From: Pseudooceanicola atlanticus
GTDB taxonomy: Bacteria > Pseudomonadota > Alphaproteobacteria > Rhodobacterales > Rhodobacteraceae
Reading direction: 5' to 3'
NCBI RefSeq assembly: GCF_000768315.1
Contig: NZ_AQQX01000001.1
Location: forward strand, 496,001-560,000
Length of the DNA: 64,000 nt
Positions 1 through 64,000 of the stretch are shown here, one piece after another. Numbering within the stretch: position 1 is the first letter of the stretch; the number at the start of each line of letters is the position of its first letter. The notes under the pieces are model-generated. The model saw nothing but the letters and a program-made list of their open reading frames with translations. It was not told where the DNA came from and ran no database searches. Position numbers and translations under genes: made by a program.

Positions 1-10
1 GGCCCTGTGC

Positions 11-34
11 CGGGCCGGAGGGTATCCCGGCCCG
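11..34. other. Stem-loop downstream of mscL
   Basis: Perfect 8-bp inverted repeat (CGGGCCGG at 11-18, CCGGCCCG at 27-34) with an 8-nt loop, about 70 nt beyond the mscL stop. No T-run follows on either strand, so it is at best a weak terminator or mRNA 3'-end structure. The rest of positions 1-101 shows no gene. Confidence 0.35.
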
Positions 35-101
35 AGTATTCAGGCCGCAGGATATTCGACGAAAGCAGGGTTTGGCGAGAGGATGCCGACCCTTTTCCGC
101 A

Positions 102-536
102 TCAGGCGCGGGATTTCAGCGAATCCCGGATCTCCAGCAGGACGTCCAGTTGCGTCGGACCGGCGGGCTTTTCCTCTGCCGGGGCGGGCTCTTCGTTTTT
201 CAGCGAGTCCTTGGCCCGGTTGACGAAACGCACCAGCATGAAGACCACGAAGGCGATGATGAGGAAGTTGAACACCGCCATGATGAAGGCGCCATAGGCA
301 AAGACGGCGGCCCCGGCCTCGCGGGCGGCCTCCAGACTGTCAAAGGTGTTTTCGCCCGACAGCACCCAGAAATTGTTGGTGAAATCGACGCCACCGGTGA
401 ACAGCCCGATGATCGGGTTCAGAAGGTCGTCAACCATGGATTTGACGATGGCCGTGAACGCGGCCCCGACGATGATCCCGACGGCCATGTCCATCACGTT
501 GCCCTTGGCAATGAAGGCCTTGAATTCATTCAGCAT
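102..536 (-). CDS. mscL: Large-conductance mechanosensitive channel MscL
   Basis: Inner-membrane channel that opens under membrane tension and releases solutes on hypo-osmotic shock. The 144-aa product starts [13 protein letters not shown], followed by the conserved first helix ([14 protein letters not shown], about residues 14-30), a periplasmic loop and a second helix (about 70-95), then a short charged cytoplasmic tail ending in a helix that would form the C-terminal bundle. The start at 536 was chosen because the family begins at this Met; an in-frame Met 16 codons upstream adds residues unlike MscL. It is divergent from the glutathione S-transferase gene across a 133-nt gap. Confidence 0.95.
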
Positions 537-669
537 ATATCTGTCTCCGTTCGCTGTCCGGCATCTCTGCGCGCCGGTACACACAGATTAACATGTAAAC
601 GCACATTTGAATGACTGTTCTGCGGGGTTCGACTGCCTATGTTGGACCCAGACGCACAGAGAGGTTCGC

Positions 670-1365
670 ATGTTTCCAGACGATTTCCCGATTTCCAACC
701 GCTGGCCGGCCAAGGCCCCTTCGGTCATCCAGCTCTATTCCTTCCCCACGCCCAACGGCGTGAAGGCCTCCATCATGTTGGAGGAAACCGGCCTGCCGTA
801 TGAACCGCACCTGGTGACGCTGGCCGACAAGGACGTGAAAAGCCCCGAATTCCTGTCTCTCAACCCCAACAACAAGATCCCCGCTATCGTCGATCCGAAC
901 GGGCCGGACGGCAAGCCGCTGGGCCTGTTCGAAAGCGGCGCGATCCTGATCTACCTGGCGGAAAAGTCGGGCAAGTTCATCGGCTCCACCGCCTCGGACC
1001 GGGCCCGGATCATCCAGTGGGTGATGTTCCAGATGGGCGGTGTCGGCCCGATGCTGGGCCAGTTGGGCTTCTTCTACAAGTTCGCCGGCGCCGATATCGA
1101 AGACCCGCGCCCGAAGGAGCGTTACATCAACGAAACCAAGCGCCTGCTGGGCGTTCTCGAAGGTCAGATGGAAGGCCGCGACTGGATCGCCGACGAATTC
1201 TCCATCGCCGATATCGCGCTGGTGCCCTGGATCAAGGCGCTGGATTTCTACGGCGCGAAAGAGGTGGTCGGCTGGGACGACCACAAGAACCTGATCGCCT
1301 GGGTCGACCGGTTCAACGCGCGCCCCGCGGTCGAAAAGGGATCGAACATCCCGCCGCGCCCCTGA
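670..1365 (+). CDS. Glutathione S-transferase, YghU/YfcG-like
   Basis: Cytosolic GST-fold enzyme, 231 aa. The N-terminal thioredoxin-like domain (about 15-100) carries TPNGVK near the active-site loop and NPNNKIPAI with the cis-proline, both typical of the YghU/YfcG (Nu-class) group whose members act as disulfide-bond reductases with glutathione. The helical C-terminal domain has GGVGPMLGQLGFFYKF and the SIADIAL motif. The Met at 670 places the start just before the family core; the frame is open further upstream to 607. The physiological substrate cannot be read from sequence. Confidence 0.88.
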   Translation: MFPDDFPISNRWPAKAPSVIQLYSFPTPNGVKASIMLEETGLPYEPHLVTLADKDVKSPEFLSLNPNNKIPAIVDPNGPDGKPLGLFESGAILIYLAEKSGKFIGSTASDRARIIQWVMFQMGGVGPMLGQLGFFYKFAGADIEDPRPKERYINETKRLLGVLEGQMEGRDWIADEFSIADIALVPWIKALDFYGAKEVVGWDDHKNLIAWVDRFNARPAVEKGSNIPPRP

Positions 1366-1417
1366 TGCGCCATAACTTGCCGCGCCGCCCCGACCGGGCG
1401 GCGCGCGCCCCGGCGGC

Positions 1418-1858
1418 TCAGGGCAGCTTGCCGGTCAGGACGTAGCGCAGGATATAGGCCACCTGCTGCGGCGTTTCGGTGACCGCCAATGCGGCGGCAT
1501 CGACTTCTTTCAGCGCATGCTGATGGTCCGGGCCGTGCATCACGATCAACGCCTTGCCAAGCGCGGCCGCCTGGCCCGCATCGAAGGCTGCGTTCCACTG
1601 CTTGTACTTGTCGCCGAACCGCACGACGACCACGTCCGCCGCCTCGATGGCGTTCCGCGTGCGGATTGCGTTCAGCTTGGCGCCCTTGTGGTCGTGCCAG
1701 AACTTGTCCGGCTCCGCCCCCAGGATCGCCACGCCGCAATCGTCGCTGGCCGCGTGATCGGTGACCGGCGCGGTAAAGGTGACGTCCAGCCCGGCACAGG
1801 CGGCCTCGACCTCGGCGCGCCAATCGGTGTGAATCTCGCCTGACAGGTAAACCTGCAT
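1418..1858 (-). CDS. YtoQ family protein
   Basis: 146-aa protein beginning MQVYLSGEIHTDWR, a YtoQ-family signature related to nucleoside 2-deoxyribosyltransferase-like folds. Acidic and aromatic residues such as DKFWHDHKGAKLNAIRTRNAI and the later DVVVVRFGDKYKQWNAAFD match that fold. Family function is not established. The start at 1858 has GAGGG upstream; in-frame extension to 2011 runs through repeat-derived sequence and is not credible. It is co-directional with the nucleotidase gene upstream, separated by 208 nt that hold a dispersed repeat. Confidence 0.8.
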   Translation of the reverse strand: MQVYLSGEIHTDWRAEVEAACAGLDVTFTAPVTDHAASDDCGVAILGAEPDKFWHDHKGAKLNAIRTRNAIEAADVVVVRFGDKYKQWNAAFDAGQAAALGKALIVMHGPDHQHALKEVDAAALAVTETPQQVAYILRYVLTGKLP

Positions 1859-2005
1859 CCTGAACTCCCTCGCTGTGATCCGGGGGCCGCGCCCCCCTGT
1901 CCGTGCGGTGACATATACGGCCCGCCCGAGCGGAGGCAACCTGCGCCCCCGAAACGAAACAGGGCCCAAAAACCAAACAGGGGGAACGACGCGCGTCCCC
2001 CCCTG

Positions 2006-2038
2006 CTTCATCTTGCCAGAAATACTCTCGCCGAAGGC
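2006..2038 (-). repeat. 33-bp dispersed repeat, copy A
   Basis: Read on the minus strand this 33-mer aligns without gaps to copies at 27456-27488 and 52611-52643. The conserved core is GCCTYCGGCGRGAGTATTT followed by GCAAGATGAAG. Copy A differs from copy C at three positions. It begins 28 nt after the nucleotidase stop codon and points toward ytoQ. Because it is intergenic, in-frame extension of ytoQ into it gives spurious peptide. Confidence 0.85.
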
Positions 2039-2066
2039 GAAAGCAACGCAACCGCCCGCGCGGCGG

Positions 2067-4046
2067 TCACAAAGTGATGCGATACAGCTTGAACCCGTTC
2101 TCGCCTTCGCCCGCCGGTTCGATCGTCACGCCCGGCACGTCGCTGGCGTATTTCTCGCCCGCCGGGCCGGTTTCGAACAGAACCGTCGTGCCGTCCATCG
2201 GCGCGAAGGTCCAGTTGCCGTCGGCCTGCGGGCTGATCGTGCCCTTTTCGACGATGTAGCGAACGATGATGTCGCGGTTGGTGTCCGGGCCTTCGAAGAT
2301 CACCGTGTCGCCCTTGGCCCCGGGGAAGGACCCGCCGCCGGAGGCGCGGTAATTGTTGGTGGCCACGACAAACTCCATGTCGTCCGTCACCGGCGCGCCG
2401 TCGAACATCAGGTCGACGATGCGGGTCGCGCCCGGGTTGATCTCGGTCCCGTCGGTGTCGAAGCGGGACGGCTGGCTCAGGTCGATCTTGTAGGTCACGC
2501 CGTCCATCACGTCGAAATTGTACGACGGGAAAGACGGGTTCAGCAGCGGCTGGTCGGTCGATCCGGGCTCGATCTGGTTGAACATGCCTGCCGACCGGTC
2601 CAGCCAGCCGCGCAGCTGCGCGCCGTTGATCTTCACCGCGCGGATCGTGTTGGGATAGAGGTAGAGGTCGGCGACGTTCTTGATCGCCACCGGCCCGACC
2701 GGCACGTCGGTATAGTAATCCGCACCGCCCCGGCCCCCGGCCTTGAAGGGCGCGCCGGCCGACAGGATCGGCAGCGCCTCCCATTCCGTGCCGACCATCA
2801 TCTGTTCAATGTACCAGGTCTGGGCATTGGTCACGACCTGCACCGATGGATCATCGGCCACCAAGGCAAAGTAGGAATGCAGCGGCGTGTCGGTTTCGCC
2901 CACGGCGCGGCGCACGTAATCCAGCGTCTCCTGGTGTTCCTGTTCGACGGCGGCCAGAACCGGCTCCTGGCTTTCGACCAGCGCGGTGATCGACCGGTCC
3001 TCGTTCCGCTTGGAGATCGGCCGGGTCGAGGTTTCGGTCATCAGGACGCGCCATTCGCTGCCGTCCTTTTCCAGCATCAGGTCGATCACCCCCAGGTCGG
3101 AGCCCCAGAACCCGCCCATCACGGCCGGCTTGCCGTGGATCAGGCCCTTTTCCGCGTCCACTGCGGCAAAGCCGTCATACTTGGCAGAGGGGAAGACAAG
3201 GTGGGAATGGCCGGTCATCAGCGCGTCGATGCCGTCGACCTCGGCAAGCGGGACCGAGGCGTTTTCCATCCCGTCGGTGTGATCGGCGGACCCGATCCCG
3301 GAATGCGACAGGGCGATGATGATATCCGCGCCCTCTTCCTTCATCTGCGGCACCCAGGCCCTGGCGGTGGCGACGATGTCGCGGGCCTGCACGTTGCCCT
3401 CCAGGTGCTTGCGGTCCCAGTTCATCACCTGCGGCGGCACGAAGCCGATCAGGCCCACCTTGATCGCGTGCTCGTCGCCGTTTCCGTCGGTCACCATTCG
3501 GTCCAGGATCACGTAGGGCGGCAGCAGGGTTTCGTCCTTGGTCGGATCGGCGCCCATCGTCTTGGCGATGTTCGCGGAGACGACCGGGAACTCGGCCCCC
3601 GCCAGCGCCTTCATCAGGAAATCCAGCCCGTAGTTGAATTCGTGGTTGCCCAGGGTCGAGGCATCGTAGCCCAGCGTGTTCATCGCCTGGATGACCGGGT
3701 GCATGTCGCCGTCTTTCATGCCGCGCTCGTAGGCGATGTAATCGCCCATCGGGTTGCCCTGCAGGAAGTCGCCGTTATCGACCAGCATCGTGTTCGTCGC
3801 CTCGGCGCGGATATCGGCGATATGCGCCGCGGTGCGGGCCAGGCCGACCGTGTCGTCCTCGCGGTCGGAATAGTAATTGTAGGGAAAGACATGCACGTGC
3901 AGGTCGGTGGTTTCCATGATCCGCAGATGCGCCTGGGACCCGGAGGCGCGGGCCGAAAACGGGTGAAGCGAGATCAAGGATGCACCTGCAACGGTGCCGG
4001 CCAGAAAGCTGCGGCGGGACAGGGCAGTACGGTTACGAAATGACAT
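2067..4046 (-). CDS. cpdB: Bifunctional 2',3'-cyclic-nucleotide 2'-phosphodiesterase / 3'-nucleotidase (CpdB-like), Tat-exported
   Basis: 659-aa periplasmic metallophosphatase that would hydrolyse cyclic nucleotides and 3'-nucleotides for phosphate and nucleoside scavenging. A twin-arginine signal (SRRSFLAG, residues about 10-17) leads a hydrophobic stretch ending near ASG. The calcineurin-like metal-site motifs appear in order: [30 protein letters not shown] and GHSH. The C-terminal 5'-nucleotidase substrate domain includes GGRGGADYY and [10 protein letters not shown]. Start 4046 has AGGAG about 8 nt upstream. The length fits CpdB. Confidence 0.9.
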
Positions 4047-4262
4047 GGGGTTACTCCTGATTCCATGAGCCCGGAAAATGTCATCGTGACATGACACTTC
4101 GGCGACAGGGGCCGCGTCAGCCTCCGGCTGGGATCAGCCTGCCGTGCGATACCGGTTTTGCACAGAGTTTATGCAGTCCCGCAGGGCCTTCGGCACCATT
4201 GCGCTGGCGCGCGGGCCGGGGCAGGGTGCGCGCGACATGAACGACGCGGGAGGGACGTGCAG

Positions 4263-5225
4263 ATGCGGCATGCGGAAACGGTGACATTCGGTGGATCGGG
4301 GCTGGACCGCGCGGCAGAGCTGCGTCCCCAGGACGAGGTGCTGCAGGCCGCGCGCCTGGCCCCCACCTCGCAATGCGTGCTGATATGGCGCGGCTTCCCC
4401 CTGATGGCCGGCAACGCCATGGCCCGCCTGCCGATGGATCACCCCGTCCTGCAAGGCCGCGACCGCACCCCGATCCTGCTGGGCCGCGAGGAACAGGGCC
4501 TGGTCTTTGCCCAGGATATCTCGGAATGGTCGCCCCCGGATGCGCCGCAGGATATGGGGCCGGGCCGCGCCCAGCAGGCCCCGCTGCCGCATCACCCGGA
4601 AATCGAGGATGGTCTGGATTTCGCTGACCTGCGCGCCATCATGGGCCGCCTGTCGCCCCGCGATGCAGAGCTTCTGACAACCGCGCGGGCCTTGTACAAC
4701 TGGCATTCCACCCACGGGTTCTGTTCCCGCTGCGGCCGTCCCAGCACCGTGACCATGGCCGGCTGGCAACGCGATTGCGAGGCCTGCGGCGGCAAGCATT
4801 TCCCGCGCACTGATCCGGTCGTCATCATGCTGATCCTGCACGGCAACGACGTGTTGCTGGGCCGGTCCCCCGGCTGGCCCGAGGGCATGTGGTCGCTGCT
4901 GGCCGGTTTCGTCGAACCCGGCGAAACCATCGAGGCCGCGGTGCGCCGCGAGGTGATGGAGGAAAGCCGCGTGCCCGTGGGCCAGGTCGATTACCTGGCC
5001 TGCCAGCCCTGGGCCTTCCCGAACTCGCTGATGATCGGCTGCCGGGGCGAGGCGACGGGCCGCGACATCACCATCGACCCGGTCGAGCTTGAGGATGCCG
5101 CCTGGTTCTCGCGCGAGGAAATCGCCGATGCGCTGGCAGGCACCCATCCGACGCTCAAACAGCCGCGTTTCGGCGCCATCGCGGAATTCATCTTGCGGAA
5201 TTGGGTTGCCGATACGCTGGAATAG
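4263..5225 (+). CDS. nudC: NAD(H) pyrophosphatase NudC
   Basis: 320-aa Nudix hydrolase that cleaves NADH to NMNH and AMP and can remove NAD caps from RNA. It has the full NudC layout: an N-terminal domain (about 1-150), a four-cysteine zinc ribbon (C154, C157, C172, C175), and a Nudix box with PGETIEAAVRREVMEE. The NudC-type SQPWPFP motif appears as CQPWAFPNSLM. GGGAGGG precedes the Met at 4263. Divergent from the nucleotidase gene across 216 nt with no visible gene. Both neighbours handle nucleotides, but no operon link exists. Confidence 0.93.
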   Translation: MRHAETVTFGGSGLDRAAELRPQDEVLQAARLAPTSQCVLIWRGFPLMAGNAMARLPMDHPVLQGRDRTPILLGREEQGLVFAQDISEWSPPDAPQDMGPGRAQQAPLPHHPEIEDGLDFADLRAIMGRLSPRDAELLTTARALYNWHSTHGFCSRCGRPSTVTMAGWQRDCEACGGKHFPRTDPVVIMLILHGNDVLLGRSPGWPEGMWSLLAGFVEPGETIEAAVRREVMEESRVPVGQVDYLACQPWAFPNSLMIGCRGEATGRDITIDPVELEDAAWFSREEIADALAGTHPTLKQPRFGAIAEFILRNWVADTLE

Positions 5226-5312
5226 CGCGAAAATCTCCTCATTATCGCCCGAATTGGCACCTAGACGACGATCCGTTGACTGGGAAATGAATACGCACGC
5301 AAGGGGCTTTGC

Positions 5313-5786
5313 ATGAAATTCAGTACGCGCGAAGACATCGCCGCACCGATTGATTACGTCTTTGGGCAAGTGTCCAACTTCACCGCCTTCGAGCGCTCGG
5401 CCATGCGCCGCGGGGCGGAAGTCCTCCGCATGGACACCAGTGGCAAGATCGCGCCCGGCCTGGCCTGGGAGGTATCCTTCGGGTTTCGTGGCAAGCCGCG
5501 CGATGTCCGCCTGGAGCTGATGGAATACGAGCCGGAAGAGAAGATGTGTTTCGAGGGCAAGTCCTCGGGCCTGATCGGGGTTGGCGAAGTCGAATTGCTG
5601 GCCCTGTCGCCCAAGAAGACCCGTATGCGTGTCGCGATCGAGCTCAAGCCCCAGACCCTGTCGGCCCGCCTGCTGGTACAGTCGCTGAAACTGGCCAAGG
5701 GCAATGTCGACAAGAAATTCCAGCTGCGCGTGGCCGATTACGCCTCGGAACTGGGCGCGCGCTATTCCATGGGCAAGACGGCCTGA
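5313..5786 (+). CDS. SRPBCC family protein
   Basis: 157-aa protein starting MKFSTREDIAAPIDYVFGQVSNF, the usual opening strand and helix of the START/Bet v1-like SRPBCC fold, ending in the long C-terminal helix (about 115-150). Such proteins bind hydrophobic ligands; the ligand here is unknown. AAGGGG precedes the ATG. A strong terminator follows, so it is probably monocistronic or ends a short unit with nudC 87 nt upstream. Confidence 0.75.
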   Translation: MKFSTREDIAAPIDYVFGQVSNFTAFERSAMRRGAEVLRMDTSGKIAPGLAWEVSFGFRGKPRDVRLELMEYEPEEKMCFEGKSSGLIGVGEVELLALSPKKTRMRVAIELKPQTLSARLLVQSLKLAKGNVDKKFQLRVADYASELGARYSMGKTA

Positions 5787-5811
5787 TTTCCAGGACCGGA
5801 CGCCAGGGACG

Positions 5812-5835
5812 GACCGGCCCTCTGGCCGGTCTTTT
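5812..5835 (+). terminator. Rho-independent terminator after the SRPBCC gene
   Basis: Perfect 8-bp stem GACCGGCC/GGCCGGTC, loop CTCT, followed directly by TTTT. It lies 25 nt after the stop at 5786 and before the next ribosome binding site. Confidence 0.8.
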
Positions 5836-5856
5836 GCATTCCAGCGGAGGTGTCTG

Positions 5857-6273
5857 ATGATCGCCTATGTTACGGTCGGGGCCGACGATATCGCAGCCGC
5901 CAGGCGCTTCTACGACGCGGTCCTGCCCGCCCTCGGCTATGCGGTGACGGAAGGGGCGGAGGGGCTCAGCTACGTCCTGCCCGTCGCGCCGGGGCAGGCG
6001 CCGGTCCTGCCCGATTACTACGTCAAACCGACCTTCGACGGTCGCCCGGCCAGCGCCGGGAACGGCGCCATGGTCGCCTTCGAGGCCCGCAACCAGGCCC
6101 AGGTGCGCGATCTGCACGCCGCGGCGCTTGCTGCGGGAGGGAGCGATGAAGGCCCGCCGGGTTTTCGCGATGCCTATGGCCCGCATTTCTATGTCGGCTA
6201 CCTGCGGGATCCGCAGGGCAACAAGATCGCGCTGTTTTCCAGCGATCCGACCGAACCGGGCCGCGACGGCTAG
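5857..6273 (+). CDS. VOC family protein (glyoxalase/bleomycin-resistance fold)
   Basis: 138-aa single-domain vicinal-oxygen-chelate protein: MIAYVTVGADDIAAARRFYDAV at the start and DPQGNKIALF at the end are the hallmarks. The two betaalphabetabetabeta modules occupy roughly 1-60 and 65-130. Substrate is not predictable; many such proteins are lactoylglutathione-lyase-like or resistance proteins. GCGGAGG sits 8 nt upstream of the ATG. Converges on pheA with a 42-nt gap. Confidence 0.78.
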   Translation: MIAYVTVGADDIAAARRFYDAVLPALGYAVTEGAEGLSYVLPVAPGQAPVLPDYYVKPTFDGRPASAGNGAMVAFEARNQAQVRDLHAAALAAGGSDEGPPGFRDAYGPHFYVGYLRDPQGNKIALFSSDPTEPGRDG

Positions 6274-6315
6274 GCCACGTCAGGTCACACCGGGCCACGG
6301 GGGGCCGTGCCGCGA

Positions 6316-7152
6316 TCAGCGGCGCTGCGCATCCGCCGGGTAGACGCCCAGGATCTCGGTCATCTGGGTGAAGTAGCCCAACTCGTCCAGCGCCAGCTTC
6401 ACGTTCGGATCGTCGGGATGCCCCTCGATATCCGAATAGAACTGCGTCGCGGTGAAGGACCCGCCGACCATGTAGCTTTCCAGCTTGGTCATGTTCACGC
6501 CGTTCGTCGCAAACCCGCCCATGGCCTTGTAAAGCGCGGCGGGGATGTTGCGGACCTCGAAGACGAAGGTGGTCAACATGCCGTGATCCCCGCGACGGGT
6601 GAAATCAGGTTCGCGTGACATCAGCAGGAAGCGGGTCGTGTTGTGCCCGTGATCCTCGATGTCGCTGGCCAGGATGTTCAGCCCGTAGATCTCGGCGCAC
6701 ATCTCGCTGGCCAGCACGCCCTGGGTCAGGTCCCCGCTGGCCGCCAGGTCGGCCGCGGCCCCGGCGCTGTCGGCGGCAGTTTCCGCCGCGATGCCGTTCG
6801 CCTTGAGAAAGCTGCGCGCCTGCGGCAGCAGCACCAGGTGGGCGCGGACCTTCGTGATGTCCTCCAGCGCCACGCCGGGCATGGCCATAAGGCTGATCCG
6901 CACGCGGACGAAGTGTTCCTCGATGATGTGCAGGCCGGAATTCGGCAGCAACGAATGGATGTCCGCGACCCGCCCATAGGTCGAATTTTCCACCGGCAGC
7001 ATCGCCAGGTCGGCCTCGCCCGAGCGCACCGCGTTGATCGCATCCTCGAAGGTTCCGCAGGGCAGGGCCTCGTGATCGGGGCGCGCTGCGGCGCAGGCTT
7101 CGTGAGAGTAAGCGCCAAGCTCACCCTGGAATGCGATACGTGGTCTGGTCAT
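6316..7152 (-). CDS. pheA: Prephenate dehydratase
   Basis: 278-aa enzyme that converts prephenate to phenylpyruvate in phenylalanine synthesis. Residues 1-185 form the periplasmic-binding-protein-like catalytic domain, with FQGELGAYSHEA at the start, ENSTYGRV and the catalytic NTTRFLLMS motif. An ACT regulatory domain follows (about 195-270, with KLESYMVGGSF), which normally gives feedback inhibition by phenylalanine. No chorismate mutase domain is fused. GAAGGAA precedes the start. Divergent from the cytochrome gene. Confidence 0.93.
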   Translation of the reverse strand: MTRPRIAFQGELGAYSHEACAAARPDHEALPCGTFEDAINAVRSGEADLAMLPVENSTYGRVADIHSLLPNSGLHIIEEHFVRVRISLMAMPGVALEDITKVRAHLVLLPQARSFLKANGIAAETAADSAGAAADLAASGDLTQGVLASEMCAEIYGLNILASDIEDHGHNTTRFLLMSREPDFTRRGDHGMLTTFVFEVRNIPAALYKAMGGFATNGVNMTKLESYMVGGSFTATQFYSDIEGHPDDPNVKLALDELGYFTQMTEILGVYPADAQRR

Positions 7153-7277
7153 TGTCTTTCCTTCGGCACCGGGGCATCGGGCGATTGGTCGCGGTAACTA
7201 CACCTTGCGTCGGGGGAGGGGAAGCATATAGATACGCGCCGAACGACTGACGAAACATCAGGGACGCGGCATTCGAC

Positions 7278-7793
7278 ATGTTTGATACCATGACACTGAC
7301 CAAGATCGGCGGCGCCTTCTGCGGCTCTCTGCTGGTCTTCCTTCTGGGCAACTGGGTTGCCGAGGAACTCTATTCCACCGGCGGTGGCCACGGCGGCGAA
7401 CACGCACAGGCCTATGTCATCGAAACCGGTGAGGACGATTCGGGCGCCGCAGAAGAAGAAGGCCCCGATTTCGCAACCGTGCTGGCCTCTGCCGATGTCG
7501 AAAGCGGTGCACGCGTCTTCGGCAAGTGCAAGGCCTGCCACAAGATCGACGGCTCCAACGCGACCGGCCCGCACCTCGACGGTGTCGTGAACCGCGCCGT
7601 GGGCTCTGTCGACGGTTTCGCCTATTCCGGCGCCATGGCGGCGGTTGCGGAAACCTGGACCCCGGAAAACCTGAACGGCTTCCTGGAAAACCCGCGTGGC
7701 TTTGCCAACGGCACCAAGATGACCTTCTCGGGCCTGCGCAAGGTTGAGGATCGCGCCGACGTGATCGCCTACCTGCAGTCGATCACCGAGTAA
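7278..7793 (+). CDS. cycM: Membrane-anchored c-type cytochrome (CycM / c552-like)
   Basis: 171-aa class I cytochrome c tethered to the inner membrane by an uncleaved N-terminal helix (about 10-28). A flexible acidic linker (about 40-68) leads to the haem domain with CKACH at 84-88 and the distal Met in GTKMTF. This architecture matches CycM, which shuttles electrons between the bc1 complex and terminal oxidases on the periplasmic side. It is the only cytochrome c in the window, with the cbb3 assembly genes 25 kb away. A strong terminator follows. Confidence 0.88.
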   Translation: MFDTMTLTKIGGAFCGSLLVFLLGNWVAEELYSTGGGHGGEHAQAYVIETGEDDSGAAEEEGPDFATVLASADVESGARVFGKCKACHKIDGSNATGPHLDGVVNRAVGSVDGFAYSGAMAAVAETWTPENLNGFLENPRGFANGTKMTFSGLRKVEDRADVIAYLQSITE

Positions 7794-7831
7794 TTCGGCC
7801 GGACACTCCGACTGATAGACAAGTTAGCGAA

Positions 7832-7857
7832 GCGGGGGCCCTCGGGTCCCCGTTTTT
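7832..7857 (+). terminator. Rho-independent terminator after cycM
   Basis: Stem-loop with CGGGG (7832-7836) pairing CCCCG (7848-7852), extended inward by G.T and C-G pairs, followed by TTTTT. Located 38 nt after the cycM stop and ahead of the convergent MFS gene. Confidence 0.8.
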
Positions 7858-7877
7858 GCGTTCGGGCCCGGCACTGC

Positions 7878-9143
7878 CTAGCCGCGCAGCCCCGCCGCCG
7901 CCCGCCAGGCGGCCAGGGTGATCATCCCGATCGTCAGCGCGAAATACCCCGCGATCAGCACGAACTGCCGCTCCAGCCCCAGCCCTGCGTCGATCAGCGC
8001 GCCGGTCACGCCGGGGCCGATGGCCGATCCCAGCACCATGACGGCGGCGACGGCGGCCTTGATCGACCCGATATGCGCGGTGCCATAGACCTCGGCCCAG
8101 AAGGCGTTGGGCAGGGTCGCGTTGGCGCCGGTCGTCATCGCCAGCAGGATCACCCCAGCGGCCATGGTCCACAGGCTGCCCGCGCCTGCGAAGACCAGGA
8201 AGGCCAGCAGGATCGGCACCTGGTAGAACGGCATCAGCCGCACCGTGCCCAGCCGGTCCTGCGCCCAGCCGATCACCAGCATCGCGGCGATCGTGGCCAG
8301 GGTGAAGAGCGGGAACAGCGCCACCAGCTCCACGTGGCTCCAGCCCTTGATGTCGGCCAGGTGCACCTGGTGAAAAAAGAAGGCCGTCGCAAAGGCGCCC
8401 GGCCCCAGCATCGCCGGCACCATCAGCCAGAACAGCGGATCGCGCAGCGCCTCGGCCCGGCGCCAATGACGCGCGCCCATGCCCAGCCCGTGATCCTGCG
8501 CGGCGTGGGATTGCGGGGTCCGTTCCTGCGCCAGCAGCGCGGCCAGCACCGCCGCGCCCAGAAGACACATCACCGCCCCCGCCACCCATAGCAGCCGCCA
8601 GTCCAGCGTCGTCAGCAATGACGCGAAGAGGATCGGGAACACCGCCTCGCCCAGCGAGAAGCCAAGCGCCGCAAGCGACAGCGCCCGCCCCCGTGCGGCG
8701 ACGAACCAGCGGGTCATCGCCACCACGGCCAGGTGGCTGGCCATCCCCTGGCCGAAGAACCGCAGCATCAGGATCACCAGCGGCAGCGCGGCCGCCCAGG
8801 GGTTGAACGCCATGCACAGGCAGGCCACCCCCAGCCCAAGGATCACCACCGGCCCGATCCGGCGTACCCGGAACAGGTCGGTCAGGCCGCCCGCCCAGAC
8901 CATGATCACCGCCGAGGCCCCGGTGCCGATCATGTAGATGCCGCCCCATTCGCCGTGGCTCAGGCCAAAGGCGCTGCGGATTTCGCCGGAAAAGATCGAG
9001 ATGAAGAAGGTCTGGCCAAAGCTCGACAGAAAGGTCAGCAGCCCGCCCGCGGCGAGGAACGGCAGATTGTCGAGGAGAAAACGAGGGCTCTTCACGCGCC
9101 AGACCTGCCGCAGGGCCGGGCCAAGCGCAAGTTTCATCTGCAT
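7878..9143 (-). CDS. MFS transporter
   Basis: 421-aa inner-membrane protein with about 12 predicted helices in two six-helix halves separated by a charged loop near residues 205-225. The GxxxD-like loop between helices 2 and 3 appears as GGLTDLFRVRRIG. It would be a secondary transporter of the major facilitator superfamily; substrate unknown. Met1 and Met3 are both possible starts and neither has a strong Shine-Dalgarno. It stands alone, convergent with cycM and divergent from yejA. Confidence 0.85.
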   Translation of the reverse strand: MQMKLALGPALRQVWRVKSPRFLLDNLPFLAAGGLLTFLSSFGQTFFISIFSGEIRSAFGLSHGEWGGIYMIGTGASAVIMVWAGGLTDLFRVRRIGPVVILGLGVACLCMAFNPWAAALPLVILMLRFFGQGMASHLAVVAMTRWFVAARGRALSLAALGFSLGEAVFPILFASLLTTLDWRLLWVAGAVMCLLGAAVLAALLAQERTPQSHAAQDHGLGMGARHWRRAEALRDPLFWLMVPAMLGPGAFATAFFFHQVHLADIKGWSHVELVALFPLFTLATIAAMLVIGWAQDRLGTVRLMPFYQVPILLAFLVFAGAGSLWTMAAGVILLAMTTGANATLPNAFWAEVYGTAHIGSIKAAVAAVMVLGSAIGPGVTGALIDAGLGLERQFVLIAGYFALTIGMITLAAWRAAAGLRG

Positions 9144-9229
9144 TCGCGGGGCACCGGCGGGTCGCCGCCCGCCTTCACGTGGTTCTCACGCATTCTCAAC
9201 TTGAATGTGGTCGCGCGCCGCTTTTACCT

Positions 9230-9242
9230 TACCTGACAGGTA
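9230..9242. promoter_or_regulatory. Palindrome upstream of yejA
   Basis: TACCTGACAGGTA is a perfect odd-length palindrome, 33 nt before the yejA start codon. Its core ACCTGWCAGGT recurs at 22678-22688, next to an EcfG-like promoter. Position and symmetry suggest an operator; no regulator can be named. Confidence 0.35.
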
Positions 9243-9275
9243 GCGACCTACCCGAAACCCCGGAGGATTTCCCGA

Positions 9276-11234
9276 ATGCCCGCAGCCCGCACACGAAGCA
9301 TCGCCCGCCACCGTCCGCAGACCGGACGCCGCGCCGCCATGCTGGCCCTTGGCGTTCTGACCGCCCTGGCCATGGGCACGGCGCTCAAGGCCGAAAGCCA
9401 CGCAGAGGCCGGTGCGACCGATGCTGCGATGGATGGCGAAAACGTCATCACCTCGCATGGCTACAATTTCTACGGCGAACTGGAATACCCGGCGGATTTC
9501 GAGCATTTCAACTACGTCAATCCCGACGCGCCCAAGGGCGGCGAGTTCGCGATCGACGCGTCCGGCACCTTCGACAGCATGAACCCCTATTCCCGCAAGG
9601 GCCGGGCCGGCGCGCTGGCCTCGATGATGTATGAGACCCTGCTGGACGGGAACGCCCCGGCGGATGAATACGCGGCCTCCTACTGCCTGCTTTGCGAGAC
9701 GCTGGAATATGACGAGGGCAAGACCTGGGTGATCTTCCACCTGCGTCCCGAAGCCCGGTTTTCCGATGGCACGCCGGTCACCGCCGAAGACGTGGTGTTC
9801 TCTCACAACCTGTTCCTGGAACAGGGGCTTCCCTCCTATGCCAACGCGGTCAAGCAGCGCGTGACCGGGGCCGAGGTGATCGACGAGCACACGGTCAAAT
9901 TCACCTTCGCGCCCGATATCTCGCGCCGGTCGCTGATCTCGCAGGTCGGCGCGGTCGACGTGTTTTCAAAGGATTGGTTCGAGGAAACCGGCGCCCGGCT
10001 GGACGAACCACGGATGGAGACCTCTCCGGGCTCGGGCCCCTACATGGTCGACAGCTACGACATCAACCGGCGCATCGTCTACAAGCGCAACCCCGATTAC
10101 TGGGGCAAGGACCTGCCCATCAATGTCGGGCGGCACAACTTCGATACGATCCGGGTGGAATATTTCGCCGATGAAACCGCCGCCTTCGAGGCGTTCAAGG
10201 CCGGCGAATACACCTTCCGCAACGAAACCAATTCCAAGCAATGGTCCACGGGCTACGACTTCCCGGCCATGGAAAACGGCTATGTCGTGAAAGAGGAAAT
10301 CCCCGACGGCAACCCGCCGACCAATGTGGGCTTCGTCTTCAACCTCGACCGCGAGAAATTCGCCGACAAGCGCATCCGCGAAGCGCTGGCGCTTGGCTAC
10401 AACTTCGAATGGTCCAACGAGTCGCTTCAATACGGCCTGTTCAGCCAGCGCGAGTCGTTCTTCCAGGACACCGTGCAACATGCCCGCGACCTGCCCGAAG
10501 GGGCCGAGCTCGAGCTGCTGCAATCCCTGGGCGACCTCGTCCCCGAGGAGATGCTGACCGAACCCGTGCGCACCTCGCATACCTCCTCCGCGACGCGCGT
10601 GGTGGACCGTGGCAACCTGCGCCAGGCCATGCGCCTGCTGGACGAGGCCGGCTGGACCGTCGATGACAGCGGCATGCGCCGCAACGACGCCGGCGAGACG
10701 CTGGACATCGTCATCCCGATCAACTCCTCCGGGTCGCCGACCATGGAAAGCCTGATCGGCACCTACGTGCAGAACCTTCAGCAGATGGGCGTGAACGCCG
10801 AGGTGCAGAAGGTCGACCCCAGCCAGTACACCCTGCGCCGCCGGGACCGCGATTACGACATCGTCTTCGACGGCTACCGCACCTTCCTGGGCGCGGGCAC
10901 CGGCCTGATGCAGCTTTATGGCTCCGAACAGGCGGCGGTGTCCGTCTTCAACCCCGCAGGCATCGCAAGCCCGCTGATCGACACGCTGATCGAGACCGCA
11001 CTCTTTGCCGAAACCAAGGACGAGGAAACCACCGCGCTCAAGGCGCTCGACCGGGCGCTGCGGTACGAATTCTTCATCGTCCCGGCCTATTACAAGTCGG
11101 ACAACTGGCTCGCCTATTTCGACATGTACGAACACCCCGTGGACATGCCGCCCTTCGCCGTCGGAGAGATGGACTTCTGGTGGGTGAACCCCGATAAGGC
11201 CGAAGAGTTGAAAGCCGCCGGCGCGTTGAGGTAA
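9276..11234 (+). CDS. yejA: Peptide ABC transporter substrate-binding protein, YejA-like
   Basis: 652-aa periplasmic binding protein of family 5 (DppA/OppA type). An N-terminal Arg-rich signal (about 1-38) precedes the mature protein. Near-start HGYNFYGELEYP, YVNPDAPKGGEF and FDSMNPYSRKG are typical of YejA, the receptor for microcin C-like and other oligopeptides. GGAGG sits 8 nt upstream of the ATG. First gene of a four-gene operon, 9 nt before yejB. Confidence 0.92.
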   Translation: MPAARTRSIARHRPQTGRRAAMLALGVLTALAMGTALKAESHAEAGATDAAMDGENVITSHGYNFYGELEYPADFEHFNYVNPDAPKGGEFAIDASGTFDSMNPYSRKGRAGALASMMYETLLDGNAPADEYAASYCLLCETLEYDEGKTWVIFHLRPEARFSDGTPVTAEDVVFSHNLFLEQGLPSYANAVKQRVTGAEVIDEHTVKFTFAPDISRRSLISQVGAVDVFSKDWFEETGARLDEPRMETSPGSGPYMVDSYDINRRIVYKRNPDYWGKDLPINVGRHNFDTIRVEYFADETAAFEAFKAGEYTFRNETNSKQWSTGYDFPAMENGYVVKEEIPDGNPPTNVGFVFNLDREKFADKRIREALALGYNFEWSNESLQYGLFSQRESFFQDTVQHARDLPEGAELELLQSLGDLVPEEMLTEPVRTSHTSSATRVVDRGNLRQAMRLLDEAGWTVDDSGMRRNDAGETLDIVIPINSSGSPTMESLIGTYVQNLQQMGVNAEVQKVDPSQYTLRRRDRDYDIVFDGYRTFLGAGTGLMQLYGSEQAAVSVFNPAGIASPLIDTLIETALFAETKDEETTALKALDRALRYEFFIVPAYYKSDNWLAYFDMYEHPVDMPPFAVGEMDFWWVNPDKAEELKAAGALR

Positions 11235-11243
11235 CCCCCCTTC

Positions 11244-12335
11244 ATGGGCGCATATATCCTGAGAAGACTTCTGCTGGTCATCCCGACCCTGTTGGGGATC
11301 ATGGTGATCAACTTTGCCCTCGTGCAGTTTGTCCCCGGCGGGCCGATCGAACAGATCATCGCCCAGCAGCAGGGGCAGGGCGACGTGTTCGGCAGCTTTG
11401 CCGGCTCCGGTTCCGAACTGGGGCTGGAAGACACCGGCGCCTCCGTCCAGGGGGATTACGCCGGGGCGCGTGGCCTGCCGCCCGAATTCATCGCCCAGCT
11501 CGAGCGGGAATTCGGCTTCGACAAGCCGCCCGTCGAACGGTTCCTGACCATGATGGGCAATTACCTGCGCCTCGATTTCGGCGAAAGCTACTTCCGCAAG
11601 GCCGACGTGATCGACCTGGTGATCGAACGTCTGCCGGTCTCCATTTCGCTGGGCCTGTGGTCCACGCTGATCGCCTACCTGATCTCGATCCCGCTGGGCA
11701 TCCGCAAGGCGGTGCGCGACGGGTCGCGGTTCGACACCTGGACCTCGGGCCTGATCATCGCGGCCTACGCGATCCCCGGCTTCCTTTTCGCGATCCTGCT
11801 GCTGGTGCTGTTTGCCGGTGGCTCCTACTACCGCATCTTCCCGCTACGCGGCCTGACCTCGGACAATTTCGACCAACTGACGCTCTGGGGGCAGATCGTG
11901 GACTATGCCTGGCACATCACGCTGCCGGTCATCGCCTCGACGATTTCCAGCTTCGCGACACTGACGCTGCTGACCAAGAACTCCTTCCTGGACGAGATCA
12001 AGAAACACTACGTGATGACCGCGCGGGCCAAGGGCCTCAGCGAACGCCGGGTGCTCTATGGCCACGTCTTCCGCAACGCGATGCTGATCGTGATCGCAGG
12101 CTTCCCGGCGGTGTTCATCGGGGTCTTCTTCGGCGGCTCGATCATCATCGAAACGCTCTTCTCGCTCGAGGGGCTGGGACGGCTGGGCTACGAGGCCGCG
12201 GTGGCGCGGGATTACCCGATCATCTTCGGATCGCTCTTCGTCTTCGGCCTGATCGGGCTGGTCGTGGGGATCCTGTCGGACCTGATGTATGTCTTCGTCG
12301 ACCCCCGGATCGACTTCGAAAAGCGGGAGGGCTGA
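11244..12335 (+). CDS. yejB: Microcin C/peptide ABC transporter permease YejB
   Basis: 363-aa inner-membrane permease. It begins [20 protein letters not shown], the usual DppB-type first helix, has a long periplasmic segment (about 35-125) and the binding-protein-dependent transport domain with the EAA loop ([22 protein letters not shown] shortened here). It pairs with YejE to form the channel. Gap to yejE is 3 nt, so translation is probably coupled. Confidence 0.93.
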
Positions 12336-12338
12336 GCC

Positions 12339-13597
12339 ATGACCCATTCCGCCACCGATCCGATGCCCGAACGGATGCCAGGCCAGGACGCCCCGCCGCC
12401 CGTCGCCCCGTCGGCCAAGACCTCACGCTGGGAATTGTCGCCGCTGAACAAGCGTCGCTGGCGCAATTTCCGCCGCAACGGCCGGGCCTTCTGGTCGCTG
12501 ATCATCTTCACGATCCTCTTCGGCCTGTCGCTGTTCGCCGAATTCATCGCCAACGACAAACCCTTCCTGGTCCAGTACCGGGGCGAGTTCTACTTCCCCA
12601 CCTTCCAGTTCTACCCCGAGACGACCTTCGGGGGCGATTTCCGGACCGAGGCGATCTATCGCGACCCCGAGGTCCGCTGCCTGATCGAAACCGGCGGGCT
12701 GGACCTCTGCTTTGACGACCCCGAGGGCTATATCGAAGACGCTCAGGACGGCATGATCGAGGGCGAGCCGATCGAAAAGGGCTGGGCGCTCTGGCCGATC
12801 ATTCCCTATGCCTACGACACGCCGGTCGAACGGTCGGGCGCGGCCCCGCTGCCGCCGAACGTGATCGGCTCCTATACCGATGACGCGGGCGAGGATCGCT
12901 GGGGCCTGCTGCCCCCGGATCAGCGCGGCGCCAACCTGCTGGGCACCGACGACACCAAGCGCGACGTGCTGGCGCGTGCGATCTACGGTTTCCGGCTATC
13001 CATCGTCTTTACCATCATCGTAACCACCTGTGCGTCGCTGATCGGGGTCTTTGCCGGGGCCATCCAGGGCTTCTTCGGAGGGCGGCTCGACCTGATCTTC
13101 CAGCGGGTGATCGAGATATGGCAGGGCGTGCCGCAGCTTTATGTCATCATCATCCTCTTCGCGATCCTCGGGCGCGGCTTCTGGTTGCTTGTCTTCCTGA
13201 TGGTGGCCTTCGGCTGGACCGCGCTGGTGGGCGTGGTGCGCGCGGAATTCCTGCGCGCCCGCAACCTGGAATATGTCCGCGCGGCCCGGGCGCTCGGCGT
13301 GTCCAACATGACCATCATGTTCCGCCACATGCTGCCCAACGCCATGGTCGCCACGCTGACCATGCTGCCCTTCATCGTGACCGGCACGATCGGCTCGCTC
13401 GCCTCGCTCGACTTCCTGGGCTACGGCCTGCCGTCATCGTCGCCGTCGCTGGGGGAAATGACCCTTCAGGCGAAACAGAACCTGCAGGCGCCGTGGCTGG
13501 GCTTCACCGCCTTCTTCGTCTTCGCCATCATGCTGTCGCTGCTCGTCTTCATCTTCGAAGGTGTCCGCGATGCCTTCGACCCGAGAAAGACGTTCCA

Positions 13598-13601
<4 letters not shown>
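12339..13601 (+). CDS. yejE: Microcin C/peptide ABC transporter permease YejE
   Basis: 420-aa second permease. After a Pro-rich cytoplasmic start (about 1-30) comes one helix, a large periplasmic insertion (about 70-200) typical of YejE, then the DppC-like five-helix domain with the EAA loop (YVRAARALGVSNMTIMFRHM). The stop overlaps the yejF ATG (ATGA), which points to translational coupling. Confidence 0.93.
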
Positions 13602-15193
<1,592 letters not shown>

Positions 15194-15253
15194 GGGCGGC
15201 GGTCGGCCAGCCAACTAGATTTGATGCTGGCCCCCGCGCCTATATTTGGGCGT

Positions 15254-15309
15254 CCCGCCCGGCGGCACGCCGGGCAGCGCCGACCCGCCCCCCAAGGGCG
15301 GCGCTGCCC
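15254..15309. repeat. GC-rich inverted repeats after the yej operon
   Basis: Two adjacent dyads: CCCGGCG-GCA-CGCCGGG at 15258-15274, and a perfect 10-bp pair GGGCAGCGCC (15272-15281) / GGCGCTGCCC (15300-15309). They overlap by 3 nt, so only one can fold at a time. Lying between yejF and the convergent VOC gene they may form 3' mRNA ends for both. No T-run is present. The rest of 15194-15411 holds no gene. Confidence 0.55.
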
Positions 15310-15411
15310 TTGCCGAAAACTTCCTCCCAGGCGCTTAGCCAGACCGGCAGGAGGATTGAGCAACTTTCGTCAGGATCAGGCGCATCGAAGCGGCACCAGC
15401 AGCGGTTTCCC

Positions 15412-15801
15412 TCAGACCGGGTCGTGGCAGACAAAGCAGATCTTGTTGCCCTCGGTATCGCGCACATAGCAGCCGTAGAAATGCGGGTGGTAATCGGGCC
15501 GCTCGCCCGGTTCGCCCTCATCCGTGCCGCCCAGTTCCAGCGCCTTGGCATGGACCGCGTCGACCATCGGTCGGTCATCGCAGAGGAAGGCGATCATCGG
15601 CCCGTTCCCCGGCAGCGCCTCGCCCTCAAAGGGCAGGGTGACGAAGAACAACGGTCGCGGCTGGTCCGGTTTGCGGAAGCTCGCCATGCTGTTCTCGGGG
15701 TCGTAAAAGCTCCGCATCAGCCCGATCTCGGGCAGCAGCTTGCCGTAGAAACCCACGGCCCGGTCGAAATTTTCGACCGCCACGGTTGCGTGTGAAAACA
15801 T
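15412..15801 (-). CDS. VOC family protein
   Basis: 129-aa vicinal-oxygen-chelate protein: MFSHATVAVENFDRAVGFYGKLLPEIG at the start and YVRDTEGNKICFV at the end. His6 (SHATV) and a late Glu (TEGNK) are at the usual metal-ligand positions. Function beyond the fold is unknown. GAGGAGG precedes the Met at 15801; an upstream in-frame Met at 15882 gives no family match. Confidence 0.78.
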   Translation of the reverse strand: MFSHATVAVENFDRAVGFYGKLLPEIGLMRSFYDPENSMASFRKPDQPRPLFFVTLPFEGEALPGNGPMIAFLCDDRPMVDAVHAKALELGGTDEGEPGERPDYHPHFYGCYVRDTEGNKICFVCHDPV

Positions 15802-15911
15802 GGGGTCCTCCTCGCATGCAAAGGGGGCACGAAACGCGCCCCCTTCGTTCATCGCATTAGATAAGAGCGGCAGAGGGGTCACACCACCCCCGCCGGCAAT
15901 TCACCGCTGTC

Positions 15912-17138
15912 TCAGAAGAACGCCTGCAGGCCGGTCTGCGCACGGCCCAGGATCAGGGCGTGCACGTCATGGGTGCCTTCATAGGTGTTCACGGTTTCAA
16001 GGTTGGCGGCATGGCGCATCACCTTGTACTCGATCTGGATGCCGTTGCCGCCATGCATGTCGCGCGCGATGCGGGCGATATCCAGCGCCTTGCCGCAATT
16101 GTTGCGCTTGATCAGCGACACCATCTCCGGCGCGGCCTTGGCTTCGTCGAACAGGCGACCCACGCGCAGTGCGGCCTGCAGGCCCAGCGTGATCTCGGTC
16201 TGCATGTCGGCCAGTTTCTTCTGGTACAGCTGCGTGCCGGCGATCGGCTTGCCGAACTGGGTGCGGTCCAGGCCGTATTGACGCGCCTGGGTCCAGCAAT
16301 CCTCGGCGGCGCCCATCACGCCCCAGGCAATGCCATAGCGGGCACGGTTCAGACAGCCGAACGGACCTTTCAGGCCCGACACGTGGGGCAGCAGGGCATC
16401 TTCGCCGACTTCCACGTTGTCCAGCACGATTTCCCCGGTGATCGAGGCGCGCAGGGACAGCTTGCCGCCAATCTTCGGCGCGGACAGGCCCTTCATGCCC
16501 TTTTCCAGAACAAAGCCGCGGATCGCGCCGTCATGTGCTTCGGACTTGGCCCAGACGACGAAGACATCGGCGATCGGTGAGTTCGAAATCCACATCTTCG
16601 ACCCGTTCAGGACGTAGCCGCCCTCGGTCTTCTTGGCGCGGGTCTTCATGCCGGCCGGGTCCGACCCTGCATCGGGTTCGGTCAGGCCGAAACAGCCGAT
16701 CCATTCGCCAGAGGCGAGTTTCGGCAGGTATTTCTGGCGCTGCTCTTCGCTGCCATAGGCATAGATCGGGTACATCACCAGCGACGACTGCACCGAGCAC
16801 ATGGAGCGGAAGCCGGAATCAATGCGCTCGACCTCGCGGGCGACCAGCCCGTAGGACACGTAGCCGGAACCCAGGCCGCCATATTGTTCGGGAACGGTGA
16901 CGCCCAGCATGCCGGCTTCGCCCATCTCGGCGAAGATCTCGGGCTCGACACCTTCTTCGAGGTACATCTTCTCGACGCGGGGGGCGAGGCGCTCTTCACA
17001 GAAGGCGCGGGCCGACTCGCCGATCATGCGCTCGTCTTCTTCCAGCTGTTCGTTCAGCAGGAAGGGGTCTTCCCAGCTAAAGCTGGACATGTTCGGGCGA
17101 TCCTTGTCCTTCAGGATCGGGCGGTTCTCTGCATCCAT
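15912..17138 (-). CDS. gcdH: Glutaryl-CoA dehydrogenase
   Basis: 408-aa FAD-dependent acyl-CoA dehydrogenase that oxidises and decarboxylates glutaryl-CoA to crotonyl-CoA in lysine/tryptophan breakdown. Family marks: [34 protein letters not shown] around the flavin, [14 protein letters not shown] and, near the C-terminus, [15 protein letters not shown] containing the catalytic Glu. GGAGA precedes the ATG at 17138. Divergent from a LysR gene 104 nt away, its probable regulator. Confidence 0.92.
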
Positions 17139-17191
17139 GATACGTCTCCGTTGATGAGTTTGACGCGACCTTACCCGATTGATGCGCCCCA

Positions 17192-17207
17192 TGATAACGA
17201 GTAATCA
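17192..17207. promoter_or_regulatory. LysR-type dyad between gcdH and the LysR gene
   Basis: TGATAACGAGTAATCA pairs at 12 of 16 positions around its centre and contains a T-N11-A spacing. It lies 54 nt upstream of gcdH and 36 nt upstream of the LysR gene, the normal place for a shared LysR operator. Confidence 0.5.
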
Positions 17208-17242
17208 TCCGAAGTTGATGAGTTCTTTGCATAGGGCGCCCG

Positions 17243-18139
17243 ATGCGGCACAGCTATACCCCAACCGTTGCCGAGCTTGAGGCCTTCTGCGCCACCGCCC
17301 GCGCCGGCACCACCATTCAGGCCGCCCGCAGCCTTGGCCTGACGCAAAGCGCGGTCAGCCGGTCGATCACCGGGCTCGAGGCGCGGTTGGGGGTCGCGCT
17401 CTTCGTGCGGGCGCGGCAGCGGATGACCCTGTCGGATGCCGGGCGCACCTTCCTGCGCGAGGCCGAGGCGCTGCTGGACAGGCTCAACGACGCGGCGATG
17501 TCGGTCATGGCCTTCGGCGGTCAGGCCCAGGTTCTGCGCATGGCCGTCCTGCCGACCTTTGCGCGGCTCTGGCTAATTCCCCGGTTGCGGGCCTTCCAGG
17601 CGACGATGCCGGGGCTGTCGATCGACATGGCCGCGCGCCTGTCGCCCGTGGATTTCGAGGCAGAGCCCTTCGACCTGGCGATCCAGCGCACCCATCACCG
17701 GGCCTCCGGCGCGCATCACCTGCATCTTCTGGACGAGGAACTGGCCATCGTCGCCGCCCCGTCCCTGATCGGCCGCGCACCCCTATCCCGTGACGAGGTG
17801 CTGCGCCTGCCGCTCCTGCAGCAATCGACCCGCCCAACGCTCTGGCCCGATTGGTGCCGCGCCATGGGTCTGGACCCGCGGGGCGCGCTGCGCGGGGCCC
17901 GGTTCGATCATTTCGACATGGTGCTGGACGCGGCCATCGGGGGGCTGGGCGTTGCGCTCGTTCCCGAGATCCTGGCCCGCCCCGCGCTGGCCCGCGGCGA
18001 CCTGACCCTCGCCGCACCGGGGGATGTGCGCACGGGTCAGGCCTACACGCTGATCTACCCCGAACGCAGCGCCGAACTGCCCCATTTCGCCCGCTTCCGC
18101 GACTGGCTCCGTGCCGAGATCGAGGGGATCTGGGCGTGA
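17243..18139 (+). CDS. LysR family transcriptional regulator beside gcdH
   Basis: 298-aa regulator. The winged helix-turn-helix spans about 8-67 (ARSLGLTQSAVSRSITGLEARLG is the recognition region, here truncated); the rest is the effector-binding domain. Divergent pairing with gcdH suggests control of glutaryl-CoA metabolism, as for other LysR regulators next to gcdH. The domain arrangement resembles the GcvA group. Effector unknown. Confidence 0.88.
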   Translation: MRHSYTPTVAELEAFCATARAGTTIQAARSLGLTQSAVSRSITGLEARLGVALFVRARQRMTLSDAGRTFLREAEALLDRLNDAAMSVMAFGGQAQVLRMAVLPTFARLWLIPRLRAFQATMPGLSIDMAARLSPVDFEAEPFDLAIQRTHHRASGAHHLHLLDEELAIVAAPSLIGRAPLSRDEVLRLPLLQQSTRPTLWPDWCRAMGLDPRGALRGARFDHFDMVLDAAIGGLGVALVPEILARPALARGDLTLAAPGDVRTGQAYTLIYPERSAELPHFARFRDWLRAEIEGIWA

Positions 18140-18291
18140 GGGAGAGGGGGGCGTTTCGGCCGTCTCTCCGGTCTGCACTTTTGCGCGCCCGCTCGGGTCG
18201 TTCGCTGCCCTTCGCGACTTGCGGGACAGCGCGTGTCAGGTGTGTCCCCTCAAGGGGGATCGTCCGGTATCGCCAAATATACCGTCCCCGC

Positions 18292-18332
18292 ACCGACGTA
18301 ATACCGACGTGATACCGACGTCGTACCGACCT
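18292..18332 (+). repeat. 11-bp direct repeat array upstream of rppH (4 units)
   Basis: Units ACCGACGT at 18292, 18303 and 18314 and ACCGACCT at 18325 are each exactly 11 bp apart, with variable 3-nt linkers (AAT, GAT, CGT). The last unit ends 51 nt before the rppH start. A perfect inverted pair CGGTAT/ATACCG (18265-18270, 18279-18284) lies just upstream. A second four-unit array stands upstream of cobO at 46914-46954. One helical turn per unit suggests a protein bound on one face of the DNA. Confidence 0.85.
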
Positions 18333-18383
18333 TGTGATTTGCGCTTTGCACGGGCAAATCTAGGCTAACCGGAAGGAGCCCAG

Positions 18384-18866
18384 ATGACCCCCGAAGAGAT
18401 CGCCAAACTGCCCTATCGCCCCTGTGTCGGCGTCATGCTTGCCAACCAGGACGGCCACGTCTTCGTCGGCCAGCGCATCGACAATCCCGGACCCGCCTGG
18501 CAGATGCCCCAGGGCGGTGTCGATCCGGGCGAAGCCCCCCGCGAGGCCGCGCTCCGCGAGTTGTGGGAAGAAACCGGCGTGACCGCAGACAAGGTGGAAA
18601 TCGTCGCGGAAACAGAGGGTTGGGTTCCCTATGACCTGCCGCATGACCTTGTGCCCAAGCTGTGGAAGGGGCGGTTTCGCGGGCAGGAACAGAAATGGTT
18701 CCTCATGCGTTTCCAAGGCAGTGACGGCGACGTCAACATCGCCACCGACCACCCGGAATTCTCGCAATGGCAATGGCTTGCGCCGGATCAGCTGGTCGAC
18801 AACATCGTTCCGTTCAAGCGCGACGTCTACCGCGCCGTGCTGGCGGAGCTGGGAGGAAAGATATGA
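18384..18866 (+). CDS. rppH: RNA 5'-pyrophosphohydrolase RppH
   Basis: 160-aa Nudix hydrolase that removes pyrophosphate from 5'-triphosphate mRNA ends and so triggers decay. YRPCVGVML and [12 protein letters not shown] open the domain, and the Nudix box ends [23 protein letters not shown] near the C-terminus matches RppH/IalA proteins. GGAAGGAG precedes the ATG. The stop overlaps the ATG of the next gene, so the two are coupled. The upstream 11-bp array is a candidate control element. Confidence 0.92.
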
Positions 18867-19348
18867 TCCGCACCATTCCGCTCGCCCTGACCCTTCTGGC
18901 GACCCTCTCCACCCAGGCCCAGGCCCTGTCCTGCATGGTCCCCGACACGGTGCGCAGCTACCAGCGCGCGGCCGAGGCCGAGGAAAGCTATGTCGTGGTG
19001 AACGGTGTGCTCGACCACAAGGTCGGCGCGGTGACGCTGGGCCGGAAGGACGGCGATCCGCCGATCGAGTTCGAGGCCGATCTCAGCGGTAACTACCTGA
19101 ACCAGGAGGGTTTCATCGAACCCTTCGCGCAACGCGTCACGGTGGTTCTGAACTGCGTGTCGGCCTGGTGCGCGACCCTCCCGCCTGCTGGAGAAGAGGT
19201 GCTGGCCTATGTCCGCCAGACCGATGAGGGCGACTTCTTCATCGACGCGCAGCCCTGCACCACGAACCTCTTCGTCACCCCGACCCGCGACGACGTTCTG
19301 CGGGTGGTGGCCTGCCACAAGGGTGAACGCTGCGAAGAGGCGACCTGA
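18863..19348 (+). CDS. Hypothetical exported protein
   Basis: 161 aa, not recognised. A clear signal peptide (about 1-22, ending AQALS) predicts export to the periplasm. The mature part has six cysteines (positions such as [23 protein letters not shown]) that could form disulfides. The ATG overlaps the rppH stop (ATGA), so it is translated with rppH, though a functional link is not apparent. Ends 6 nt from the convergent hemC stop. Confidence 0.7.
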
Positions 19349-19354
19349 GCCGCC

Positions 19355-20302
19355 TCAGCTGCGGAAATCAAAAAAGCCCGGCTCGACCTTGGACAGCAGG
19401 TCCATGGCCATTTCGCGCCCCAGGGCGGCCCCGTCCTCGATCGGCGCGGTGCGGTCGTCGGTCAGGTGTTCCGACCCGTCGGGGCGCAGGATTTCACCGC
19501 GCAGCCGCAGGGTTCCGCCATCCAGTTCGGCGAGGCCCGCAATCGGTGTTTCACAGGACCCGTCCAGCGCGGCCAGGAAGGCGCGTTCGGCGGCCAGCCG
19601 GTCGGCCGTGACCTTGTCGTGGATTGCCTCCAGCATCTCGGCGACTCGGCTGTCATCGGCGCGCCGTTCGATTCCGATGGCGCCCTGCGCGATGGCGGGC
19701 AACATGTCGTCGGGCGACAGGGCGGATTGCGCGATCTCGGGGCGGCCCAGGCGGTTCAGGCCCGCCATGGCGAGGAAGGTCGCAACGGCCACGCCATCGG
19801 ACAATTTCCTCAGCCGTGTCTGCACGTTGCCGCGGAATTCGACGACTTCCAGATCGGGGCGCCGCACCAGCACCTGGGCGCGGCGGCGCAGCGACGACGT
19901 GCCGACCTTGGAGCCCGCGGGCACATCTGCCAGCGTCTTGAAATCGTTGGACACGAAAGCGTCGCGCTCGTCCTCACGGGGGAGGTAGCAATCCAGCACC
20001 AGCCCCTCGGGCTGCAGCACCGGCATGTCCTTCATGGAATGCACGGCGATGTCGATTTCGCCCTGCAGCATCGCGGTCTCGATCTCGCGGGTGAACAGCC
20101 CCTTGCCGCCGATCTCCTTCAGCGGCCGGTCGATCACGCGGTCGCCGGTGGTCTGGATCACGGTGACCTCGAAGGCTTCGGGCGGCAGATCGAAGGCCGC
20201 GGCCAGGCGGTTACGCGTCTCATGTGCCTGGGCCAGGGCCAGGGGGGAACCACGGGTACCGATCTTCAGCGGCGCGGCGGGGGAGGGCAGGTCGAGTGTC
20301 AT
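19355..20302 (-). CDS. hemC: Porphobilinogen deaminase (hydroxymethylbilane synthase)
   Basis: 315-aa cytosolic enzyme that polymerises four porphobilinogens to hydroxymethylbilane. Visible motifs: IGTRGSPLALAQA (12-26), GKGLFTREIE (67-76), AVHSMKDMP (86-94), GTSSLRRRAQ (134-143) and GSCETPIAG, where C250 carries the dipyrromethane cofactor. Divergent from hemE with 95 nt between the start codons, so the two haem steps may share a control region. Confidence 0.95.
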   Translation of the reverse strand: MTLDLPSPAAPLKIGTRGSPLALAQAHETRNRLAAAFDLPPEAFEVTVIQTTGDRVIDRPLKEIGGKGLFTREIETAMLQGEIDIAVHSMKDMPVLQPEGLVLDCYLPREDERDAFVSNDFKTLADVPAGSKVGTSSLRRRAQVLVRRPDLEVVEFRGNVQTRLRKLSDGVAVATFLAMAGLNRLGRPEIAQSALSPDDMLPAIAQGAIGIERRADDSRVAEMLEAIHDKVTADRLAAERAFLAALDGSCETPIAGLAELDGGTLRLRGEILRPDGSEHLTDDRTAPIEDGAALGREMAMDLLSKVEPGFFDFRS

Positions 20303-20397
20303 GCCCCCCGTCTAGTCGCGGCTTTCTGTCCTGACAAGATGGCCCGACTTGACTTCGCACGTCCCCCCGGCGACGAGGGGGGCGACGGAGGACCAAG

Positions 20398-21429
20398 ATG
20401 ACCGACAAGACGATCCTGAAAGCCCTGCGCGGAGAAAAGCAGGACGTGCCGCCGATCTGGATGATGCGGCAGGCCGGGCGCTATCTGCCGGAATACAAGG
20501 CGACGCGGGCAGAGGCCGGGGATTTCCTGTCGCTGTGCTACAATCCCGACCTCGCCGCCGAGGTGACGTTGCAACCGATCCGGCGCTACGGGTTCGACGC
20601 GGCGATCCTGTTTGCCGATATTCTGCTTCTGCCCCAGGCCCTTGGCGCCGATCTGTGGTTCGTCACCGGCGAAGGCCCGCGTCTGTCGACCCTGACGACG
20701 CAGGCGGAATTCGACGCGCTCAAGCCCGCCACGGATGTGCACGAGGTCCTGTCGCCGATCTATGAAACCGTATCGATCCTGTCGCGGGAACTGCCGCCAG
20801 AAGTCACGCTGATCGGTTTCGCCGGCGCGCCCTGGACCGTGGCCACCTACATGGTCGCCGGGCGCGGCACCCCGGATCAGGGCCCGGCCCACGCGCTGAA
20901 GGCCGAGAACCGGGCGCTCTTTTCCGCGTTGATCGACCGGCTGACGGACGGCACGATCGAATACCTGTCGCGCCAGATCGAGGCCGGGGCCGAAGTGGTC
21001 AAGCTGTTCGACAGCTGGGCCGGGTCGCTGAAGGGCCAGGATTTCGACGATTTCGCGCTGGAACCGGCCAAACGGATCATCGCGGAGCTCAAGGCCCGCC
21101 ACCCGGGTATTCCCGTCATTGCCTTCCCGCGCGAGGCGGGCGAGCGCTATGTCGGGTTCGGCAAGGCGACCGGCGCCGATTGCGTCGCGCTGGACAACTC
21201 CATGGCGCCCGAATGGGCCGCCGAACATGTCCAGGTCGATGGCTGCGTGCAGGGCAACCTGGCGTCGTCGCACATGGTCACCGGGGGCGACGCGCTGGTC
21301 TCCGAGACCCGCAGGATCGTCGAGGCGTTCCGCAACGGCCCGCATATCTTCAACCTGGGCCACGGGATCACGCCGGATGCGGACCCCGAAAACGTCCAGC
21401 TGATGATCGACACGGTGCGCGGGGGCTGA
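20398..21429 (+). CDS. hemE: Uroporphyrinogen III decarboxylase
   Basis: 343-aa enzyme that removes four carboxyl groups from uroporphyrinogen III to give coproporphyrinogen III. The N-terminal signature [16 protein letters not shown] (about 18-33) carries the substrate-binding Arg residues; [12 protein letters not shown] and [12 protein letters not shown] follow, and [15 protein letters not shown] closes the barrel. GGAGG precedes the ATG. Its product is the substrate of HemF encoded 6 kb away. Convergent with the yihY-like gene (4-nt gap, no terminator seen). Confidence 0.95.
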
Positions 21430-21433
21430 CCGT

Positions 21434-22279
21434 TCAGCCCTGTGTGAGCGCGCGGTTGAGGCTGTGGCGTGATGACAGCTGCAGGTTCACGACCGCGCCC
21501 AGCAGGATCAGGAACGCGCTGATGAAGAGCCACATCAGCATCGCGATGGCCGCACCGATCGATCCGTAGACCTCGTTGTAATTGGCAAAATTGCTCAGGT
21601 AGAACGAGAACCCGTAGGACGCGACGGCCCACAGGATGACGGCCATGCCGGCGCCCGGCGTCACCCATTTCATCCGCTCGCCGCGATTGTTGGGCCCGAA
21701 GCGATAGACCACCGCCAACCCGGCGAGTAGCACGAAGATCGCCGCCGCCCAGCGGAAGCCTTCGATCAGCAGCGAGGTCATCGGCCCCAGGGGCACGATG
21801 GCCAGCACGATGGGCACGATCACCACCGCCGATAGGGTCACGACCGACACGCCAAGCAACGCCATGGTCAGCGCCAGTGCGGTCAGGTAGTGACGCAGGC
21901 TGGATCGGTTGTCGCGGCCATGGATCGCGTTGAGGCCCAGCATCAGCGCCGCCACCCCGGACCGCGCCGACCATATCGCCACCATGGTCGAGATGATCCC
22001 GGCCCAGCCCAGCTTGTCCCCGCTGGTGTTCATCAGCGCGTTCAGCTGGCTTTCCACCAGGCGCGTGACCTCGGCCGGGAGGATGGAATCGACCAGTTGC
22101 AGCTGTTCCAGCAGGATATGGGGGTCAGACAGCAGGCCCCAGATGGCGATGACGGCGGCGAGGCCCGGAAACAGCGCCAGCATGCCGTAGAACGCTACGC
22201 CTGCGGCAATCAGGGTGAGGTTCTTCTCTGCGATGGCGGAGCCTACCCCTGTCACGAAATGGCGTGCGGTCTGGAACAC
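21434..22279 (-). CDS. YihY/BrkB family inner-membrane protein
   Basis: 281-aa protein with about six membrane helices. GVAFYGMLALFPGLAAVIA (about 28-46) and the later MKWVTPGAGMAVILWAVASYGFSFY match the YihY/virulence factor BrkB family, historically mislabelled ribonuclease BN. Transport function is suspected but not shown. No RNase motif is present. Probably monocistronic. Confidence 0.85.
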   Translation of the reverse strand: MFQTARHFVTGVGSAIAEKNLTLIAAGVAFYGMLALFPGLAAVIAIWGLLSDPHILLEQLQLVDSILPAEVTRLVESQLNALMNTSGDKLGWAGIISTMVAIWSARSGVAALMLGLNAIHGRDNRSSLRHYLTALALTMALLGVSVVTLSAVVIVPIVLAIVPLGPMTSLLIEGFRWAAAIFVLLAGLAVVYRFGPNNRGERMKWVTPGAGMAVILWAVASYGFSFYLSNFANYNEVYGSIGAAIAMLMWLFISAFLILLGAVVNLQLSSRHSLNRALTQG

Positions 22280-22369
22280 GTGTCTTGTACCTTCGATCCG
22301 TTATCCGCCCGTTCGGGCTGGTCTTACCCAAAAGTGTAGGCGGATCGACGCCGAGGGCAAAGGCGAACA

Positions 22370-22402
22370 CAAAGAAAAGGCCGCGTCCCGGCGGACGCGG
22401 CC
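22370..22402 (-). terminator. Rho-independent terminator of the 63-aa membrane protein gene
   Basis: Perfect 10-bp stem GGCCGCGTCC/GGACGCGGCC (22379-22402) with a 4-nt loop. On the minus strand it is followed by CCTTTTCTTTG. It sits 25 nt past the stop at 22428. Confidence 0.75.
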
Positions 22403-22427
22403 CCTGATGTCTCGTTCAAGTCTGGTG

Positions 22428-22619
22428 TCAGGCCATCGCTTTTGAACTGCGCGGGCCGCCAATAAGCCAGATGATGAAGCCCAGGATCGGCAGGATCAGG
22501 ACCAGCAGCACCCAAAGCACCTTCTTGCCAGTGGAAGCGGCGGAACCGATGATCGACACGATCGCCCAGATGTCCAGGGCCAGGATCAGAAGGCCGCCGA
22601 GGCCAGAAATCTCCAACAT
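22428..22619 (-). CDS. Small membrane protein, PLDc_N (phospholipase D/nuclease N-terminal) type
   Basis: 63-aa protein with two helices (about 8-27 and 34-55) joined by a Lys-containing loop; the second helix ends in WLIGGPRSSK, typical of PLDc_N-domain small proteins. No catalytic HKD domain is present. Two EcfG-like promoters read toward it (22648-22672, 22792-22817), so it is a putative general-stress-response target beside phyR-nepR-ecfG. Function unknown. Confidence 0.75.
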   Translation of the reverse strand: MLEISGLGGLLILALDIWAIVSIIGSAASTGKKVLWVLLVLILPILGFIIWLIGGPRSSKAMA

Positions 22620-22647
22620 GATAAACTCCTGTATCTGTTTGATTGAA

Positions 22648-22672
22648 AACGCCGAAGCCGGCGAAAGGTTCC
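22648..22672 (-). promoter_or_regulatory. EcfG-type promoter, proximal, for the 63-aa membrane protein
   Basis: On the minus strand GGAAC (22672-22668), 16-nt spacer, CGTT (22651-22648): an exact match to the alphaproteobacterial EcfG consensus GGAAC-N16/17-CGTT. The -10 element lies 28 nt before the start codon. The palindrome ACCTGTCAGGT (22678-22688) abuts its upstream side. Confidence 0.75.
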
Positions 22673-22677
22673 GTCGG

Positions 22678-22688
22678 ACCTGTCAGGT
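22678..22688. promoter_or_regulatory. Palindrome ACCTGTCAGGT next to an EcfG-type promoter
   Basis: Odd-length perfect palindrome 5 bp upstream of the -35 of the proximal EcfG-like promoter. Its core is shared with the site upstream of yejA at 9230-9242. Possible operator; chance cannot be excluded. Confidence 0.3.
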
Positions 22689-22791
22689 GTATCATGTGAG
22701 GATGGGGGGAAGATCGGCGGGGGAAGAGGTAAATCGGTGGTTCCCCCGCCAATCTTTGAGGGACAGATGCTTGGGGTGCACCTGCCAAGCC

Positions 22792-22817
22792 AACGCCGGT
22801 AAACGGGGTTTGGTTCC
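22792..22817 (-). promoter_or_regulatory. EcfG-type promoter, distal
   Basis: Minus strand GGAAC (22817-22813), 17-nt spacer, CGTT (22795-22792), an exact consensus match. It points toward the 63-aa gene about 170 nt away with no convincing gene between. Its -35 is back to back with that of the opposite-strand promoter at 22841. Confidence 0.65.
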
Positions 22818-22840
22818 ACGGGTTTCAAACTTTTTTCATG

Positions 22841-22866
22841 GGAACCGTTTTCGCGACTGGCGTGTT
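22841..22866 (+). promoter_or_regulatory. EcfG-type promoter for the DUF1328 gene
   Basis: GGAAC (22841-22845), 17-nt spacer, TGTT (22863-22866): one mismatch to the EcfG consensus. It is 53 nt before the DUF1328 start. The intergenic stretch 22620-22919 otherwise shows no gene. Confidence 0.55.
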
Positions 22867-22919
22867 GATATTCCAGAACGCATGACCAAGCGTAATTTGG
22901 AAATAAGAAAGGAAAAGCA

Positions 22920-23090
22920 ATGCTTTACTGGGCACTTACTTTCTTCATCATCGCGATCATCGCCGCCGTGTTCGGCTTTGGTGGCATCGCCAGCGCGTCG
23001 GCCGGGGTCGCACAGATCCTGTTCGTTGTCTTCCTGGTTCTGTTCGTCGTCGCAATGATCGCTCGCGCGCTGCGCGGCCGCACTCCGTGA
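22920..23090 (+). CDS. DUF1328 family small membrane protein
   Basis: 56-aa protein, [20 protein letters not shown] at the start and [16 protein letters not shown] at the end, with two membrane helices (about 3-22 and 30-50). This is the DUF1328/UPF0391 family, common in proteobacteria and often stress-induced, function unknown. AAAGGA precedes the ATG. An EcfG-like promoter upstream and the neighbouring phyR suggest membership of the general stress regulon. A strong terminator follows. Confidence 0.85.
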
Positions 23091-23114
23091 CGGATGCTGA
23101 AGGACGAAACGAAT

Positions 23115-23147
23115 ACGGGCGGTCCCGAGGGACCGCCCGTTTCTTTG
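23115..23147. terminator. Bidirectional terminator between DUF1328 gene and phyR
   Basis: Perfect 12-bp arms ACGGGCGGTCCC/GGGACCGCCCGT (23115-23126, 23129-23140), then TTCTTTG on the plus strand. It separates two convergent genes. Confidence 0.8.
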
Positions 23148-23166
23148 TGCATCGAGAAAGACGAAA

Positions 23167-23979
23167 TCAGTGCTGAAGCGTCTCGGTCGAGGAGAAGAAC
23201 ATCGCCTGGCTGGCGGCCAGCCGCACCTGTTCCTCGGTGTAGGGCTTGGTGATCAGGAAGGCCGGTTCGGACTTCTCGCCGGTCAGCAGACGCTCGGGGA
23301 AGGCGGTGATGAAGATCACCGGCACGTCGCCCAGGATTTCCAGCAGATCGTTCACCGCGTCGATGCCGGACGAATTGTCGGCCAGCTGGATGTCGGCGAA
23401 AATCAGGTCCGGCTTCTCGGCTTTGCCAAGCGCGACGGCTTCGGTCCGGGTGCGGGCAACGCCGGTGACATTGTGGCCCATCTCGGTCACGATGCTCTGG
23501 AGGTCCATGGCGATGATCGCCTCGTCCTCGATCACCATGACGCGACCAGTGACGCTTTCGGCCAGTTCGCGCTGCGCGATATGGACCAGCTCTTCGGCCT
23601 CGGGCGCGCCGATCTTCATGATCTCGCCGATCTGGTCGAAATTGAATTCCTCGATCGTCGACAGCAGCAGCGCCTCGCGCGTGTTTGGCGTGAGGCGGGC
23701 AAGGTGATCCTGCGCCTTGGCGGCGATACCGGTCTCCTCGACGGCGACGGGGGCGCCGGAGGAGGTCCAGATCGCGTGGAACGCACCGAACAGGCTGACG
23801 CGGGTCGATTTATTGCGATCCACCAGCTCGGGGTCCTCCAGCATCGCCTCGAGCGTTGCTGCAGCATAATTGTCCCCGGACGTCTGACTACCGGTCAAGG
23901 CACGGGCATAACGGCGCAGATACGGCAGCTCTGTCGCCACGTTCATTGCAAAGTCTTCAGACCCCACCGTTTGGTTCAT
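23167..23979 (-). CDS. phyR: PhyR, anti-anti-sigma response regulator of the general stress response
   Basis: 270-aa protein. The N-terminal half (about 8-130) imitates an ECF sigma factor (YLRRYARALTGSQ, then a sigma4-like region with EALLLSTIEEFNFDQIGEIM); the C-terminal half (about 140-260) is a receiver domain with phospho-acceptor Asp near residue 195 (LIFADIQLA) and Lys in FLITKPY. When phosphorylated, PhyR binds NepR and frees EcfG. The start at 23979 fits the family; upstream in-frame sequence crosses the promoters. Divergent from nepR-ecfG, with the kinase gene next in line. Confidence 0.95.
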   Translation of the reverse strand: MNQTVGSEDFAMNVATELPYLRRYARALTGSQTSGDNYAAATLEAMLEDPELVDRNKSTRVSLFGAFHAIWTSSGAPVAVEETGIAAKAQDHLARLTPNTREALLLSTIEEFNFDQIGEIMKIGAPEAEELVHIAQRELAESVTGRVMVIEDEAIIAMDLQSIVTEMGHNVTGVARTRTEAVALGKAEKPDLIFADIQLADNSSGIDAVNDLLEILGDVPVIFITAFPERLLTGEKSEPAFLITKPYTEEQVRLAASQAMFFSSTETLQH

Positions 23980-24009
23980 TTTTTCTCTTACCTTTTTTCG
24001 ACTTTCTGG

Positions 24010-24035
24010 GAACCCAACGACCCGGAACCGCGTTA
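24010..24035 (+). promoter_or_regulatory. EcfG-type promoter for nepR-ecfG
   Basis: GGAAC (24010-24014), 17-nt spacer, CGTT (24032-24035): exact consensus. It is 47 nt upstream of the nepR start, giving autoregulation of the sigma factor operon. It is interlaced with a mirror-image promoter on the other strand. Confidence 0.9.
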
Positions 24036-24042
24036 GGTTCCA
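24017..24042 (-). promoter_or_regulatory. EcfG-type promoter for phyR
   Basis: Minus strand GGAAC (24042-24038), 17-nt spacer, CGTT (24020-24017): exact consensus, 37 nt upstream of the phyR start. It shares 19 bp with the opposite-strand promoter, so the two cannot easily be occupied together. Confidence 0.9.
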
Positions 24043-24082
24043 GCAACGCGAAAAAAAACACTGACGAATTGTAGTAGGGCTG

Positions 24083-24238
24083 ATGGCGCACGATAGCGAG
24101 AATGACAACGTGAGACGGCAAATCGACGAGAACCTGAAACGCGTCTTTCAGGAAAAGGTCGAAGAAGATCTGCCTGACCGCTTCAAGATGCTGATTGAAC
24201 AACTCAAGCAGCAGGATAGCGGGGATAACCCTCAATGA
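24083..24238 (+). CDS. nepR: NepR, anti-sigma factor of EcfG
   Basis: 51-aa protein starting MAHDSENDNVRRQIDENLKR. The NepR core is visible: two amphipathic helices, IDENLKRVFQEKVEEDLPDR (about 14-33), and MLIEQLKQQ. NepR binds EcfG in unstressed cells and is titrated away by phosphorylated PhyR. The gene is under 60 codons and so easily overlooked. Its TGA overlaps the ecfG ATG (ATGA), coupling synthesis of the two partners. Confidence 0.92.
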   Translation: MAHDSENDNVRRQIDENLKRVFQEKVEEDLPDRFKMLIEQLKQQDSGDNPQ

Positions 24239-24789
24239 GCGCTGACCCACGTGAGGAGCTTGTGGAGCATCTGCCCTCGCTCCGCGCCTTCGCCATGAGC
24301 CTCTGTCGAAATTCCGCGCAAGCCGATGACCTCGTTCAGGACACCATCGTCAAGGCCTGGACGAACATGGACAAATTCAAGGTTGGCACGAACCTGCGGG
24401 CCTGGCTGTTCACCATCCTGCGCAACACGTTCTATTCCGCGCGCCGCCGGTCCGGGCGTGAAGTCGCGGATGTTGACGGCGTCTTTTCGGCGAACCTCGC
24501 GACCAAGCCCGATCACGACGGTCGCCTTGCCCTGAAGGATTTCGAAAAGGCCTTCATCACCCTGCCCGACGAACAGCGGGAAGCGTTGCTGCTGGTGGGT
24601 GCCTCAGGCTTTTCCTACGAGGAGGCGGCCGAGATGTGTGGCTGCGCCGTAGGCACGATCAAGAGCCGTGCAAATCGTGGCCGTGCAAGGCTGGCGGAGA
24701 TGTTGAATATCGACGAGGATGGTGCGATGGAGCTGACGGATCAGTCCACCATGGCGGTGATGTCGGCCACGCAGCAGAAATCCATGTAA
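24235..24789 (+). CDS. ecfG: EcfG family RNA polymerase sigma factor
   Basis: 184-aa ECF sigma factor of group 15 (general stress response). Region 2 (about 8-75) includes SAQADDLVQDTIVKAW and LRAWLFTILRN; region 4 (about 105-160) has LPDEQREALLLVGASGFSYE followed by the helix-turn-helix with VGTIKSRANRGR. A 25-residue C-terminal tail is extra. It should recognise the GGAAC-N16/17-CGTT sites seen at five places in this region. Confidence 0.95.
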   Translation: MSADPREELVEHLPSLRAFAMSLCRNSAQADDLVQDTIVKAWTNMDKFKVGTNLRAWLFTILRNTFYSARRRSGREVADVDGVFSANLATKPDHDGRLALKDFEKAFITLPDEQREALLLVGASGFSYEEAAEMCGCAVGTIKSRANRGRARLAEMLNIDEDGAMELTDQSTMAVMSATQQKSM

Positions 24790-24799
24790 AAGGTGTCAG

Positions 24800-26521
24800 G
24801 TGGGGCTTCGGTTCATTGACAGGCTCGGCGTTCGCGTCGTGGCAATGTTGTCCATCGCGCTTCTGCCGATTGGTCTTATTTCCCTGTATCAAACGCGGTC
24901 CGTGGTCGAAAAGGCGGAGGCGCTGACGCGCTCCGCCTATCTGGGTCAGACCGTGACGGCCACGGAACGGCAGAGCGATCTCATCCACGAAGGTTTTGCC
25001 TCCGCCCGCGTGCTGGGCGGGGCGCTGATTCCCGTGCGCGAGGATATCACGGCCTGTTCTGCCCTGATGCGTGGTTTCATCCGGTCGCATCCCGCCTTTA
25101 CCCTTGCCACCTTCACCGAACCGAGCGGCATTTCGCGATGCAATTCGCGCGATGTGCCCATCGACCTGCGCGCCTCCGACACGTTCAAGGACTTCCAGGA
25201 CGACCCGCGCCCGCTGATGAACGCCACGGATCGGGGCCGGGTCACGTTGCAATCCATCATGATCATCGGCCAGCCGGTGTTCGAAGGCGGCCGCTACCTG
25301 GGCTTCGTGACGCTGTCGCTGCCGCGTGCCAATGCGCGGTTCGAGCCCGAATTCTCCGGCCTGACCCAGCCCACCGACCTGGTGACAATCAACGATCGGG
25401 GCCATGTCCTGACCTCGATGGGCGATCTGACCACAGCCGCTGACCGACTGCCCGCCTTCCGTGACCTGAATTCCCAGCTCTATCGCCAGTTCAATTCCTT
25501 CCGTGCCGTCGACAAGACCGGAGAGCCGCGGATCTACTCGGTCACGCCCATCGTGCCGGGCGTGGTCTTTGCCGTGTCGGTCTGGCCCATCGACGTGACG
25601 ACCAGCGAAGATGGCCTGATCAGCCGCTCCGCCATGGCGTTCCCGCTGCTGATGTGGATGGTCAGCCTGATCGTGGCCTATTTCGCCGTGCATCGCCTTG
25701 TGATCCGGCATATCCGCCTGTTGCGCCAGAAGATGCGCCGCTTCGGTGCGACCTACAGCCATCAGGAACCGGGGATCCTCAACGCGGGGCGCGCGCCGAT
25801 GGAACTGGTGCAGATGGAAGAAACCTTCGACCGGATGGTCGAACGGATCACCCGCGACACCGCAGAGCTGGAAAACAACCTGCACGAAAAGAACGTGCTG
25901 CTGAAAGAGGTCCACCACAGGGTCAAGAACAACCTCCAGCTTATTGCCTCCATCATCAACATGGAGATTCGCAAATCCAAGGCACCCGAAACCCGCGGCA
26001 CCCTGCGTCGGGTGCAAGACCGGGTTCTGGGCCTCGCCACCGTGCATTCGAACCTCTACCACACGGCGCGGCTGGCCAATCTGCGCGCCGACGGACTGCT
26101 TGAGGACATCCTCGACCAGGTGCTGAAAAGCGCGCTGCCCAACCGCAGCGAGGCCGATATCGAGATCGAGATCGAAGAGGTCATCCTGTCCCCCGACCAG
26201 GCCGTGCCGCTGTCCCTGCTGGCGACGGAAACGGTCACCAACGCGATCAAGTATTTCGGTCGCCCCGAGGGGCGCAACAAGCCGTGGATCCAAATCCGCC
26301 TGATCAATACCGGCGAAGGAAGCTGCCGTTTCGCCGTCGCCAATTCCAAGGGTGAACGCATCTCCAGCCGGGACGAGGACGAACCCACCGGTTCCGGCCT
26401 CGGCCAGCAATTGATCGAGGCCTTCGCCTCGCAACTGGGCACCCGTCCCGAAGTGACCGAGGACGAGACCAGCTATGAATTGTCGATCGAGGTGCAACTG
26501 AGCCGCGCCCGCAACGGCTGA
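24800..26521 (+). CDS. Sensor histidine kinase, HisKA_2 type, probable PhyR kinase
   Basis: 573-aa membrane sensor kinase. One helix near 12-32, a periplasmic sensing domain (about 33-275), a second helix (about 278-298), a HAMP-like linker, then the HisKA_2 dimerisation domain with the phospho-His in LKEVHHRVKNNLQL (near residue 371) and an HATPase domain with SGLGQQLIEAFASQLG. The start is GTG at 24800, 10 nt after ecfG. HisKA_2/HWE kinases beside phyR normally phosphorylate PhyR. The stimulus is unknown. Confidence 0.88.
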   Translation: MGLRFIDRLGVRVVAMLSIALLPIGLISLYQTRSVVEKAEALTRSAYLGQTVTATERQSDLIHEGFASARVLGGALIPVREDITACSALMRGFIRSHPAFTLATFTEPSGISRCNSRDVPIDLRASDTFKDFQDDPRPLMNATDRGRVTLQSIMIIGQPVFEGGRYLGFVTLSLPRANARFEPEFSGLTQPTDLVTINDRGHVLTSMGDLTTAADRLPAFRDLNSQLYRQFNSFRAVDKTGEPRIYSVTPIVPGVVFAVSVWPIDVTTSEDGLISRSAMAFPLLMWMVSLIVAYFAVHRLVIRHIRLLRQKMRRFGATYSHQEPGILNAGRAPMELVQMEETFDRMVERITRDTAELENNLHEKNVLLKEVHHRVKNNLQLIASIINMEIRKSKAPETRGTLRRVQDRVLGLATVHSNLYHTARLANLRADGLLEDILDQVLKSALPNRSEADIEIEIEEVILSPDQAVPLSLLATETVTNAIKYFGRPEGRNKPWIQIRLINTGEGSCRFAVANSKGERISSRDEDEPTGSGLGQQLIEAFASQLGTRPEVTEDETSYELSIEVQLSRARNG

Positions 26522-26549
26522 GCGGCGCGGTTTCAGAAATTCCGGACGC

Positions 26550-27443
26550 TCAGACCCACTTGGCCATGGGCGGCAGGCTCATCAGCACGGCATTCGCATC
26601 GTGGCCGGTTTCCAGCCCGAACTTCGTGCCCCGGTCATAGACGAGGTTGTATTCGGCATAGAGCCCGCGATGCACCAGTTGTGCGTCCTTCTCGGTCTCT
26701 CCCCATGCCATCCCGCGCCGGGTGTCGATCAACGGCACGAAGGCGGGCAGGAAGGCGCGCCCGATATCCTGGATGAAGGCGAAATCCGCCTCCCAGTCCC
26801 CGGTGCAGTAATCATCCACGAAAATGCCGCCCACGCCCCGGGCGCGGCCACGATGCGGAATGTAGAAATACTCGTCCGCCCAGGCCTTCAGTCGCGGGTA
26901 ATGCGCCTCGCCGTGGCGGTCGCAATGCTCTTTCTGAACGGCATGGAAATGCGCGGTGTCCTCGTCGTATTCGAGGCAGGGGTTCAGATCCGACCCGCCG
27001 CCGAACCACCAGCCATGGGGGGTCCAGAACATCCGGGTGTTCATGTGAACGGCGGGGCAATGCGGGTTCTGCATGTGGGCGACAAGGGAAATGCCGCTGG
27101 CCCAGAACCGCGGATCGTCCTTCATCCCCGGCAGGCCCTTGCGCGCGGCCATCGCGGCCTGCGCCCTTTCGCCCAGCGTGCCGTAGACGGTCGAGATATT
27201 CACGCCCACCTTTTCGAAGACCCGACCGCCGCGCATCACGCTCATCAGCCCGCCGCCGGCATCGCCGCCATCGGGGGCGGTGCGGCTGGTCTGCGTCACC
27301 TCGAACCGGCCCTGTGCCTGATCTGACAGCGGCCCGGTCGACTGGCGATCTTCGAGGCCCTCGAAGGCCGCGACGATCTCGTCCCTCAGAGCGCGGAACC
27401 AGTCCGCGGCCCGGGTTTTCTGCTGCTCCATCGGATCGCTCAC
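26550..27443 (-). CDS. hemF: Oxygen-dependent coproporphyrinogen III oxidase
   Basis: 297-aa enzyme that oxidatively decarboxylates coproporphyrinogen III to protoporphyrinogen IX. Signatures: GGGLMSVMRGGRVFEKVGVN, HMNTRMFW, WFGGGSDLNPC and the C-terminal KFGLETGHDANAVLMSLPP. I place the start at GTG 27443, preceded by AAGGGGGA; ATG 27431 is the alternative but lacks a ribosome site. Further upstream in-frame codons run into repeat copy B, whose end contributes to the ribosome binding site. Follows the SDR gene on the same strand. Confidence 0.92.
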   Translation of the reverse strand: MSDPMEQQKTRAADWFRALRDEIVAAFEGLEDRQSTGPLSDQAQGRFEVTQTSRTAPDGGDAGGGLMSVMRGGRVFEKVGVNISTVYGTLGERAQAAMAARKGLPGMKDDPRFWASGISLVAHMQNPHCPAVHMNTRMFWTPHGWWFGGGSDLNPCLEYDEDTAHFHAVQKEHCDRHGEAHYPRLKAWADEYFYIPHRGRARGVGGIFVDDYCTGDWEADFAFIQDIGRAFLPAFVPLIDTRRGMAWGETEKDAQLVHRGLYAEYNLVYDRGTKFGLETGHDANAVLMSLPPMAKWV

Positions 27444-27455
27444 GCCACGTTCCCC

Positions 27456-27488
27456 CTTCATCTTGCCAAAAATACTCCCGCCGGAGGC
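27456..27488 (-). repeat. 33-bp dispersed repeat, copy B
   Basis: Minus-strand copy with two differences from copy C. It starts 35 nt after the SDR stop and ends 12 nt before the hemF GTG, so it fills most of the intergenic gap. If hemF were started at the upstream ATG 27512, part of the repeat would be translated as SGGSIFGKMKG. Confidence 0.85.
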
Positions 27489-27523
27489 GTCCTGACCGTC
27501 GGGCCGCGCCATCGCTGGCCGGG

Positions 27524-28324
27524 TCAGTGCGCCGGTGCGGCCACCGGGTCAAGCAACGTTCGTCCGCCATCCACGGTCACGATCTGGCCGGTCATGAAGC
27601 TGGACGCGTCACAGGCGAGGTATTGCGCGGCCTCCGCCAGCTCCCCGGCCGAGGCGATACGGTTCAGGGGCGTGTGATCCTCGATATCCGTGCGGAATTC
27701 GCGGTTGTCCTTCAGGGTCGATTTCAGGCTCGCGCTCATGACCGATCCGAACGCCACGGCGTTCACCCGGATCCGGTGCGGGGCCAGTGCCACGGCCAGC
27801 GACCGGGTCATCTGGTCCAACGCGGCGGTCGACACGGAAAACGCCATCAGGTCGGGATGGGTGCGCCGGGCGGCAATGGACGAAAGGTTCACGATCGCCC
27901 CGGCCGACCCTTCGGTCTGCCCCTCGGCCTGCTTGATCATCCGCTTGGCCACGGTCTGGCTCAGGCGCAGGGAGGTCATGAGGTTCTGATCCAGCATGGT
28001 CTCCACCGCCTCGTCATCCGGGTTCAGCGGATCCGAGGCGATCACCTGGCGCGAGGCGTTGATCAGGATGTCCACCCGTTCGAAATTGTCGAGCGTCGCG
28101 GACAGCAGGTTGGCGATGGTCAGTTTCTCGCGGAGGTCGCCGGCGAAATACCGGATCTGGTCGTTGTCCGGCGAGGCGCCGAATTCCCGCTCCAGCGCGG
28201 CTTCGTCGACATCGGCGAACATGACATTCGCGCCGCGGTCCACGAAATGCTTGCCGATGGCAAGCCCGATCCCGTTGGCGGAGCCGGTGACGATGGCCGT
28301 CTTGCCGGCGATGGAAAAGGACAT
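27524..28324 (-). CDS. SDR family protein with altered active site
   Basis: 266-aa short-chain dehydrogenase/reductase fold. The NAD(P)-binding TGSANGIG (13-20), NAG-like LINA (87-90) and the catalytic-loop Ser in NLSSIAARR (148/149) are present. At the place of the Tyr-x3-Lys pair the sequence reads AFSVSTAAL, i.e. Phe162 and Thr166, so the usual proton-transfer residues are missing. It may be a non-catalytic or atypical SDR. The C-terminal VDGGRTLLDP is normal. GGAGA precedes ATG 28324. Confidence 0.82.
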   Translation of the reverse strand: MSFSIAGKTAIVTGSANGIGLAIGKHFVDRGANVMFADVDEAALEREFGASPDNDQIRYFAGDLREKLTIANLLSATLDNFERVDILINASRQVIASDPLNPDDEAVETMLDQNLMTSLRLSQTVAKRMIKQAEGQTEGSAGAIVNLSSIAARRTHPDLMAFSVSTAALDQMTRSLAVALAPHRIRVNAVAFGSVMSASLKSTLKDNREFRTDIEDHTPLNRIASAGELAEAAQYLACDASSFMTGQIVTVDGGRTLLDPVAAPAH

Positions 28325-28356
28325 GAGGCTCTCCTTCTGACCCGTCGGGGTGGCGA

Positions 28357-29355
28357 TCAGCCTAGACGATCCCGCCGGCCAAGGCGAGACGGGGATGCCG
28401 CACGGATCACTTTGAAACGATTGTTGCCGTCGACCTCGGCGCTTTCCGCGAAAAGCTCTGCGATCAGCGGCTCGTAGGGCAGGTGCCGGTTGGCCACCAG
28501 CCACAGCTGCCCCTTGGGTTTCAGGCAGGCCGCGGCGCTGCGCAGGAAGGCCCGGCCCAGTTCTGGGTCGGCCTTGCGCGCGGTGTGGAAGGGCGGGTTC
28601 ATGATGATCGTGTCGGCGGGGTCGTCGGGGCGCCATTGCGTGGCATCAGCCCAGTGGAACCTGGCACGCGGATCGGTGACGTTCTGCCGGGCGCAGGCCA
28701 GCGCGGTATGGTCGGCCTCTACCAGGTCGATCCGCGTGATTGCGGGCCGTTCCAGCGCACGGGCGGACAGGTAGCCCCAGCCCGCGCCCATATCGATCAC
28801 ATGGGGGCCCAGCTTTTCGGGCAGGCTTTCGGCCAGCAGGGCCGAGGCCGGGTCGATTCCGTCGGCGGAAAAGACGCCCGGTGCCGTGACATAGCCCTCG
28901 GCCAGAGTGTCGTCTCCGCTGCGCCAATCAGCGAAACTGCCGCCGGTGATCCAGAACAGCTTGCCATGCGCCTTGTTGATCGGGCCACCGACCTCGGCAA
29001 CCTTGCGGCAGGCCCTGAGGATCGACTCGATCCCGTCATCCTTGGCGCCGTCCACAAGGATCGGGCCGTCCGTCACCTCGCGGGCGCGGGCGATCAGGTC
29101 ACGGGCCAGGGCCTTGGCACGGGGCAGGATGACCAGCGCCGCTGCGTAACGTCCCTCTGGCGCGGTACCGACCGCGTATCCGGCGGCGTCAAAGGCAGCG
29201 TGGTCGGGGTAGAGCCCGGTGATCAGGTGCAGGTGATCGCGGGGCAGGGGGTCCAGCCCCTGTCCGGCGCGCGGCGCGAACACGGCGATCCTGCCCTCGG
29301 GCAGGGTCAGCCCGCCGGGGGCGAGCGCGAGGCCAAGCCGGGGATGCAGGCTCAA
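28357..29355 (-). CDS. RsmC-like 16S rRNA guanine methyltransferase
   Basis: 332-aa protein with a degenerate N-terminal methyltransferase-like domain (about 1-155) and a catalytic C-terminal one (about 160-325): VIDMGAGWGYLSA for SAM binding and the base-flipping MNPPFHT motif. This layout matches RsmC, which makes m2G1207 in 16S rRNA, or the related RlmG. The start appears to be TTG at 29355, 7 nt after the clpS stop, suggesting coupling to clpS. Confidence 0.8.
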   Translation of the reverse strand: MSLHPRLGLALAPGGLTLPEGRIAVFAPRAGQGLDPLPRDHLHLITGLYPDHAAFDAAGYAVGTAPEGRYAAALVILPRAKALARDLIARAREVTDGPILVDGAKDDGIESILRACRKVAEVGGPINKAHGKLFWITGGSFADWRSGDDTLAEGYVTAPGVFSADGIDPASALLAESLPEKLGPHVIDMGAGWGYLSARALERPAITRIDLVEADHTALACARQNVTDPRARFHWADATQWRPDDPADTIIMNPPFHTARKADPELGRAFLRSAAACLKPKGQLWLVANRHLPYEPLIAELFAESAEVDGNNRFKVIRAASPSRLGRRDRLG

Positions 29356-29362
29356 GACCCGG

Positions 29363-29740
29363 TTATTCCTTTTCCATGGTGCATTGCAGCGGGTGCTGGT
29401 GCTGGCGGGCGAAATCCATCACCTGCGCGACCTTCGTCTCCGCGATCTCGTGGCTGAACACGCCCACGACCGCGACACCCTTCTTGTGCACGGTCAGCAT
29501 GATTTCAAAGGCTTGGGCATGGTTCATGCCAAAGAACCGTTCGAGAACGGCCACGACGAATTCCATCGGCGTGTAATCGTCGTTGAGCAGCAGAACCTTG
29601 TAGAGCGGCGGGCGCTTGGTCTTGGGCCGGGTTTCGACCACGACCGAGGTTCCGCCATCATCGTCGTCATCGTCATTGGCCATGACGAGCGGCGCGAGGA
29701 GCGGCTCAAGAGGACGCAATTTCGTTGGCGTCTGGGTCAT
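29363..29740 (-). CDS. clpS: ATP-dependent Clp protease adaptor ClpS
   Basis: 125-aa adaptor that delivers N-degron substrates to ClpAP. After an acidic leader (poly-Asp near 23-28) comes the ClpS core: [20 protein letters not shown] with the ligand-site NDDYTPM, then [20 protein letters not shown]. The leader is longer than in many ClpS proteins; an internal Met at residue 20 could also start. Upstream of the RsmC-like gene and co-transcribed with it. clpA is not in the window. Confidence 0.93.
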
Positions 29741-29859
29741 CAGATATCCGTTGGGCCCGAGGGCCGACTGGGGGTTTCGGCGTTTGGGGCTTCTATATAA
29801 CGTTCAGATCGAAACAGGGAAGGGGGTGCCGGACCGCACCCGTCAATTGAGAGCATAGC

Positions 29860-30558
29860 ATGGCACGTTTTCTGACCACAATCGGCTTTGATGCGGACGA
29901 TACGCTCTGGCATAACGAGCGGTTCTTCAAGCTGACGCAGGACCGTTTCGCGGAATTGCTGGCCGATCACGCCGATCCGGACCACCTGGCCGAACGGCTG
30001 CTGGCGGCAGAGCGACGCAATCTTGGGCATTACGGGTTCGGCATCAAGGGGTTCGTCCTGTCGATGATCGAAACCGCGCTGGAAGTGACCGAGAACCGTG
30101 TGCCCGGAGAGGTCATCGCCGACCTGATCGCCGCCGGCCAGGAGATGCTGAGCCATCCGATCGAGCTGATGCCCCATGCCCGGGACGCGGTCGAGGCCGT
30201 GGCCGACACGCATCGCGTGCTGCTGATCACCAAGGGGGACCTGCTGGACCAGGAACGCAAGCTGGCGCAATCGGGTCTGGGAGAGTTGTTCCACGGGGTC
30301 GAGATCGTCTCGGACAAGACCAAACCGGTCTACGAGGAGATCTTTGCCCGCCATGGGAACGGCCCGGACCGCGGAATGATGATCGGCAATTCGATGAAAT
30401 CCGATGTCGTGCCGATGGTGCAGGCGGGCGGCTGGGGCATTTACGTGCCGGCCACCCTGACCTGGGAACTGGAACGGGCGGATGCTCCGGAAAGCGACCG
30501 ATACCACCACATCGTCACGCTGGCCGAACTGCCGGCAATTCTCGGTCAGATTGAGTAA
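29860..30558 (+). CDS. HAD family hydrolase
   Basis: 232-aa haloacid-dehalogenase-like phosphatase. Motif I is FDADDTLW (Asp11 nucleophile, Asp13), followed by a helical cap (about 20-110), motif II LLITKGD, and motif IV MIGNSMKSDVVPMVQAG. Substrate unknown; the family includes nucleotidases and sugar phosphatases. It is divergent from clpS and is followed by 264 nt without a recognisable gene. Confidence 0.82.
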   Translation: MARFLTTIGFDADDTLWHNERFFKLTQDRFAELLADHADPDHLAERLLAAERRNLGHYGFGIKGFVLSMIETALEVTENRVPGEVIADLIAAGQEMLSHPIELMPHARDAVEAVADTHRVLLITKGDLLDQERKLAQSGLGELFHGVEIVSDKTKPVYEEIFARHGNGPDRGMMIGNSMKSDVVPMVQAGGWGIYVPATLTWELERADAPESDRYHHIVTLAELPAILGQIE

Positions 30559-30822
30559 CCGGCGGGGCCGAAAAACGAATCACCCTAACAGGTTGTTTCT
30601 GTGTCCAATTTGGCCGCCTTTTTGCCCCATTCCTGCCGCATTTGCTTCTGTTGTGTAGGTCGAATGCTGCGACCACAACATGCATAGGTTGTATACAGCG
30701 GATCACCGGAAAATACTTTAAGATTAAGAGTTTCTCGAACACGCCTGCCTGTGTTAGCTTGATGTCAATGATAACGTGTCAGCTGGAAAACCAGCGGCAG
30801 AGCAGTGATAGTGAGAGGCAAA

Positions 30823-32271
30823 ATGGCGCGGCACAGGCAGCCGACCCGTATCCGGGCAGTCCGATTCCTATTCGTGTGTGTTCTTGGGCTTCTGGTCCAG
30901 ATAGCGGCGCCTCCCTCCGTGCAGGCCGCCCCTTATGCCGCGATGGTGGTGGATGCCCGGACCGGTGAGGTCCTGCATTCCCGCAATGCCGACGCCCGGC
31001 TGCACCCTGCCTCCCTGACCAAGATGATGACGCTCTACATCGCATTCGAAGCGGTGAAGAACGGCGAAATCACCCTCGATACCAACGTCAAGATTTCTCG
31101 CAACGCCGCGGCCGAGCCTCCCTCCAAGCTCGGCCTGTCGGCGGGGCAGACGATCAAGTTCCGTTACCTGATCCGCGCCGCGGCCGTGAAATCGGCCAAT
31201 GACGCCGCCACCGCCATCGGCGAGGCGATCGAAGGCAGCGAAGCCGCCTTTGCCCGCCGCATGACCCGCACGGCCAAGGCGCTTGGCATGACGCGAACCA
31301 CGTTCAAGAACGCCCATGGCCTGACCGAAAGCGGTCACCTGTCCACCGCGCGGGACATGACTGCCCTGGGGCGCCACATCCTGTTCGACTACCCCGAATA
31401 CTACAACCTCTTTTCCCGGACCGAGACCTATGCCGGGATCAAGACGGTGAACAACACCAACCGCCGCCTGCTGGCCGCCTACAAGGGCGCCGATGGGATC
31501 AAGACCGGCTACACCCGCGCCGCCGGGTTCAACCTGGTTGCATCGGCCGAGCGCGGCAACGAGCGTATCATCGCCACCGTCTTTGGTGGCCGCTCCTCGG
31601 CCTCGCGCAACGCCAAGGTGGCGGAACTGCTGGACCTCGGGTTCAAGCGTGCACCGTCCAACGCGCCGCGCAACGCACCGGCCGCGCCGGTCTATGCCGC
31701 AGTCACCACCGTGCCCGTCGCGGATGGCGCGCTGCGCACCGCGGGCAAGGTCATCCGCGTGAAAACCGCCGTGACCAAGAGCCTGCGCCCCAAGGCGCGT
31801 CCGGGCAGCACCAATGAACCGGTGATGGTCGCCATGGATGACGTGATCGACCAGGCCGTCGCGGAAGCGATGCAGAACGACAGCGCGGTCGCCGGTGACG
31901 TGACACAGGTGGCTTCGGCTTCTGCCGCGATCGGTGGGGCAATCAACCCGGTCGCCCGTCCTGCGGGCCTGTTCAACCGCGCCCTCGCGCGGGACGACGA
32001 ACCGCGCGTCGTGACCCGCGTCTCGACCTCCGGCGGGCGTCACTGGGGCATCAATATCGGCCGCTACAATTCGCACCACGCGGCAGAGCGTCAGCTGATC
32101 AAGACTGCGCTCAAGGAAATGGACACGCTGGATGGCGCGCTGCGCAAGGTCGTGCGCCGCCCGACCGGCTATGACGCGAACTTCCTTGGGATGGAAAGGG
32201 ATCGCGCTGACCTGGCCTGCCAGCGTTTGCAGGCGCGCAACGTGACCTGTTTCATGATCGGGCCAAGCTAG
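30823..32271 (+). CDS. D-alanyl-D-alanine carboxypeptidase with SPOR domain
   Basis: 482-aa penicillin-binding protein (PBP5/DacF type) that trims peptidoglycan pentapeptides in the periplasm. A signal peptide spans about 1-36. Active-site motifs: S64-L-T-K67, S124-A-N126 and K225-T-G. A Pro/Ala-rich linker (about 285-405) leads to a C-terminal SPOR-like domain (about 408-482, GGRHWGINIGRY to CFMIGPS) that binds denuded septal glycan. GAGAGG precedes ATG 30823; a GTG six codons earlier is less likely. Confidence 0.9.
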   Translation: MARHRQPTRIRAVRFLFVCVLGLLVQIAAPPSVQAAPYAAMVVDARTGEVLHSRNADARLHPASLTKMMTLYIAFEAVKNGEITLDTNVKISRNAAAEPPSKLGLSAGQTIKFRYLIRAAAVKSANDAATAIGEAIEGSEAAFARRMTRTAKALGMTRTTFKNAHGLTESGHLSTARDMTALGRHILFDYPEYYNLFSRTETYAGIKTVNNTNRRLLAAYKGADGIKTGYTRAAGFNLVASAERGNERIIATVFGGRSSASRNAKVAELLDLGFKRAPSNAPRNAPAAPVYAAVTTVPVADGALRTAGKVIRVKTAVTKSLRPKARPGSTNEPVMVAMDDVIDQAVAEAMQNDSAVAGDVTQVASASAAIGGAINPVARPAGLFNRALARDDEPRVVTRVSTSGGRHWGINIGRYNSHHAAERQLIKTALKEMDTLDGALRKVVRRPTGYDANFLGMERDRADLACQRLQARNVTCFMIGPS

Positions 32272-32319
32272 GGCCCGACCCACACAAGAACCAACACGAA
32301 GACCCACTCACAGACACGC

Positions 32320-32354
32320 AAAACCGCCGCCAGGATCATCCGGGCGGCGGTTTT
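32320..32354. terminator. Bidirectional Rho-independent terminator
   Basis: Perfect 12-bp arms AAAACCGCCGCC (32320-32331) and GGCGGCGGTTTT (32343-32354) with an 11-nt loop. Serves the carboxypeptidase on the plus strand and ccoS on the minus strand. Confidence 0.88.
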
Positions 32355-32376
32355 CGCATGGTCGGGTCCGTCGATG

Positions 32377-32535
32377 TCAGGGCTTCGGGTGATCGTCCCA
32401 ATCGCTGGACAGGATCCGGCGGCTGTCGCCTTCGGGGTCGTCATACTGGTTGCTGCGCACCGTGTAGAGGAACCCCAGAAGCCCGACGCCGCCAAGGATC
32501 AGAGAGATCGGGATAAGCCAGGTGAGAACGTCCAT
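32377..32535 (-). CDS. ccoS: cbb3-type cytochrome oxidase assembly protein CcoS
   Basis: 52-aa membrane protein: MDVLTWLIPISLILGGVG helix, then YTVRSNQYDDPEGDSRRIL, the FixS/CcoS hallmark of a conserved QYDDPEGD segment after a single helix. It is required for haem/copper insertion into the cbb3 oxidase. It is too short to be found by a 60-codon cutoff. It is last in ccoGHIS, 11 nt after ccoI, and ends at a strong terminator. Confidence 0.92.
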   Translation of the reverse strand: MDVLTWLIPISLILGGVGLLGFLYTVRSNQYDDPEGDSRRILSSDWDDHPKP

Positions 32536-32546
32536 GTGTCAGCTCC

Positions 32547-34724
32547 TTATCTCAGCCGCAGCGCGTTCAGCGACACCGTGATCGAAGAGGCCGACATGGC
32601 CAGCGCGGCGATCAGCGGGGTGGCCAGGCCGGCAATGGCCAGCGGCACGGCAATGATGTTGTAGATGGTCGCGATGCGGAAATTCTCGCGGATGCGTTTC
32701 GTGGCCTGGCGCGCGGTGATCAGCGCAGAGGGCAGGGGCGACAGGTCGCCGCCCAGCAGCACGATGTCCGAGGCAACCCGCGCCGCATCCAGCGCCGAAG
32801 CCGGAGAGATCGACACATCCGCAGTGCTGAGCGCGGCGGTGTCGTTCAGCCCGTCCCCGACCATGAGGACCGACGCCCCTTCGGCCTGCAACGCGGCCAC
32901 GCGGGCGGCCTTGTCGCCCGGCAGGGCGCCGGCGGTCCAGTCGGTGATGCCCAGACGGTCGGCCAGGTCGGAGACTGCGCGCTCGGCATCGCCCGAGATC
33001 AGGATGACCCGAAGCCCGGCCCCGATCAGGCCGCTGACCGCTTCTTCGGCTCCGTCCCGCAGGCGGTCGGCAAAGGTGAAGGCCACGGGTGCCTCGCCCC
33101 CGATGGACAGCCAGGCGGCGGTGCCATCGGCCTGCGCATCCCCGGCCCATCCGGGACGGCCCAGGCGCACGCGCTGGCCGTTCCACTGCGCCTCGGTGCC
33201 ATAGCCTGGCTGTTCGGTCAGGTCGGCCAGCGCAGCAGGTTCGACCCCGCGATCGCGCAGGGCCACCGTCAGCGCCCGCGACAGGGGGTGCGAGGACCCT
33301 TCGGCCAGCGCCAGGGCGACGGATTGCGCGGTGCGTCCGTGCTGGTCGAGGTTGGTGGGCACCGGGGTCCCGGCGGTCAGCGTGCCGGTCTTGTCGAACA
33401 CGACAGTGTCGACCTTGGCCAGGCGTTCCAGCGCGGTTTCATGCTTCACCAGCATGCCCTTGCGGAACAGCCGGCCGGAGGCCGCGGTCGTCACCGCTGG
33501 CACGGCAAGGCCAAGGGCGCAGGGGCAGGTGATGATGAGGACGGCGGCGGCGATGTTCAGCGCCGTGCGCATGTCCCAGGAATAGATGTACCAGCCCACG
33601 AAGGCGAGTGCCGACAGGATATGTACGCCCGGCGCATAAAGCTTGGCCGCCTGATCGGCGAGAGAGGTGTAGCGCGACCGCCCGCTTTCCGCGATGGCGA
33701 CAAGGTCGGCCATCCGGTGCAGGGACGTATCCTGACCCACGGCCGTGGCGCGCAGGGTCAGCGGACCGGTCAGGTTGACCTCGCCCGCGCTGACGCCGGT
33801 GCCGGGTCCGGCGGGGACGGGCAGGGTTTCCCCGGTCAGCAGCGACCGGTCCAGTTCCGAAGTGCCGTCCACGATCTCTCCGTCGACCGGCATGCGGGCG
33901 CCGGGGCGGACGCGGATCAGGTCGCCGATGGCAAGCTCCGACACGGGAACCTGGGTTTCCTCGCGGTCCCGGATCAGCCAGGCGCGGGGCACTTCCAGCG
34001 CGGTCAGTTCCTCGGCGGCGGAGCGCGCGATGGCGCGGGTCCGGTGATCCAGGTAACGGCCCGCCAGCAGGAAGAAGGTCAGCGCCAGCGCCGCGTCGAA
34101 ATAGGCGTGTTCGCCCGACAGCGTGGTTTCCCAGAGCGACGTGGCCAGCGCCAGCAGGATCGCCAGGGTGATCGGCACGTCCATGTTCAGCCGCCGGACC
34201 TTCAGCGCGGCCCAGGCATTGCGGAAAAATGGCTGGCCGGAAAAGGCGATGGTCGGCAGGGTGATGAACGCACTGATCCAGTGGAACAGGTCGCGCGTTG
34301 CATCCACGGCGCCGGACCAGACCGACACCGACAGCAGCATCACGTTCATCGACGCGAACCCGGCCACGGCCAGCCGCATCAGCAGGTCGCGCCCGGCCCG
34401 GTCGGTCGCTGTGACCGCGGCGCTGGAGGGGTCGAGTTCGTGTGCTTCGTAGCCTGCCTGATCCAGAACGTGGATCAGCTCCTGCGCCGATACGGCGGCA
34501 TCGGCATCCACCTGGGCGCGCTTCAGGGTCAGGTTGACCCGCGCCTCGTGCACGCCGGGATAGGCGTTCAGTTCCCGCTCCACCGTCGATATGCAGGCCG
34601 AACAATGGATCGTCGGCAGTGACAGCGTCAGCTTGACGTCCTTGAGCGCGGCACGGGCCGCGATGTCCTCGGCCGCGGGGGCGGCCGAGCAGGCGGGACA
34701 GGCAGACAGGGTGGCGGTGCTCAT
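32547..34724 (-). CDS. ccoI: Copper-translocating P-type ATPase CcoI (FixI)
   Basis: 725-aa P1B-type ATPase that supplies copper for cbb3 oxidase assembly. An N-terminal ACPAC-type Cys pair and a heavy-metal-associated domain with HCSACIS (about 40) precede eight helices. The transport motif is TCPCALG, the phosphorylation motif DKTGTLTAG and the hinge motif GDGLNDTAAL. Starts 1 nt after the ccoH stop. Order and content match the rdxI/fixI gene of other Rhodobacteraceae. Confidence 0.93.
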   Translation of the reverse strand: MSTATLSACPACSAAPAAEDIAARAALKDVKLTLSLPTIHCSACISTVERELNAYPGVHEARVNLTLKRAQVDADAAVSAQELIHVLDQAGYEAHELDPSSAAVTATDRAGRDLLMRLAVAGFASMNVMLLSVSVWSGAVDATRDLFHWISAFITLPTIAFSGQPFFRNAWAALKVRRLNMDVPITLAILLALATSLWETTLSGEHAYFDAALALTFFLLAGRYLDHRTRAIARSAAEELTALEVPRAWLIRDREETQVPVSELAIGDLIRVRPGARMPVDGEIVDGTSELDRSLLTGETLPVPAGPGTGVSAGEVNLTGPLTLRATAVGQDTSLHRMADLVAIAESGRSRYTSLADQAAKLYAPGVHILSALAFVGWYIYSWDMRTALNIAAAVLIITCPCALGLAVPAVTTAASGRLFRKGMLVKHETALERLAKVDTVVFDKTGTLTAGTPVPTNLDQHGRTAQSVALALAEGSSHPLSRALTVALRDRGVEPAALADLTEQPGYGTEAQWNGQRVRLGRPGWAGDAQADGTAAWLSIGGEAPVAFTFADRLRDGAEEAVSGLIGAGLRVILISGDAERAVSDLADRLGITDWTAGALPGDKAARVAALQAEGASVLMVGDGLNDTAALSTADVSISPASALDAARVASDIVLLGGDLSPLPSALITARQATKRIRENFRIATIYNIIAVPLAIAGLATPLIAALAMSASSITVSLNALRLR

Positions 34725-34725
34725 C

Positions 34726-35196
34726 TTACCGTTTCACATGCAGGATCACGCGTTGGCGGAATTCCGTCCCGTCTTCGGCGATGGCGGTCATGCGGATGTT
34801 CCAGTTGCCTGCGCCCAGCTCCAGCGGGGCTTCGTAGCGGGTGCCGTCGAAGGCAAAGACCGGCTCCACGTCGTCGGCGACATGGGTGGCGCGGCCGACA
34901 ACGGCATGCAGGTCGGTGACGCGGACGGGATCGCCCGCCTTGTCGGTGATCGACAGATGCACCATGCCGTCCTGCCAGTCGGCGAAGATCGTCCAGCCCA
35001 AGGCTTCCTGCTCGGCGCGGCGGTCGTCGAATTCCTGGCTGGCCACGTAGGAATTCTTGGTCTCCAGCCCCGGGAAGGTCCGGATTGCCTGCGTGGCCAT
35101 GACAAGGTTCACGGTGACGATGATCCCGAAGGCCCCGACAAAGCCCGTCAGGACATGCCATCCCTTGAGGCGGAAACCCGTATCTGCGTCAGTCAT
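34726..35196 (-). CDS. ccoH: FixH/CcoH family cbb3 oxidase assembly protein
   Basis: 156-aa protein with one N-terminal helix (about 13-33, GWHVLTGFVGAFGIIVTVNLVM truncated here) and a periplasmic beta-rich domain ending FRQRVILHVKR. This is the FixH/CcoH family, which acts with CcoI in oxidase maturation. The start ATG at 35196 overlaps the ccoG stop (TGATG), so the two are translationally coupled. Confidence 0.9.
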   Translation of the reverse strand: MTDADTGFRLKGWHVLTGFVGAFGIIVTVNLVMATQAIRTFPGLETKNSYVASQEFDDRRAEQEALGWTIFADWQDGMVHLSITDKAGDPVRVTDLHAVVGRATHVADDVEPVFAFDGTRYEAPLELGAGNWNIRMTAIAEDGTEFRQRVILHVKR

Positions 35197-36752
35197 CAAT
35201 TCGACCTCCCGTTAAAGACCGAGTCCGTGAAGGCGCGGTCGCCGTTGGTGATATCCTCGACCCAGAAGCGGAACTCGGTCCGCTCGGCTTCGGCCGGGGC
35301 GCTGTCCGCGGGGGCCACCACGTAGACTCGCTGCAACTTAGCAGTGTCGGCGGGGACCGTCACGGTTTCGTAGGGTGTGCCCTCCAGCTGGACACGAAGG
35401 GCCGGGTCGCCCTTGACCGACATGCGGAAGGGGCGGTCCTCTCCGTGCTTGTTGCGCAGGCGGACGTCATAGGCGTTGCGGATCGACCCGTCGGACATGG
35501 TGACGAAGGTCGGGTTGCGGATCGGCGCGACGGTCATGTCGATATCCGGCCGGATGAACAGCGCGACGATCAGGCCCACACCCACCAGCGACCACAGGCC
35601 AGTGTACATCAGGGTGCGCGGCCGCAGGATGTGCTTCCAGATGGAGCGCGGCTGCGCACCGGCGCGTTCGGCCTGTTCGTCGGTCAGCGCGATATAGTCG
35701 ATCAGGCCGCGTGGCTTGCCGATCTTGGCCATCACGTCGTCGCAGGCATCGATACAGAGCGCGCAGGTGATACAGGCCATCTGCTGACCGTCGCGGATGT
35801 CGATCCCCATCGGGCAGACGTTGACGCAGGCGTTGCAGTCGATGCAGTCGCCAAGTTCCTGAACCGGCGGCTGACCCACGCCGGACGGCATCCCCGGCAT
35901 CGGGATCAACGGAGAGGTCCCGCCATGTTTCTCGCCCGCAGCATAGGTGACCTTTTCCGGCGCCTCCACGGCGGCCTCGACGGTCTTGTTGCGGCGTTTG
36001 CCCTTGCCGCGCGGTTCGCCCCGCCATTCACGATAGGCGACGGTGATCGTGTCCTCGTCCATCATCGCGGCCTGGATACGCGGCCATGGGCAGGCATAGA
36101 TGCAGATCTGTTCCCGTGCAAAGCCGCCGAAGATGAAGGTGGTCATCGTCAGGATCAGCATTGTCGTATAGGCGACCGGATGCGCGTTCAGCGTGACCAG
36201 ATCCCGCAGCAGGGTCGGTGCATCGGCAAAGTAGAAGACCCATGCGCCGCCGGTGGCCAGCCCGATGCCGAACCATGCGACCCATTTGGTGATCCGCAGC
36301 CGGGCCTTGCGGACATCCCATTTCTTCTGGCGATGCAGGCGGATACGGGCGTTGCGGTCGCCCTCGATCCAGCGTTCTACAAGGATGAAGAGGTCGGTCC
36401 AGACGGTCTGCGGGCAGGTATAGCCGCACCAGACCCGGCCAAGCGCCGAGGTGAACAGGAACAGCCCCAGCCCCGCCATCACCAGAAGGCCTGCGATGAA
36501 GTAGAATTCATGCGGCCAGATCTCGATCCAGAAAAAGAAGAACCGCCGGTTCGCCAGGTCGATCAGCACCGCCTGGTCGGGCAGGTTCGGCCCCCGGTCC
36601 CAGCGAATCCAGGGGGTCAGGTAGTAAATGCCCAGGGTGACCGCCATGATCACCCATTTGAGGTTGCGGAACGTACCCGAGACGCGGCGCGGAAAGATCG
36701 GTTCGCGCGCGGCATAGAGCTTTTCTGGGGTTTGCGGATCTGTGACGGACAC
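35196..36752 (-). CDS. ccoG: Cytochrome c oxidase accessory protein CcoG (RdxB/FixG)
   Basis: 518-aa membrane ferredoxin-like protein that helps reduce copper for cbb3 assembly. Membrane helices lie near 35-60, 85-110, 160-180, 195-215 and 335-355. A polyferredoxin segment has CIDCNACVNVCPMG and CITCALCIDACDD. A C-terminal Ig-like FixG domain follows. The start GTG at 36752 has GGAGTGAG upstream; an earlier in-frame Met lies at the FNR box and is rejected. First gene of the ccoGHIS operon. Confidence 0.92.
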   Translation of the reverse strand: MSVTDPQTPEKLYAAREPIFPRRVSGTFRNLKWVIMAVTLGIYYLTPWIRWDRGPNLPDQAVLIDLANRRFFFFWIEIWPHEFYFIAGLLVMAGLGLFLFTSALGRVWCGYTCPQTVWTDLFILVERWIEGDRNARIRLHRQKKWDVRKARLRITKWVAWFGIGLATGGAWVFYFADAPTLLRDLVTLNAHPVAYTTMLILTMTTFIFGGFAREQICIYACPWPRIQAAMMDEDTITVAYREWRGEPRGKGKRRNKTVEAAVEAPEKVTYAAGEKHGGTSPLIPMPGMPSGVGQPPVQELGDCIDCNACVNVCPMGIDIRDGQQMACITCALCIDACDDVMAKIGKPRGLIDYIALTDEQAERAGAQPRSIWKHILRPRTLMYTGLWSLVGVGLIVALFIRPDIDMTVAPIRNPTFVTMSDGSIRNAYDVRLRNKHGEDRPFRMSVKGDPALRVQLEGTPYETVTVPADTAKLQRVYVVAPADSAPAEAERTEFRFWVEDITNGDRAFTDSVFNGRSN

Positions 36753-36817
36753 GAGGGACTCACTCCGATTGCATCTGCTTTTCGGAATGCTTCTCGCAGG
36801 GGCGGCAAGGGTCAACA

Positions 36818-36831
36818 TTGACCTGCATCAA
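36818..36831. promoter_or_regulatory. FnrL-type box upstream of ccoG
   Basis: TTGACCTGCATCAA matches the FNR consensus TTGAT-N4-ATCAA at 9 of 10 specified bases. Located 65 nt upstream of the ccoG start, consistent with oxygen-responsive activation of the ccoGHIS genes. The LysR gene on the same strand ends 50 nt further away. Confidence 0.78.
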
Positions 36832-36881
36832 ATGAGACATTTTTGGTCTATCATTTTCCGACCTGCAGGCCAGTCAGGCGA

Positions 36882-37766
36882 TCACGTTGGCGTGTCCATC
36901 TTCGCCTGGCTTCGAATCCAGCGATAGAGCGCCCGGGCCGAAGGGCGCATGACGCCGGGACGGCTTACCAGGTAGTACCCCTTCTTGCGCGAATCCTCGA
37001 AGAGCAGCCTCAGCCGACCTGCGGCGAGATCCGGTTCGATGAAGGCGCGGGCCGTGACCGCGACACCCTGTCCGGCGCGGGCGGCCTCGACCATCAGGTT
37101 GCCGGGCAGCGAGGTCAGGCCCCGGCTCTTGTCCAGCACGGTGCCGAAATATTCCAGGTAATCAGAGGCTTCGTTGGTTCCCAGCTCCTGCAGCCAGTGA
37201 AACTGCGTCAGTTCGGTCGGATTGGCGAAGTCGCGATCGCCGACCAGGGCGGGGGCGGCAACGATGGCGATTGGGGTATGGATCAGCAGTTCGGCGTCCA
37301 GCCCCGGCCAGGTGCCGCTGCCGTAGCGGACGGCCATGTCCAGGCCGCCGGGTTGCAAAGCCCGCAAATCAGGCGAGGGGTCGATCATCAGCGAATAACC
37401 GGGGTTCTTTTCGCGGAACTCGGCCAGGCGCGGCATCAGCCAGTAGGAGGCAAAGCTGGGCGTGGTGGAAATCTGGATCGGCCGTTCCTCGTCCCGGCCG
37501 GACAATTCGGCCGCAAGGCTGGCCATGTCCGCAAAGCCCGTCAGGGCGGCCTCGGCCAGGGCGCGGCCCTCTGGGGTCAGGGCGCCGCTGCGGGCCTGGC
37601 GGTCCAGCAGCGCAACGCCCAGGTTCTCCTCAAGCGCCCGGATTTGCTGGCTGATCGCCGCATGGCTCACGTTCAGCCGCGCCCCGGCCTCGGCCATGGA
37701 GCCGGTATCGGCATAGGCGGCCAGCGCACGCAGCGCGGTCAACGGGGGCAGGGCGGTCCAGTCCAA
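36882..37766 (-). CDS. LysR family transcriptional regulator (GcvA-like)
   Basis: 294-aa regulator; the helix-turn-helix (about 8-65) begins PPLTALRALAAYADTGSMAE and the effector domain resembles GcvA/AmpR proteins. The start appears to be TTG at 37766, with GAGG 9 nt upstream; no ATG fits. The start codon overlaps an LTTR dyad, which suggests autorepression. Divergent from a 43-aa gene that is its likely target. It is upstream of ccoG on the same strand but separated by the FNR box. Confidence 0.82.
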   Translation of the reverse strand: MDWTALPPLTALRALAAYADTGSMAEAGARLNVSHAAISQQIRALEENLGVALLDRQARSGALTPEGRALAEAALTGFADMASLAAELSGRDEERPIQISTTPSFASYWLMPRLAEFREKNPGYSLMIDPSPDLRALQPGGLDMAVRYGSGTWPGLDAELLIHTPIAIVAAPALVGDRDFANPTELTQFHWLQELGTNEASDYLEYFGTVLDKSRGLTSLPGNLMVEAARAGQGVAVTARAFIEPDLAAGRLRLLFEDSRKKGYYLVSRPGVMRPSARALYRWIRSQAKMDTPT

Positions 37767-37784
37767 TGTAACCTCAGCTTACAT
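37766..37784. promoter_or_regulatory. LysR-type operator overlapping the LysR start codon
   Basis: ATGTAA (37766-37771) and TTACAT (37779-37784) form a perfect inverted repeat around a 7-nt spacer. It contains the classical T-N11-A. It sits between the LysR gene and the divergent 43-aa gene, 82 nt before the latter's start. Confidence 0.7.
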
Positions 37785-37866
37785 ATGCCTTCTATTCCTG
37801 ATTAGCGTTTTATTGGGAATAGGTCCATCTATGACGCATCAGGAAACGCCAAGGCAGGAGGTTTCG

Positions 37867-37998
37867 ATGCTTGGTATCTACGCAAATTCTTTCATGACCG
37901 CGACGCGGATCAACGACACCAAAGTGCGCCCGATCGAGAAAAAGCCCCGCCGGTGGAGCCCGGCCGGCCACTGGATCGATCCGCCGAAGGAATTCTAA
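37867..37998 (+). CDS. 43-aa basic protein divergent from the LysR gene
   Basis: MLGIYANSFMTATRINDTKV start, then a Lys/Arg/Pro-rich middle (EKKPRRWSPAGHWIDPP). Not assigned to a family. GGAGG sits 6 nt upstream of the ATG, better than that of most genes here, so translation is credible. An earlier in-frame ATG at 37831 lacks a ribosome site. Divergent pairing with a LysR gene and the intervening operator suggest it is the regulated target. The stop overlaps the convergent dinB stop by 4 nt. Confidence 0.6.
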   Translation: MLGIYANSFMTATRINDTKVRPIEKKPRRWSPAGHWIDPPKEF

Positions 37999-39260
37999 CG
38001 AAGGGCACGCCCTTTCAGGATCGCGTCGGGGCCGAAGCGTTTGCGGATCGCATCCGTGGCGCGTTCGGCTTCCCCCCGGCGCCTGGCATCCGGATCGAGC
38101 AGGTCGCCCGAGGCGCCCCCGTTGTCCTCGGCCGAGAGGTCTGCGATGCCAACCCCGATCAGGCGATAGGGGCCTTCGGGCCCCACGCCGTCGAACAGCC
38201 CCCTTGCGGTGCGATAGATCGTATCGGCCAGCTGCGCCGGTTCGCGCAGCGACACCCGGCGCGAGAGGCTGGAATGATCCGCCCGTTTCAGTTTCAGCGT
38301 GACCACGCGGCCCGCCAGCCCCTTGGCCTTGGCCCGGTCCGCGACCTTTTCCGCCATCCGCCACAGGTGACCGTCCAGCAGGTCGGGATCGCCGGTATCC
38401 TCGTGAAAGGTCGTTTCGTTCGAGATCGACTTCATCGGGGCATGGGCCGAAACGCGCCGCTTGTCCTGGCCGCGCGCCAGGTGCCACAGCCGGTCGCCCA
38501 TCGACCCGAAGCGTGCGATCAGGTCTTCACGCTCCCATCTCAGCAGGTCGGTGAAGGTGCGGATGCCGGATTTCTCCAAAGACGCCTGCGCCGCCGCGCC
38601 AACCCCCCAGATCATCCGCACCGGTTTGTCGCGCAGGAAATCCGCGGTCTCCGCCTCTCCGATCACGGAAAAGCCGTGCGGCTTGTCGAGGTCGGAGGCG
38701 ACCTTGGCCAAAAACTTGTTATGCGACAGCCCGATGGAGCCGGTCAGCCCCAGCTCGTCCCGCATCCGCTTGATCAGCCGGGCCAGCATGTAGGCGGGCG
38801 GGTGTCCGTGCAGCCGGGCAGTGCCGGTCAGGTCGATGAACGCTTCGTCCAGCGACAGCGGTTCGATTGAGGGCGTCATTTCCTCCATCATCGCGCGGAT
38901 CTCGCGCGAGACCTCCACATAGGCCTGCATGCGCGGCTTGATGATGACGGCGTCGGGGCAGAGCTTCAGCGCCTGGAACATCGGCATGGCCGACCGCACG
39001 CCCCGGATGCGTGCGACATAGCAGGCCGTCGACACGACGCCGCGCCGCCCGCCGCCGATGATCACGGGTTTGGAGGCCAGCGCGGGATTGTCCCGTTTCT
39101 CGACCGAGGCGTAGAAGGCGTCGCAATCCATGTGCGCGATGGACAGGGTGTTGAGCTCCGCATGGGCGATGACCCGCGGGCTGCGGCAGGCCGGACAGCG
39201 CAGGAATCCGCTCGCTTGGGCGGTGAACATCTCAAGGCAGTCGCGGCAAAGTGCGTCCAT
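37995..39260 (-). CDS. dinB: DNA polymerase IV (Y family)
   Basis: 421-aa translesion polymerase. An N-terminal four-Cys zinc-finger-like extension (CRDC at 5-8 and CPAC near 22-25) precedes the usual start MDCDAFYASVE with the first catalytic Asp; SLDEAFIDLTG carries the other catalytic acids. Little-finger domain follows (about 285-390). The extension is also seen in other Rhodobacteraceae as I recall, which I cannot check here. I see no GTTC-N7-GTTC LexA box upstream. Confidence 0.9.
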   Translation of the reverse strand: MDALCRDCLEMFTAQASGFLRCPACRSPRVIAHAELNTLSIAHMDCDAFYASVEKRDNPALASKPVIIGGGRRGVVSTACYVARIRGVRSAMPMFQALKLCPDAVIIKPRMQAYVEVSREIRAMMEEMTPSIEPLSLDEAFIDLTGTARLHGHPPAYMLARLIKRMRDELGLTGSIGLSHNKFLAKVASDLDKPHGFSVIGEAETADFLRDKPVRMIWGVGAAAQASLEKSGIRTFTDLLRWEREDLIARFGSMGDRLWHLARGQDKRRVSAHAPMKSISNETTFHEDTGDPDLLDGHLWRMAEKVADRAKAKGLAGRVVTLKLKRADHSSLSRRVSLREPAQLADTIYRTARGLFDGVGPEGPYRLIGVGIADLSAEDNGGASGDLLDPDARRRGEAERATDAIRKRFGPDAILKGRALR

Positions 39261-39313
39261 CGGCGGGGGCCAACCTCGTTGAACGGGGAATATCACCCTA
39301 TATAAGACGCATC

Positions 39314-39763
39314 ATGCAGGCGCACCACAGCACAGATGCCGGAGAGCAGCGGGCCGAGCGGGACTTTGCGGGGGCAAAGCTGATCCTGCTGATCGGTCCC
39401 CACCTTCTGGTGATCCGCCGCGACAATGACCCGGCCATCCCCTGGCCCGGCAGGCTGGATTTCCCCGGCGGCGGTCGCGAGGGCGCGGAAACCCCGCTGG
39501 ATTGCGCCCTGCGCGAAACCGAGGAAGAGATCGGCCTGCATCTGGTCCGCGACGACGTCGCCTGGCGCATGTGGGCGGAGCGTCCGCATGGCCCTGTCTG
39601 GTATTTCGCCGCCCGCCTCGAGGAACATCGCGCCGATGACATCGTCTTTGGCGACGAGGGGCAGGGCTGGTTCCTGATGCCACCGCACGCCTATCGCGAC
39701 CACCCCTCCGCCATCCCGCATTTCGCGGATCGCTTGCAGGATTTCCTCGATAGCGCAGCGTGA
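39314..39763 (+). CDS. Nudix hydrolase
   Basis: 149-aa Nudix-fold protein. LDFPGGGREGAETPLDCALR continues into the Nudix box ending ETEEEIGL. A short N-terminal strand region (KLILLIGPHLLVIRRD) and a C-terminal helix complete the domain. Substrate unknown. Divergent from dinB with 53 nt between starts. Followed by a LysR gene after 85 nt. Confidence 0.8.
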   Translation: MQAHHSTDAGEQRAERDFAGAKLILLIGPHLLVIRRDNDPAIPWPGRLDFPGGGREGAETPLDCALRETEEEIGLHLVRDDVAWRMWAERPHGPVWYFAARLEEHRADDIVFGDEGQGWFLMPPHAYRDHPSAIPHFADRLQDFLDSAA

Positions 39764-39848
39764 TCGCGCGCGGGCTCCCCTTGCTTCTGCGCACAAAACA
39801 CGGTTTGTTGCGTGCGTTAGTTCCTGATCGCACAGAAAAGACCCCACC

Positions 39849-40736
39849 ATGGACAATTGGGATGAAATCCGCACGGCTTACCAGGTGGCGCGCCTCGGCA
39901 CGGTATCGGGGGCGGCCGACGTTCTGGGCGTGCACCATGCCACCGTGATCCGCCATATCGACGCGCTTGAAGGGCGGTTGGGGGTTAAGCTGTTCCAGCG
40001 CCATGCCCGCGGCTACACCCCGACAGAGGCGGGGCAGGACCTGCTGCGCGTGGCCCAGGCCACCGACGATCAGTTCAGCCAGCTCTCGGGCCGGATCAAG
40101 GGGCGGGGCAACGACGTGTCGGGCGAGTTGGTCGTGACGACGCTGACGGGGTTGTCGGATTTCCTGGTTCCCGTCCTGTCGCGGTTCCAGAGCGATTATC
40201 CCGACGTGATCCTGCGTTACCTGACCTCCGCGCGTCTGTTCCGCCTGGAATATGGCGAGGCGCATGTGGCCATCCGCGCCGGCAGCCCGCCCAGCCAGCC
40301 CGACAACGTGGTGCAGCCGTTGCTCAAGCTGCGCTTCGGCATCTACGGCTCGCGCGACTATATCGACCGGTTCGGCATGCCCGAGATTCCGGGCAACATG
40401 GATGGCCACCGCTTTGTCGGGGCCGACGACCCGTCCAGCCGCGCACCCTTTGCGCGGTGGATGCGCGAGAATATCCCCGAACGGCAGATCGTCTTCCGCT
40501 CGGGCGATGACGTGGCGACCCGGCAGGCCGTGCTGCAGGGCGTCGGTCTTGGGTTCCTGCGCACCTTCGAGTGCGAGCAGAACGATGACCTGATCGAGGT
40601 GCATCCGCCGCTGGATGAATGGGAAAGCCGGCTGTGGTTGGTCACCCACATGGATCTGCACCGGACGAACAAGGTGCAGACCTTCCTGAAATACCTCAAG
40701 AAACACACCGCCCACATGCGGACCGACGAGGAATGA
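39849..40736 (+). CDS. LysR family transcriptional regulator
   Basis: 295-aa regulator. The helix-turn-helix (about 4-60) includes GTVSGAADVLGVHHATVIRH; the remainder is the effector domain. Upstream lies a nested dyad, CGCAC...GTGCG arms at 39790-39794 and 39812-39816 with inner AAAC/GTTT, a weak candidate for its own operator. Its stop overlaps the start of the downstream EamA transporter (ATGA), so the pair is coupled and the transporter may be regulated by, or handle the effector of, this protein. Confidence 0.85.
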   Translation: MDNWDEIRTAYQVARLGTVSGAADVLGVHHATVIRHIDALEGRLGVKLFQRHARGYTPTEAGQDLLRVAQATDDQFSQLSGRIKGRGNDVSGELVVTTLTGLSDFLVPVLSRFQSDYPDVILRYLTSARLFRLEYGEAHVAIRAGSPPSQPDNVVQPLLKLRFGIYGSRDYIDRFGMPEIPGNMDGHRFVGADDPSSRAPFARWMRENIPERQIVFRSGDDVATRQAVLQGVGLGFLRTFECEQNDDLIEVHPPLDEWESRLWLVTHMDLHRTNKVQTFLKYLKKHTAHMRTDEE

Positions 40737-41617
40737 GCGACAGCCTGCGCGGCCACCTGGCGATGCTGTGTTTCTCGTCGCTGGTGGCGGGGTCGTTTTC
40801 GCTGGGCGTTCTGGCCGCCCCGCATATCGCGCCGGCCGCGCTGAACGCGCTGCGGTTCTTCCTGGCGGCGCTGATGGTCGGGGCTGCCGCCTGGGCGACG
40901 ACCGGCATTCCCCGCTCTGCCTTCCGCGCGCCGTGGCGCTACCTGCTGATGGGCGGCGTCTTTGCCAGCTATTTCGTCCTGATGTTCGAAGGGCTCAAGA
41001 CCGCGCATCCGGTGTCGGCGGCGGCGGTCTTTACCCTCGTTCCTGTCATGTCGGCGGGGTTTGGCTGGCTGCTGCTGCGCCAGATCACGACCCGGCGGAT
41101 GGCGCTGGCCCTGTCCATCGGTGCGGTCGGCGCGGTCTGGGTGATCTTCCGGGCCGATCTTGCCGCCCTGCTGCGGTTCGAGATCGGGCGCGGCGAATGG
41201 GTCTATTTCTGGGGCTGCGTGGCCCATGCGCTCTATACCCCGATGGTGCCGCGCCTGAACCGGGGCGAACCGGCGGTGGTGTTTTCCTTCGGGATGCTTT
41301 GCGCGGCCTGCCTGACGGTGACGATCTACGGCTTCAACGACATCGTGGCGACGGATTGGGCCGCGCTTCCGCCGATCGTCTGGGTCACGATCCTCTATGT
41401 CGCGGTCTTTGCCTCGGCGGTGACCTTCGTGCTGATGCAATATGCCTCCCTTCGTCTGCCCTCGGCCAAGGTCATGGCCTACACCTACCTCGTGCCCTCC
41501 TGGGTCATCCTGTGGGAGATCGCGATGCATGGCGACCTGCCGCCGCTGGCGATCCTGGGCGGTGTCGCGCTGACGATGGTGTCGCTGCTGATGCTGCTGA
41601 AGAACGAGCAGGCCTAG
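40733..41617 (+). CDS. EamA/DMT family transporter
   Basis: 294-aa inner-membrane protein with ten predicted helices in two five-helix EamA repeats (about 8-135 and 150-290). Typical drug/metabolite transporter; substrate unknown. Translation starts at ATG 40733 overlapping the LysR stop. Its stop overlaps the convergent ArsR stop by 4 nt. Confidence 0.85.
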   Translation: MSDSLRGHLAMLCFSSLVAGSFSLGVLAAPHIAPAALNALRFFLAALMVGAAAWATTGIPRSAFRAPWRYLLMGGVFASYFVLMFEGLKTAHPVSAAAVFTLVPVMSAGFGWLLLRQITTRRMALALSIGAVGAVWVIFRADLAALLRFEIGRGEWVYFWGCVAHALYTPMVPRLNRGEPAVVFSFGMLCAACLTVTIYGFNDIVATDWAALPPIVWVTILYVAVFASAVTFVLMQYASLRLPSAKVMAYTYLVPSWVILWEIAMHGDLPPLAILGGVALTMVSLLMLLKNEQA

Positions 41618-41949
41618 TCGTCGGGCTCGCTGCGCAATTCCGTTTCCAGGAACCGTTCGAAGGCGTCCAGGTTCACCGGCTCGAACTGGCCGAAGCCCTG
41701 CATCCAGACGCTGGCCTCTCGCAGGGCGTCGGGCTCCAGCTTGCACCACTTGACCCGGCCCCGCTTCTCCTGAGAGATCAAGCCGGCGCGGGTCAGAATG
41801 CCCAGGTGCTTCGAGATCGCGGCCAGCGACATGTCGAACGGATCGGCCACGTCGGTCACGGCCATGTCGTCCTCCAGCAGCATCGACAGGATGCGGCGGC
41901 GGGTCGGGTCGGCCAGGGCGGCGAATACGGTGTCGAGCGGATCGGACAT
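41614..41949 (-). CDS. ArsR family transcriptional regulator
   Basis: 111-aa winged-helix regulator: FAALADPTRRRILSMLLE, then the recognition helix region SLAAISKHLGILTRAGLI and a wing (EKRGRVKWCKLEP). The only Cys is in the wing (VKWCKL), so a metal-sensing Cys pair is not apparent. It resembles the SdpR/YgaI-like activators-repressors lacking metal sites. Two identical dyads upstream are likely autoregulatory operators. Confidence 0.85.
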   Translation of the reverse strand: MSDPLDTVFAALADPTRRRILSMLLEDDMAVTDVADPFDMSLAAISKHLGILTRAGLISQEKRGRVKWCKLEPDALREASVWMQGFGQFEPVNLDAFERFLETELRSEPDD

Positions 41950-41979
41950 GATCCATCTGCCCCCGGACGGCCCCGATGG

Positions 41980-41995
41980 TCAACCACCGGGTTGA
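41980..41995. promoter_or_regulatory. Candidate ArsR operator 1
   Basis: TCAACCACCGGGTTGA: arms TCAAC/GTTGA around 6 nt, extended by C-G to a 6-bp perfect dyad. It is 31 nt upstream of the ArsR start. Same arms and spacing recur 44 bp further upstream. Confidence 0.6.
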
Positions 41996-42023
41996 GCTTT
42001 TGAAATGGCGTGATTTTCCATTC

Positions 42024-42039
42024 TCAACCTTGCAGTTGA
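42024..42039. promoter_or_regulatory. Candidate ArsR operator 2
   Basis: TCAACCTTGCAGTTGA: the same TCAAC-N6-GTTGA as operator 1, centre-to-centre 44 bp (about four helical turns). The remaining sequence to atpI (42040-42220) shows no gene. Confidence 0.58.
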
Positions 42040-42220
42040 ATATGCCCCGGGCGCGGATTTCCGGCCGCAGGGCGGCGCGGCGTGCTGACCCACCTGCCGC
42101 AATGCGATTGAAAACGTATTAATAACAAGGGCTTGCCGCGTCCGCATTGCGGGCCTGAGGCCGCTTGACTCATGCCCCCTCCCGCCATAGCAAAGCAGCA
42201 ACTTTACCAAGGGGGCAAAA

Positions 42221-42556
42221 GTGTCCGATCCCGACCAATCCCGGCAGTTGGCCGCGCTTGAGGAACGGATTGCAGCGGCCAAGGGCGCGCAGGCACCGAA
42301 ACCCCGCGGGGACGAACATTATTCCGCGGCGAACCTCGCCTGGAGGATGGTGATCGAACTCGTGGCCGGTCTGGGGATCGGCTTTGGCATCGGGTACGGG
42401 CTGGACGCACTGTTCGGCACTCTGCCGTTCCTGATGGTGATATTTACATTTCTGGGCCTCGCGGCCGGCATCAAGACGATGATGCGCACCGCGGCGGAGT
42501 TCCAGGGGGACAAGACGGCCGAGAGCGATCCGGCCGGGCAGGACGAGAGGGACTGA
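42221..42556 (+). CDS. atpI: ATP synthase accessory protein AtpI
   Basis: 111-aa protein with two membrane helices (about 45-65 and 70-92) and charged ends. The arrangement before atpB, and [20 protein letters not shown], fit the AtpI/AtpQ family that assists c-ring assembly or Mg2+ handling. Start GTG at 42221 with AAGGGGG upstream. First gene of the F0 operon, 1 nt before atpB. Confidence 0.88.
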
Positions 42557-42557
42557 C

Positions 42558-43322
42558 ATGGCGACCGAAGCAGCGGAAGCACACGGCGAAGAAGGCGGGC
42601 TGGTTTTCCACCCGATGGACCAGTTCATCGTCAAGCCGCTTTTCGGCGATGGCGAAGTGCACTGGTACACGATCACCAACGCGACGCTCTGGATGTTCCT
42701 GGCGGTTGTCGCCATGACGATTCTGATGGTCCTGATGACCTCGCGTCGCGCAACGATTCCCTCCAAGGGCCAGTCCATCGCGGAAATGGCCTACGGCTTC
42801 GTCTACAAGATGGTCGAAGACGTGGCGGGCAAGGATGCCGTCGGCTTCTTCCCCTATGTCATGACCCTCTTCATGTTCATCGTCTTCGCCAACTTCCTTG
42901 GCCTGATCCCGATGTCCTTTACCACGACGTCCCACTTCGCGGTGACCGTGGTGCTGGCCCTGGCGGTCTTCCTGACGGTGACGATCTACGGCTTCATGAA
43001 GAACGGCGCCAAGTTCCTGGGCCTCTTCTGGGTGTCCTCGGCGCCGCTGCCGCTGCGCCCGATCCTCGCCGTGATCGAGCTGATTTCCTACTTCGTCCGC
43101 CCTGTCAGCCACTCCATTCGTCTGGCCGGCAACGTCATGGCGGGCCACGCGGTGATCAAGGTGTTCGCGGGCTTTGCCGCCATCGCCGTGATTTCCCCGG
43201 TTTCCGTTGTCGCGATCACCGCGATGTACGGGCTCGAAGTTCTCGTGGCCTTCATCCAGGCTTACGTGTTCACCATTCTGACCTGCGTGTACCTCAAGGA
43301 TGCCCTGCATCCCGGCCACTAA
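42558..43322 (+). CDS. atpB: F0F1 ATP synthase subunit a
   Basis: 254-aa proton-channel subunit of F0 in the inner membrane, with six helices. The essential Arg lies in [18 protein letters not shown], and the C-terminal helix includes [17 protein letters not shown]. Normal length. The F1 genes (atpHAGDC) are not in this window, as is usual for alphaproteobacteria with separate F0 and F1 operons. Confidence 0.96.
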
Positions 43323-43371
43323 GGTTCGGACTTTCATCGAAACTTCCAATATCATCGTAAGGAGACACATC

Positions 43372-43596
43372 ATGGAAGGCGATCTCGCACACATCGGCGC
43401 AGGCCTCGCAGCAATCGGTTCCGGCGCAGCCGCAATCGGTGTGGGCAACGTGGCAGGCAACTTCCTGTCCGGCGCACTGCGCAACCCGTCGGCAGCAGCC
43501 GGCCAGACCGCGACCCTCTTCATCGGCATCGCATTCGCAGAAGCCCTGGGCATCTTCGCCTTCCTCGTGGCTCTGCTGCTGATGTTCGCCGTCTAA
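43372..43596 (+). CDS. atpE: F0F1 ATP synthase subunit c
   Basis: 74-aa two-helix proteolipid. The hairpin loop has ALRNPSAAA and the ion-carrying Glu is in [12 protein letters not shown] in the second helix. GGAGA precedes ATG 43372; the longer open frame upstream is inside atpB. It is followed by a strong stem-loop, so transcript levels of atpE may exceed those of atpF genes, fitting the multi-copy c ring. Confidence 0.96.
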
Positions 43597-43623
43597 GTCA
43601 CGGACGACATTATCCTTACGCAG

Positions 43624-43649
43624 GGGCGGGGCCGTTCACGGTTCCGCCC
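43624..43649 (+). other. Stem-loop between atpE and atpF'
   Basis: Eleven-pair hairpin (two G.T): GGGCGGGGCCG at 43624-43634, loop TTCA, CGGTTCCGCCC at 43639-43649. No T-run follows, so it is more likely an RNA processing or 3' stability element than a terminator. It lies 28 nt after the atpE stop in a 146-nt gap, the longest inside the operon. Confidence 0.6.
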
Positions 43650-43742
43650 GTTGCGAGGCACCCAAGGTGCCACCGGGCCGAAAGGCCCTGACCATCGGGA
43701 AAGACCGACCGATATTCGAACGCTCCTACGGAGGACAATGCC

Positions 43743-44300
43743 ATGGCTACGGAACACGGAGACGGTCTTGCGGACGCAACCGGCGTCGCCGAGCACGCCG
43801 CGGGCTCTGCACCCGGCATGCCGCAGCTGAACTTCGATCACTGGGGCAATCAGATCTTCTGGCTGATCGTCACCCTGGTGGTGATCTACTTCATCCTGTC
43901 CCGCGTGGCCCTGCCGCGTATCGGGGCGGTTCTGGCTGAACGTGCCGGCACCATCACCAATGATATCGCCGCCGCCGAAGATCTGAAACAGAAGGCCGTC
44001 GAGGCCGAGGCCGCCTATGAAAAGGCGCTGGCCGACGCTCGTGTCGAGGCCAACGAGATCATCGCCAAGACCCGCGCCGAAATTCAGGCCGAACTTGACG
44101 AGGCCACCGCCAAGGCGGATGCCGAGATCGCCGCCAAGACCGCCGAGGGCGAAAAGGCCATCGCTGAAATTCGCGCCAACGCGATGGAAAGCGTCGAAGC
44201 CGTCGCCAAGGACACCGCAGCTGCCGTCGTTGCCGGGCTGGGCTTTTCTGCCGATGCCAAGGATGTCGACAAGGCCGTTGCAGACCGGATGAAAGGCTGA
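43743..44300 (+). CDS. atpF': F0F1 ATP synthase subunit b'
   Basis: 185-aa stator subunit. A charged leader (1-30), one helix (about 38-58, [20 protein letters not shown] truncated here) and a long alanine/glutamate-rich coiled coil (about 65-165). Paired with the following atpF as b'/b heterodimer, typical of photosynthetic-type and alphaproteobacterial enzymes. GGAGG precedes ATG 43743. Confidence 0.92.
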
Positions 44301-44303
44301 CCC

Positions 44304-44861
44304 ATGCGTTACCTCGCCACCCTCGCCGCCATCGTCGCAGCCCAGCCGGCCTTTGCCGCATCGGGCCCGTTCTTCTCGCTCGGCAACACGGACTTCATCG
44401 TCCTGCTGGCCTTCCTGCTGTTCATCGCGGTCCTGTTCTACTTCAAGGTTCCGGGCATGATCGGCGGAATGCTGGACAAGCGGGCCGAAGGCATCAAGTC
44501 CGAACTGGACGAAGCCAAGTCCCTGCGTGAAGAAGCACAGGCGTTGCTGGCCTCCTACGAGCGCAAGCAGAAAGACGTTCAGGAACAGGCCGACCGTATC
44601 GTCGCCACCGCCAAGGCCGAAGCCGCCGACGCGGCCGAACAGGCCAAGAAGGACCTGGACCTGTCGATCAAGCGCCGCCTGGCCGCCGCCGAAGATCAGA
44701 TCGCCTCTGCCGAAGCATCGGCGGTCAAGCAGGTCAAGGACCGCGCCGTGGCCGTTGCCGTGGCCGCTGCCCGTGACGTCATCACCAGCCAGATCAAGGC
44801 CGCGGATGCCAACAAGATGATCGACGACTCGATCGACACGGTCGAAGCCAAGCTTCACTGA
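44304..44861 (+). CDS. atpF: F0F1 ATP synthase subunit b
   Basis: 185-aa stator subunit: a hydrophobic start (about 1-15) resembling a signal or first helix, a helix near 28-50 ([20 protein letters not shown] truncated here) and a long coiled coil. It starts 3 nt after atpF', so is translationally coupled. Last gene of the operon; a perfect terminator follows. Confidence 0.94.
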
Positions 44862-44893
44862 TCCGGTCAAGACACCGGACGGACGAACAAGAT

Positions 44894-44923
44894 GGACCCG
44901 GAGGATAGCCTCCGGGTCCTTTT
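44894..44923 (+). terminator. Rho-independent terminator of the atp F0 operon
   Basis: Perfect 11-bp stem GGACCCGGAGG/CCTCCGGGTCC with loop ATAG, followed by TTTT. 32 nt after the atpF stop. Confidence 0.9.
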
Positions 44924-44945
44924 CATTTTCAGCGCGGCTTGCGGG

Positions 44946-46085
44946 TCATCCGGCCTGCGGTTCCCGGCTCACACCTTCGTCGATAAACCCCCGGTTCGCA
45001 TCGCGAATACGCGCCGCGGCCTCGTCGTAGAGGAACGGCAGGAAGGCATAGCGCTTGCCCTGCGTGACGCGGCTGACCTTGTGGAGCATCGAGCACGAGA
45101 AGACCACGGCGCCGCCCTGGGGCGCCTTGTAGCCGCGCGTGCCGTATTCGGGAAAGCTGACCTCGCCGCCTTCGAAATCGTCGTTCAGGTTGATCGACAC
45201 GGCAAAGCGGCGATGCGCGGTGCCCTTGGTCGTGTTGTCGCGGTGCGGCGCGAAGTGGCCGCCATCGGCGGCGGAATAGCAGGCGACGATGTTGCGCTCC
45301 ATCCGGGTGACGGTGAATTGGTGGGCCTTGTGAACCTGGGGGATGACCCGGCGACGGATGCGATTGTGGATCAGGTTGATCAGCGCCTTGTCTTCGAGGT
45401 TGAAGTCCCGGCGGCTCTTGAAGCTATGGTCGCTCACGCCGACTGTGCGGCCATTGACCTCTCGCATGAAGCCGCTCTCCTCGCCGCCATCGGCCTCGTA
45501 GAGGTCGATCAGGTGCTGGCAGAGGGTCGGTTCGAACACGTTTGGCAGGTAAAGGATCGGCGCCTGAAGGGCGATGCCCGTATGCATGTCGGGTGCGGGC
45601 AGTGCGTCGAGGCAGGCCATCACCTGCGCGATGTCCGACCGGTCCTTTGCAAAGGGGATGACACGGATGATCCGCAGGCTCGGGTCGATGACAACCCATT
45701 GACGCAGCATGGTAAGTTTGTCGATTCCGACCCGTGGCTTCCCGTCGAGAACCCCGTAGAGTTGCGCGACGCTATAGTCGAAATCGAGCACGTTGCGGAT
45801 GCCTGGAATGCGGGTCACGACCTCGGGGTTGTCCGCGTCCGCGGTGTCCTGGGTCACGCCGAAGAAGCTGGCGAAGGCATCGTCGAACAGATCCGACCGA
45901 CGCATGACCTCTTGTAGGGCCGCGACGGAATGCGGGTCTGCGGCGGAGCCGTAGAAGCAGAGGACCAGGTAGCGCCCGGCGGCAGACCCGAAGGCATAGC
46001 GCTTGGTGTTGAGGGTCGCCTGGCTGAACAGGGGGGCTTCGTCCCCCGGCAGAAGCCGGGACTTGGCGGGCTGGGGGTCGGGCAT
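44946..46085 (-). CDS. Redoxin-like domain fused to 2-oxoglutarate/Fe(II) oxygenase
   Basis: 379-aa two-domain protein. Residues about 8-160 have the AhpC/TSA peroxiredoxin fold (PGDEAPLFSQ, VLCFYGSAADPHS), but the peroxidatic Cys position reads GSAADPHS, so the domain has lost that residue. Residues about 170-360 form a prolyl-4-hydroxylase-like 2OG oxygenase: iron ligands H281, D283 (HRD) and H335, with K344/R345 placed to bind 2-oxoglutarate. Substrate unknown; a protein or peptide hydroxylase is plausible. The redoxin half could serve in docking. Stands alone between atpF and cobO. Confidence 0.8.
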   Translation of the reverse strand: MPDPQPAKSRLLPGDEAPLFSQATLNTKRYAFGSAAGRYLVLCFYGSAADPHSVAALQEVMRRSDLFDDAFASFFGVTQDTADADNPEVVTRIPGIRNVLDFDYSVAQLYGVLDGKPRVGIDKLTMLRQWVVIDPSLRIIRVIPFAKDRSDIAQVMACLDALPAPDMHTGIALQAPILYLPNVFEPTLCQHLIDLYEADGGEESGFMREVNGRTVGVSDHSFKSRRDFNLEDKALINLIHNRIRRRVIPQVHKAHQFTVTRMERNIVACYSAADGGHFAPHRDNTTKGTAHRRFAVSINLNDDFEGGEVSFPEYGTRGYKAPQGGAVVFSCSMLHKVSRVTQGKRYAFLPFLYDEAAARIRDANRGFIDEGVSREPQAG

Positions 46086-46141
46086 CGAGGGCGTTCCTTG
46101 CAGATGGACTACCCTGTGGACGCGGCCGGAACCGGGATTTA

Positions 46142-46176
46142 TCCGCCCCTCTGAAAATTTATCTCAAAGGGGCGGA
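46142..46176. terminator. Stem-loop downstream of cobO
   Basis: Perfect 9-bp arms TCCGCCCCT (46142-46150) and AGGGGCGGA (46168-46176); TGA/TCA inside extends it. It lies 52 nt past the cobO stop. No T-run, so termination is uncertain. Confidence 0.45.
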
Positions 46177-46227
46177 GAAGGGGGGGATTTCGGCGCGGTC
46201 CGGAACGCGCCGAAACAGGTTAACGCA

Positions 46228-46836
46228 CTAGAATTCCACGCCAATCTGGGCCTTGATGCCGGAGCGGAAGGGGTGCTTGACCAGCTCCATCTCGGTGACG
46301 AGGTCCGCGATCTCGATCAGCTCGTCCTTGGCGTTGCGACCGGTCAGGACGACATGGGTCATCTCGGGCTTTTCGGTGGTCAGGAATTCCACGACCTCGT
46401 TGATGTCGAGGTAGTCGTAGCGCAGGGCGATATTGACCTCGTCCAGAAGCACCATCTTGTTGGAGGGATCGCGGATCAGCTCTTTCGCCTTTTCCCAGGC
46501 GGCCTGGGCCATTTCGGTGTCGCGGGTGCGGTCCTGGGTTTCCCAGGTGAAGCCCTCGCCCATCGTGTGGAACGAGCAAATGTCTGAAAAGCGGGACATA
46601 ATCAGGTCGCGCTCCCCGGTGGACATGCCGCCCTTGATGAACTGGACCACGGCGCATTGCATGTCATGGGCGATACATCGGAAGATCATCCCGAAGGCGG
46701 CAGAGCTTTTGCCCTTGCCCTTGCCGGTATGCACGATGACCAGGCCTTTCTGGTCGGTCTTGGTGGCCATGATCCGGTCGCGAGCGGCCTTCTTCTTGGC
46801 CATCTTCTGGGCGTGGCGGTCGGGGTCTTGGGTCAT
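46228..46836 (-). CDS. cobO: Cob(I)yrinic acid a,c-diamide adenosyltransferase
   Basis: 202-aa CobA/CobO/BtuR-type enzyme that transfers the adenosyl group from ATP to Co(I). A Lys/Arg-rich leader precedes the P-loop HTGKGKGKSSAAFG (about 36-49). VLLDEVNIALRYDYL and VVLTGRNA complete the nucleotide site. Stands apart from the other cob genes (next ones start at 50 kb). A four-unit 11-bp repeat array lies 77 nt upstream and faces it. Confidence 0.93.
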   Translation of the reverse strand: MTQDPDRHAQKMAKKKAARDRIMATKTDQKGLVIVHTGKGKGKSSAAFGMIFRCIAHDMQCAVVQFIKGGMSTGERDLIMSRFSDICSFHTMGEGFTWETQDRTRDTEMAQAAWEKAKELIRDPSNKMVLLDEVNIALRYDYLDINEVVEFLTTEKPEMTHVVLTGRNAKDELIEIADLVTEMELVKHPFRSGIKAQIGVEF

Positions 46837-47249
46837 CTGGGATCTCCGTTCTGGGTGGCGACTCTGGGGGAGCGGACGGGGGATGACAAGCCCGGGTTAC
46901 CCCACCGAACGGCACGTCGGTATTACGTCGGTATCCGGTCGGTTTTGCGTCGGTGCGAAAACGGTGCCGGGGGCCGGGCCGATTGCCGCAACAAGTGGCA
47001 GCGCGCAGGGTGATTGCGGTGATCCCGACCCCGCGCCGCAACGTTCCGGCGGATTGGACTTGCGGGCAAGGGTCCCCGGCCGTATCCCCGACGGGCCGAG
47101 AAGATTTCGAGGCCGGTTGGTTACTCCGGCCCTCTGCCCCACAGAGATCCAGTCGCACCTGTCTGCGAACCCACGGCATCGACCCAAACCTGGTCGGTGC
47201 CGGGGATGGTGCGACCTCCCCGTCCGACCGCAATCCGGAGAAGACGGAA
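46837..47249. other. 413-nt intergenic region between cobO and DUF2798 gene
   Basis: No convincing gene in either strand; the open frames through it are composition artefacts. It contains the 11-bp repeat array (46914-46954). No cobalamin riboswitch elements are seen here. Confidence 0.6.
46914..46954 (-). repeat. 11-bp direct repeat array upstream of cobO (4 units)
   Basis: On the plus strand units start at 46914, 46925, 46936 and 46947 (ACGTCGGT, ACGTCGGT, CGGTCGGT, GCGTCGGT), exactly 11 bp apart; on the minus strand these read ACCGACNN facing cobO. Same core, unit number, period and gene-relative orientation as the array before rppH. The nearest unit is 77 nt from the cobO start. Confidence 0.82.
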
Positions 47250-47474
47250 ATGACCAAGACATCCATCATCCTCGCGCAGGTCCTCATCACATTCATGATG
47301 GCCACCCTCATGTCCGGGACCATGTCGCTGATCGTGCTGGGCCCGACGTCGCAATGGCTGGCGGCCTGGCCGCGTCAGGCGCTGATCGCCTGGCCGATCG
47401 CTTTCCTGTTCACGCAGGTGACGACCCCGCTGGCCTTTGCCATCGCGCGGCGCCTGGCGCCCGCGCGGTACTGA
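47250..47474 (+). CDS. DUF2798 family small membrane protein
   Basis: 74-aa protein with two helices (about 7-28 and 42-62). MTKTSIILAQVLITFMMATL and the middle motif LAAWPRQALIAWPIAF are typical of DUF2798. Function unknown. GGAG precedes ATG 47250. The frame continues open upstream to 46953 but lacks codon support. Confidence 0.75.
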   Translation: MTKTSIILAQVLITFMMATLMSGTMSLIVLGPTSQWLAAWPRQALIAWPIAFLFTQVTTPLAFAIARRLAPARY

Positions 47475-47484
47475 CCGGGGGGGC

Positions 47485-47525
47485 GCAAAAGAAAACGGCC
47501 GGGTCCAGGGTGGGGACCCGGCCGT
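47485..47525 (-). terminator. Rho-independent terminator for the 403-aa membrane protein gene
   Basis: Perfect 12-bp arms ACGGCCGGGTCC (47495-47506) and GGACCCGGCCGT (47514-47525). On the minus strand it is followed by TTTTCTTTTG. It is 89 nt after the stop of the minus-strand gene and also lies beyond the DUF2798 stop. Confidence 0.75.
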
Positions 47526-47614
47526 GATACCGGTCTACTCGTTACTCAGGCCGGAGATCGGGCCGGCTTGGGGCCAGCCCGACCAGGGACGGGACCGGCC
47601 TGTTCAACCCGACA

Positions 47615-48826
47615 TCATTCTGCCGGAACCGCAGGGGCCTGAGCGGCGCGGGCGAAGTGCTGACGGTTCAGCCGCAGGACCAGCGCGATCATGGCGGCCT
47701 GGGAGGCCAGGGCGACCGCGATCAGGGCCCAGTAGGCGGGGGAGAACTTGGTCAGCACATCGGCGGCGACCAGACCCTTGTGGATGAAGAAGAACATCAT
47801 CACCTGGAAGGCCACGCCGGGGCAGACCAGCGCATAGGATCCCGGAGAGGTCTTGGTGCCGAAGACGAAGTCCCGGAAATAGCCCTGGCGGATCATCACG
47901 GTCAGGCCAAGCAGCAGGAACAGCACCTGGACCGACACGAACCGGGCGAGGAAGACCATGGTCTCGCCATCCGTGGAATGGGCGCCGAAGGTGACGTGCA
48001 GGGCGTGATCCTGGCGCATCAGCAGGATGCCGAGGATGGTCATCAGCGGAACCACGATCATCAGCGTCGGCGCGGCCTCTTTCGCGGTGCCGTGGTGCAG
48101 CATCGAGGACATGGCCGTCATCAGTGCGATCACCGCATAGACCAGTGCGGCGGTGCCCAGGAAGGTCGACAGGACCATGGCGACACCCACGGTGGTGGTG
48201 GTGTGCGACATCGCGGCAGGGGCGGCGAGGCCGACACCGGCCATGGCAAGGGCGAAGGCGGGCAGAAGCTGACCGAAGCTGTTGTGCTGGCTCATGTCGA
48301 AGGCGCCGCCGGTCGACAGGATCCGGCCCAGGTAGCGGCCGATGTCACGCAGGGCCATGCCGGCGACCAAAACGAAGGCGACCATGGCGGCGGGGAAGAG
48401 GTATTCGACCACGCTCCACAGGTTGGGCACGAAGACCATGCCGACGATGAACATCGCGTTCACCGACATGGCAAGCGCCAGCGGGCGGGCCAGCAGCGTG
48501 GCCTCGGCATTGGTCTGGCGCAGGTTGGTATAGGCCTCGGTCCGGGACCATTTGGCAAAGGCCGACAGGTTCCAAATCAGCGCCTTGATGTTGAGGACCG
48601 CAAAGGTGGCGATGCCGGCCATGGCGATCACGATGGCGATCTGCTGGGGCAGGTTGCCCTTGGCCCAGGCGGCCATGATGTCTTCGAAGACGGGGACGGG
48701 CTGACCGGGATGCGGCACCCAGAAGAACAGGTACATGAAGAAGGTGACGGCCAGACCGCCAGCCCCGACAGAGGCAAGGAAGTAGAGCGGGTTGTAGCGA
48801 TCCGCCGGACGCGTTTGGAGTGACAT
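47615..48826 (-). CDS. Multi-pass membrane protein, possibly TsoY-like
   Basis: 403 aa with about ten hydrophobic helices and no large soluble domain. I do not recognise it firmly; it somewhat resembles TsoY-family membrane proteins and, loosely, TDT (SLAC1/TehA) transporters. Some TsoY-type proteins contain selenocysteine, but none is indicated here. The operator candidate just upstream resembles the SqrR box, which would place it under sulfide/persulfide control. Monocistronic, with its own terminator. Confidence 0.55.
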   Translation of the reverse strand: MSLQTRPADRYNPLYFLASVGAGGLAVTFFMYLFFWVPHPGQPVPVFEDIMAAWAKGNLPQQIAIVIAMAGIATFAVLNIKALIWNLSAFAKWSRTEAYTNLRQTNAEATLLARPLALAMSVNAMFIVGMVFVPNLWSVVEYLFPAAMVAFVLVAGMALRDIGRYLGRILSTGGAFDMSQHNSFGQLLPAFALAMAGVGLAAPAAMSHTTTTVGVAMVLSTFLGTAALVYAVIALMTAMSSMLHHGTAKEAAPTLMIVVPLMTILGILLMRQDHALHVTFGAHSTDGETMVFLARFVSVQVLFLLLGLTVMIRQGYFRDFVFGTKTSPGSYALVCPGVAFQVMMFFFIHKGLVAADVLTKFSPAYWALIAVALASQAAMIALVLRLNRQHFARAAQAPAVPAE

Positions 48827-48847
48827 GGCTGCGTATCCCTTTTCGCA

Positions 48848-48863
48848 TTCATATTATGGAATG
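48848..48863. promoter_or_regulatory. SqrR/BigR-like operator
   Basis: ATTC-N8-GAAT (48848-48851, 48860-48863), the consensus I recall for the persulfide-responsive repressor SqrR. It lies 22-37 nt upstream of the 403-aa gene inside a larger dyad: TTTTCGCAT (48841-48849) with ATGCGAAAA (48873-48881), and CATATTAT (48851-48858) with ATAATATG (48868-48875). Confidence 0.55.
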
Positions 48864-48933
48864 TATATAATATGCGAAAACTGGAATGTGAGTGGACAGG
48901 GTGTCGCAGGGTCCGATCCGGGCTGTGCCGTGG

Positions 48934-48949
48934 TTAACGGCATCTTAAC
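48934..48949 (+). promoter_or_regulatory. CtrA-type binding site
   Basis: TTAACGGCATCTTAAC is an exact match to the CtrA full site TTAA-N7-TTAAC. It is 69 nt upstream of the gene at 49019, a usual distance for CtrA-activated promoters. Confidence 0.65.
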
Positions 48950-49018
48950 CCGGCCATGGCCTGCTTGACCCGCATCCGGGCGACTGCCCGTCCGGGGCAA
49001 GGACCAGGAGGGGGACAG

Positions 49019-49438
49019 ATGAGAGATTGGACCATGGCGCTGGCCGCGCTGACGCTGACCGGGGGCTGTATCACGACCGAGATGATGGTGAAGCCCGGTG
49101 TCACCTATGACCGGTACGAGCGGGACGTGGTGGGCTGCGCCACGACCTCGACCCAGAAGGTGCCGACCAACACGCAGGTCGGCTGGGCGCCTTATGTGGG
49201 GCTGTATTCCGTCGATACCAATTCAACGCTGCGCCAGAAGCATCACGAGCTGTGTCTGCGCGACAAGGGCTATTCCAAGGTTGCGATCCCGGTCTGCGAG
49301 GGGCCGGACGGGCGCGCCGCCCTGGCCCAGGCCCGGGCCCGTCAGGATCGCGCCCGCCGCATGAGTATCAACGGGCAGAGCTGTTACGTCGTCTTGGGCG
49401 ATGGCAGCCGGTTCCTCTACACCCCTGCGGAGGGCTGA
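49019..49438 (+). CDS. Hypothetical exported/lipoprotein-like protein
   Basis: 139 aa, not recognised. Short hydrophobic start (about 4-17) ending LTGGC, a poor lipobox, so either a lipoprotein or a periplasmic protein. Contains several cysteines (VGCATTS, LCLRDKG, VCEGPDG, SCYVVLG). GGAGGGGG precedes ATG 49019. A CtrA-type site lies upstream. Only 4 nt separate it from the lipoprotein gene 49443, so they form an operon. Confidence 0.7.
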   Translation: MRDWTMALAALTLTGGCITTEMMVKPGVTYDRYERDVVGCATTSTQKVPTNTQVGWAPYVGLYSVDTNSTLRQKHHELCLRDKGYSKVAIPVCEGPDGRAALAQARARQDRARRMSINGQSCYVVLGDGSRFLYTPAEG

Positions 49439-49442
49439 GCCG

Positions 49443-49814
49443 ATGCGGAGGCTGTTCATCGTCGCCCTGCTGGCCGGCTGTGCCGCGCCGGTGGACGAGT
49501 TTCGCGGCGTGCCGGGGGCAAGGGCAAGCGTCGACGGGTCGGAGTTCATGATCTACCGCAAGGGGGATCAGGCGCAATCGGTGCGGACCAACGTGCAATA
49601 TGCCCCCCGGATCGGCCCGCTGGCCGGGCGCGCGGCGGTGGCGATGCAGCAGGTCACGGGCTGTCGGGTCAAGTATATGGCCGGAGATGCCGCGATCCTT
49701 GTCGGAGAGCTGTCCTGCCCTGCCACCACTGCCACGGGCCACCCCCCCTGCGAGGTCGATGCGGTGCTGAAGGGGCGGCGGGGTTATCGCCTGGACGTCA
49801 CGCGCCGCTGCTGA
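49443..49814 (+). CDS. Hypothetical lipoprotein
   Basis: 123 aa with signal and lipobox LLAGC (Cys near residue 13), predicting lipid attachment and, as +2 is Ala, outer-membrane sorting. Beyond that not recognised. Four Cys in the mature part, including SCPAT and PPCEV. Second gene of the pair with 49019. Its 3' end overlaps the convergent acetyltransferase gene by 17 nt. Confidence 0.7.
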   Translation: MRRLFIVALLAGCAAPVDEFRGVPGARASVDGSEFMIYRKGDQAQSVRTNVQYAPRIGPLAGRAAVAMQQVTGCRVKYMAGDAAILVGELSCPATTATGHPPCEVDAVLKGRRGYRLDVTRRC

Positions 49815-50310
49815 TGCCGCCCTGATCTGGGACCATGCGGTCGAAGGTGAGGCTGGTGGGGCGGTCATAGCCCTCATGCGCCGTCAATCCGGTCTGGACG
49901 AAGCCCATCCGGGTGAAGGTGGCGTGGTTCTCGACCAACTCCACCCGGGTCTGCAGCCTGAGACGCGGGAGGCCAAGCGTCCGGGCGCGGGTTTCGGCCA
50001 GTTCGATCAGCTGCCGGGCCAGCCCCTTGCCGCGCGCTTGCTCCGCCACGGCGAGCTTGCCGAAATAGAGGTGATCCGGTTGCGGTGTCAGGATCACGCA
50101 GGCCTGCGGGGTGGGGGATGCGTGCGGGGCAGCAGGGTCGGGGATCACCCAGAGCTCTTTCCGTGCGGCCTCTTCCGACAGGGTGTCGGGCGTCATGCGC
50201 GACAGGGAGGAAGGCGGGTCGATCCGCCCCTCCATATAGGCGAAGGCCGCGGTCAGCAGGGCATGGACCGGGCCCATGTCGTCCCCTGGGAAGAGGCGCA
50301 GCGGTGTCAT
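49798..50310 (-). CDS. GNAT family N-acetyltransferase
   Basis: 170-aa acetyltransferase. MTPLRLFPGDDMGPVHALL starts the fold and the acetyl-CoA loop is VAEQARGKGLARQLIELAE, followed by NHATFTRMGF, all GNAT marks. Substrate unknown. ATG 50310 is 34 nt after the cobN stop, so it may be a distal gene of the cobW-cobN transcript. The frame is open upstream into cobN. Confidence 0.8.
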   Translation of the reverse strand: MTPLRLFPGDDMGPVHALLTAAFAYMEGRIDPPSSLSRMTPDTLSEEAARKELWVIPDPAAPHASPTPQACVILTPQPDHLYFGKLAVAEQARGKGLARQLIELAETRARTLGLPRLRLQTRVELVENHATFTRMGFVQTGLTAHEGYDRPTSLTFDRMVPDQGGISSGA

Positions 50311-50344
50311 CCCGCGTGCCCGGGCCGTGGCCTGGCCCGGCGCG

Positions 50345-53300
50345 TCACAGCGCCCCCTCGATCCGCGCGCGGGCGGAGTTGCTGCGCGGCACCCACATGT
50401 TGCGGTCGATCGCCTCCTGCAGGCGTTCGGCGATCTCACGCAGCGCGGCGGGGTTGTGATCGGCGATGAACTGGCGCGTTTCCTCGTCCTCGAGGAAGGC
50501 CTGTTCGACAAGGTCGAAATGGTGGTTCTTCACCGCACCGGTCGTGGCCGCGAAGGCGAAAAGGTAATCCACCGTCGCGGCAATCTCGAAGGCGCCCTTG
50601 TAGCCGTGCCGTTTCACCCCGTCGATCCATTTCGGGTTCACCACGCGGGAGCGCAGCACGCGCGAGATCTCTTCGTCGAGGGTGCGGATGACCGGGCGTT
50701 CGGGGCGGGAATGGTCGTTGTGATAGACCGGCCGCGCCGCGCCCTGCAGGTGCTGGATCGCGGCAGAGGCGCCGCCCTCGAACTGGTAGTAATCGTCCGA
50801 ATCCAGCAGGTCGTGTTCGCGGTTGTCCTGATTCTGAACGATCGCCTCGGCCTGGCCCAGCCGCTGTTCCAGTCCGGCGCGGTCGGCTTCGCCCTCGGTC
50901 TTGGCGCCGTAGGCATAGGCGCCCCAGGTCAGGTAGGCCTCGGCCAGGTCCGCCGTGTCGTTCCACAGCTTTTCGTCGATCATCGCCTGCAGGCCCGCGC
51001 CATAGGCGCCGGGCTTGGAGCCGTAGATGCGGTGCGCGGCCTCGCCCGCGCGGGTGCGCGCGGCGGCGGGGTTCTGGTCCTCGGCCTCGTCCATCTGCTG
51101 TACCGCGCGGGCGGCGCTGTCGAAGAGCGCGATGAGCTGCGGGAAGGCGTCGCGGAAGAACCCCGAGATCCGCAACGTCACGTCGACCCGGGGTCGGCCG
51201 AGGACGGAGGCGGGCAGCACCTCGAACCCGGTGACGCGGCGATTGGCGGCGTCCCATTGCGGCTTCACCCCCATCAGGGCCAGCGCCTGGGCGATGTCGT
51301 CGCCGCCCGTGCGCATGTTGGCCGTGCCCCAGGCGGTGACCAGCAGGGTGCGGGGGTAATCGCCATGATCCTGAAGGTGACGTTCGATCAGCAGGTTGGC
51401 GGATTTCCAGCCGAGTTTCCACGCGGTCGGGGTGGGCACGGCGCGGCTGTCGACGGAGAAGAAGTTGCGCCCTGTGGGCAGCGTGTCCAGCCGTCCTCTT
51501 GTCGGCGCGCCGGATGGCGCCGGGGCGACGAAATGCCCTGAAAGGGCGGTGAGGAGGCCCGAGCCCTCCATCTCGCCACAGGCTGCGAGGGTCGGCGCGA
51601 TCCGGTCGCGGATCTCGTCGAGCACGGCGGCAGAGGCGGGGCCGATCCGGGATGTCGCCTCCGGCGTGTCATCCGCCAGGATGGCATCGACCAGCTCGAT
51701 CGCCAGCAATTCCAGCCGTTCCACCGTATCGCCCTGGCTGCGCCACCTGTCCGGGGACACCGTCTTGAGGGCCTCGGGCTGTGGCCCGGTCCAGGGCGCG
51801 GACATGTCGCAATCGAGCGGGTCGAAGTCCAGCCCCAGATCCGCGGCCAGCGCGCGCGGCAGGGAGGCGTCGCGCCCGCTGCCATCACCGCGCGGGATGC
51901 GGGTCAAGGCGATCAGCAGGTCGCGGTAGAGCCGCCCCTCGGGCGATTGGCCGAAGACGTGCAGCCCGTCGCGGATCTGCGCCTCTTTCAGATCGCAGAG
52001 CCATGCGTCGAGCTTGGCCAGGTCCGTTTCCTGGTCGCCGGTAAAGCCCGCATCCTTGTCCACGCCCGACACCGAGGTCAGCGACAGGATTTCCTTCCTC
52101 AGGTGGTCGATGCGGCGGGGATCGACGCCGGCGGCCTCGTAATATTCATCGACCAGAGCCTCGAGGTCGCGCAGCGGTCCGTAGCTTTCGGCGCGGGTCA
52201 GCGGCGGGGTCAGGTGATCGACGATCACCGCCTGCGCCCGGCGCTTGGCCTGGGTGCCTTCGCCCGGGTCGTTGACGATGAACGGGTAGATATGGGGCAT
52301 CGGCCCCATCACCGCCTCGGGCAGGCAGGTTTCCGACAGGGCGATGGCCTTGCCGGGCAGCCATTCCAGGTTGCCGTGCTTGCCCATATGGATCAGCGCC
52401 TGGGCGCCCCAGACCTCGCGGATCCAGATGTAGAAGGCCAGGTAATTGTGTGGCGGGGGCAGGTCGGGGGCGTGGTAGGTTTCCTCTGGGTCGATATTGT
52501 AGCCGCGCGCGGGCTGGACGCCGACCATGACATTGCCATGGGGGTGGAGGGAGAGTTTGAACCCCTTGGTGCCTTCGGTCGGGGCCTTCGCGGGGGGCGC
52601 GCTTTCGGATGCCTCCGGCGGGAGTATTTCTTGCAAGATGAAGCTGGGGGAGGCGAGGTCGTCGGCTGTCAGCGCGTGCAGGAACGGGTCGTCCTCGGGC
52701 GCGCCCCAGCGGTCGTTGATCTGCTGCTTCACGTCCCAGGGCAGGGCGTTGAAATGTTCGAGGTAGGTATCGAGCGGCAGGAACTGGCCGCCGGACCGTT
52801 CGGCGCGGTCGGTCAGGTAATTGGTCGGCCCGGCCAGGATGTCGGTCATCAGCGCATCGCTGTCGGCTGGGGTCCTGTCGACCGAATAGCCCGATTGCGC
52901 GAGCAGGTTCAGCGCGTGCACCGTGGCGGCGGGCGTGTCGAGGCCGACGCCATTGGCCAGCCGTCCGTCCTTGTTCGGGTAATTCGCCAGGATGATCGCC
53001 GCGCGGCGGTCGGCGGGGGCGGTGCGGCGCAGGGCGGTCCAGTTGGCGGCGAGGCGGGTGACGAAGTCGATCCGGTCGCCCCGGGTCTGCCAGCCGGCGA
53101 TCGGGCATTCCGTCGCCTCGTCGTAGAAGCTTTCGCCCTTGAACGCCACGGCGCGGGACAGGATGCGGCCATCGACCTCCGGCAGGGCCACGTTCATCGC
53201 GATGTCGCGGGCCGAGAGGCCGGTCAGGGTCTCCTCCCACACCTCTTCGGAGGTGGCGGCGAGCACGACCTGGAAGACCGGGCTGTTGTTGGCCGAGGAC

Positions 53301-54151
53301 GCGGTGAGCGGGTTGGCGGCGCTGTCGTCGCCATGCGGAGAGCCGACGGCGAAGGCGGTGAAGTTCAGGATGACCTCGGGCCCCGTTTCGGTGAAGAGGT
53401 GATCCAGCGTTGCCGCCGAGACCGGGTCCTTCAGCGAGGCCACGTAGACGGGCATCGGGTTCAGGCCGGCGCGCAGCAATTGCCGGGTCAGCCGGTTCAC
53501 CGGGCCGAGGTCGGCCGATTGCAGCAGGGCGCGGTAGAACACGATGGGCACGACCGGAGCGCCGGGGGTCCACATCCCGCGCAGCGTGTCGAGGTCCGGG
53601 TCCGTCGCGCCGGGCCAGTAGAGGCCCGATTTCAGCAGCGGTCGCGCCGGGGCCGGGCGGTCGGTGTCGTCGAGCATTGCCTTGGCATGGGCGAGGAAGG
53701 TCTGCGCATTGTCTGGTCCGCCCTCAACCAGCGCCTGCCAGAGCGCGGTGTAATCCTCCTCGGACACCGTGGAGAACCGGCGCAGGTCGGCATCGGGCTT
53801 GTCGTCGCCGGGCAGGGCGGCGAAGGGCACCCCGGCCTCGCGCAGGCGGGCGGCATATTGTTCGAACCCGTATTTCCAGTACGCCGCGCCCCCCAGGATA
53901 CGCGCCACGACCAGCCGCGATTTCGTTGCCGTGTTGTCGACGTGCAGGTCCACCGACATCGGGTGTTGCAGGTTCGACAGCTGCGCCAGCCGCAGGGCGG
54001 GCGGGTCGGTCATGGCCTGGCGGGCATGGGCCAGCGCGGCCAGTTCGGTGTCGGCGGCCGAGATCACCACCAGGTCGGCGGGCGACTGGTTCAGATCGAC
54101 CGGTTCCTGGCCGTCATCGACACGTCCGGGGGTGGCGGCGAGAAGGTGCAT
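50345..54151 (-). CDS. cobN: Cobaltochelatase large subunit CobN
   Basis: 1268-aa subunit that, with CobS and CobT, inserts cobalt into hydrogenobyrinic acid a,c-diamide (aerobic B12 pathway). Signatures: VVPIVFYRALLQSADLGPVN, IHMGKHGNLEWLPGKA, YPFIVNDPGEGTQAKRR and AYAYG. Start ATG 54151 with AAGGA. Residues about 503-514 (FILQEILPPEAS) are encoded by the antisense of a dispersed 33-bp repeat (copy C), inside a loop of about 30 residues (about 495-525) that normal CobN sequences seem to lack before GNVMVGVQPARGYN. cobS/cobT are not in the window. Confidence 0.93.
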   Translation of the reverse strand: MHLLAATPGRVDDGQEPVDLNQSPADLVVISAADTELAALAHARQAMTDPPALRLAQLSNLQHPMSVDLHVDNTATKSRLVVARILGGAAYWKYGFEQYAARLREAGVPFAALPGDDKPDADLRRFSTVSEEDYTALWQALVEGGPDNAQTFLAHAKAMLDDTDRPAPARPLLKSGLYWPGATDPDLDTLRGMWTPGAPVVPIVFYRALLQSADLGPVNRLTRQLLRAGLNPMPVYVASLKDPVSAATLDHLFTETGPEVILNFTAFAVGSPHGDDSAANPLTASSANNSPVFQVVLAATSEEVWEETLTGLSARDIAMNVALPEVDGRILSRAVAFKGESFYDEATECPIAGWQTRGDRIDFVTRLAANWTALRRTAPADRRAAIILANYPNKDGRLANGVGLDTPAATVHALNLLAQSGYSVDRTPADSDALMTDILAGPTNYLTDRAERSGGQFLPLDTYLEHFNALPWDVKQQINDRWGAPEDDPFLHALTADDLASPSFILQEILPPEASESAPPAKAPTEGTKGFKLSLHPHGNVMVGVQPARGYNIDPEETYHAPDLPPPHNYLAFYIWIREVWGAQALIHMGKHGNLEWLPGKAIALSETCLPEAVMGPMPHIYPFIVNDPGEGTQAKRRAQAVIVDHLTPPLTRAESYGPLRDLEALVDEYYEAAGVDPRRIDHLRKEILSLTSVSGVDKDAGFTGDQETDLAKLDAWLCDLKEAQIRDGLHVFGQSPEGRLYRDLLIALTRIPRGDGSGRDASLPRALAADLGLDFDPLDCDMSAPWTGPQPEALKTVSPDRWRSQGDTVERLELLAIELVDAILADDTPEATSRIGPASAAVLDEIRDRIAPTLAACGEMEGSGLLTALSGHFVAPAPSGAPTRGRLDTLPTGRNFFSVDSRAVPTPTAWKLGWKSANLLIERHLQDHGDYPRTLLVTAWGTANMRTGGDDIAQALALMGVKPQWDAANRRVTGFEVLPASVLGRPRVDVTLRISGFFRDAFPQLIALFDSAARAVQQMDEAEDQNPAAARTRAGEAAHRIYGSKPGAYGAGLQAMIDEKLWNDTADLAEAYLTWGAYAYGAKTEGEADRAGLEQRLGQAEAIVQNQDNREHDLLDSDDYYQFEGGASAAIQHLQGAARPVYHNDHSRPERPVIRTLDEEISRVLRSRVVNPKWIDGVKRHGYKGAFEIAATVDYLFAFAATTGAVKNHHFDLVEQAFLEDEETRQFIADHNPAALREIAERLQEAIDRNMWVPRSNSARARIEGAL
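52611..52643 (+). repeat. 33-bp dispersed repeat, copy C, inside cobN
   Basis: Forward copy GCCTCCGGCGGGAGTATTTC (first 20 bases) and so on, differing from copies A and B at three and two positions. Unlike A and B it is in the coding sequence of cobN, read in antisense orientation and in frame, so it extends the protein without a frameshift. Confidence 0.88.
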
Positions 54152-54215
54152 GGCGATCCTTGAGGTCTGGGCGGGACAGGGATGCCCCGCGGCCCGCATC
54201 GCGGCGGGCCGGTGG

Positions 54216-54692
54216 TCACGCGGCGGGCGAGCTGTCCTCTGCGGCCAGCGTCTTTTCCATGAAGACCGAGGTCCCGTTCGCCTCGTAGGCGCCGAAGGGG
54301 CCGCGACGGGTGAAGCCGTGGCGTTCGTAGAGGCGGCAGGCGGCGTCGAGCTTGTCCGCGGTTTCCAGCTTGAGCTCGGTCAGGCCCTCGGCGCGGGCCT
54401 GGTCCTCGATCTGGCGCAGCAGGGCGGCGCCGACACCGCGACCGCGGGCGGCCTCGGTCACGAAGAAGCTTTTGACCTCTCCGTAGCCGTCGCAGATCTT
54501 CAGCGCAGCAGTACCGAGCGTTTCCGCCCCGTCGCGCGCCACGAAGAACCGGACGTCGGGCTGGGCCAGCGCCGCGTGGCTGAGGAAATGGTTTTCCTCG
54601 GGGTTGAAGAGGCGCCGCATCAGGGCCTGGCTGGCATCCAGCAGGTCGGAGGCGGGCGGTTCGGTCGGGTTGCCGGGGGCGATGATCAGCAT
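54216..54692 (-). CDS. GNAT family N-acetyltransferase
   Basis: 158-aa acetyltransferase; VTEAARGRGVGAALLRQIED is the acetyl-CoA loop and AACRLYERHGFTRRGPFG the usual C-terminal region. Function unknown. It sits between cobW (21-nt gap) and cobN (64-nt gap) on the same strand, so it is probably in the same transcript. Confidence 0.85.
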   Translation of the reverse strand: MLIIAPGNPTEPPASDLLDASQALMRRLFNPEENHFLSHAALAQPDVRFFVARDGAETLGTAALKICDGYGEVKSFFVTEAARGRGVGAALLRQIEDQARAEGLTELKLETADKLDAACRLYERHGFTRRGPFGAYEANGTSVFMEKTLAAEDSSPAA

Positions 54693-54713
54693 GGGCGGCT
54701 CAGGGCTGGGGGT

Positions 54714-55784
54714 TCAGGCGGTCAGGGCCTGTTCGATGGCCGCGCGGTTCAGCCCGGTCTGGCCGATCACGACGAGGCGGGTTTCACGGGGCGCGGCGCC
54801 GAAGGGCTGGTCGTAATAGGTGTCGATCCGGGGGCCGACGGCCTGAAGCGTCAGGCGCATCGGCTTCGATTCCACGGCGGCGAACCCCTTGAGGCGCAGG
54901 ATGCCATGGGCGCGGATCGTGTCGGCCACCTGTTCGGCAAAGGCCTTGGGGTCGGCGATCTCGCCACGGGTCACGACGAAGCTTTCGAACTCGTCATGGC
55001 CGTGTTCATGTTCGTGATCGTGGTGATGGTCGTCATCCTCGTCATCGTCGTGGTGATGATGGTGATGCACCTCGTGGCGGGCCTCCATGTCGGCTTCGGC
55101 CGCGGTTTCCAGACCCAGCAGCACCTCGGTCGGGAGCGCGCCCATGGCGGCCTGGACCACGCGGACACCGGGGCGCGACCCGTCGGTCAGCGCCTGGGTG
55201 GTGGTGGTCAGCGCGGTGCTGTCCATCAGGTCGGACTTGTTCACGACGATCATGTCGGCGCAGGCCAGCTGATCCTCGAAAAGTTCGGACAGGGGCGTTT
55301 CGTGGTCGAGGTTCTCGTCCAGCGCGCGCTGTGCATCCACGGCGGCCACGTCATGGGCGAAGGTGCCTGCGTGATGCGCCGGGCCGTCGACAACGGTGAC
55401 CACGCCATCCACGGTCACGCGGGTCGAGATCGCGGGCCAATTGAAGGCGCGGACCAGCGGCTGCGGCAGGGCCAGGCCCGAGGTTTCGATCACGATGTGG
55501 TCGGGGCGATCCTCGCGGTCCAGCAGCTTTTCCATGGTGGGGATGAAATCCTCGGCCACGGTGCAACAGATGCAGCCGTTGGACAGCTCCATGATGTCCT
55601 CGTCGCGGCAGGTTTCGTCGCCGCAGCCGCGCAGGATGTCGCCATCGACGCCAAGGTCGCCGAATTCATTGATGATGAGCGCGATCCGCTTGCCATTGGC
55701 ATTGGCCAGCATGTGGCGGATCAGGGTGGTCTTGCCGGCGCCGAGGAAACCGGTGACGACGGTGGCGGGGATCTTGGCGGGCAT
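54714..55784 (-). CDS. cobW: CobW family GTP-dependent metallochaperone
   Basis: 356-aa COG0523 G3E GTPase that delivers cobalt for B12 synthesis. Walker A GFLGAGKTTLIRH (12-24), metal-site GCICC motif (CxCC), NKSD for guanine. Residues about 240-265 are a His/Asp run (HHHHHH, DDDEDDDHHHDHEHEHGHD), a metal reservoir typical of CobW. C-terminal CobW_C domain. Divergent from the DUF1636 gene 76 nt away. First of the cobW-GNAT-cobN group. Confidence 0.95.
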   Translation of the reverse strand: MPAKIPATVVTGFLGAGKTTLIRHMLANANGKRIALIINEFGDLGVDGDILRGCGDETCRDEDIMELSNGCICCTVAEDFIPTMEKLLDREDRPDHIVIETSGLALPQPLVRAFNWPAISTRVTVDGVVTVVDGPAHHAGTFAHDVAAVDAQRALDENLDHETPLSELFEDQLACADMIVVNKSDLMDSTALTTTTQALTDGSRPGVRVVQAAMGALPTEVLLGLETAAEADMEARHEVHHHHHHDDDEDDDHHHDHEHEHGHDEFESFVVTRGEIADPKAFAEQVADTIRAHGILRLKGFAAVESKPMRLTLQAVGPRIDTYYDQPFGAAPRETRLVVIGQTGLNRAAIEQALTA

Positions 55785-55860
55785 AGGGGGCCTCTACGGG
55801 TTGCGATGACGGCTGGATAGGGCCTATCAGCGTGGGAACATCTGGAAAAGGGGCGGCGGC

Positions 55861-56160
55861 ATGATCTTTGTCTGCGCCAATTGCGAGGGCGGGGCCGAGC
55901 TGGCCGACCGGGCGGCCGAGGCCAGCGGCGAAGAGGTGCGGCGCGTCGGCTGCATGAATGCCTGCGCGCAGGCCCCCGTGATGGCGGTGCGGGAGCCGGG
56001 ACGGGAGGCATACCTTTTCGGTCCCGTCAGCACGGAGGCGGCGGCGGAGACCGGCGCCTTCCTGTCGTTGTACCGTGCCGCGCCCCGGGGCCGGATCGCC
56101 GATGCGACGGGTCTGCCGGTGCTGCGGCATTGCCTGATCGGGCGGATTCCGGACCTCTGA
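55861..56160 (+). CDS. DUF1636 family (2Fe-2S ferredoxin-like) protein
   Basis: 99-aa protein with CANC near the start and CMNACAQAPVMAV in the middle, the four-cysteine pattern of DUF1636, a thioredoxin-fold ferredoxin-like family found with cobalamin genes. ATG 55861 has AAGGGG upstream. Divergent from cobW and convergent with the His-rich gene. A role in cobalt/B12 metabolism is inferred from position only. Confidence 0.8.
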   Translation: MIFVCANCEGGAELADRAAEASGEEVRRVGCMNACAQAPVMAVREPGREAYLFGPVSTEAAAETGAFLSLYRAAPRGRIADATGLPVLRHCLIGRIPDL

Positions 56161-56176
56161 CGGGGCGCGGTCGGGG

Positions 56177-56656
56177 TCATGGGATCGTCACCTCGGTCGT
56201 GGTTTCGATCGGGGTGCCGTCATGGGCCAGCTGTTCGTGGCTGTTGGCGTTCAGCGTCACCCGCAGCGTGGCGGGGCCGGAGGGCAGACCGTCGAGATGG
56301 ATCCAGGGGCCGTAGACCCGCGCCTCTTTCACGCCGTTGACGTAGACATGGGCGTGGCCCTGTCCATCCTCGTGCGTGGCATTCACCGCCTCGGGGGCGA
56401 AGCTCATGCCGTCGGGCATGATATGCACGTTCAGCGCGCCGGGCCCGTCGGGCGTGACCGCGACCCGGACCGAGGCCGCATCGGTCTCGATCAGGGCGGA
56501 ATGGTCATGCGTCGCGATTGGCCCGTCATCGTCATGGGGTTCGCCATGGGCTGCGTGGTCGTGGCCTTCGGGCCCTTCGACGGTCTGGCCGAGCAGGAAC
56601 CCCGCGCCGGTGCCGAAGAAGAGGCCGATCACGAGAAGCAGGAGGTTCGCCTTCAT
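56177..56656 (-). CDS. His-rich membrane-anchored periplasmic protein, cobalt-associated
   Basis: 159 aa with an N-terminal helix (about 3-24) and a periplasmic domain. A His/Asp-rich stretch (GHDHAAHGEPHDDDG, then ATHDHSAL) should bind metal; the rest is beta-rich with THEDGQGHAHVYVNG and WIHLDGLPSGPATLRVTLNANSHEQL shortened. Not assigned to a named family. The ATG overlaps the cbtA stop by 4 nt. It is thus the third gene after the cobalamin riboswitch; a cobalt-binding role is inferred. Confidence 0.65.
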   Translation of the reverse strand: MKANLLLLVIGLFFGTGAGFLLGQTVEGPEGHDHAAHGEPHDDDGPIATHDHSALIETDAASVRVAVTPDGPGALNVHIMPDGMSFAPEAVNATHEDGQGHAHVYVNGVKEARVYGPWIHLDGLPSGPATLRVTLNANSHEQLAHDGTPIETTTEVTIP

Positions 56657-57330
56657 TGCGCCTCTCCCCGTGACCAGACATAGCCGGCGATCGTGCCGAG
56701 GATCGCCCAGGCCATCAGCCCGACGCCAAGCGCGCGGGATGCGAACAGCCCGGCGAGTTCCGGCGGCACCGGCCCGGCATAGCTGGCGTGATGCGGCGCG
56801 CCGACGAGATGAGGCAGCAGGATCAGCACCGCGCCCGCCAGTGCAGGCCAGAGGCTACGGCCGAAGGCGATCAGGGCGAGCCCTGCACCGGTCGCGGCGA
56901 TGGTCACGAACCACCAGACCTGCCGCGCGCCGACCTCTGCCGCGGCGGAGCCGGGCAATTCGGGTGGCAGCGAAAAGGCCGGGGCCAGCTGGACCGCGAC
57001 GAAGCCCGCCACGCCCCAGATCAGGCCGGTGCGGGCGTCGATCCGCGCGCCGCGGTTTTCGGCGACGGACATGGCGACGACAAGAAGCATCGCGTAGCCG
57101 GTGTAGATCAGTGCCGAGAACAGCACCGACAGCGCATCGCGCACCGGATCGATGGCAAAGGGGATTTCCGGGACCGGCGTGGGGCCGGAGCCGAAATGGG
57201 TAAGCGTGCCGGATTCGAACAGCTCGGCCCGCAGGAGCGAGGGCTGTACGAATGCCAGTTGCAGCAGGGCTGCGATCAGACCCGCTGCAAATCCAGCGAA
57301 CAACGCGCTGGTCAGCAATTTCTGGAACAT
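56653..57330 (-). CDS. cbtA: Cobalt transporter subunit CbtA
   Basis: 225-aa inner-membrane protein with about five helices. MFQKLLTSALFAGFAAGLIA at the start and LPHLVGAPHHASYAGPVP later are CbtA features. CbtA and CbtB together form a cobalt importer found under B12 riboswitches. Follows cbtB after 21 nt and overlaps the His-rich gene. Confidence 0.92.
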   Translation of the reverse strand: MFQKLLTSALFAGFAAGLIAALLQLAFVQPSLLRAELFESGTLTHFGSGPTPVPEIPFAIDPVRDALSVLFSALIYTGYAMLLVVAMSVAENRGARIDARTGLIWGVAGFVAVQLAPAFSLPPELPGSAAAEVGARQVWWFVTIAATGAGLALIAFGRSLWPALAGAVLILLPHLVGAPHHASYAGPVPPELAGLFASRALGVGLMAWAILGTIAGYVWSRGEAQ

Positions 57331-57351
57331 CGGACTGTGTGGGTCAGACGA

Positions 57352-57522
57352 TCAGTGGCAGGGGAAGCCGGTGGCGTGGCGCACGTCATGTGCGGCATCG
57401 TGCAGGGCGCCGGCCTGGGCGTGGCCCGCCACGAATACGATCCCGAGGCCGATCAGGCCAACGGCGGCGAGCGCCAGGATATCGGAACGGAGGCCGGAAA
57501 GGCTGAGCGTCTGGGTCGTCAT
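57352..57522 (-). CDS. cbtB: Cobalt transporter subunit CbtB
   Basis: 56-aa protein with one helix (about 14-34) followed by a metal-binding tail HDAAHDVRHATGFPCH. This is the CbtB signature. AAGGAG precedes the ATG by 8 nt. The gene starts about 50 nt after the cobalamin riboswitch and is the first gene it controls. Too short for a 60-codon cutoff. Confidence 0.93.
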   Translation of the reverse strand: MTTQTLSLSGLRSDILALAAVGLIGLGIVFVAGHAQAGALHDAAHDVRHATGFPCH

Positions 57523-57573
57523 ATCTGTATCTCCTTGGCCGTCATCCCCGACGGCTGGTTACCATGTTACGCA

Positions 57574-57720
57574 CGGCTGGTCTCCTGGCTTGCGGGTCAT
57601 CGCGCCTTGTGCCGCCTTCCCGGTGTCCCAGTGGCGTATGGCACTGCGCTCTCCGCTTACAGTCGCGGGGGCGGCTGCGGCTAGGGCCCCGATATGGGTC
57701 GTCCCGTTCCGCATTCCCAA
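57574..57720 (-). ncRNA. Cobalamin riboswitch
   Basis: On the minus strand the conserved elements occur in order: GCCGCCCCCGCGACTGTAAG at 57673-57654, the GCCACTG-GGACACCGGGAAGG region, GATGACCCGCAAGCC and AGGAGACCAGCC. The B12 box GCCACTG and the terminal GCCAGGAGACC are intact. Just below it, GCCGTC/GACGGC (57538-57543, 57550-57555) forms a hairpin against the cbtB ribosome site AAGGAG, suggesting translational control. Governs cbtB-cbtA and the His-rich gene. Confidence 0.92.
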
Positions 57721-57978
57721 TTCATCCTCGGACGCTTTGCGCCCTTGCGAGGAACCATGCCGTTTCGTTCTGCCGTGCAGAGGGCCACAGGGTCAAGGCC
57801 CAATGCGGCGCGCGGGATCCGATTTGCGGCTGGCTGTGGCGGAAAGTATGCGGCGGAAAGGCGCAATATCTTGGGGATAAGTCGTCTGACGGCCCCATAT
57901 CCAGCGTGTGAGCGTTGACTCGTTGGCTTTGGCCCCTTCATGCTGAGGCGATACCGGAATCACGATCAGGCCTGCAAC

Positions 57979-60900
57979 TTGCGCTTTTCCAAAATCAGAC
58001 TCACCGGCTTCAAGAGCTTCGTCGACCCGACTGACCTGTTGATTCATGACGGGTTGACCGGTGTCGTGGGGCCGAACGGCTGTGGCAAGTCGAACCTGCT
58101 GGAAGCGCTGAGATGGGTGATGGGCGAAAACCGCCCCACGGCGATGCGCGGCGGCGGGATGGAGGACGTGATCTTTGCCGGGGCTGCCAGCCGCCCGGCG
58201 CGCAACTTTGCCGAAGTGTCGCTGCATATCGACAATTCTGAACGCCTGGCCCCGGCCGGATTCAATGACCAGGACGGGATCGAGATTGTCCGCCGGATCA
58301 CCCGCGATGTCGGATCGGCCTACAAGGCCAACGGCAAGGACGTGCGGGCGCGGGACGTGCAGATGCTGTTCGCCGATGCCTCTACGGGCTCGCATTCGCC
58401 GGCGCTGGTGCGGCAGGGCCAGATCTCGGAACTGATCAACGCCAAGCCCAAGGCGCGGCGCCGGATCCTCGAGGAAGCGGCGGGGATCTCCGGCCTCTAT
58501 CAGCGGCGCCACGAGGCCGAGCTGAAGCTGAAAGGGGCGGAGCAGAACCTGAGCCGCGTCGATGACGTGATCGAGACGCTGGCCCAGCAATTGGCCACGC
58601 TGGAGCGGCAGGCCCGGCAGGCGCAGCGGTATCGGGCCATTGGCACCGATCTGCGCAAGGCCGAGGGGATGCTGCTGTATCGCCGCTGGAAAGAGGCAGA
58701 GGAAGCGCGGGCCGCGGCGCTTGCTGCTCTGAAGGAAAAGGTCACCGGTGCGGCCCAGGCCGAACGCGCTGCGCAGGACGCCGGAAAGGCGCGCGCCGCC
58801 GCCGAGGACGTGCTGCCGCCGAAGCGCGAGGAAGAGGCCGTGGCGGGGGCTATCCTGCAACGGCTGAGCGTGCAGCGCGACGCCATGGTCGAGGAAGAGG
58901 AACGCGCGGTCGAGCTGATCGAACGGCTGAAGGGCCGGATCGCCCAGCTGATCCGCGACCGCGAGCGGGAACAGGGTCTGAACCGCGATGCCGGCGAGAC
59001 GATCGAGCGGCTGGAATGGGAAGCACGCGAACTGACCAAGGCCGGTGAGGGACACGACACGGCGTTGGCCACGGCGGCCGAGGCCGCGCGCGAGGCCGGT
59101 GCGGTCCTCAGCCAGCGCGAGAGCGACCTGTCGGAACTGACCGAGGACGTGGCCCGCCTGGCCGCGCGCCACCAATCCGCGCATCGCGTGCTGGATGACA
59201 GCCGCAAGACCCTGACCCGCAGCGAGGCCGAGGCCGAAAAGGCCCGGGCCGCCGTGACGGAGGCGCGGGCCGCGCTGGCAAAGGCCGCCGAGGACCGGCA
59301 GGCCGCGGAGGCGGAGCTGAGCCAGGCCCAGGCCACCGCCCAGCGGGCCGAGGAAACCCTGGTGGAGGCCGAAGCCGCCCGCGCCGATACGCAAACACGC
59401 GAGGCCGATGCCCGCGCTGCGCGATCCTCGGCCGAGGGCGAGGTGAACGCCTTGCAGGCCGAGGTTTCGGCGCTGGCCCGGCTGGTGCAGCGCGACACCG
59501 CCGAGGGCGGCCAGGTGATGGACGAGCTGCGGGTGCGTCCGGGGTTCGAAAAGGCGCTTGGCGCGGCGCTGGCGGACGATCTGCGCGCGCCCGTCGTGTC
59601 GGGCGATGGCCCGTCGGGCTGGGTGAACCTGCCGGAATATGACGACGCGCCGGCCCTGCCTGCCGGGGTGCAGCAGTTGTCGGACGTGGTCGAGGTGCCG
59701 GACGTCCTGTTGCGCCGGATCGGCCAGATCGGGGTGATCGAGGCCGAGGAAGCCCCGAAATTGCAGGCTCTTCTGTTGCCGGGCCAGCGGCTGGTTTCGG
59801 CCGAGGGGGATTTGTGGCGGTGGGACGGATATCGCGCCTGGGCAGAGGATGCGCCCTCGGCCGCGGCGCTGCGTCTGCAGCAGATGAACCGGCTGGAAGA
59901 GCTGAAGCAGGAACTGGCCCGCGCCACCGCGCAGGCCGAAGGGGCCAAGGCCGCGCATGAGAGCCTGTCCAAGCGTCTTGCCGACCTGACGGAGGCCGAC
60001 CGCGCCGCCCGCCAGGCCCGCAAGGATGCCGATGGTCTGGTGTCGCAGGCCGCGCGCAAGCTGAGCCGCGCCGAGGCGGATCATTCGATGGCCGAAAGCA
60101 AGCTGGAAAGCCTTGGCCTGTCGGTCAGCCGTTATGAGGAAGAGGCGCTGGAGGCCTCGACCCAGGTGAAGGCCGCCGAGAAAGCCGTGCGGGAATTGCC
60201 CGATCTCGATGGCGCGCGATCTGCCGTCGAGGATCTGAAGATGACCGTGGAGGCCGCGCGGATGGCGATGATGTCGCGCCGGGCCGCCCATGACGAGCTG
60301 CGCCGGGAAGGCGAGGCGCGGGTCAAGCGGTCGCAGGAAGTGACGAAGGAGCTGTCGGGCTGGCGGCTGCGACTGGATACCGCCGGCAAGCGGATCGGAG
60401 AGATCGACACCCGCAAGGCCGAAAGCGAGGCCGAGCTGGAAACCGCCGCGGCCCAGCCCGGTGAACTGGCCGAAAAGCGCGAGGCGCTGAACGCGGATAT
60501 CGCCAAGGCCGAAGCGCGCCGGGCCGAAGCCGCCGATGCGCTGTCCAAGGCCGAAGCCGCCCTGCGCGAAGCTGTCGCCGGAGAACGCGATGCGGAACGG
60601 ACCGCCTCCGAGGCCCGCGAGGCGCGCGCCCGGGCCGAAGCCCGGTCCGACGCCGCGCAGGAGGCCGTCAGCGCCGCCGCCGAACGCATCGCCGACGAGA
60701 TGGAGCTGTCGCCCAAGCAATTGCTCGACAGTCTCGACGTCGATGTCGAAAAGATGCCGTCCTCGGAAGAGATCGAGAACGACCTGAACCGCCTGCGCCG
60801 CCAGCGCGATGCGCTTGGTGCGGTGAACCTGCGGGCCGAAGAGGACGCCAGGGAAGTGTCCGCCGAACATGACGAACTGGTCAACGAGAAGAACGACCTG

Positions 60901-61434
60901 ACCGAGGCGATCGCCACCCTGCGCGGCGGCATTGCCGGGCTGAACCGCGAGGGCCGGGACCGGCTGTTGCAGGCCTTCAGCCAGGTGAACCGGAATTTCG
61001 GCATGCTGTTCCGCCACCTCTTTGGCGGCGGCGAGGCGAACCTGGTGCTGGTGGAATCCGAGGACCCGCTGGAGGCGGGGCTGGAGATCATGTGCCAGCC
61101 GCCGGGCAAGAAACTGTCGGTTCTGTCGCTGCTGTCGGGCGGGGAGCAGACCCTGACCGCGCTGGCGCTGATCTTTGCGGTCTTCCTGGTGAACCCGGCC
61201 CCGATCTGCGTGCTGGACGAGGTCGACGCGCCTTTGGACGACGCCAACGTGACCCGGTTCTGCGACCTGCTGGACGAGATGGTGAACCGCGCCGATACGC
61301 GGTTCCTGATCATCACCCACCACGCGGTGACGATGGCGCGGATGGACCGGCTGTTCGGTGTGACGATGCAGGAACAGGGCGTGTCGCAGCTTGTCTCCGT
61401 TGATCTGAAACGGGCGGAGCAGTTGGTGGCGTGA
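57979..61434 (+). CDS. smc: Chromosome segregation protein SMC
   Basis: 1151-aa SMC ATPase of the condensin complex. Start TTG at 57979 gives LRFSKIRLTGFKSFVDPTDL, the usual N-terminus and the usual length; an ATG 13 codons upstream is the alternative. Walker A GPNGCGKSN (about 33-41), long coiled coils (about 170-480 and 650-1010) with a hinge (about 495-635), signature LSGGEQT and Walker B VLDEVDAPLDD at the C-terminus. ScpA/ScpB are not in the window. The 57721-57978 region upstream has no other gene. Confidence 0.94.
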   Translation: MRFSKIRLTGFKSFVDPTDLLIHDGLTGVVGPNGCGKSNLLEALRWVMGENRPTAMRGGGMEDVIFAGAASRPARNFAEVSLHIDNSERLAPAGFNDQDGIEIVRRITRDVGSAYKANGKDVRARDVQMLFADASTGSHSPALVRQGQISELINAKPKARRRILEEAAGISGLYQRRHEAELKLKGAEQNLSRVDDVIETLAQQLATLERQARQAQRYRAIGTDLRKAEGMLLYRRWKEAEEARAAALAALKEKVTGAAQAERAAQDAGKARAAAEDVLPPKREEEAVAGAILQRLSVQRDAMVEEEERAVELIERLKGRIAQLIRDREREQGLNRDAGETIERLEWEARELTKAGEGHDTALATAAEAAREAGAVLSQRESDLSELTEDVARLAARHQSAHRVLDDSRKTLTRSEAEAEKARAAVTEARAALAKAAEDRQAAEAELSQAQATAQRAEETLVEAEAARADTQTREADARAARSSAEGEVNALQAEVSALARLVQRDTAEGGQVMDELRVRPGFEKALGAALADDLRAPVVSGDGPSGWVNLPEYDDAPALPAGVQQLSDVVEVPDVLLRRIGQIGVIEAEEAPKLQALLLPGQRLVSAEGDLWRWDGYRAWAEDAPSAAALRLQQMNRLEELKQELARATAQAEGAKAAHESLSKRLADLTEADRAARQARKDADGLVSQAARKLSRAEADHSMAESKLESLGLSVSRYEEEALEASTQVKAAEKAVRELPDLDGARSAVEDLKMTVEAARMAMMSRRAAHDELRREGEARVKRSQEVTKELSGWRLRLDTAGKRIGEIDTRKAESEAELETAAAQPGELAEKREALNADIAKAEARRAEAADALSKAEAALREAVAGERDAERTASEAREARARAEARSDAAQEAVSAAAERIADEMELSPKQLLDSLDVDVEKMPSSEEIENDLNRLRRQRDALGAVNLRAEEDAREVSAEHDELVNEKNDLTEAIATLRGGIAGLNREGRDRLLQAFSQVNRNFGMLFRHLFGGGEANLVLVESEDPLEAGLEIMCQPPGKKLSVLSLLSGGEQTLTALALIFAVFLVNPAPICVLDEVDAPLDDANVTRFCDLLDEMVNRADTRFLIITHHAVTMARMDRLFGVTMQEQGVSQLVSVDLKRAEQLVA

Positions 61435-61541
61435 GCGGAGGCCGAGCCGCTACATACTATCGAAGTTACTTTACCTTTTCGGCTCTGCGGCTGCTACGTT
61501 CTTCGCGTTGCGAACAACAGCGGCGCGAGGAGATCGTTAGC

Positions 61542-61631
61542 ATGAGCGAGAGCAACTATCGAAGATGGATGGTCGCCATCGGGATCGCGACAGTGGTCCT
61601 GGCGGCTCTCCGGCTCTGGATCAGCCGATAG
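61542..61631 (+). CDS. 29-aa single-helix membrane peptide
   Basis: MSESNYRRWMVAIGIATVVL and then AALRLWISR: a short charged start, one helix (about 9-24) and a basic end. GAGGAG sits 10 nt upstream of the ATG and a perfect terminator starts 13 nt after the stop, so this looks like a complete expressed mini-gene. The frame is also open upstream to 61431. No family known to me. It follows smc by 107 nt. Confidence 0.5.
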   Translation: MSESNYRRWMVAIGIATVVLAALRLWISR

Positions 61632-61644
61632 GCTGAAAAAGAGT

Positions 61645-61678
61645 GGCCCGGCAGAGTAGCAGCTCTGCCGGGCCTTTT
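61645..61678 (+). terminator. Rho-independent terminator after the 29-aa ORF
   Basis: Perfect 12-bp arms GGCCCGGCAGAG (61645-61656) and CTCTGCCGGGCC (61663-61674), loop TAGCAG, then TTTT. It lies between smc/29-aa ORF and the convergent transglycosylase gene; A-rich on the other side, so also usable on the minus strand. Confidence 0.9.
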
Positions 61679-61762
61679 AGAAGGTGACGTTCTGAACGAA
61701 ACGTTCCTATCGAATGCTCAGCTTGTACCACATCCCCTAAGATCCGGTAAAGCCGCGCCGCT

Positions 61763-62956
61763 TCAGAGCCGGTTCAGCAGGGCCGCCGTGGGCCAGGCAT
61801 CGGCGGGCAGGCCGAGTTCCTGCTGGACGGCCTGCACGGCCTCGCGCGATTTCGCGCCCAAGATGCCGTCCACATCGCCCACGTCATAGCCGCGCGCCAC
61901 GAGGCGGCGTTGCAGGGTCTTCATCTGCTCGCCCGAGAGGCCCGGGTCTGGGTTGCCCGCGTCGAAGACAGGGGCGCCCTGCAGTCGGGTGGCGAAATAG
62001 GCGGCTGTCAGGACGTAGGTAAAGCTCTGGTTCCATTCGAAGTAGACGTTGAAGTTCGGGTAGGCGAGGAAGGCCGGCCCCTTGCGCCCCTGCGGGATGA
62101 TGACCGAGGCGGGCAGGTTGGCGAACCACTGGCCGGCGCGCGGGCGCACGCCCATCCGTTCCCATTCGGCCGGCGACATGGTGGTGCGCAGCCCGGTCTT
62201 GGACCAGTCCATTTCGGCGGGCACGTCGATTTCCTGGATCCACGGTTCGTTCGCACGCCAGCCGAGGTGCTGCAGCATCTTGGCCCCGGACATCAGCGCA
62301 TCGGGGGCGGAGGTCTTGAGGCTGACATGGCCGTCGCCGTCGCCATCCACGCCGTTTTCGATGATGTCGCCGGGTAGCATCTGGACCATGCCGATCTCGC
62401 CAGCCCAGGCACCGGTGGTGCGGGCGGGGTCGAAATCGCCCATCTCGTACAGTTCGAGCGCGGAGAAAACCTGCGGCCGGAACAGTTCTGGCCGGCGGCA
62501 ATCGTGGGACAGCGTGACCAGCGAGTTCAGCGTGTTGAAATCGCCCTGGAAGGCGCCGTAATCGGTTTCGAAGGCCCAGAAGGCCAGCAGGACGCCGCGG
62601 TCGACGCCGTATTGCGCCTCGATCCGGTCAAAGACGCTGTCATAACGCTTGCCGTTGGCGACGCCCGCATTGATCCGGTTCTGGGAGATCAGGCGCCGTG
62701 CGAAGGTGGTGAAATCCAGCTGGAACACGCCTTGGCGACGGTCGGCGTTCAGGGTTTTCTGATCCTGCCGGACGGAGGCGAAGAACCGGTCGACGGTGGC
62801 CGCGTCATGGCCGCGTTGCCTGGCCTCTTCCTTCAATCCGCCGACGAAGCTGCTGAAGGAGCCGCCGCATTGCGCCAGCGCCGGTGCGGCGCCGAGGGTG
62901 AGGCCAGTGACCAGAGCCGTGACCAAGACCTTGGTGGAAGGAAGAATTCGGAGCAT
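61763..62956 (-). CDS. Lytic murein transglycosylase (MltB family)
   Basis: 397-aa periplasmic enzyme that cleaves peptidoglycan with formation of anhydromuramic acid. Signal peptide about 1-28 (ending ALAQ). SLT/MltB domain (about 35-320) with the catalytic Glu in AFWAFETDYGAFQG and AGEIGMVQMLPGD. A peptidoglycan-binding domain closes the chain (about 335-395, MKTLQRRLVARGYDVGDVDG shortened). No lipobox, so it is soluble. Convergent with the smc side. Confidence 0.9.
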   Translation of the reverse strand: MLRILPSTKVLVTALVTGLTLGAAPALAQCGGSFSSFVGGLKEEARQRGHDAATVDRFFASVRQDQKTLNADRRQGVFQLDFTTFARRLISQNRINAGVANGKRYDSVFDRIEAQYGVDRGVLLAFWAFETDYGAFQGDFNTLNSLVTLSHDCRRPELFRPQVFSALELYEMGDFDPARTTGAWAGEIGMVQMLPGDIIENGVDGDGDGHVSLKTSAPDALMSGAKMLQHLGWRANEPWIQEIDVPAEMDWSKTGLRTTMSPAEWERMGVRPRAGQWFANLPASVIIPQGRKGPAFLAYPNFNVYFEWNQSFTYVLTAAYFATRLQGAPVFDAGNPDPGLSGEQMKTLQRRLVARGYDVGDVDGILGAKSREAVQAVQQELGLPADAWPTAALLNRL

Positions 62957-63020
62957 CGCAAACCTCTTGGATGAAATCCGAGGCAGCCTATCAGGATCGC
63001 CGGTCAGGGCAATGGGGCGA

Positions 63021-63920
63021 TCAGGTGAGCAGCGCCTTCACGCAGGCCAGCGCCAGCAGCAGCCCCCAGCTGCGCCAGAGCATCGCGGCGCAGCGGTCGA
63101 CGGCCTCGAAGGTGGGAAACCTGTCGCCGGAGCCGTGGACCCAGGCGAAATCCCGCATCTCTCCGTCATAGGCGCGGGGGCCGGATAGCGCGACGTCGAG
63201 CGCCTGGGCCATGGCCGCTTCGGGCCAGCCGGCATTGGGCGAGCGGTGCAGGCGGGCGTCGCGGGCGATGGCGGGCCAGTCGGGCAGGCGGCCCAGCGAC
63301 AGCGGGATCAGCAGGGCCGACAGCCGGGCGGGCGCCCAGTTCAACAGATCGTCCAGCCGTGCGGCGGCCCAGCCGAAGTCGCGATGACGTGGCGTGAGGT
63401 AGCCGATCATGCTGTCGGCGGTGTTGATCGCCTTGTAGGCCAGCAGGCCCGGCAGTCCGAGGATCAGGAACCAGAAGACCGGCGCGAGCACCGCGTCGGA
63501 GAGGTTTTCGGCACCGCTTTCGATGGCGCCGCGCACGATGGCGGGTTCGTCCATCTGGGCGGTGTCGCGCCCGACGATCCGAGACACGCTGACCCGGCCC
63601 GCGGCGACCGACAGGCGCAGGGCGCGGGCCACGTCGGACACGTGATCGGCCAGCGAGCGTTGGGCCAGCAGGATCGCGGCGACGACCGCTTCGACCACCC
63701 AGCCGAACTGGGCGATGACCAGCCCCGCCAGCAACCCGCCCAGCAGCAGGCACAGCGTCAGGATCACCCCCTTGGCCTTGCGAAAGCTGCCATGGTTGAA
63801 CCGACGGTCGGCCCAACCGATGCCGCGCCCGATGGCGACGGCGGGGTGGGTGACGCGGGACCAGAGCCAATCGGGTTCACCGAATGCAGCATCAAGGAGA
63901 AGGGCCAGGACGAGGGTCAT
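63021..63920 (-). CDS. cobD: Adenosylcobinamide-phosphate synthase CobD/CbiB
   Basis: 299-aa inner-membrane enzyme that attaches the aminopropanol arm to adenosylcobyric acid. Starts [21 protein letters not shown] with the family's HPA motif ([13 protein letters not shown]), and has about five helices and the conserved [15 protein letters not shown]. The ATG overlaps the cobC-like stop (ATGA), so the two are coupled. Confidence 0.93.
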
Positions 63921-64000
63921 TCAAAGCGCTCCAACGCGTTTTCCAGGCGCGTCCAGCCCTCCGGGCCGGGCAGGCCGAGCCGCAGCGCCGTGGCCGACCA
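63917..64000 (-). CDS. cobC: CobC-like aminotransferase, 3' end only
   Basis: Last 27 codons of a minus-strand gene cut by the window edge; reads [20 protein letters not shown] and ends ALERFE before a TGA overlapping the cobD ATG. The RLGLPG...W.RLE..L ending and the position before cobD match CobC, the threonine-phosphate decarboxylase-type PLP enzyme of B12 synthesis. The catalytic part lies beyond the window. Confidence 0.7.

Follow-up and report, generated by a model that had tools for sequence, protein, structure and literature searches.

The window analysed here is a 64,000-nucleotide stretch of the genome of Pseudooceanicola atlanticus (hereafter G000) and contains two arrays of short direct repeats. 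Array 1 (18281..18330, plus strand) opens with a degenerate unit, ACCGTC, at 18281 and continues with ACCGAC at 18292, 18303, 18314, and 18325; the ACCGAC units are spaced by exactly 11 bp, with the degenerate unit in phase. Read directly from 18292, the letters are ACCGACGTAAT ACCGACGTGAT ACCGACGTCGT ACCGACCT, the last of these units ending at 18332, and the four-unit, 11-bp direct repeat noted in the preliminary description of this DNA (four ACCGAC units within 18292-18330) is real. It precedes a gene for an rppH-like NUDIX hydrolase of 160 aa (18384..18866, plus strand), the name rppH being that of the preliminary description and the profile support being to NUDIX (PF00293, E = 6.9e-30); the distance of 51 nt given there is correct, with the last unit ending at 18332 and the ATG at 18384. 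The gene upstream of the array (17243..18139, plus strand), which by its look we take to be of the LysR type, stops 152 nt short of the first exact unit. An inverted pair, CGGTAT at 18265-18270 and ATACCG at 18279-18284 (18265..18284, no strand assigned; read directly), had been described as a neighbor of the array: both halves are present, but the ATACCG half belongs to the degenerate unit at 18281. In three named Pseudooceanicola relatives, rppH has no array (P. batsensis has one unit in the same surroundings), and the site is therefore not conserved at this gene.

Array 2 (46916..46965, minus strand) likewise begins with a degenerate unit, ACCGTT, at 46965, followed by units starting at 46954, 46943, 46932, and 46921. 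It lies 79 nt from the start codon of cobO (46228..46836, minus strand, 202 aa; PF02572, E = 6.9e-65), and its 3′ end reads GTGCCGTTCGGTG, a GTTCGG-type end that recurs in 16 of the 61 arrays read in G000. The three-unit pattern, with up to 3 mismatches allowed, has 6 matches in the window, all in two places, compared with a mean of 0.11 and a maximum of 2 in 100 shuffled sequences, and when ACCGAC pairs in the window were scanned at periods of 8 to 15, only period 11 appeared. Neither array, on either strand, showed an excess of RNA folding (fold z-scores of 0.02 to 0.84) or matched an Rfam family, and an RNA element was rejected on these grounds. The same window contains, at 57558-57769 on the minus strand, a cobalamin riboswitch (RF00174).

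The genome-wide search suggested in the preliminary description yielded 121 exact three-unit matches in G000 (4.94 Mb in 47 contigs) and 0 when the pattern was reversed as a control; once 2 mismatches were tolerated, the numbers were 190 and 2. The abundance of arrays in the window and in the genome is far beyond chance, and the array at rppH is therefore not a local operator specific to that gene, dozens of others lying between genes elsewhere in the genome. G000 has at least 61 distinct arrays; of the 61 read, 46 have four units, 11 have three, and 4 have five if the last unit is allowed to end in T or A. The linkers are mostly GTGAT, GCAAT, GTAAT, and GCGAT, with at least 30 different 5-base linkers among 176. 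A fixed core and period combined with variable linkers argue for an array of binding sites, as originally proposed, and against a slipped-strand microsatellite, which we rejected on these counts and on the preponderance of four-unit arrays. Perfect tandem ATACCTGTGCG repeats of 11 bp, microsatellite-like and unlike the arrays, were seen at G129 C36:710-758 (L575). The single-contig genome G289 (3.6 Mb) carries about 70 arrays at up to 1 mismatch, or one per 51 kb. Among a smaller set of its matches, 13 on the plus strand stand in a row, but the fuller set is mixed in strand (50 and 52) and spaced nearly at random (coefficient of variation of 0.84 versus 0.98 ± 0.11, for 100 of the 102 matches), and a replichore-polar signal was accordingly discarded.

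The arrays are distributed sporadically among relatives. Of the 22 genus genomes, 5 have exact ACCGAC arrays, G000 included (121, 29, 85, 29, and 1 matches), as do 20 of the 295 family genomes, two of the 20 having a single match. Upstream of lpd, inspected by eye in the 21 genus genomes with a true lpd match, arrays occur in G000, G018, and G021 (two units in the last), a degenerate array occurs in G016, and single units occur in G005, G010, and G013; the array-bearing G004 has none there. A different dispersed repeat, AAATACTCCGGGG...GGGGGCAGCGCCCC, precedes lpd (L229-L248) in many genomes of the genus, mostly array-less ones; repeats of this type sometimes adjoin an array and are also found upstream of rppH (L001, L002). 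When 511 kb of sequence belonging to 80 named relatives was scanned de novo, one four-unit array was recovered at period 11, in an uncultured Roseovarius (L043), alongside 1, 2, 1, and 0 four-unit matches at periods 8, 9, 10, and 12 to 15, respectively. We therefore set aside the idea that arrays with other cores are hidden across all genera. Several periods were scanned in the window and in these 511 kb, and for the other relatives the patterns were set to period 11.

Arrays of period 11 but with a different core, namely CCATACG, GCAGCC(AYA), and GGTGTAC, do occur in other genera. The backward control column of the family search revealed three such genomes, G088 and G166 with the core CCATACG-N4 and G231 with GCAGCC(AYA). 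A pattern of three CCAYA-N6 units matched in 27 of 295 genomes, with three or more matches in 10 of them: G088 (153), G166 (72), G151 (36), G070 (28), G126 (16), G225 (10), G095 (8), G156 (8), G137 (3), and G305 (3). Exact ACCGAC arrays are missing from all 10 of these genomes, as are CCAYA matches from all 20 ACCGAC genomes. The other 17 of the 27 matching genomes have one or two CCAYA three-unit matches, a number like that of stray matches in the backward control. The control of the CCAYA search in turn exposed G207, the genome of dialect D, whose GTACACC-N4 units read GGTGTAC in the common orientation. In our own alignment, with dialect D flipped, TAC is common to dialects A, B, and D, the window's own genome belonging to dialect A.

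Lineage-specific spelling around a shared core is also a property of DNA uptake sequences (DUS), the dialects of which likewise retain a core according to PMC3630211, so that a genome-wide motif can evidently vary by lineage in this manner. The arrays could by analogy be self-recognition tags for DNA uptake, to which their dialects with the shared TAC and their sporadic occurrence would be suited. We consider this very unlikely: in contrast to the thousands of DUS per genome given in the same source, G289 has about 70 arrays in 3.6 Mb, and rows of several units are unnecessary for uptake. The arrays thus resemble the DUS of Neisseriaceae as lineage dialects of a genome-wide motif but differ in copy number and in array form.

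To compare gene boundaries, we used 288 arrays from 36 genomes (61 from G000, 39 from G289, and often few from the others, so that many genomes are represented by a small part of their arrays and the sampling is uneven). A boundary was regarded as shared when a flanking gene within 420 nt of the array had at least 45% identity over 60 residues. Without dialect D, 111 pairs of arrays share boundary and orientation, 13 are inverted, and 7 lie on the other side of the gene; 36 of the 111 connect different dialects. The 25 arrays of G207, when read as ACACC, give 16 inverted pairs, 1 in the same orientation, and 1 on the other side. Reading the core from the opposite strand brings 16 of the 17 pairs that can be compared into agreement, which indicates that the G207 arrays keep the orientation; the flip was made after the inverted pairs had been seen. 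With dialect D flipped, 127 pairs have the same orientation and 14 are inverted, and across dialects the figures are 52 and 6. Array pairs are not independent, and the test was therefore done by locus: orientation is uniform at 36 of the 44 loci, a value reached in none of 20,000 trials with random orientation (mean 16.2, largest 30). By a rough estimate from 1,500 to 2,500 gaps per genome, chance would account for about 15 to 25 shared positions among the 37,957 pairs. The recognition sequence thus differs between lineages, in at least four dialects, and places and orientation are kept. The chorismate mutase gene (PF01817 and NCBIfam) is preceded by an array in five dialect A genomes and one dialect C genome, and between the end of the last full unit and the start codon there are 25 or 29 nt. 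Before a gene that we take to be leuD and at the end of a presumed liv-type ABC ATPase gene, arrays of dialects A and B alternate, and arrays of dialects A, C, and D are found at the end of a presumed gltD.

These comparisons also bear on the possibility that the arrays are a dispersed repeat to which no dedicated protein corresponds, one that moves or expands in the manner of REP or MITE. The many copies and the sporadic occurrence would be explained, but place and orientation are the same across genera with different cores, and the lpd upstream regions of the 21 genus genomes offer no clean empty site to the eye. The flank profile of the 61 G000 arrays contains no conserved sequence beyond the array and its next unit, and the characteristic traits of REP and MITE, a palindrome or terminal inverted repeats and a conserved body, are lacking in this profile and in the fold z-scores of the window arrays. 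A dispersed repeat is, in our judgment, quite unlikely, and we retain the reading of the arrays as sites for a protein.

With respect to genes, the arrays are not scattered at random through coding DNA: 16 of 244 lie inside a called ORF and 8 of 244 at an edge. Among the 220 arrays with both neighbors called, 91 are codirectional with both of them and 46 opposed to both, convergent gene ends enclose 53, and divergent starts enclose the other 30; this count leaves out G207 and genomes with fewer than 5 arrays and rests on gene calls from our own codon scoring. The 3′ side of the array is the one nearer to a gene in 130 of the 220. In G000, convergent gaps account for 11 of 55 arrays and for 10 of 54 other gaps of the same loci, and divergent gaps are rarer with arrays (8 of 55 versus 17 of 54), the distribution being otherwise similar. 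Because every type of intergenic gap, the convergent one among them, can hold an array, the arrays as a class are not promoter sites, although the excess of codirectional (91) over opposed (46) arrays leaves room for a role linked to transcription.

The DNA flanking the arrays is phased with the units. In dialects A, B, and D, A/T content on the 3′ side rises and falls with a period of 11 to 11.5 over three to four turns, and in each of these dialects its power at 11 bp exceeds that of all 1,000 shifted controls; to the right of dialect A arrays, both A runs and T runs are phased and CCGG is unphased. On the 5′ side, A/T phasing is weaker, and in dialect D it is absent (above 632 of 1,000 shifted controls). 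TTAA stands at one of a few fixed offsets in 86 of 209 dialect A arrays, to the right mainly at 15 (14 times), 25-28 (21), and 36-37 (11) and to the left at 16-18 (8), 22-24 (21), and 27-28 (32). GTTAAC-like sites at a few fixed offsets on both sides, not tied to gene starts, were observed among the arrays from 14 dialect A genomes. In all dialects but D, phased TTAA shows no excess at gene starts (left side, p = 0.41), for which reason we rejected a promoter element, and on the right side it is commoner at gene ends (p = 0.016).

Rows of direct repeats are a known kind of site, as ArcA, CarH, and CenR illustrate, and the preliminary description had attributed the array at rppH to an OmpR/PhoB-type response regulator. 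In its general form, this attribution would make the arrays operators of an ArcA-like regulator that is conserved in relatives but changed in specificity. Repeats about one turn apart are indeed a feature of OmpR/PhoB operators, and ArcA sites, 92 of 158 of which comprise three to five repeats, usually spaced by 11 bp, match the arrays in unit spacing, unit number, and genome-wide occurrence (PMC3798270). In contrast to ArcA sites, the arrays have a core that is nearly invariant per genome and specific to the lineage, they are absent from most relatives, and they ignore promoters, 53 of 220 lying between convergent ends. The CenR site of Rhodobacter sphaeroides, as given in PMC9275681, is TGA-N8-TGA. 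G000 has 13 PF00486 matches and the array-less G013 has ten; four of the G000 proteins are without a close counterpart in G013, two of which look like response regulators and two (L573 and L574) like regulator-hydrolase fusions. Neither of the two accessory response regulators tracks the arrays in the 22 genus genomes. The first is present in 10 of the 22, including the array-less G005, G007, G012, and G017, and was not found, at E = 1e-30, in the array-bearing G004 and G021. The second is 99% to 100% identical in the array-less G001, G005, and G010 and 76% identical in G004, and G018 and G021 have paralogue-level matches alone (45% to 47%). The attribution to the OmpR/PhoB type is thus unsupported. 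Distribution speaks to accessory regulators and not to conserved ones, and we regard such operators as rather unlikely.

Tandem 11-bp repeats are also bound by CarH, a tetramer of the MerR type whose operators consist of three or four such repeats with one DNA-binding domain each (PMC8156234), and the arrays, with their three to five units, could be operators of a protein of this kind or of some other direct-repeat binder that escaped our attention. By eye, however, the units ATACCGACGTG and CCATACGNNNN do not fit the CarH consensus nAnnTnnACAn, and no MerR-type gene was noticed beside an array among the neighbors scanned. The CarH operators known to us sit at single promoters, unlike the genome-wide arrays. 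We consider this reading unlikely.

The best candidate to bind the arrays is, judging from gene content and position, a BrnA-type ribbon-helix-helix (RHH) protein, the one DNA-binding protein noticed among the genes shared beside arrays. In G000, it is a protein of 145 aa (C12:439180-439617) that matches PF14384 (BrnA_antitoxin; E = 8e-11, residues 48-87) and has no NCBIfam match. Close members were collected by tblastn and profile search over the loci analysed, and 7 of the 37 genomes sampled have the gene next to an array, namely G000, G140, G172, G289, and G146 of dialect A and G126 and G070 of dialect B. All seven loci had been fetched for their arrays, so that closeness to an array follows in part from how they were chosen; the array is upstream of the gene in seven of seven, at 55 to 99 nt from the start by our own choice of start codons. 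Most of the 37 genomes were partly sampled, and in 30 of them, including G004 (18 arrays) and G207 (25), no sampled array lies beside an RHH gene. At the matching place in the array-less G013, there is neither RHH gene nor array, and tblastn over 140 kb finds no RHH gene; the shared flanking genes are 210 bp apart there, whereas in G000 one ends at 436359 and the other starts at 439982, the other G000 genes between them being missing as well. The N-terminal strand of RHH proteins reads bases. It is KVTLYLD or KVSLYLD in the five dialect A proteins and KVTIRLD and KVTASFD in the two of dialect B, which differ although their core is shared. The RHH alignment had no match to solved structures at E values up to 1.

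The candidate differs from the BrnA of BrnTA systems in having extra N- and C-terminal parts and, as the presumed binder, dozens of sites instead of one operator, and by eye no BrnT gene was noticed among the called ORFs of the seven neighborhoods. A more distant parallel is ParR-parC, where, according to PMC5016525, RHH dimers occupy one repeat each and bend and wrap the DNA; unlike that system, with its single plasmid locus and 10-bp repeats, the arrays have three to five units and lie at dozens of chromosomal places.

From these features, we propose that each array is a copy of an oriented, genome-wide nucleoprotein element. A row of three to five units, one per helical turn (11 bp), would align identical subunits on one face of the DNA, and as A/T-rich stretches continue in about the same phase for some three turns on the 3′ side, which is expected of such a complex, the complex may bend or wrap that DNA. 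The binder would most likely be a BrnA-family RHH protein with no adjacent BrnT toxin gene and with such an array ahead of its own gene. Since the starts of genes, their ends, and convergent gaps all carry copies, the element is probably a chromosome-structuring or transcription-boundary site rather than an ordinary promoter operator, and an array close to a start codon, such as the one 51 nt before rppH, may also repress or activate. Taken together (an oriented genome-wide element with a BrnA-type RHH binder, a structuring or boundary role, lineage dialects, and kept places), this reading is one that we hold with evenly balanced confidence. We entertain more tentatively, as a possibility that falls somewhat short of that, the fuller scenario in which a toxin-less BrnA-type antitoxin has turned into a genome-wide chromosome protein in scattered Rhodobacteraceae, binding oriented arrays of three to five units, in numbers from tens up to about a hundred, at conserved boundaries, with one-sided bending or wrapping and a recognition that switched at least three times at all sites together, about nine in ten relatives being array-less for the kinds searched.

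Dozens of sites respelled in concert, with place and direction kept, amount to a natural experiment in the co-evolution of a protein and its sites. In a family of ecological importance, they further provide a testable candidate for a factor that organizes the chromosome or sets boundaries, and they may represent an antitoxin recruited for a genome-wide task. Among the papers listed in literature searches of a library without most subscription papers, no title or abstract opening describes these arrays.

Mobile elements were also considered as a source of the arrays. Neither one G000 array nor the RHH protein matched the plasmid collection searched, and a plasmid-borne element was rejected on this basis. 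A phage origin was rejected as well: 80 of 120 viral stretches were read and, by eye, are mostly other tandem repeats, L304 alone among them having linkers like those of the bacterial arrays. The 4 viral loci that encode relatives of the RHH protein have no period-11 row upstream of them. Many of the IMG/VR contigs L252-L331 contain 11-bp ACCGAC tandem repeats with other linkers, several of them located just before a start-like AAGAATG and resembling iterons or coding repeats.
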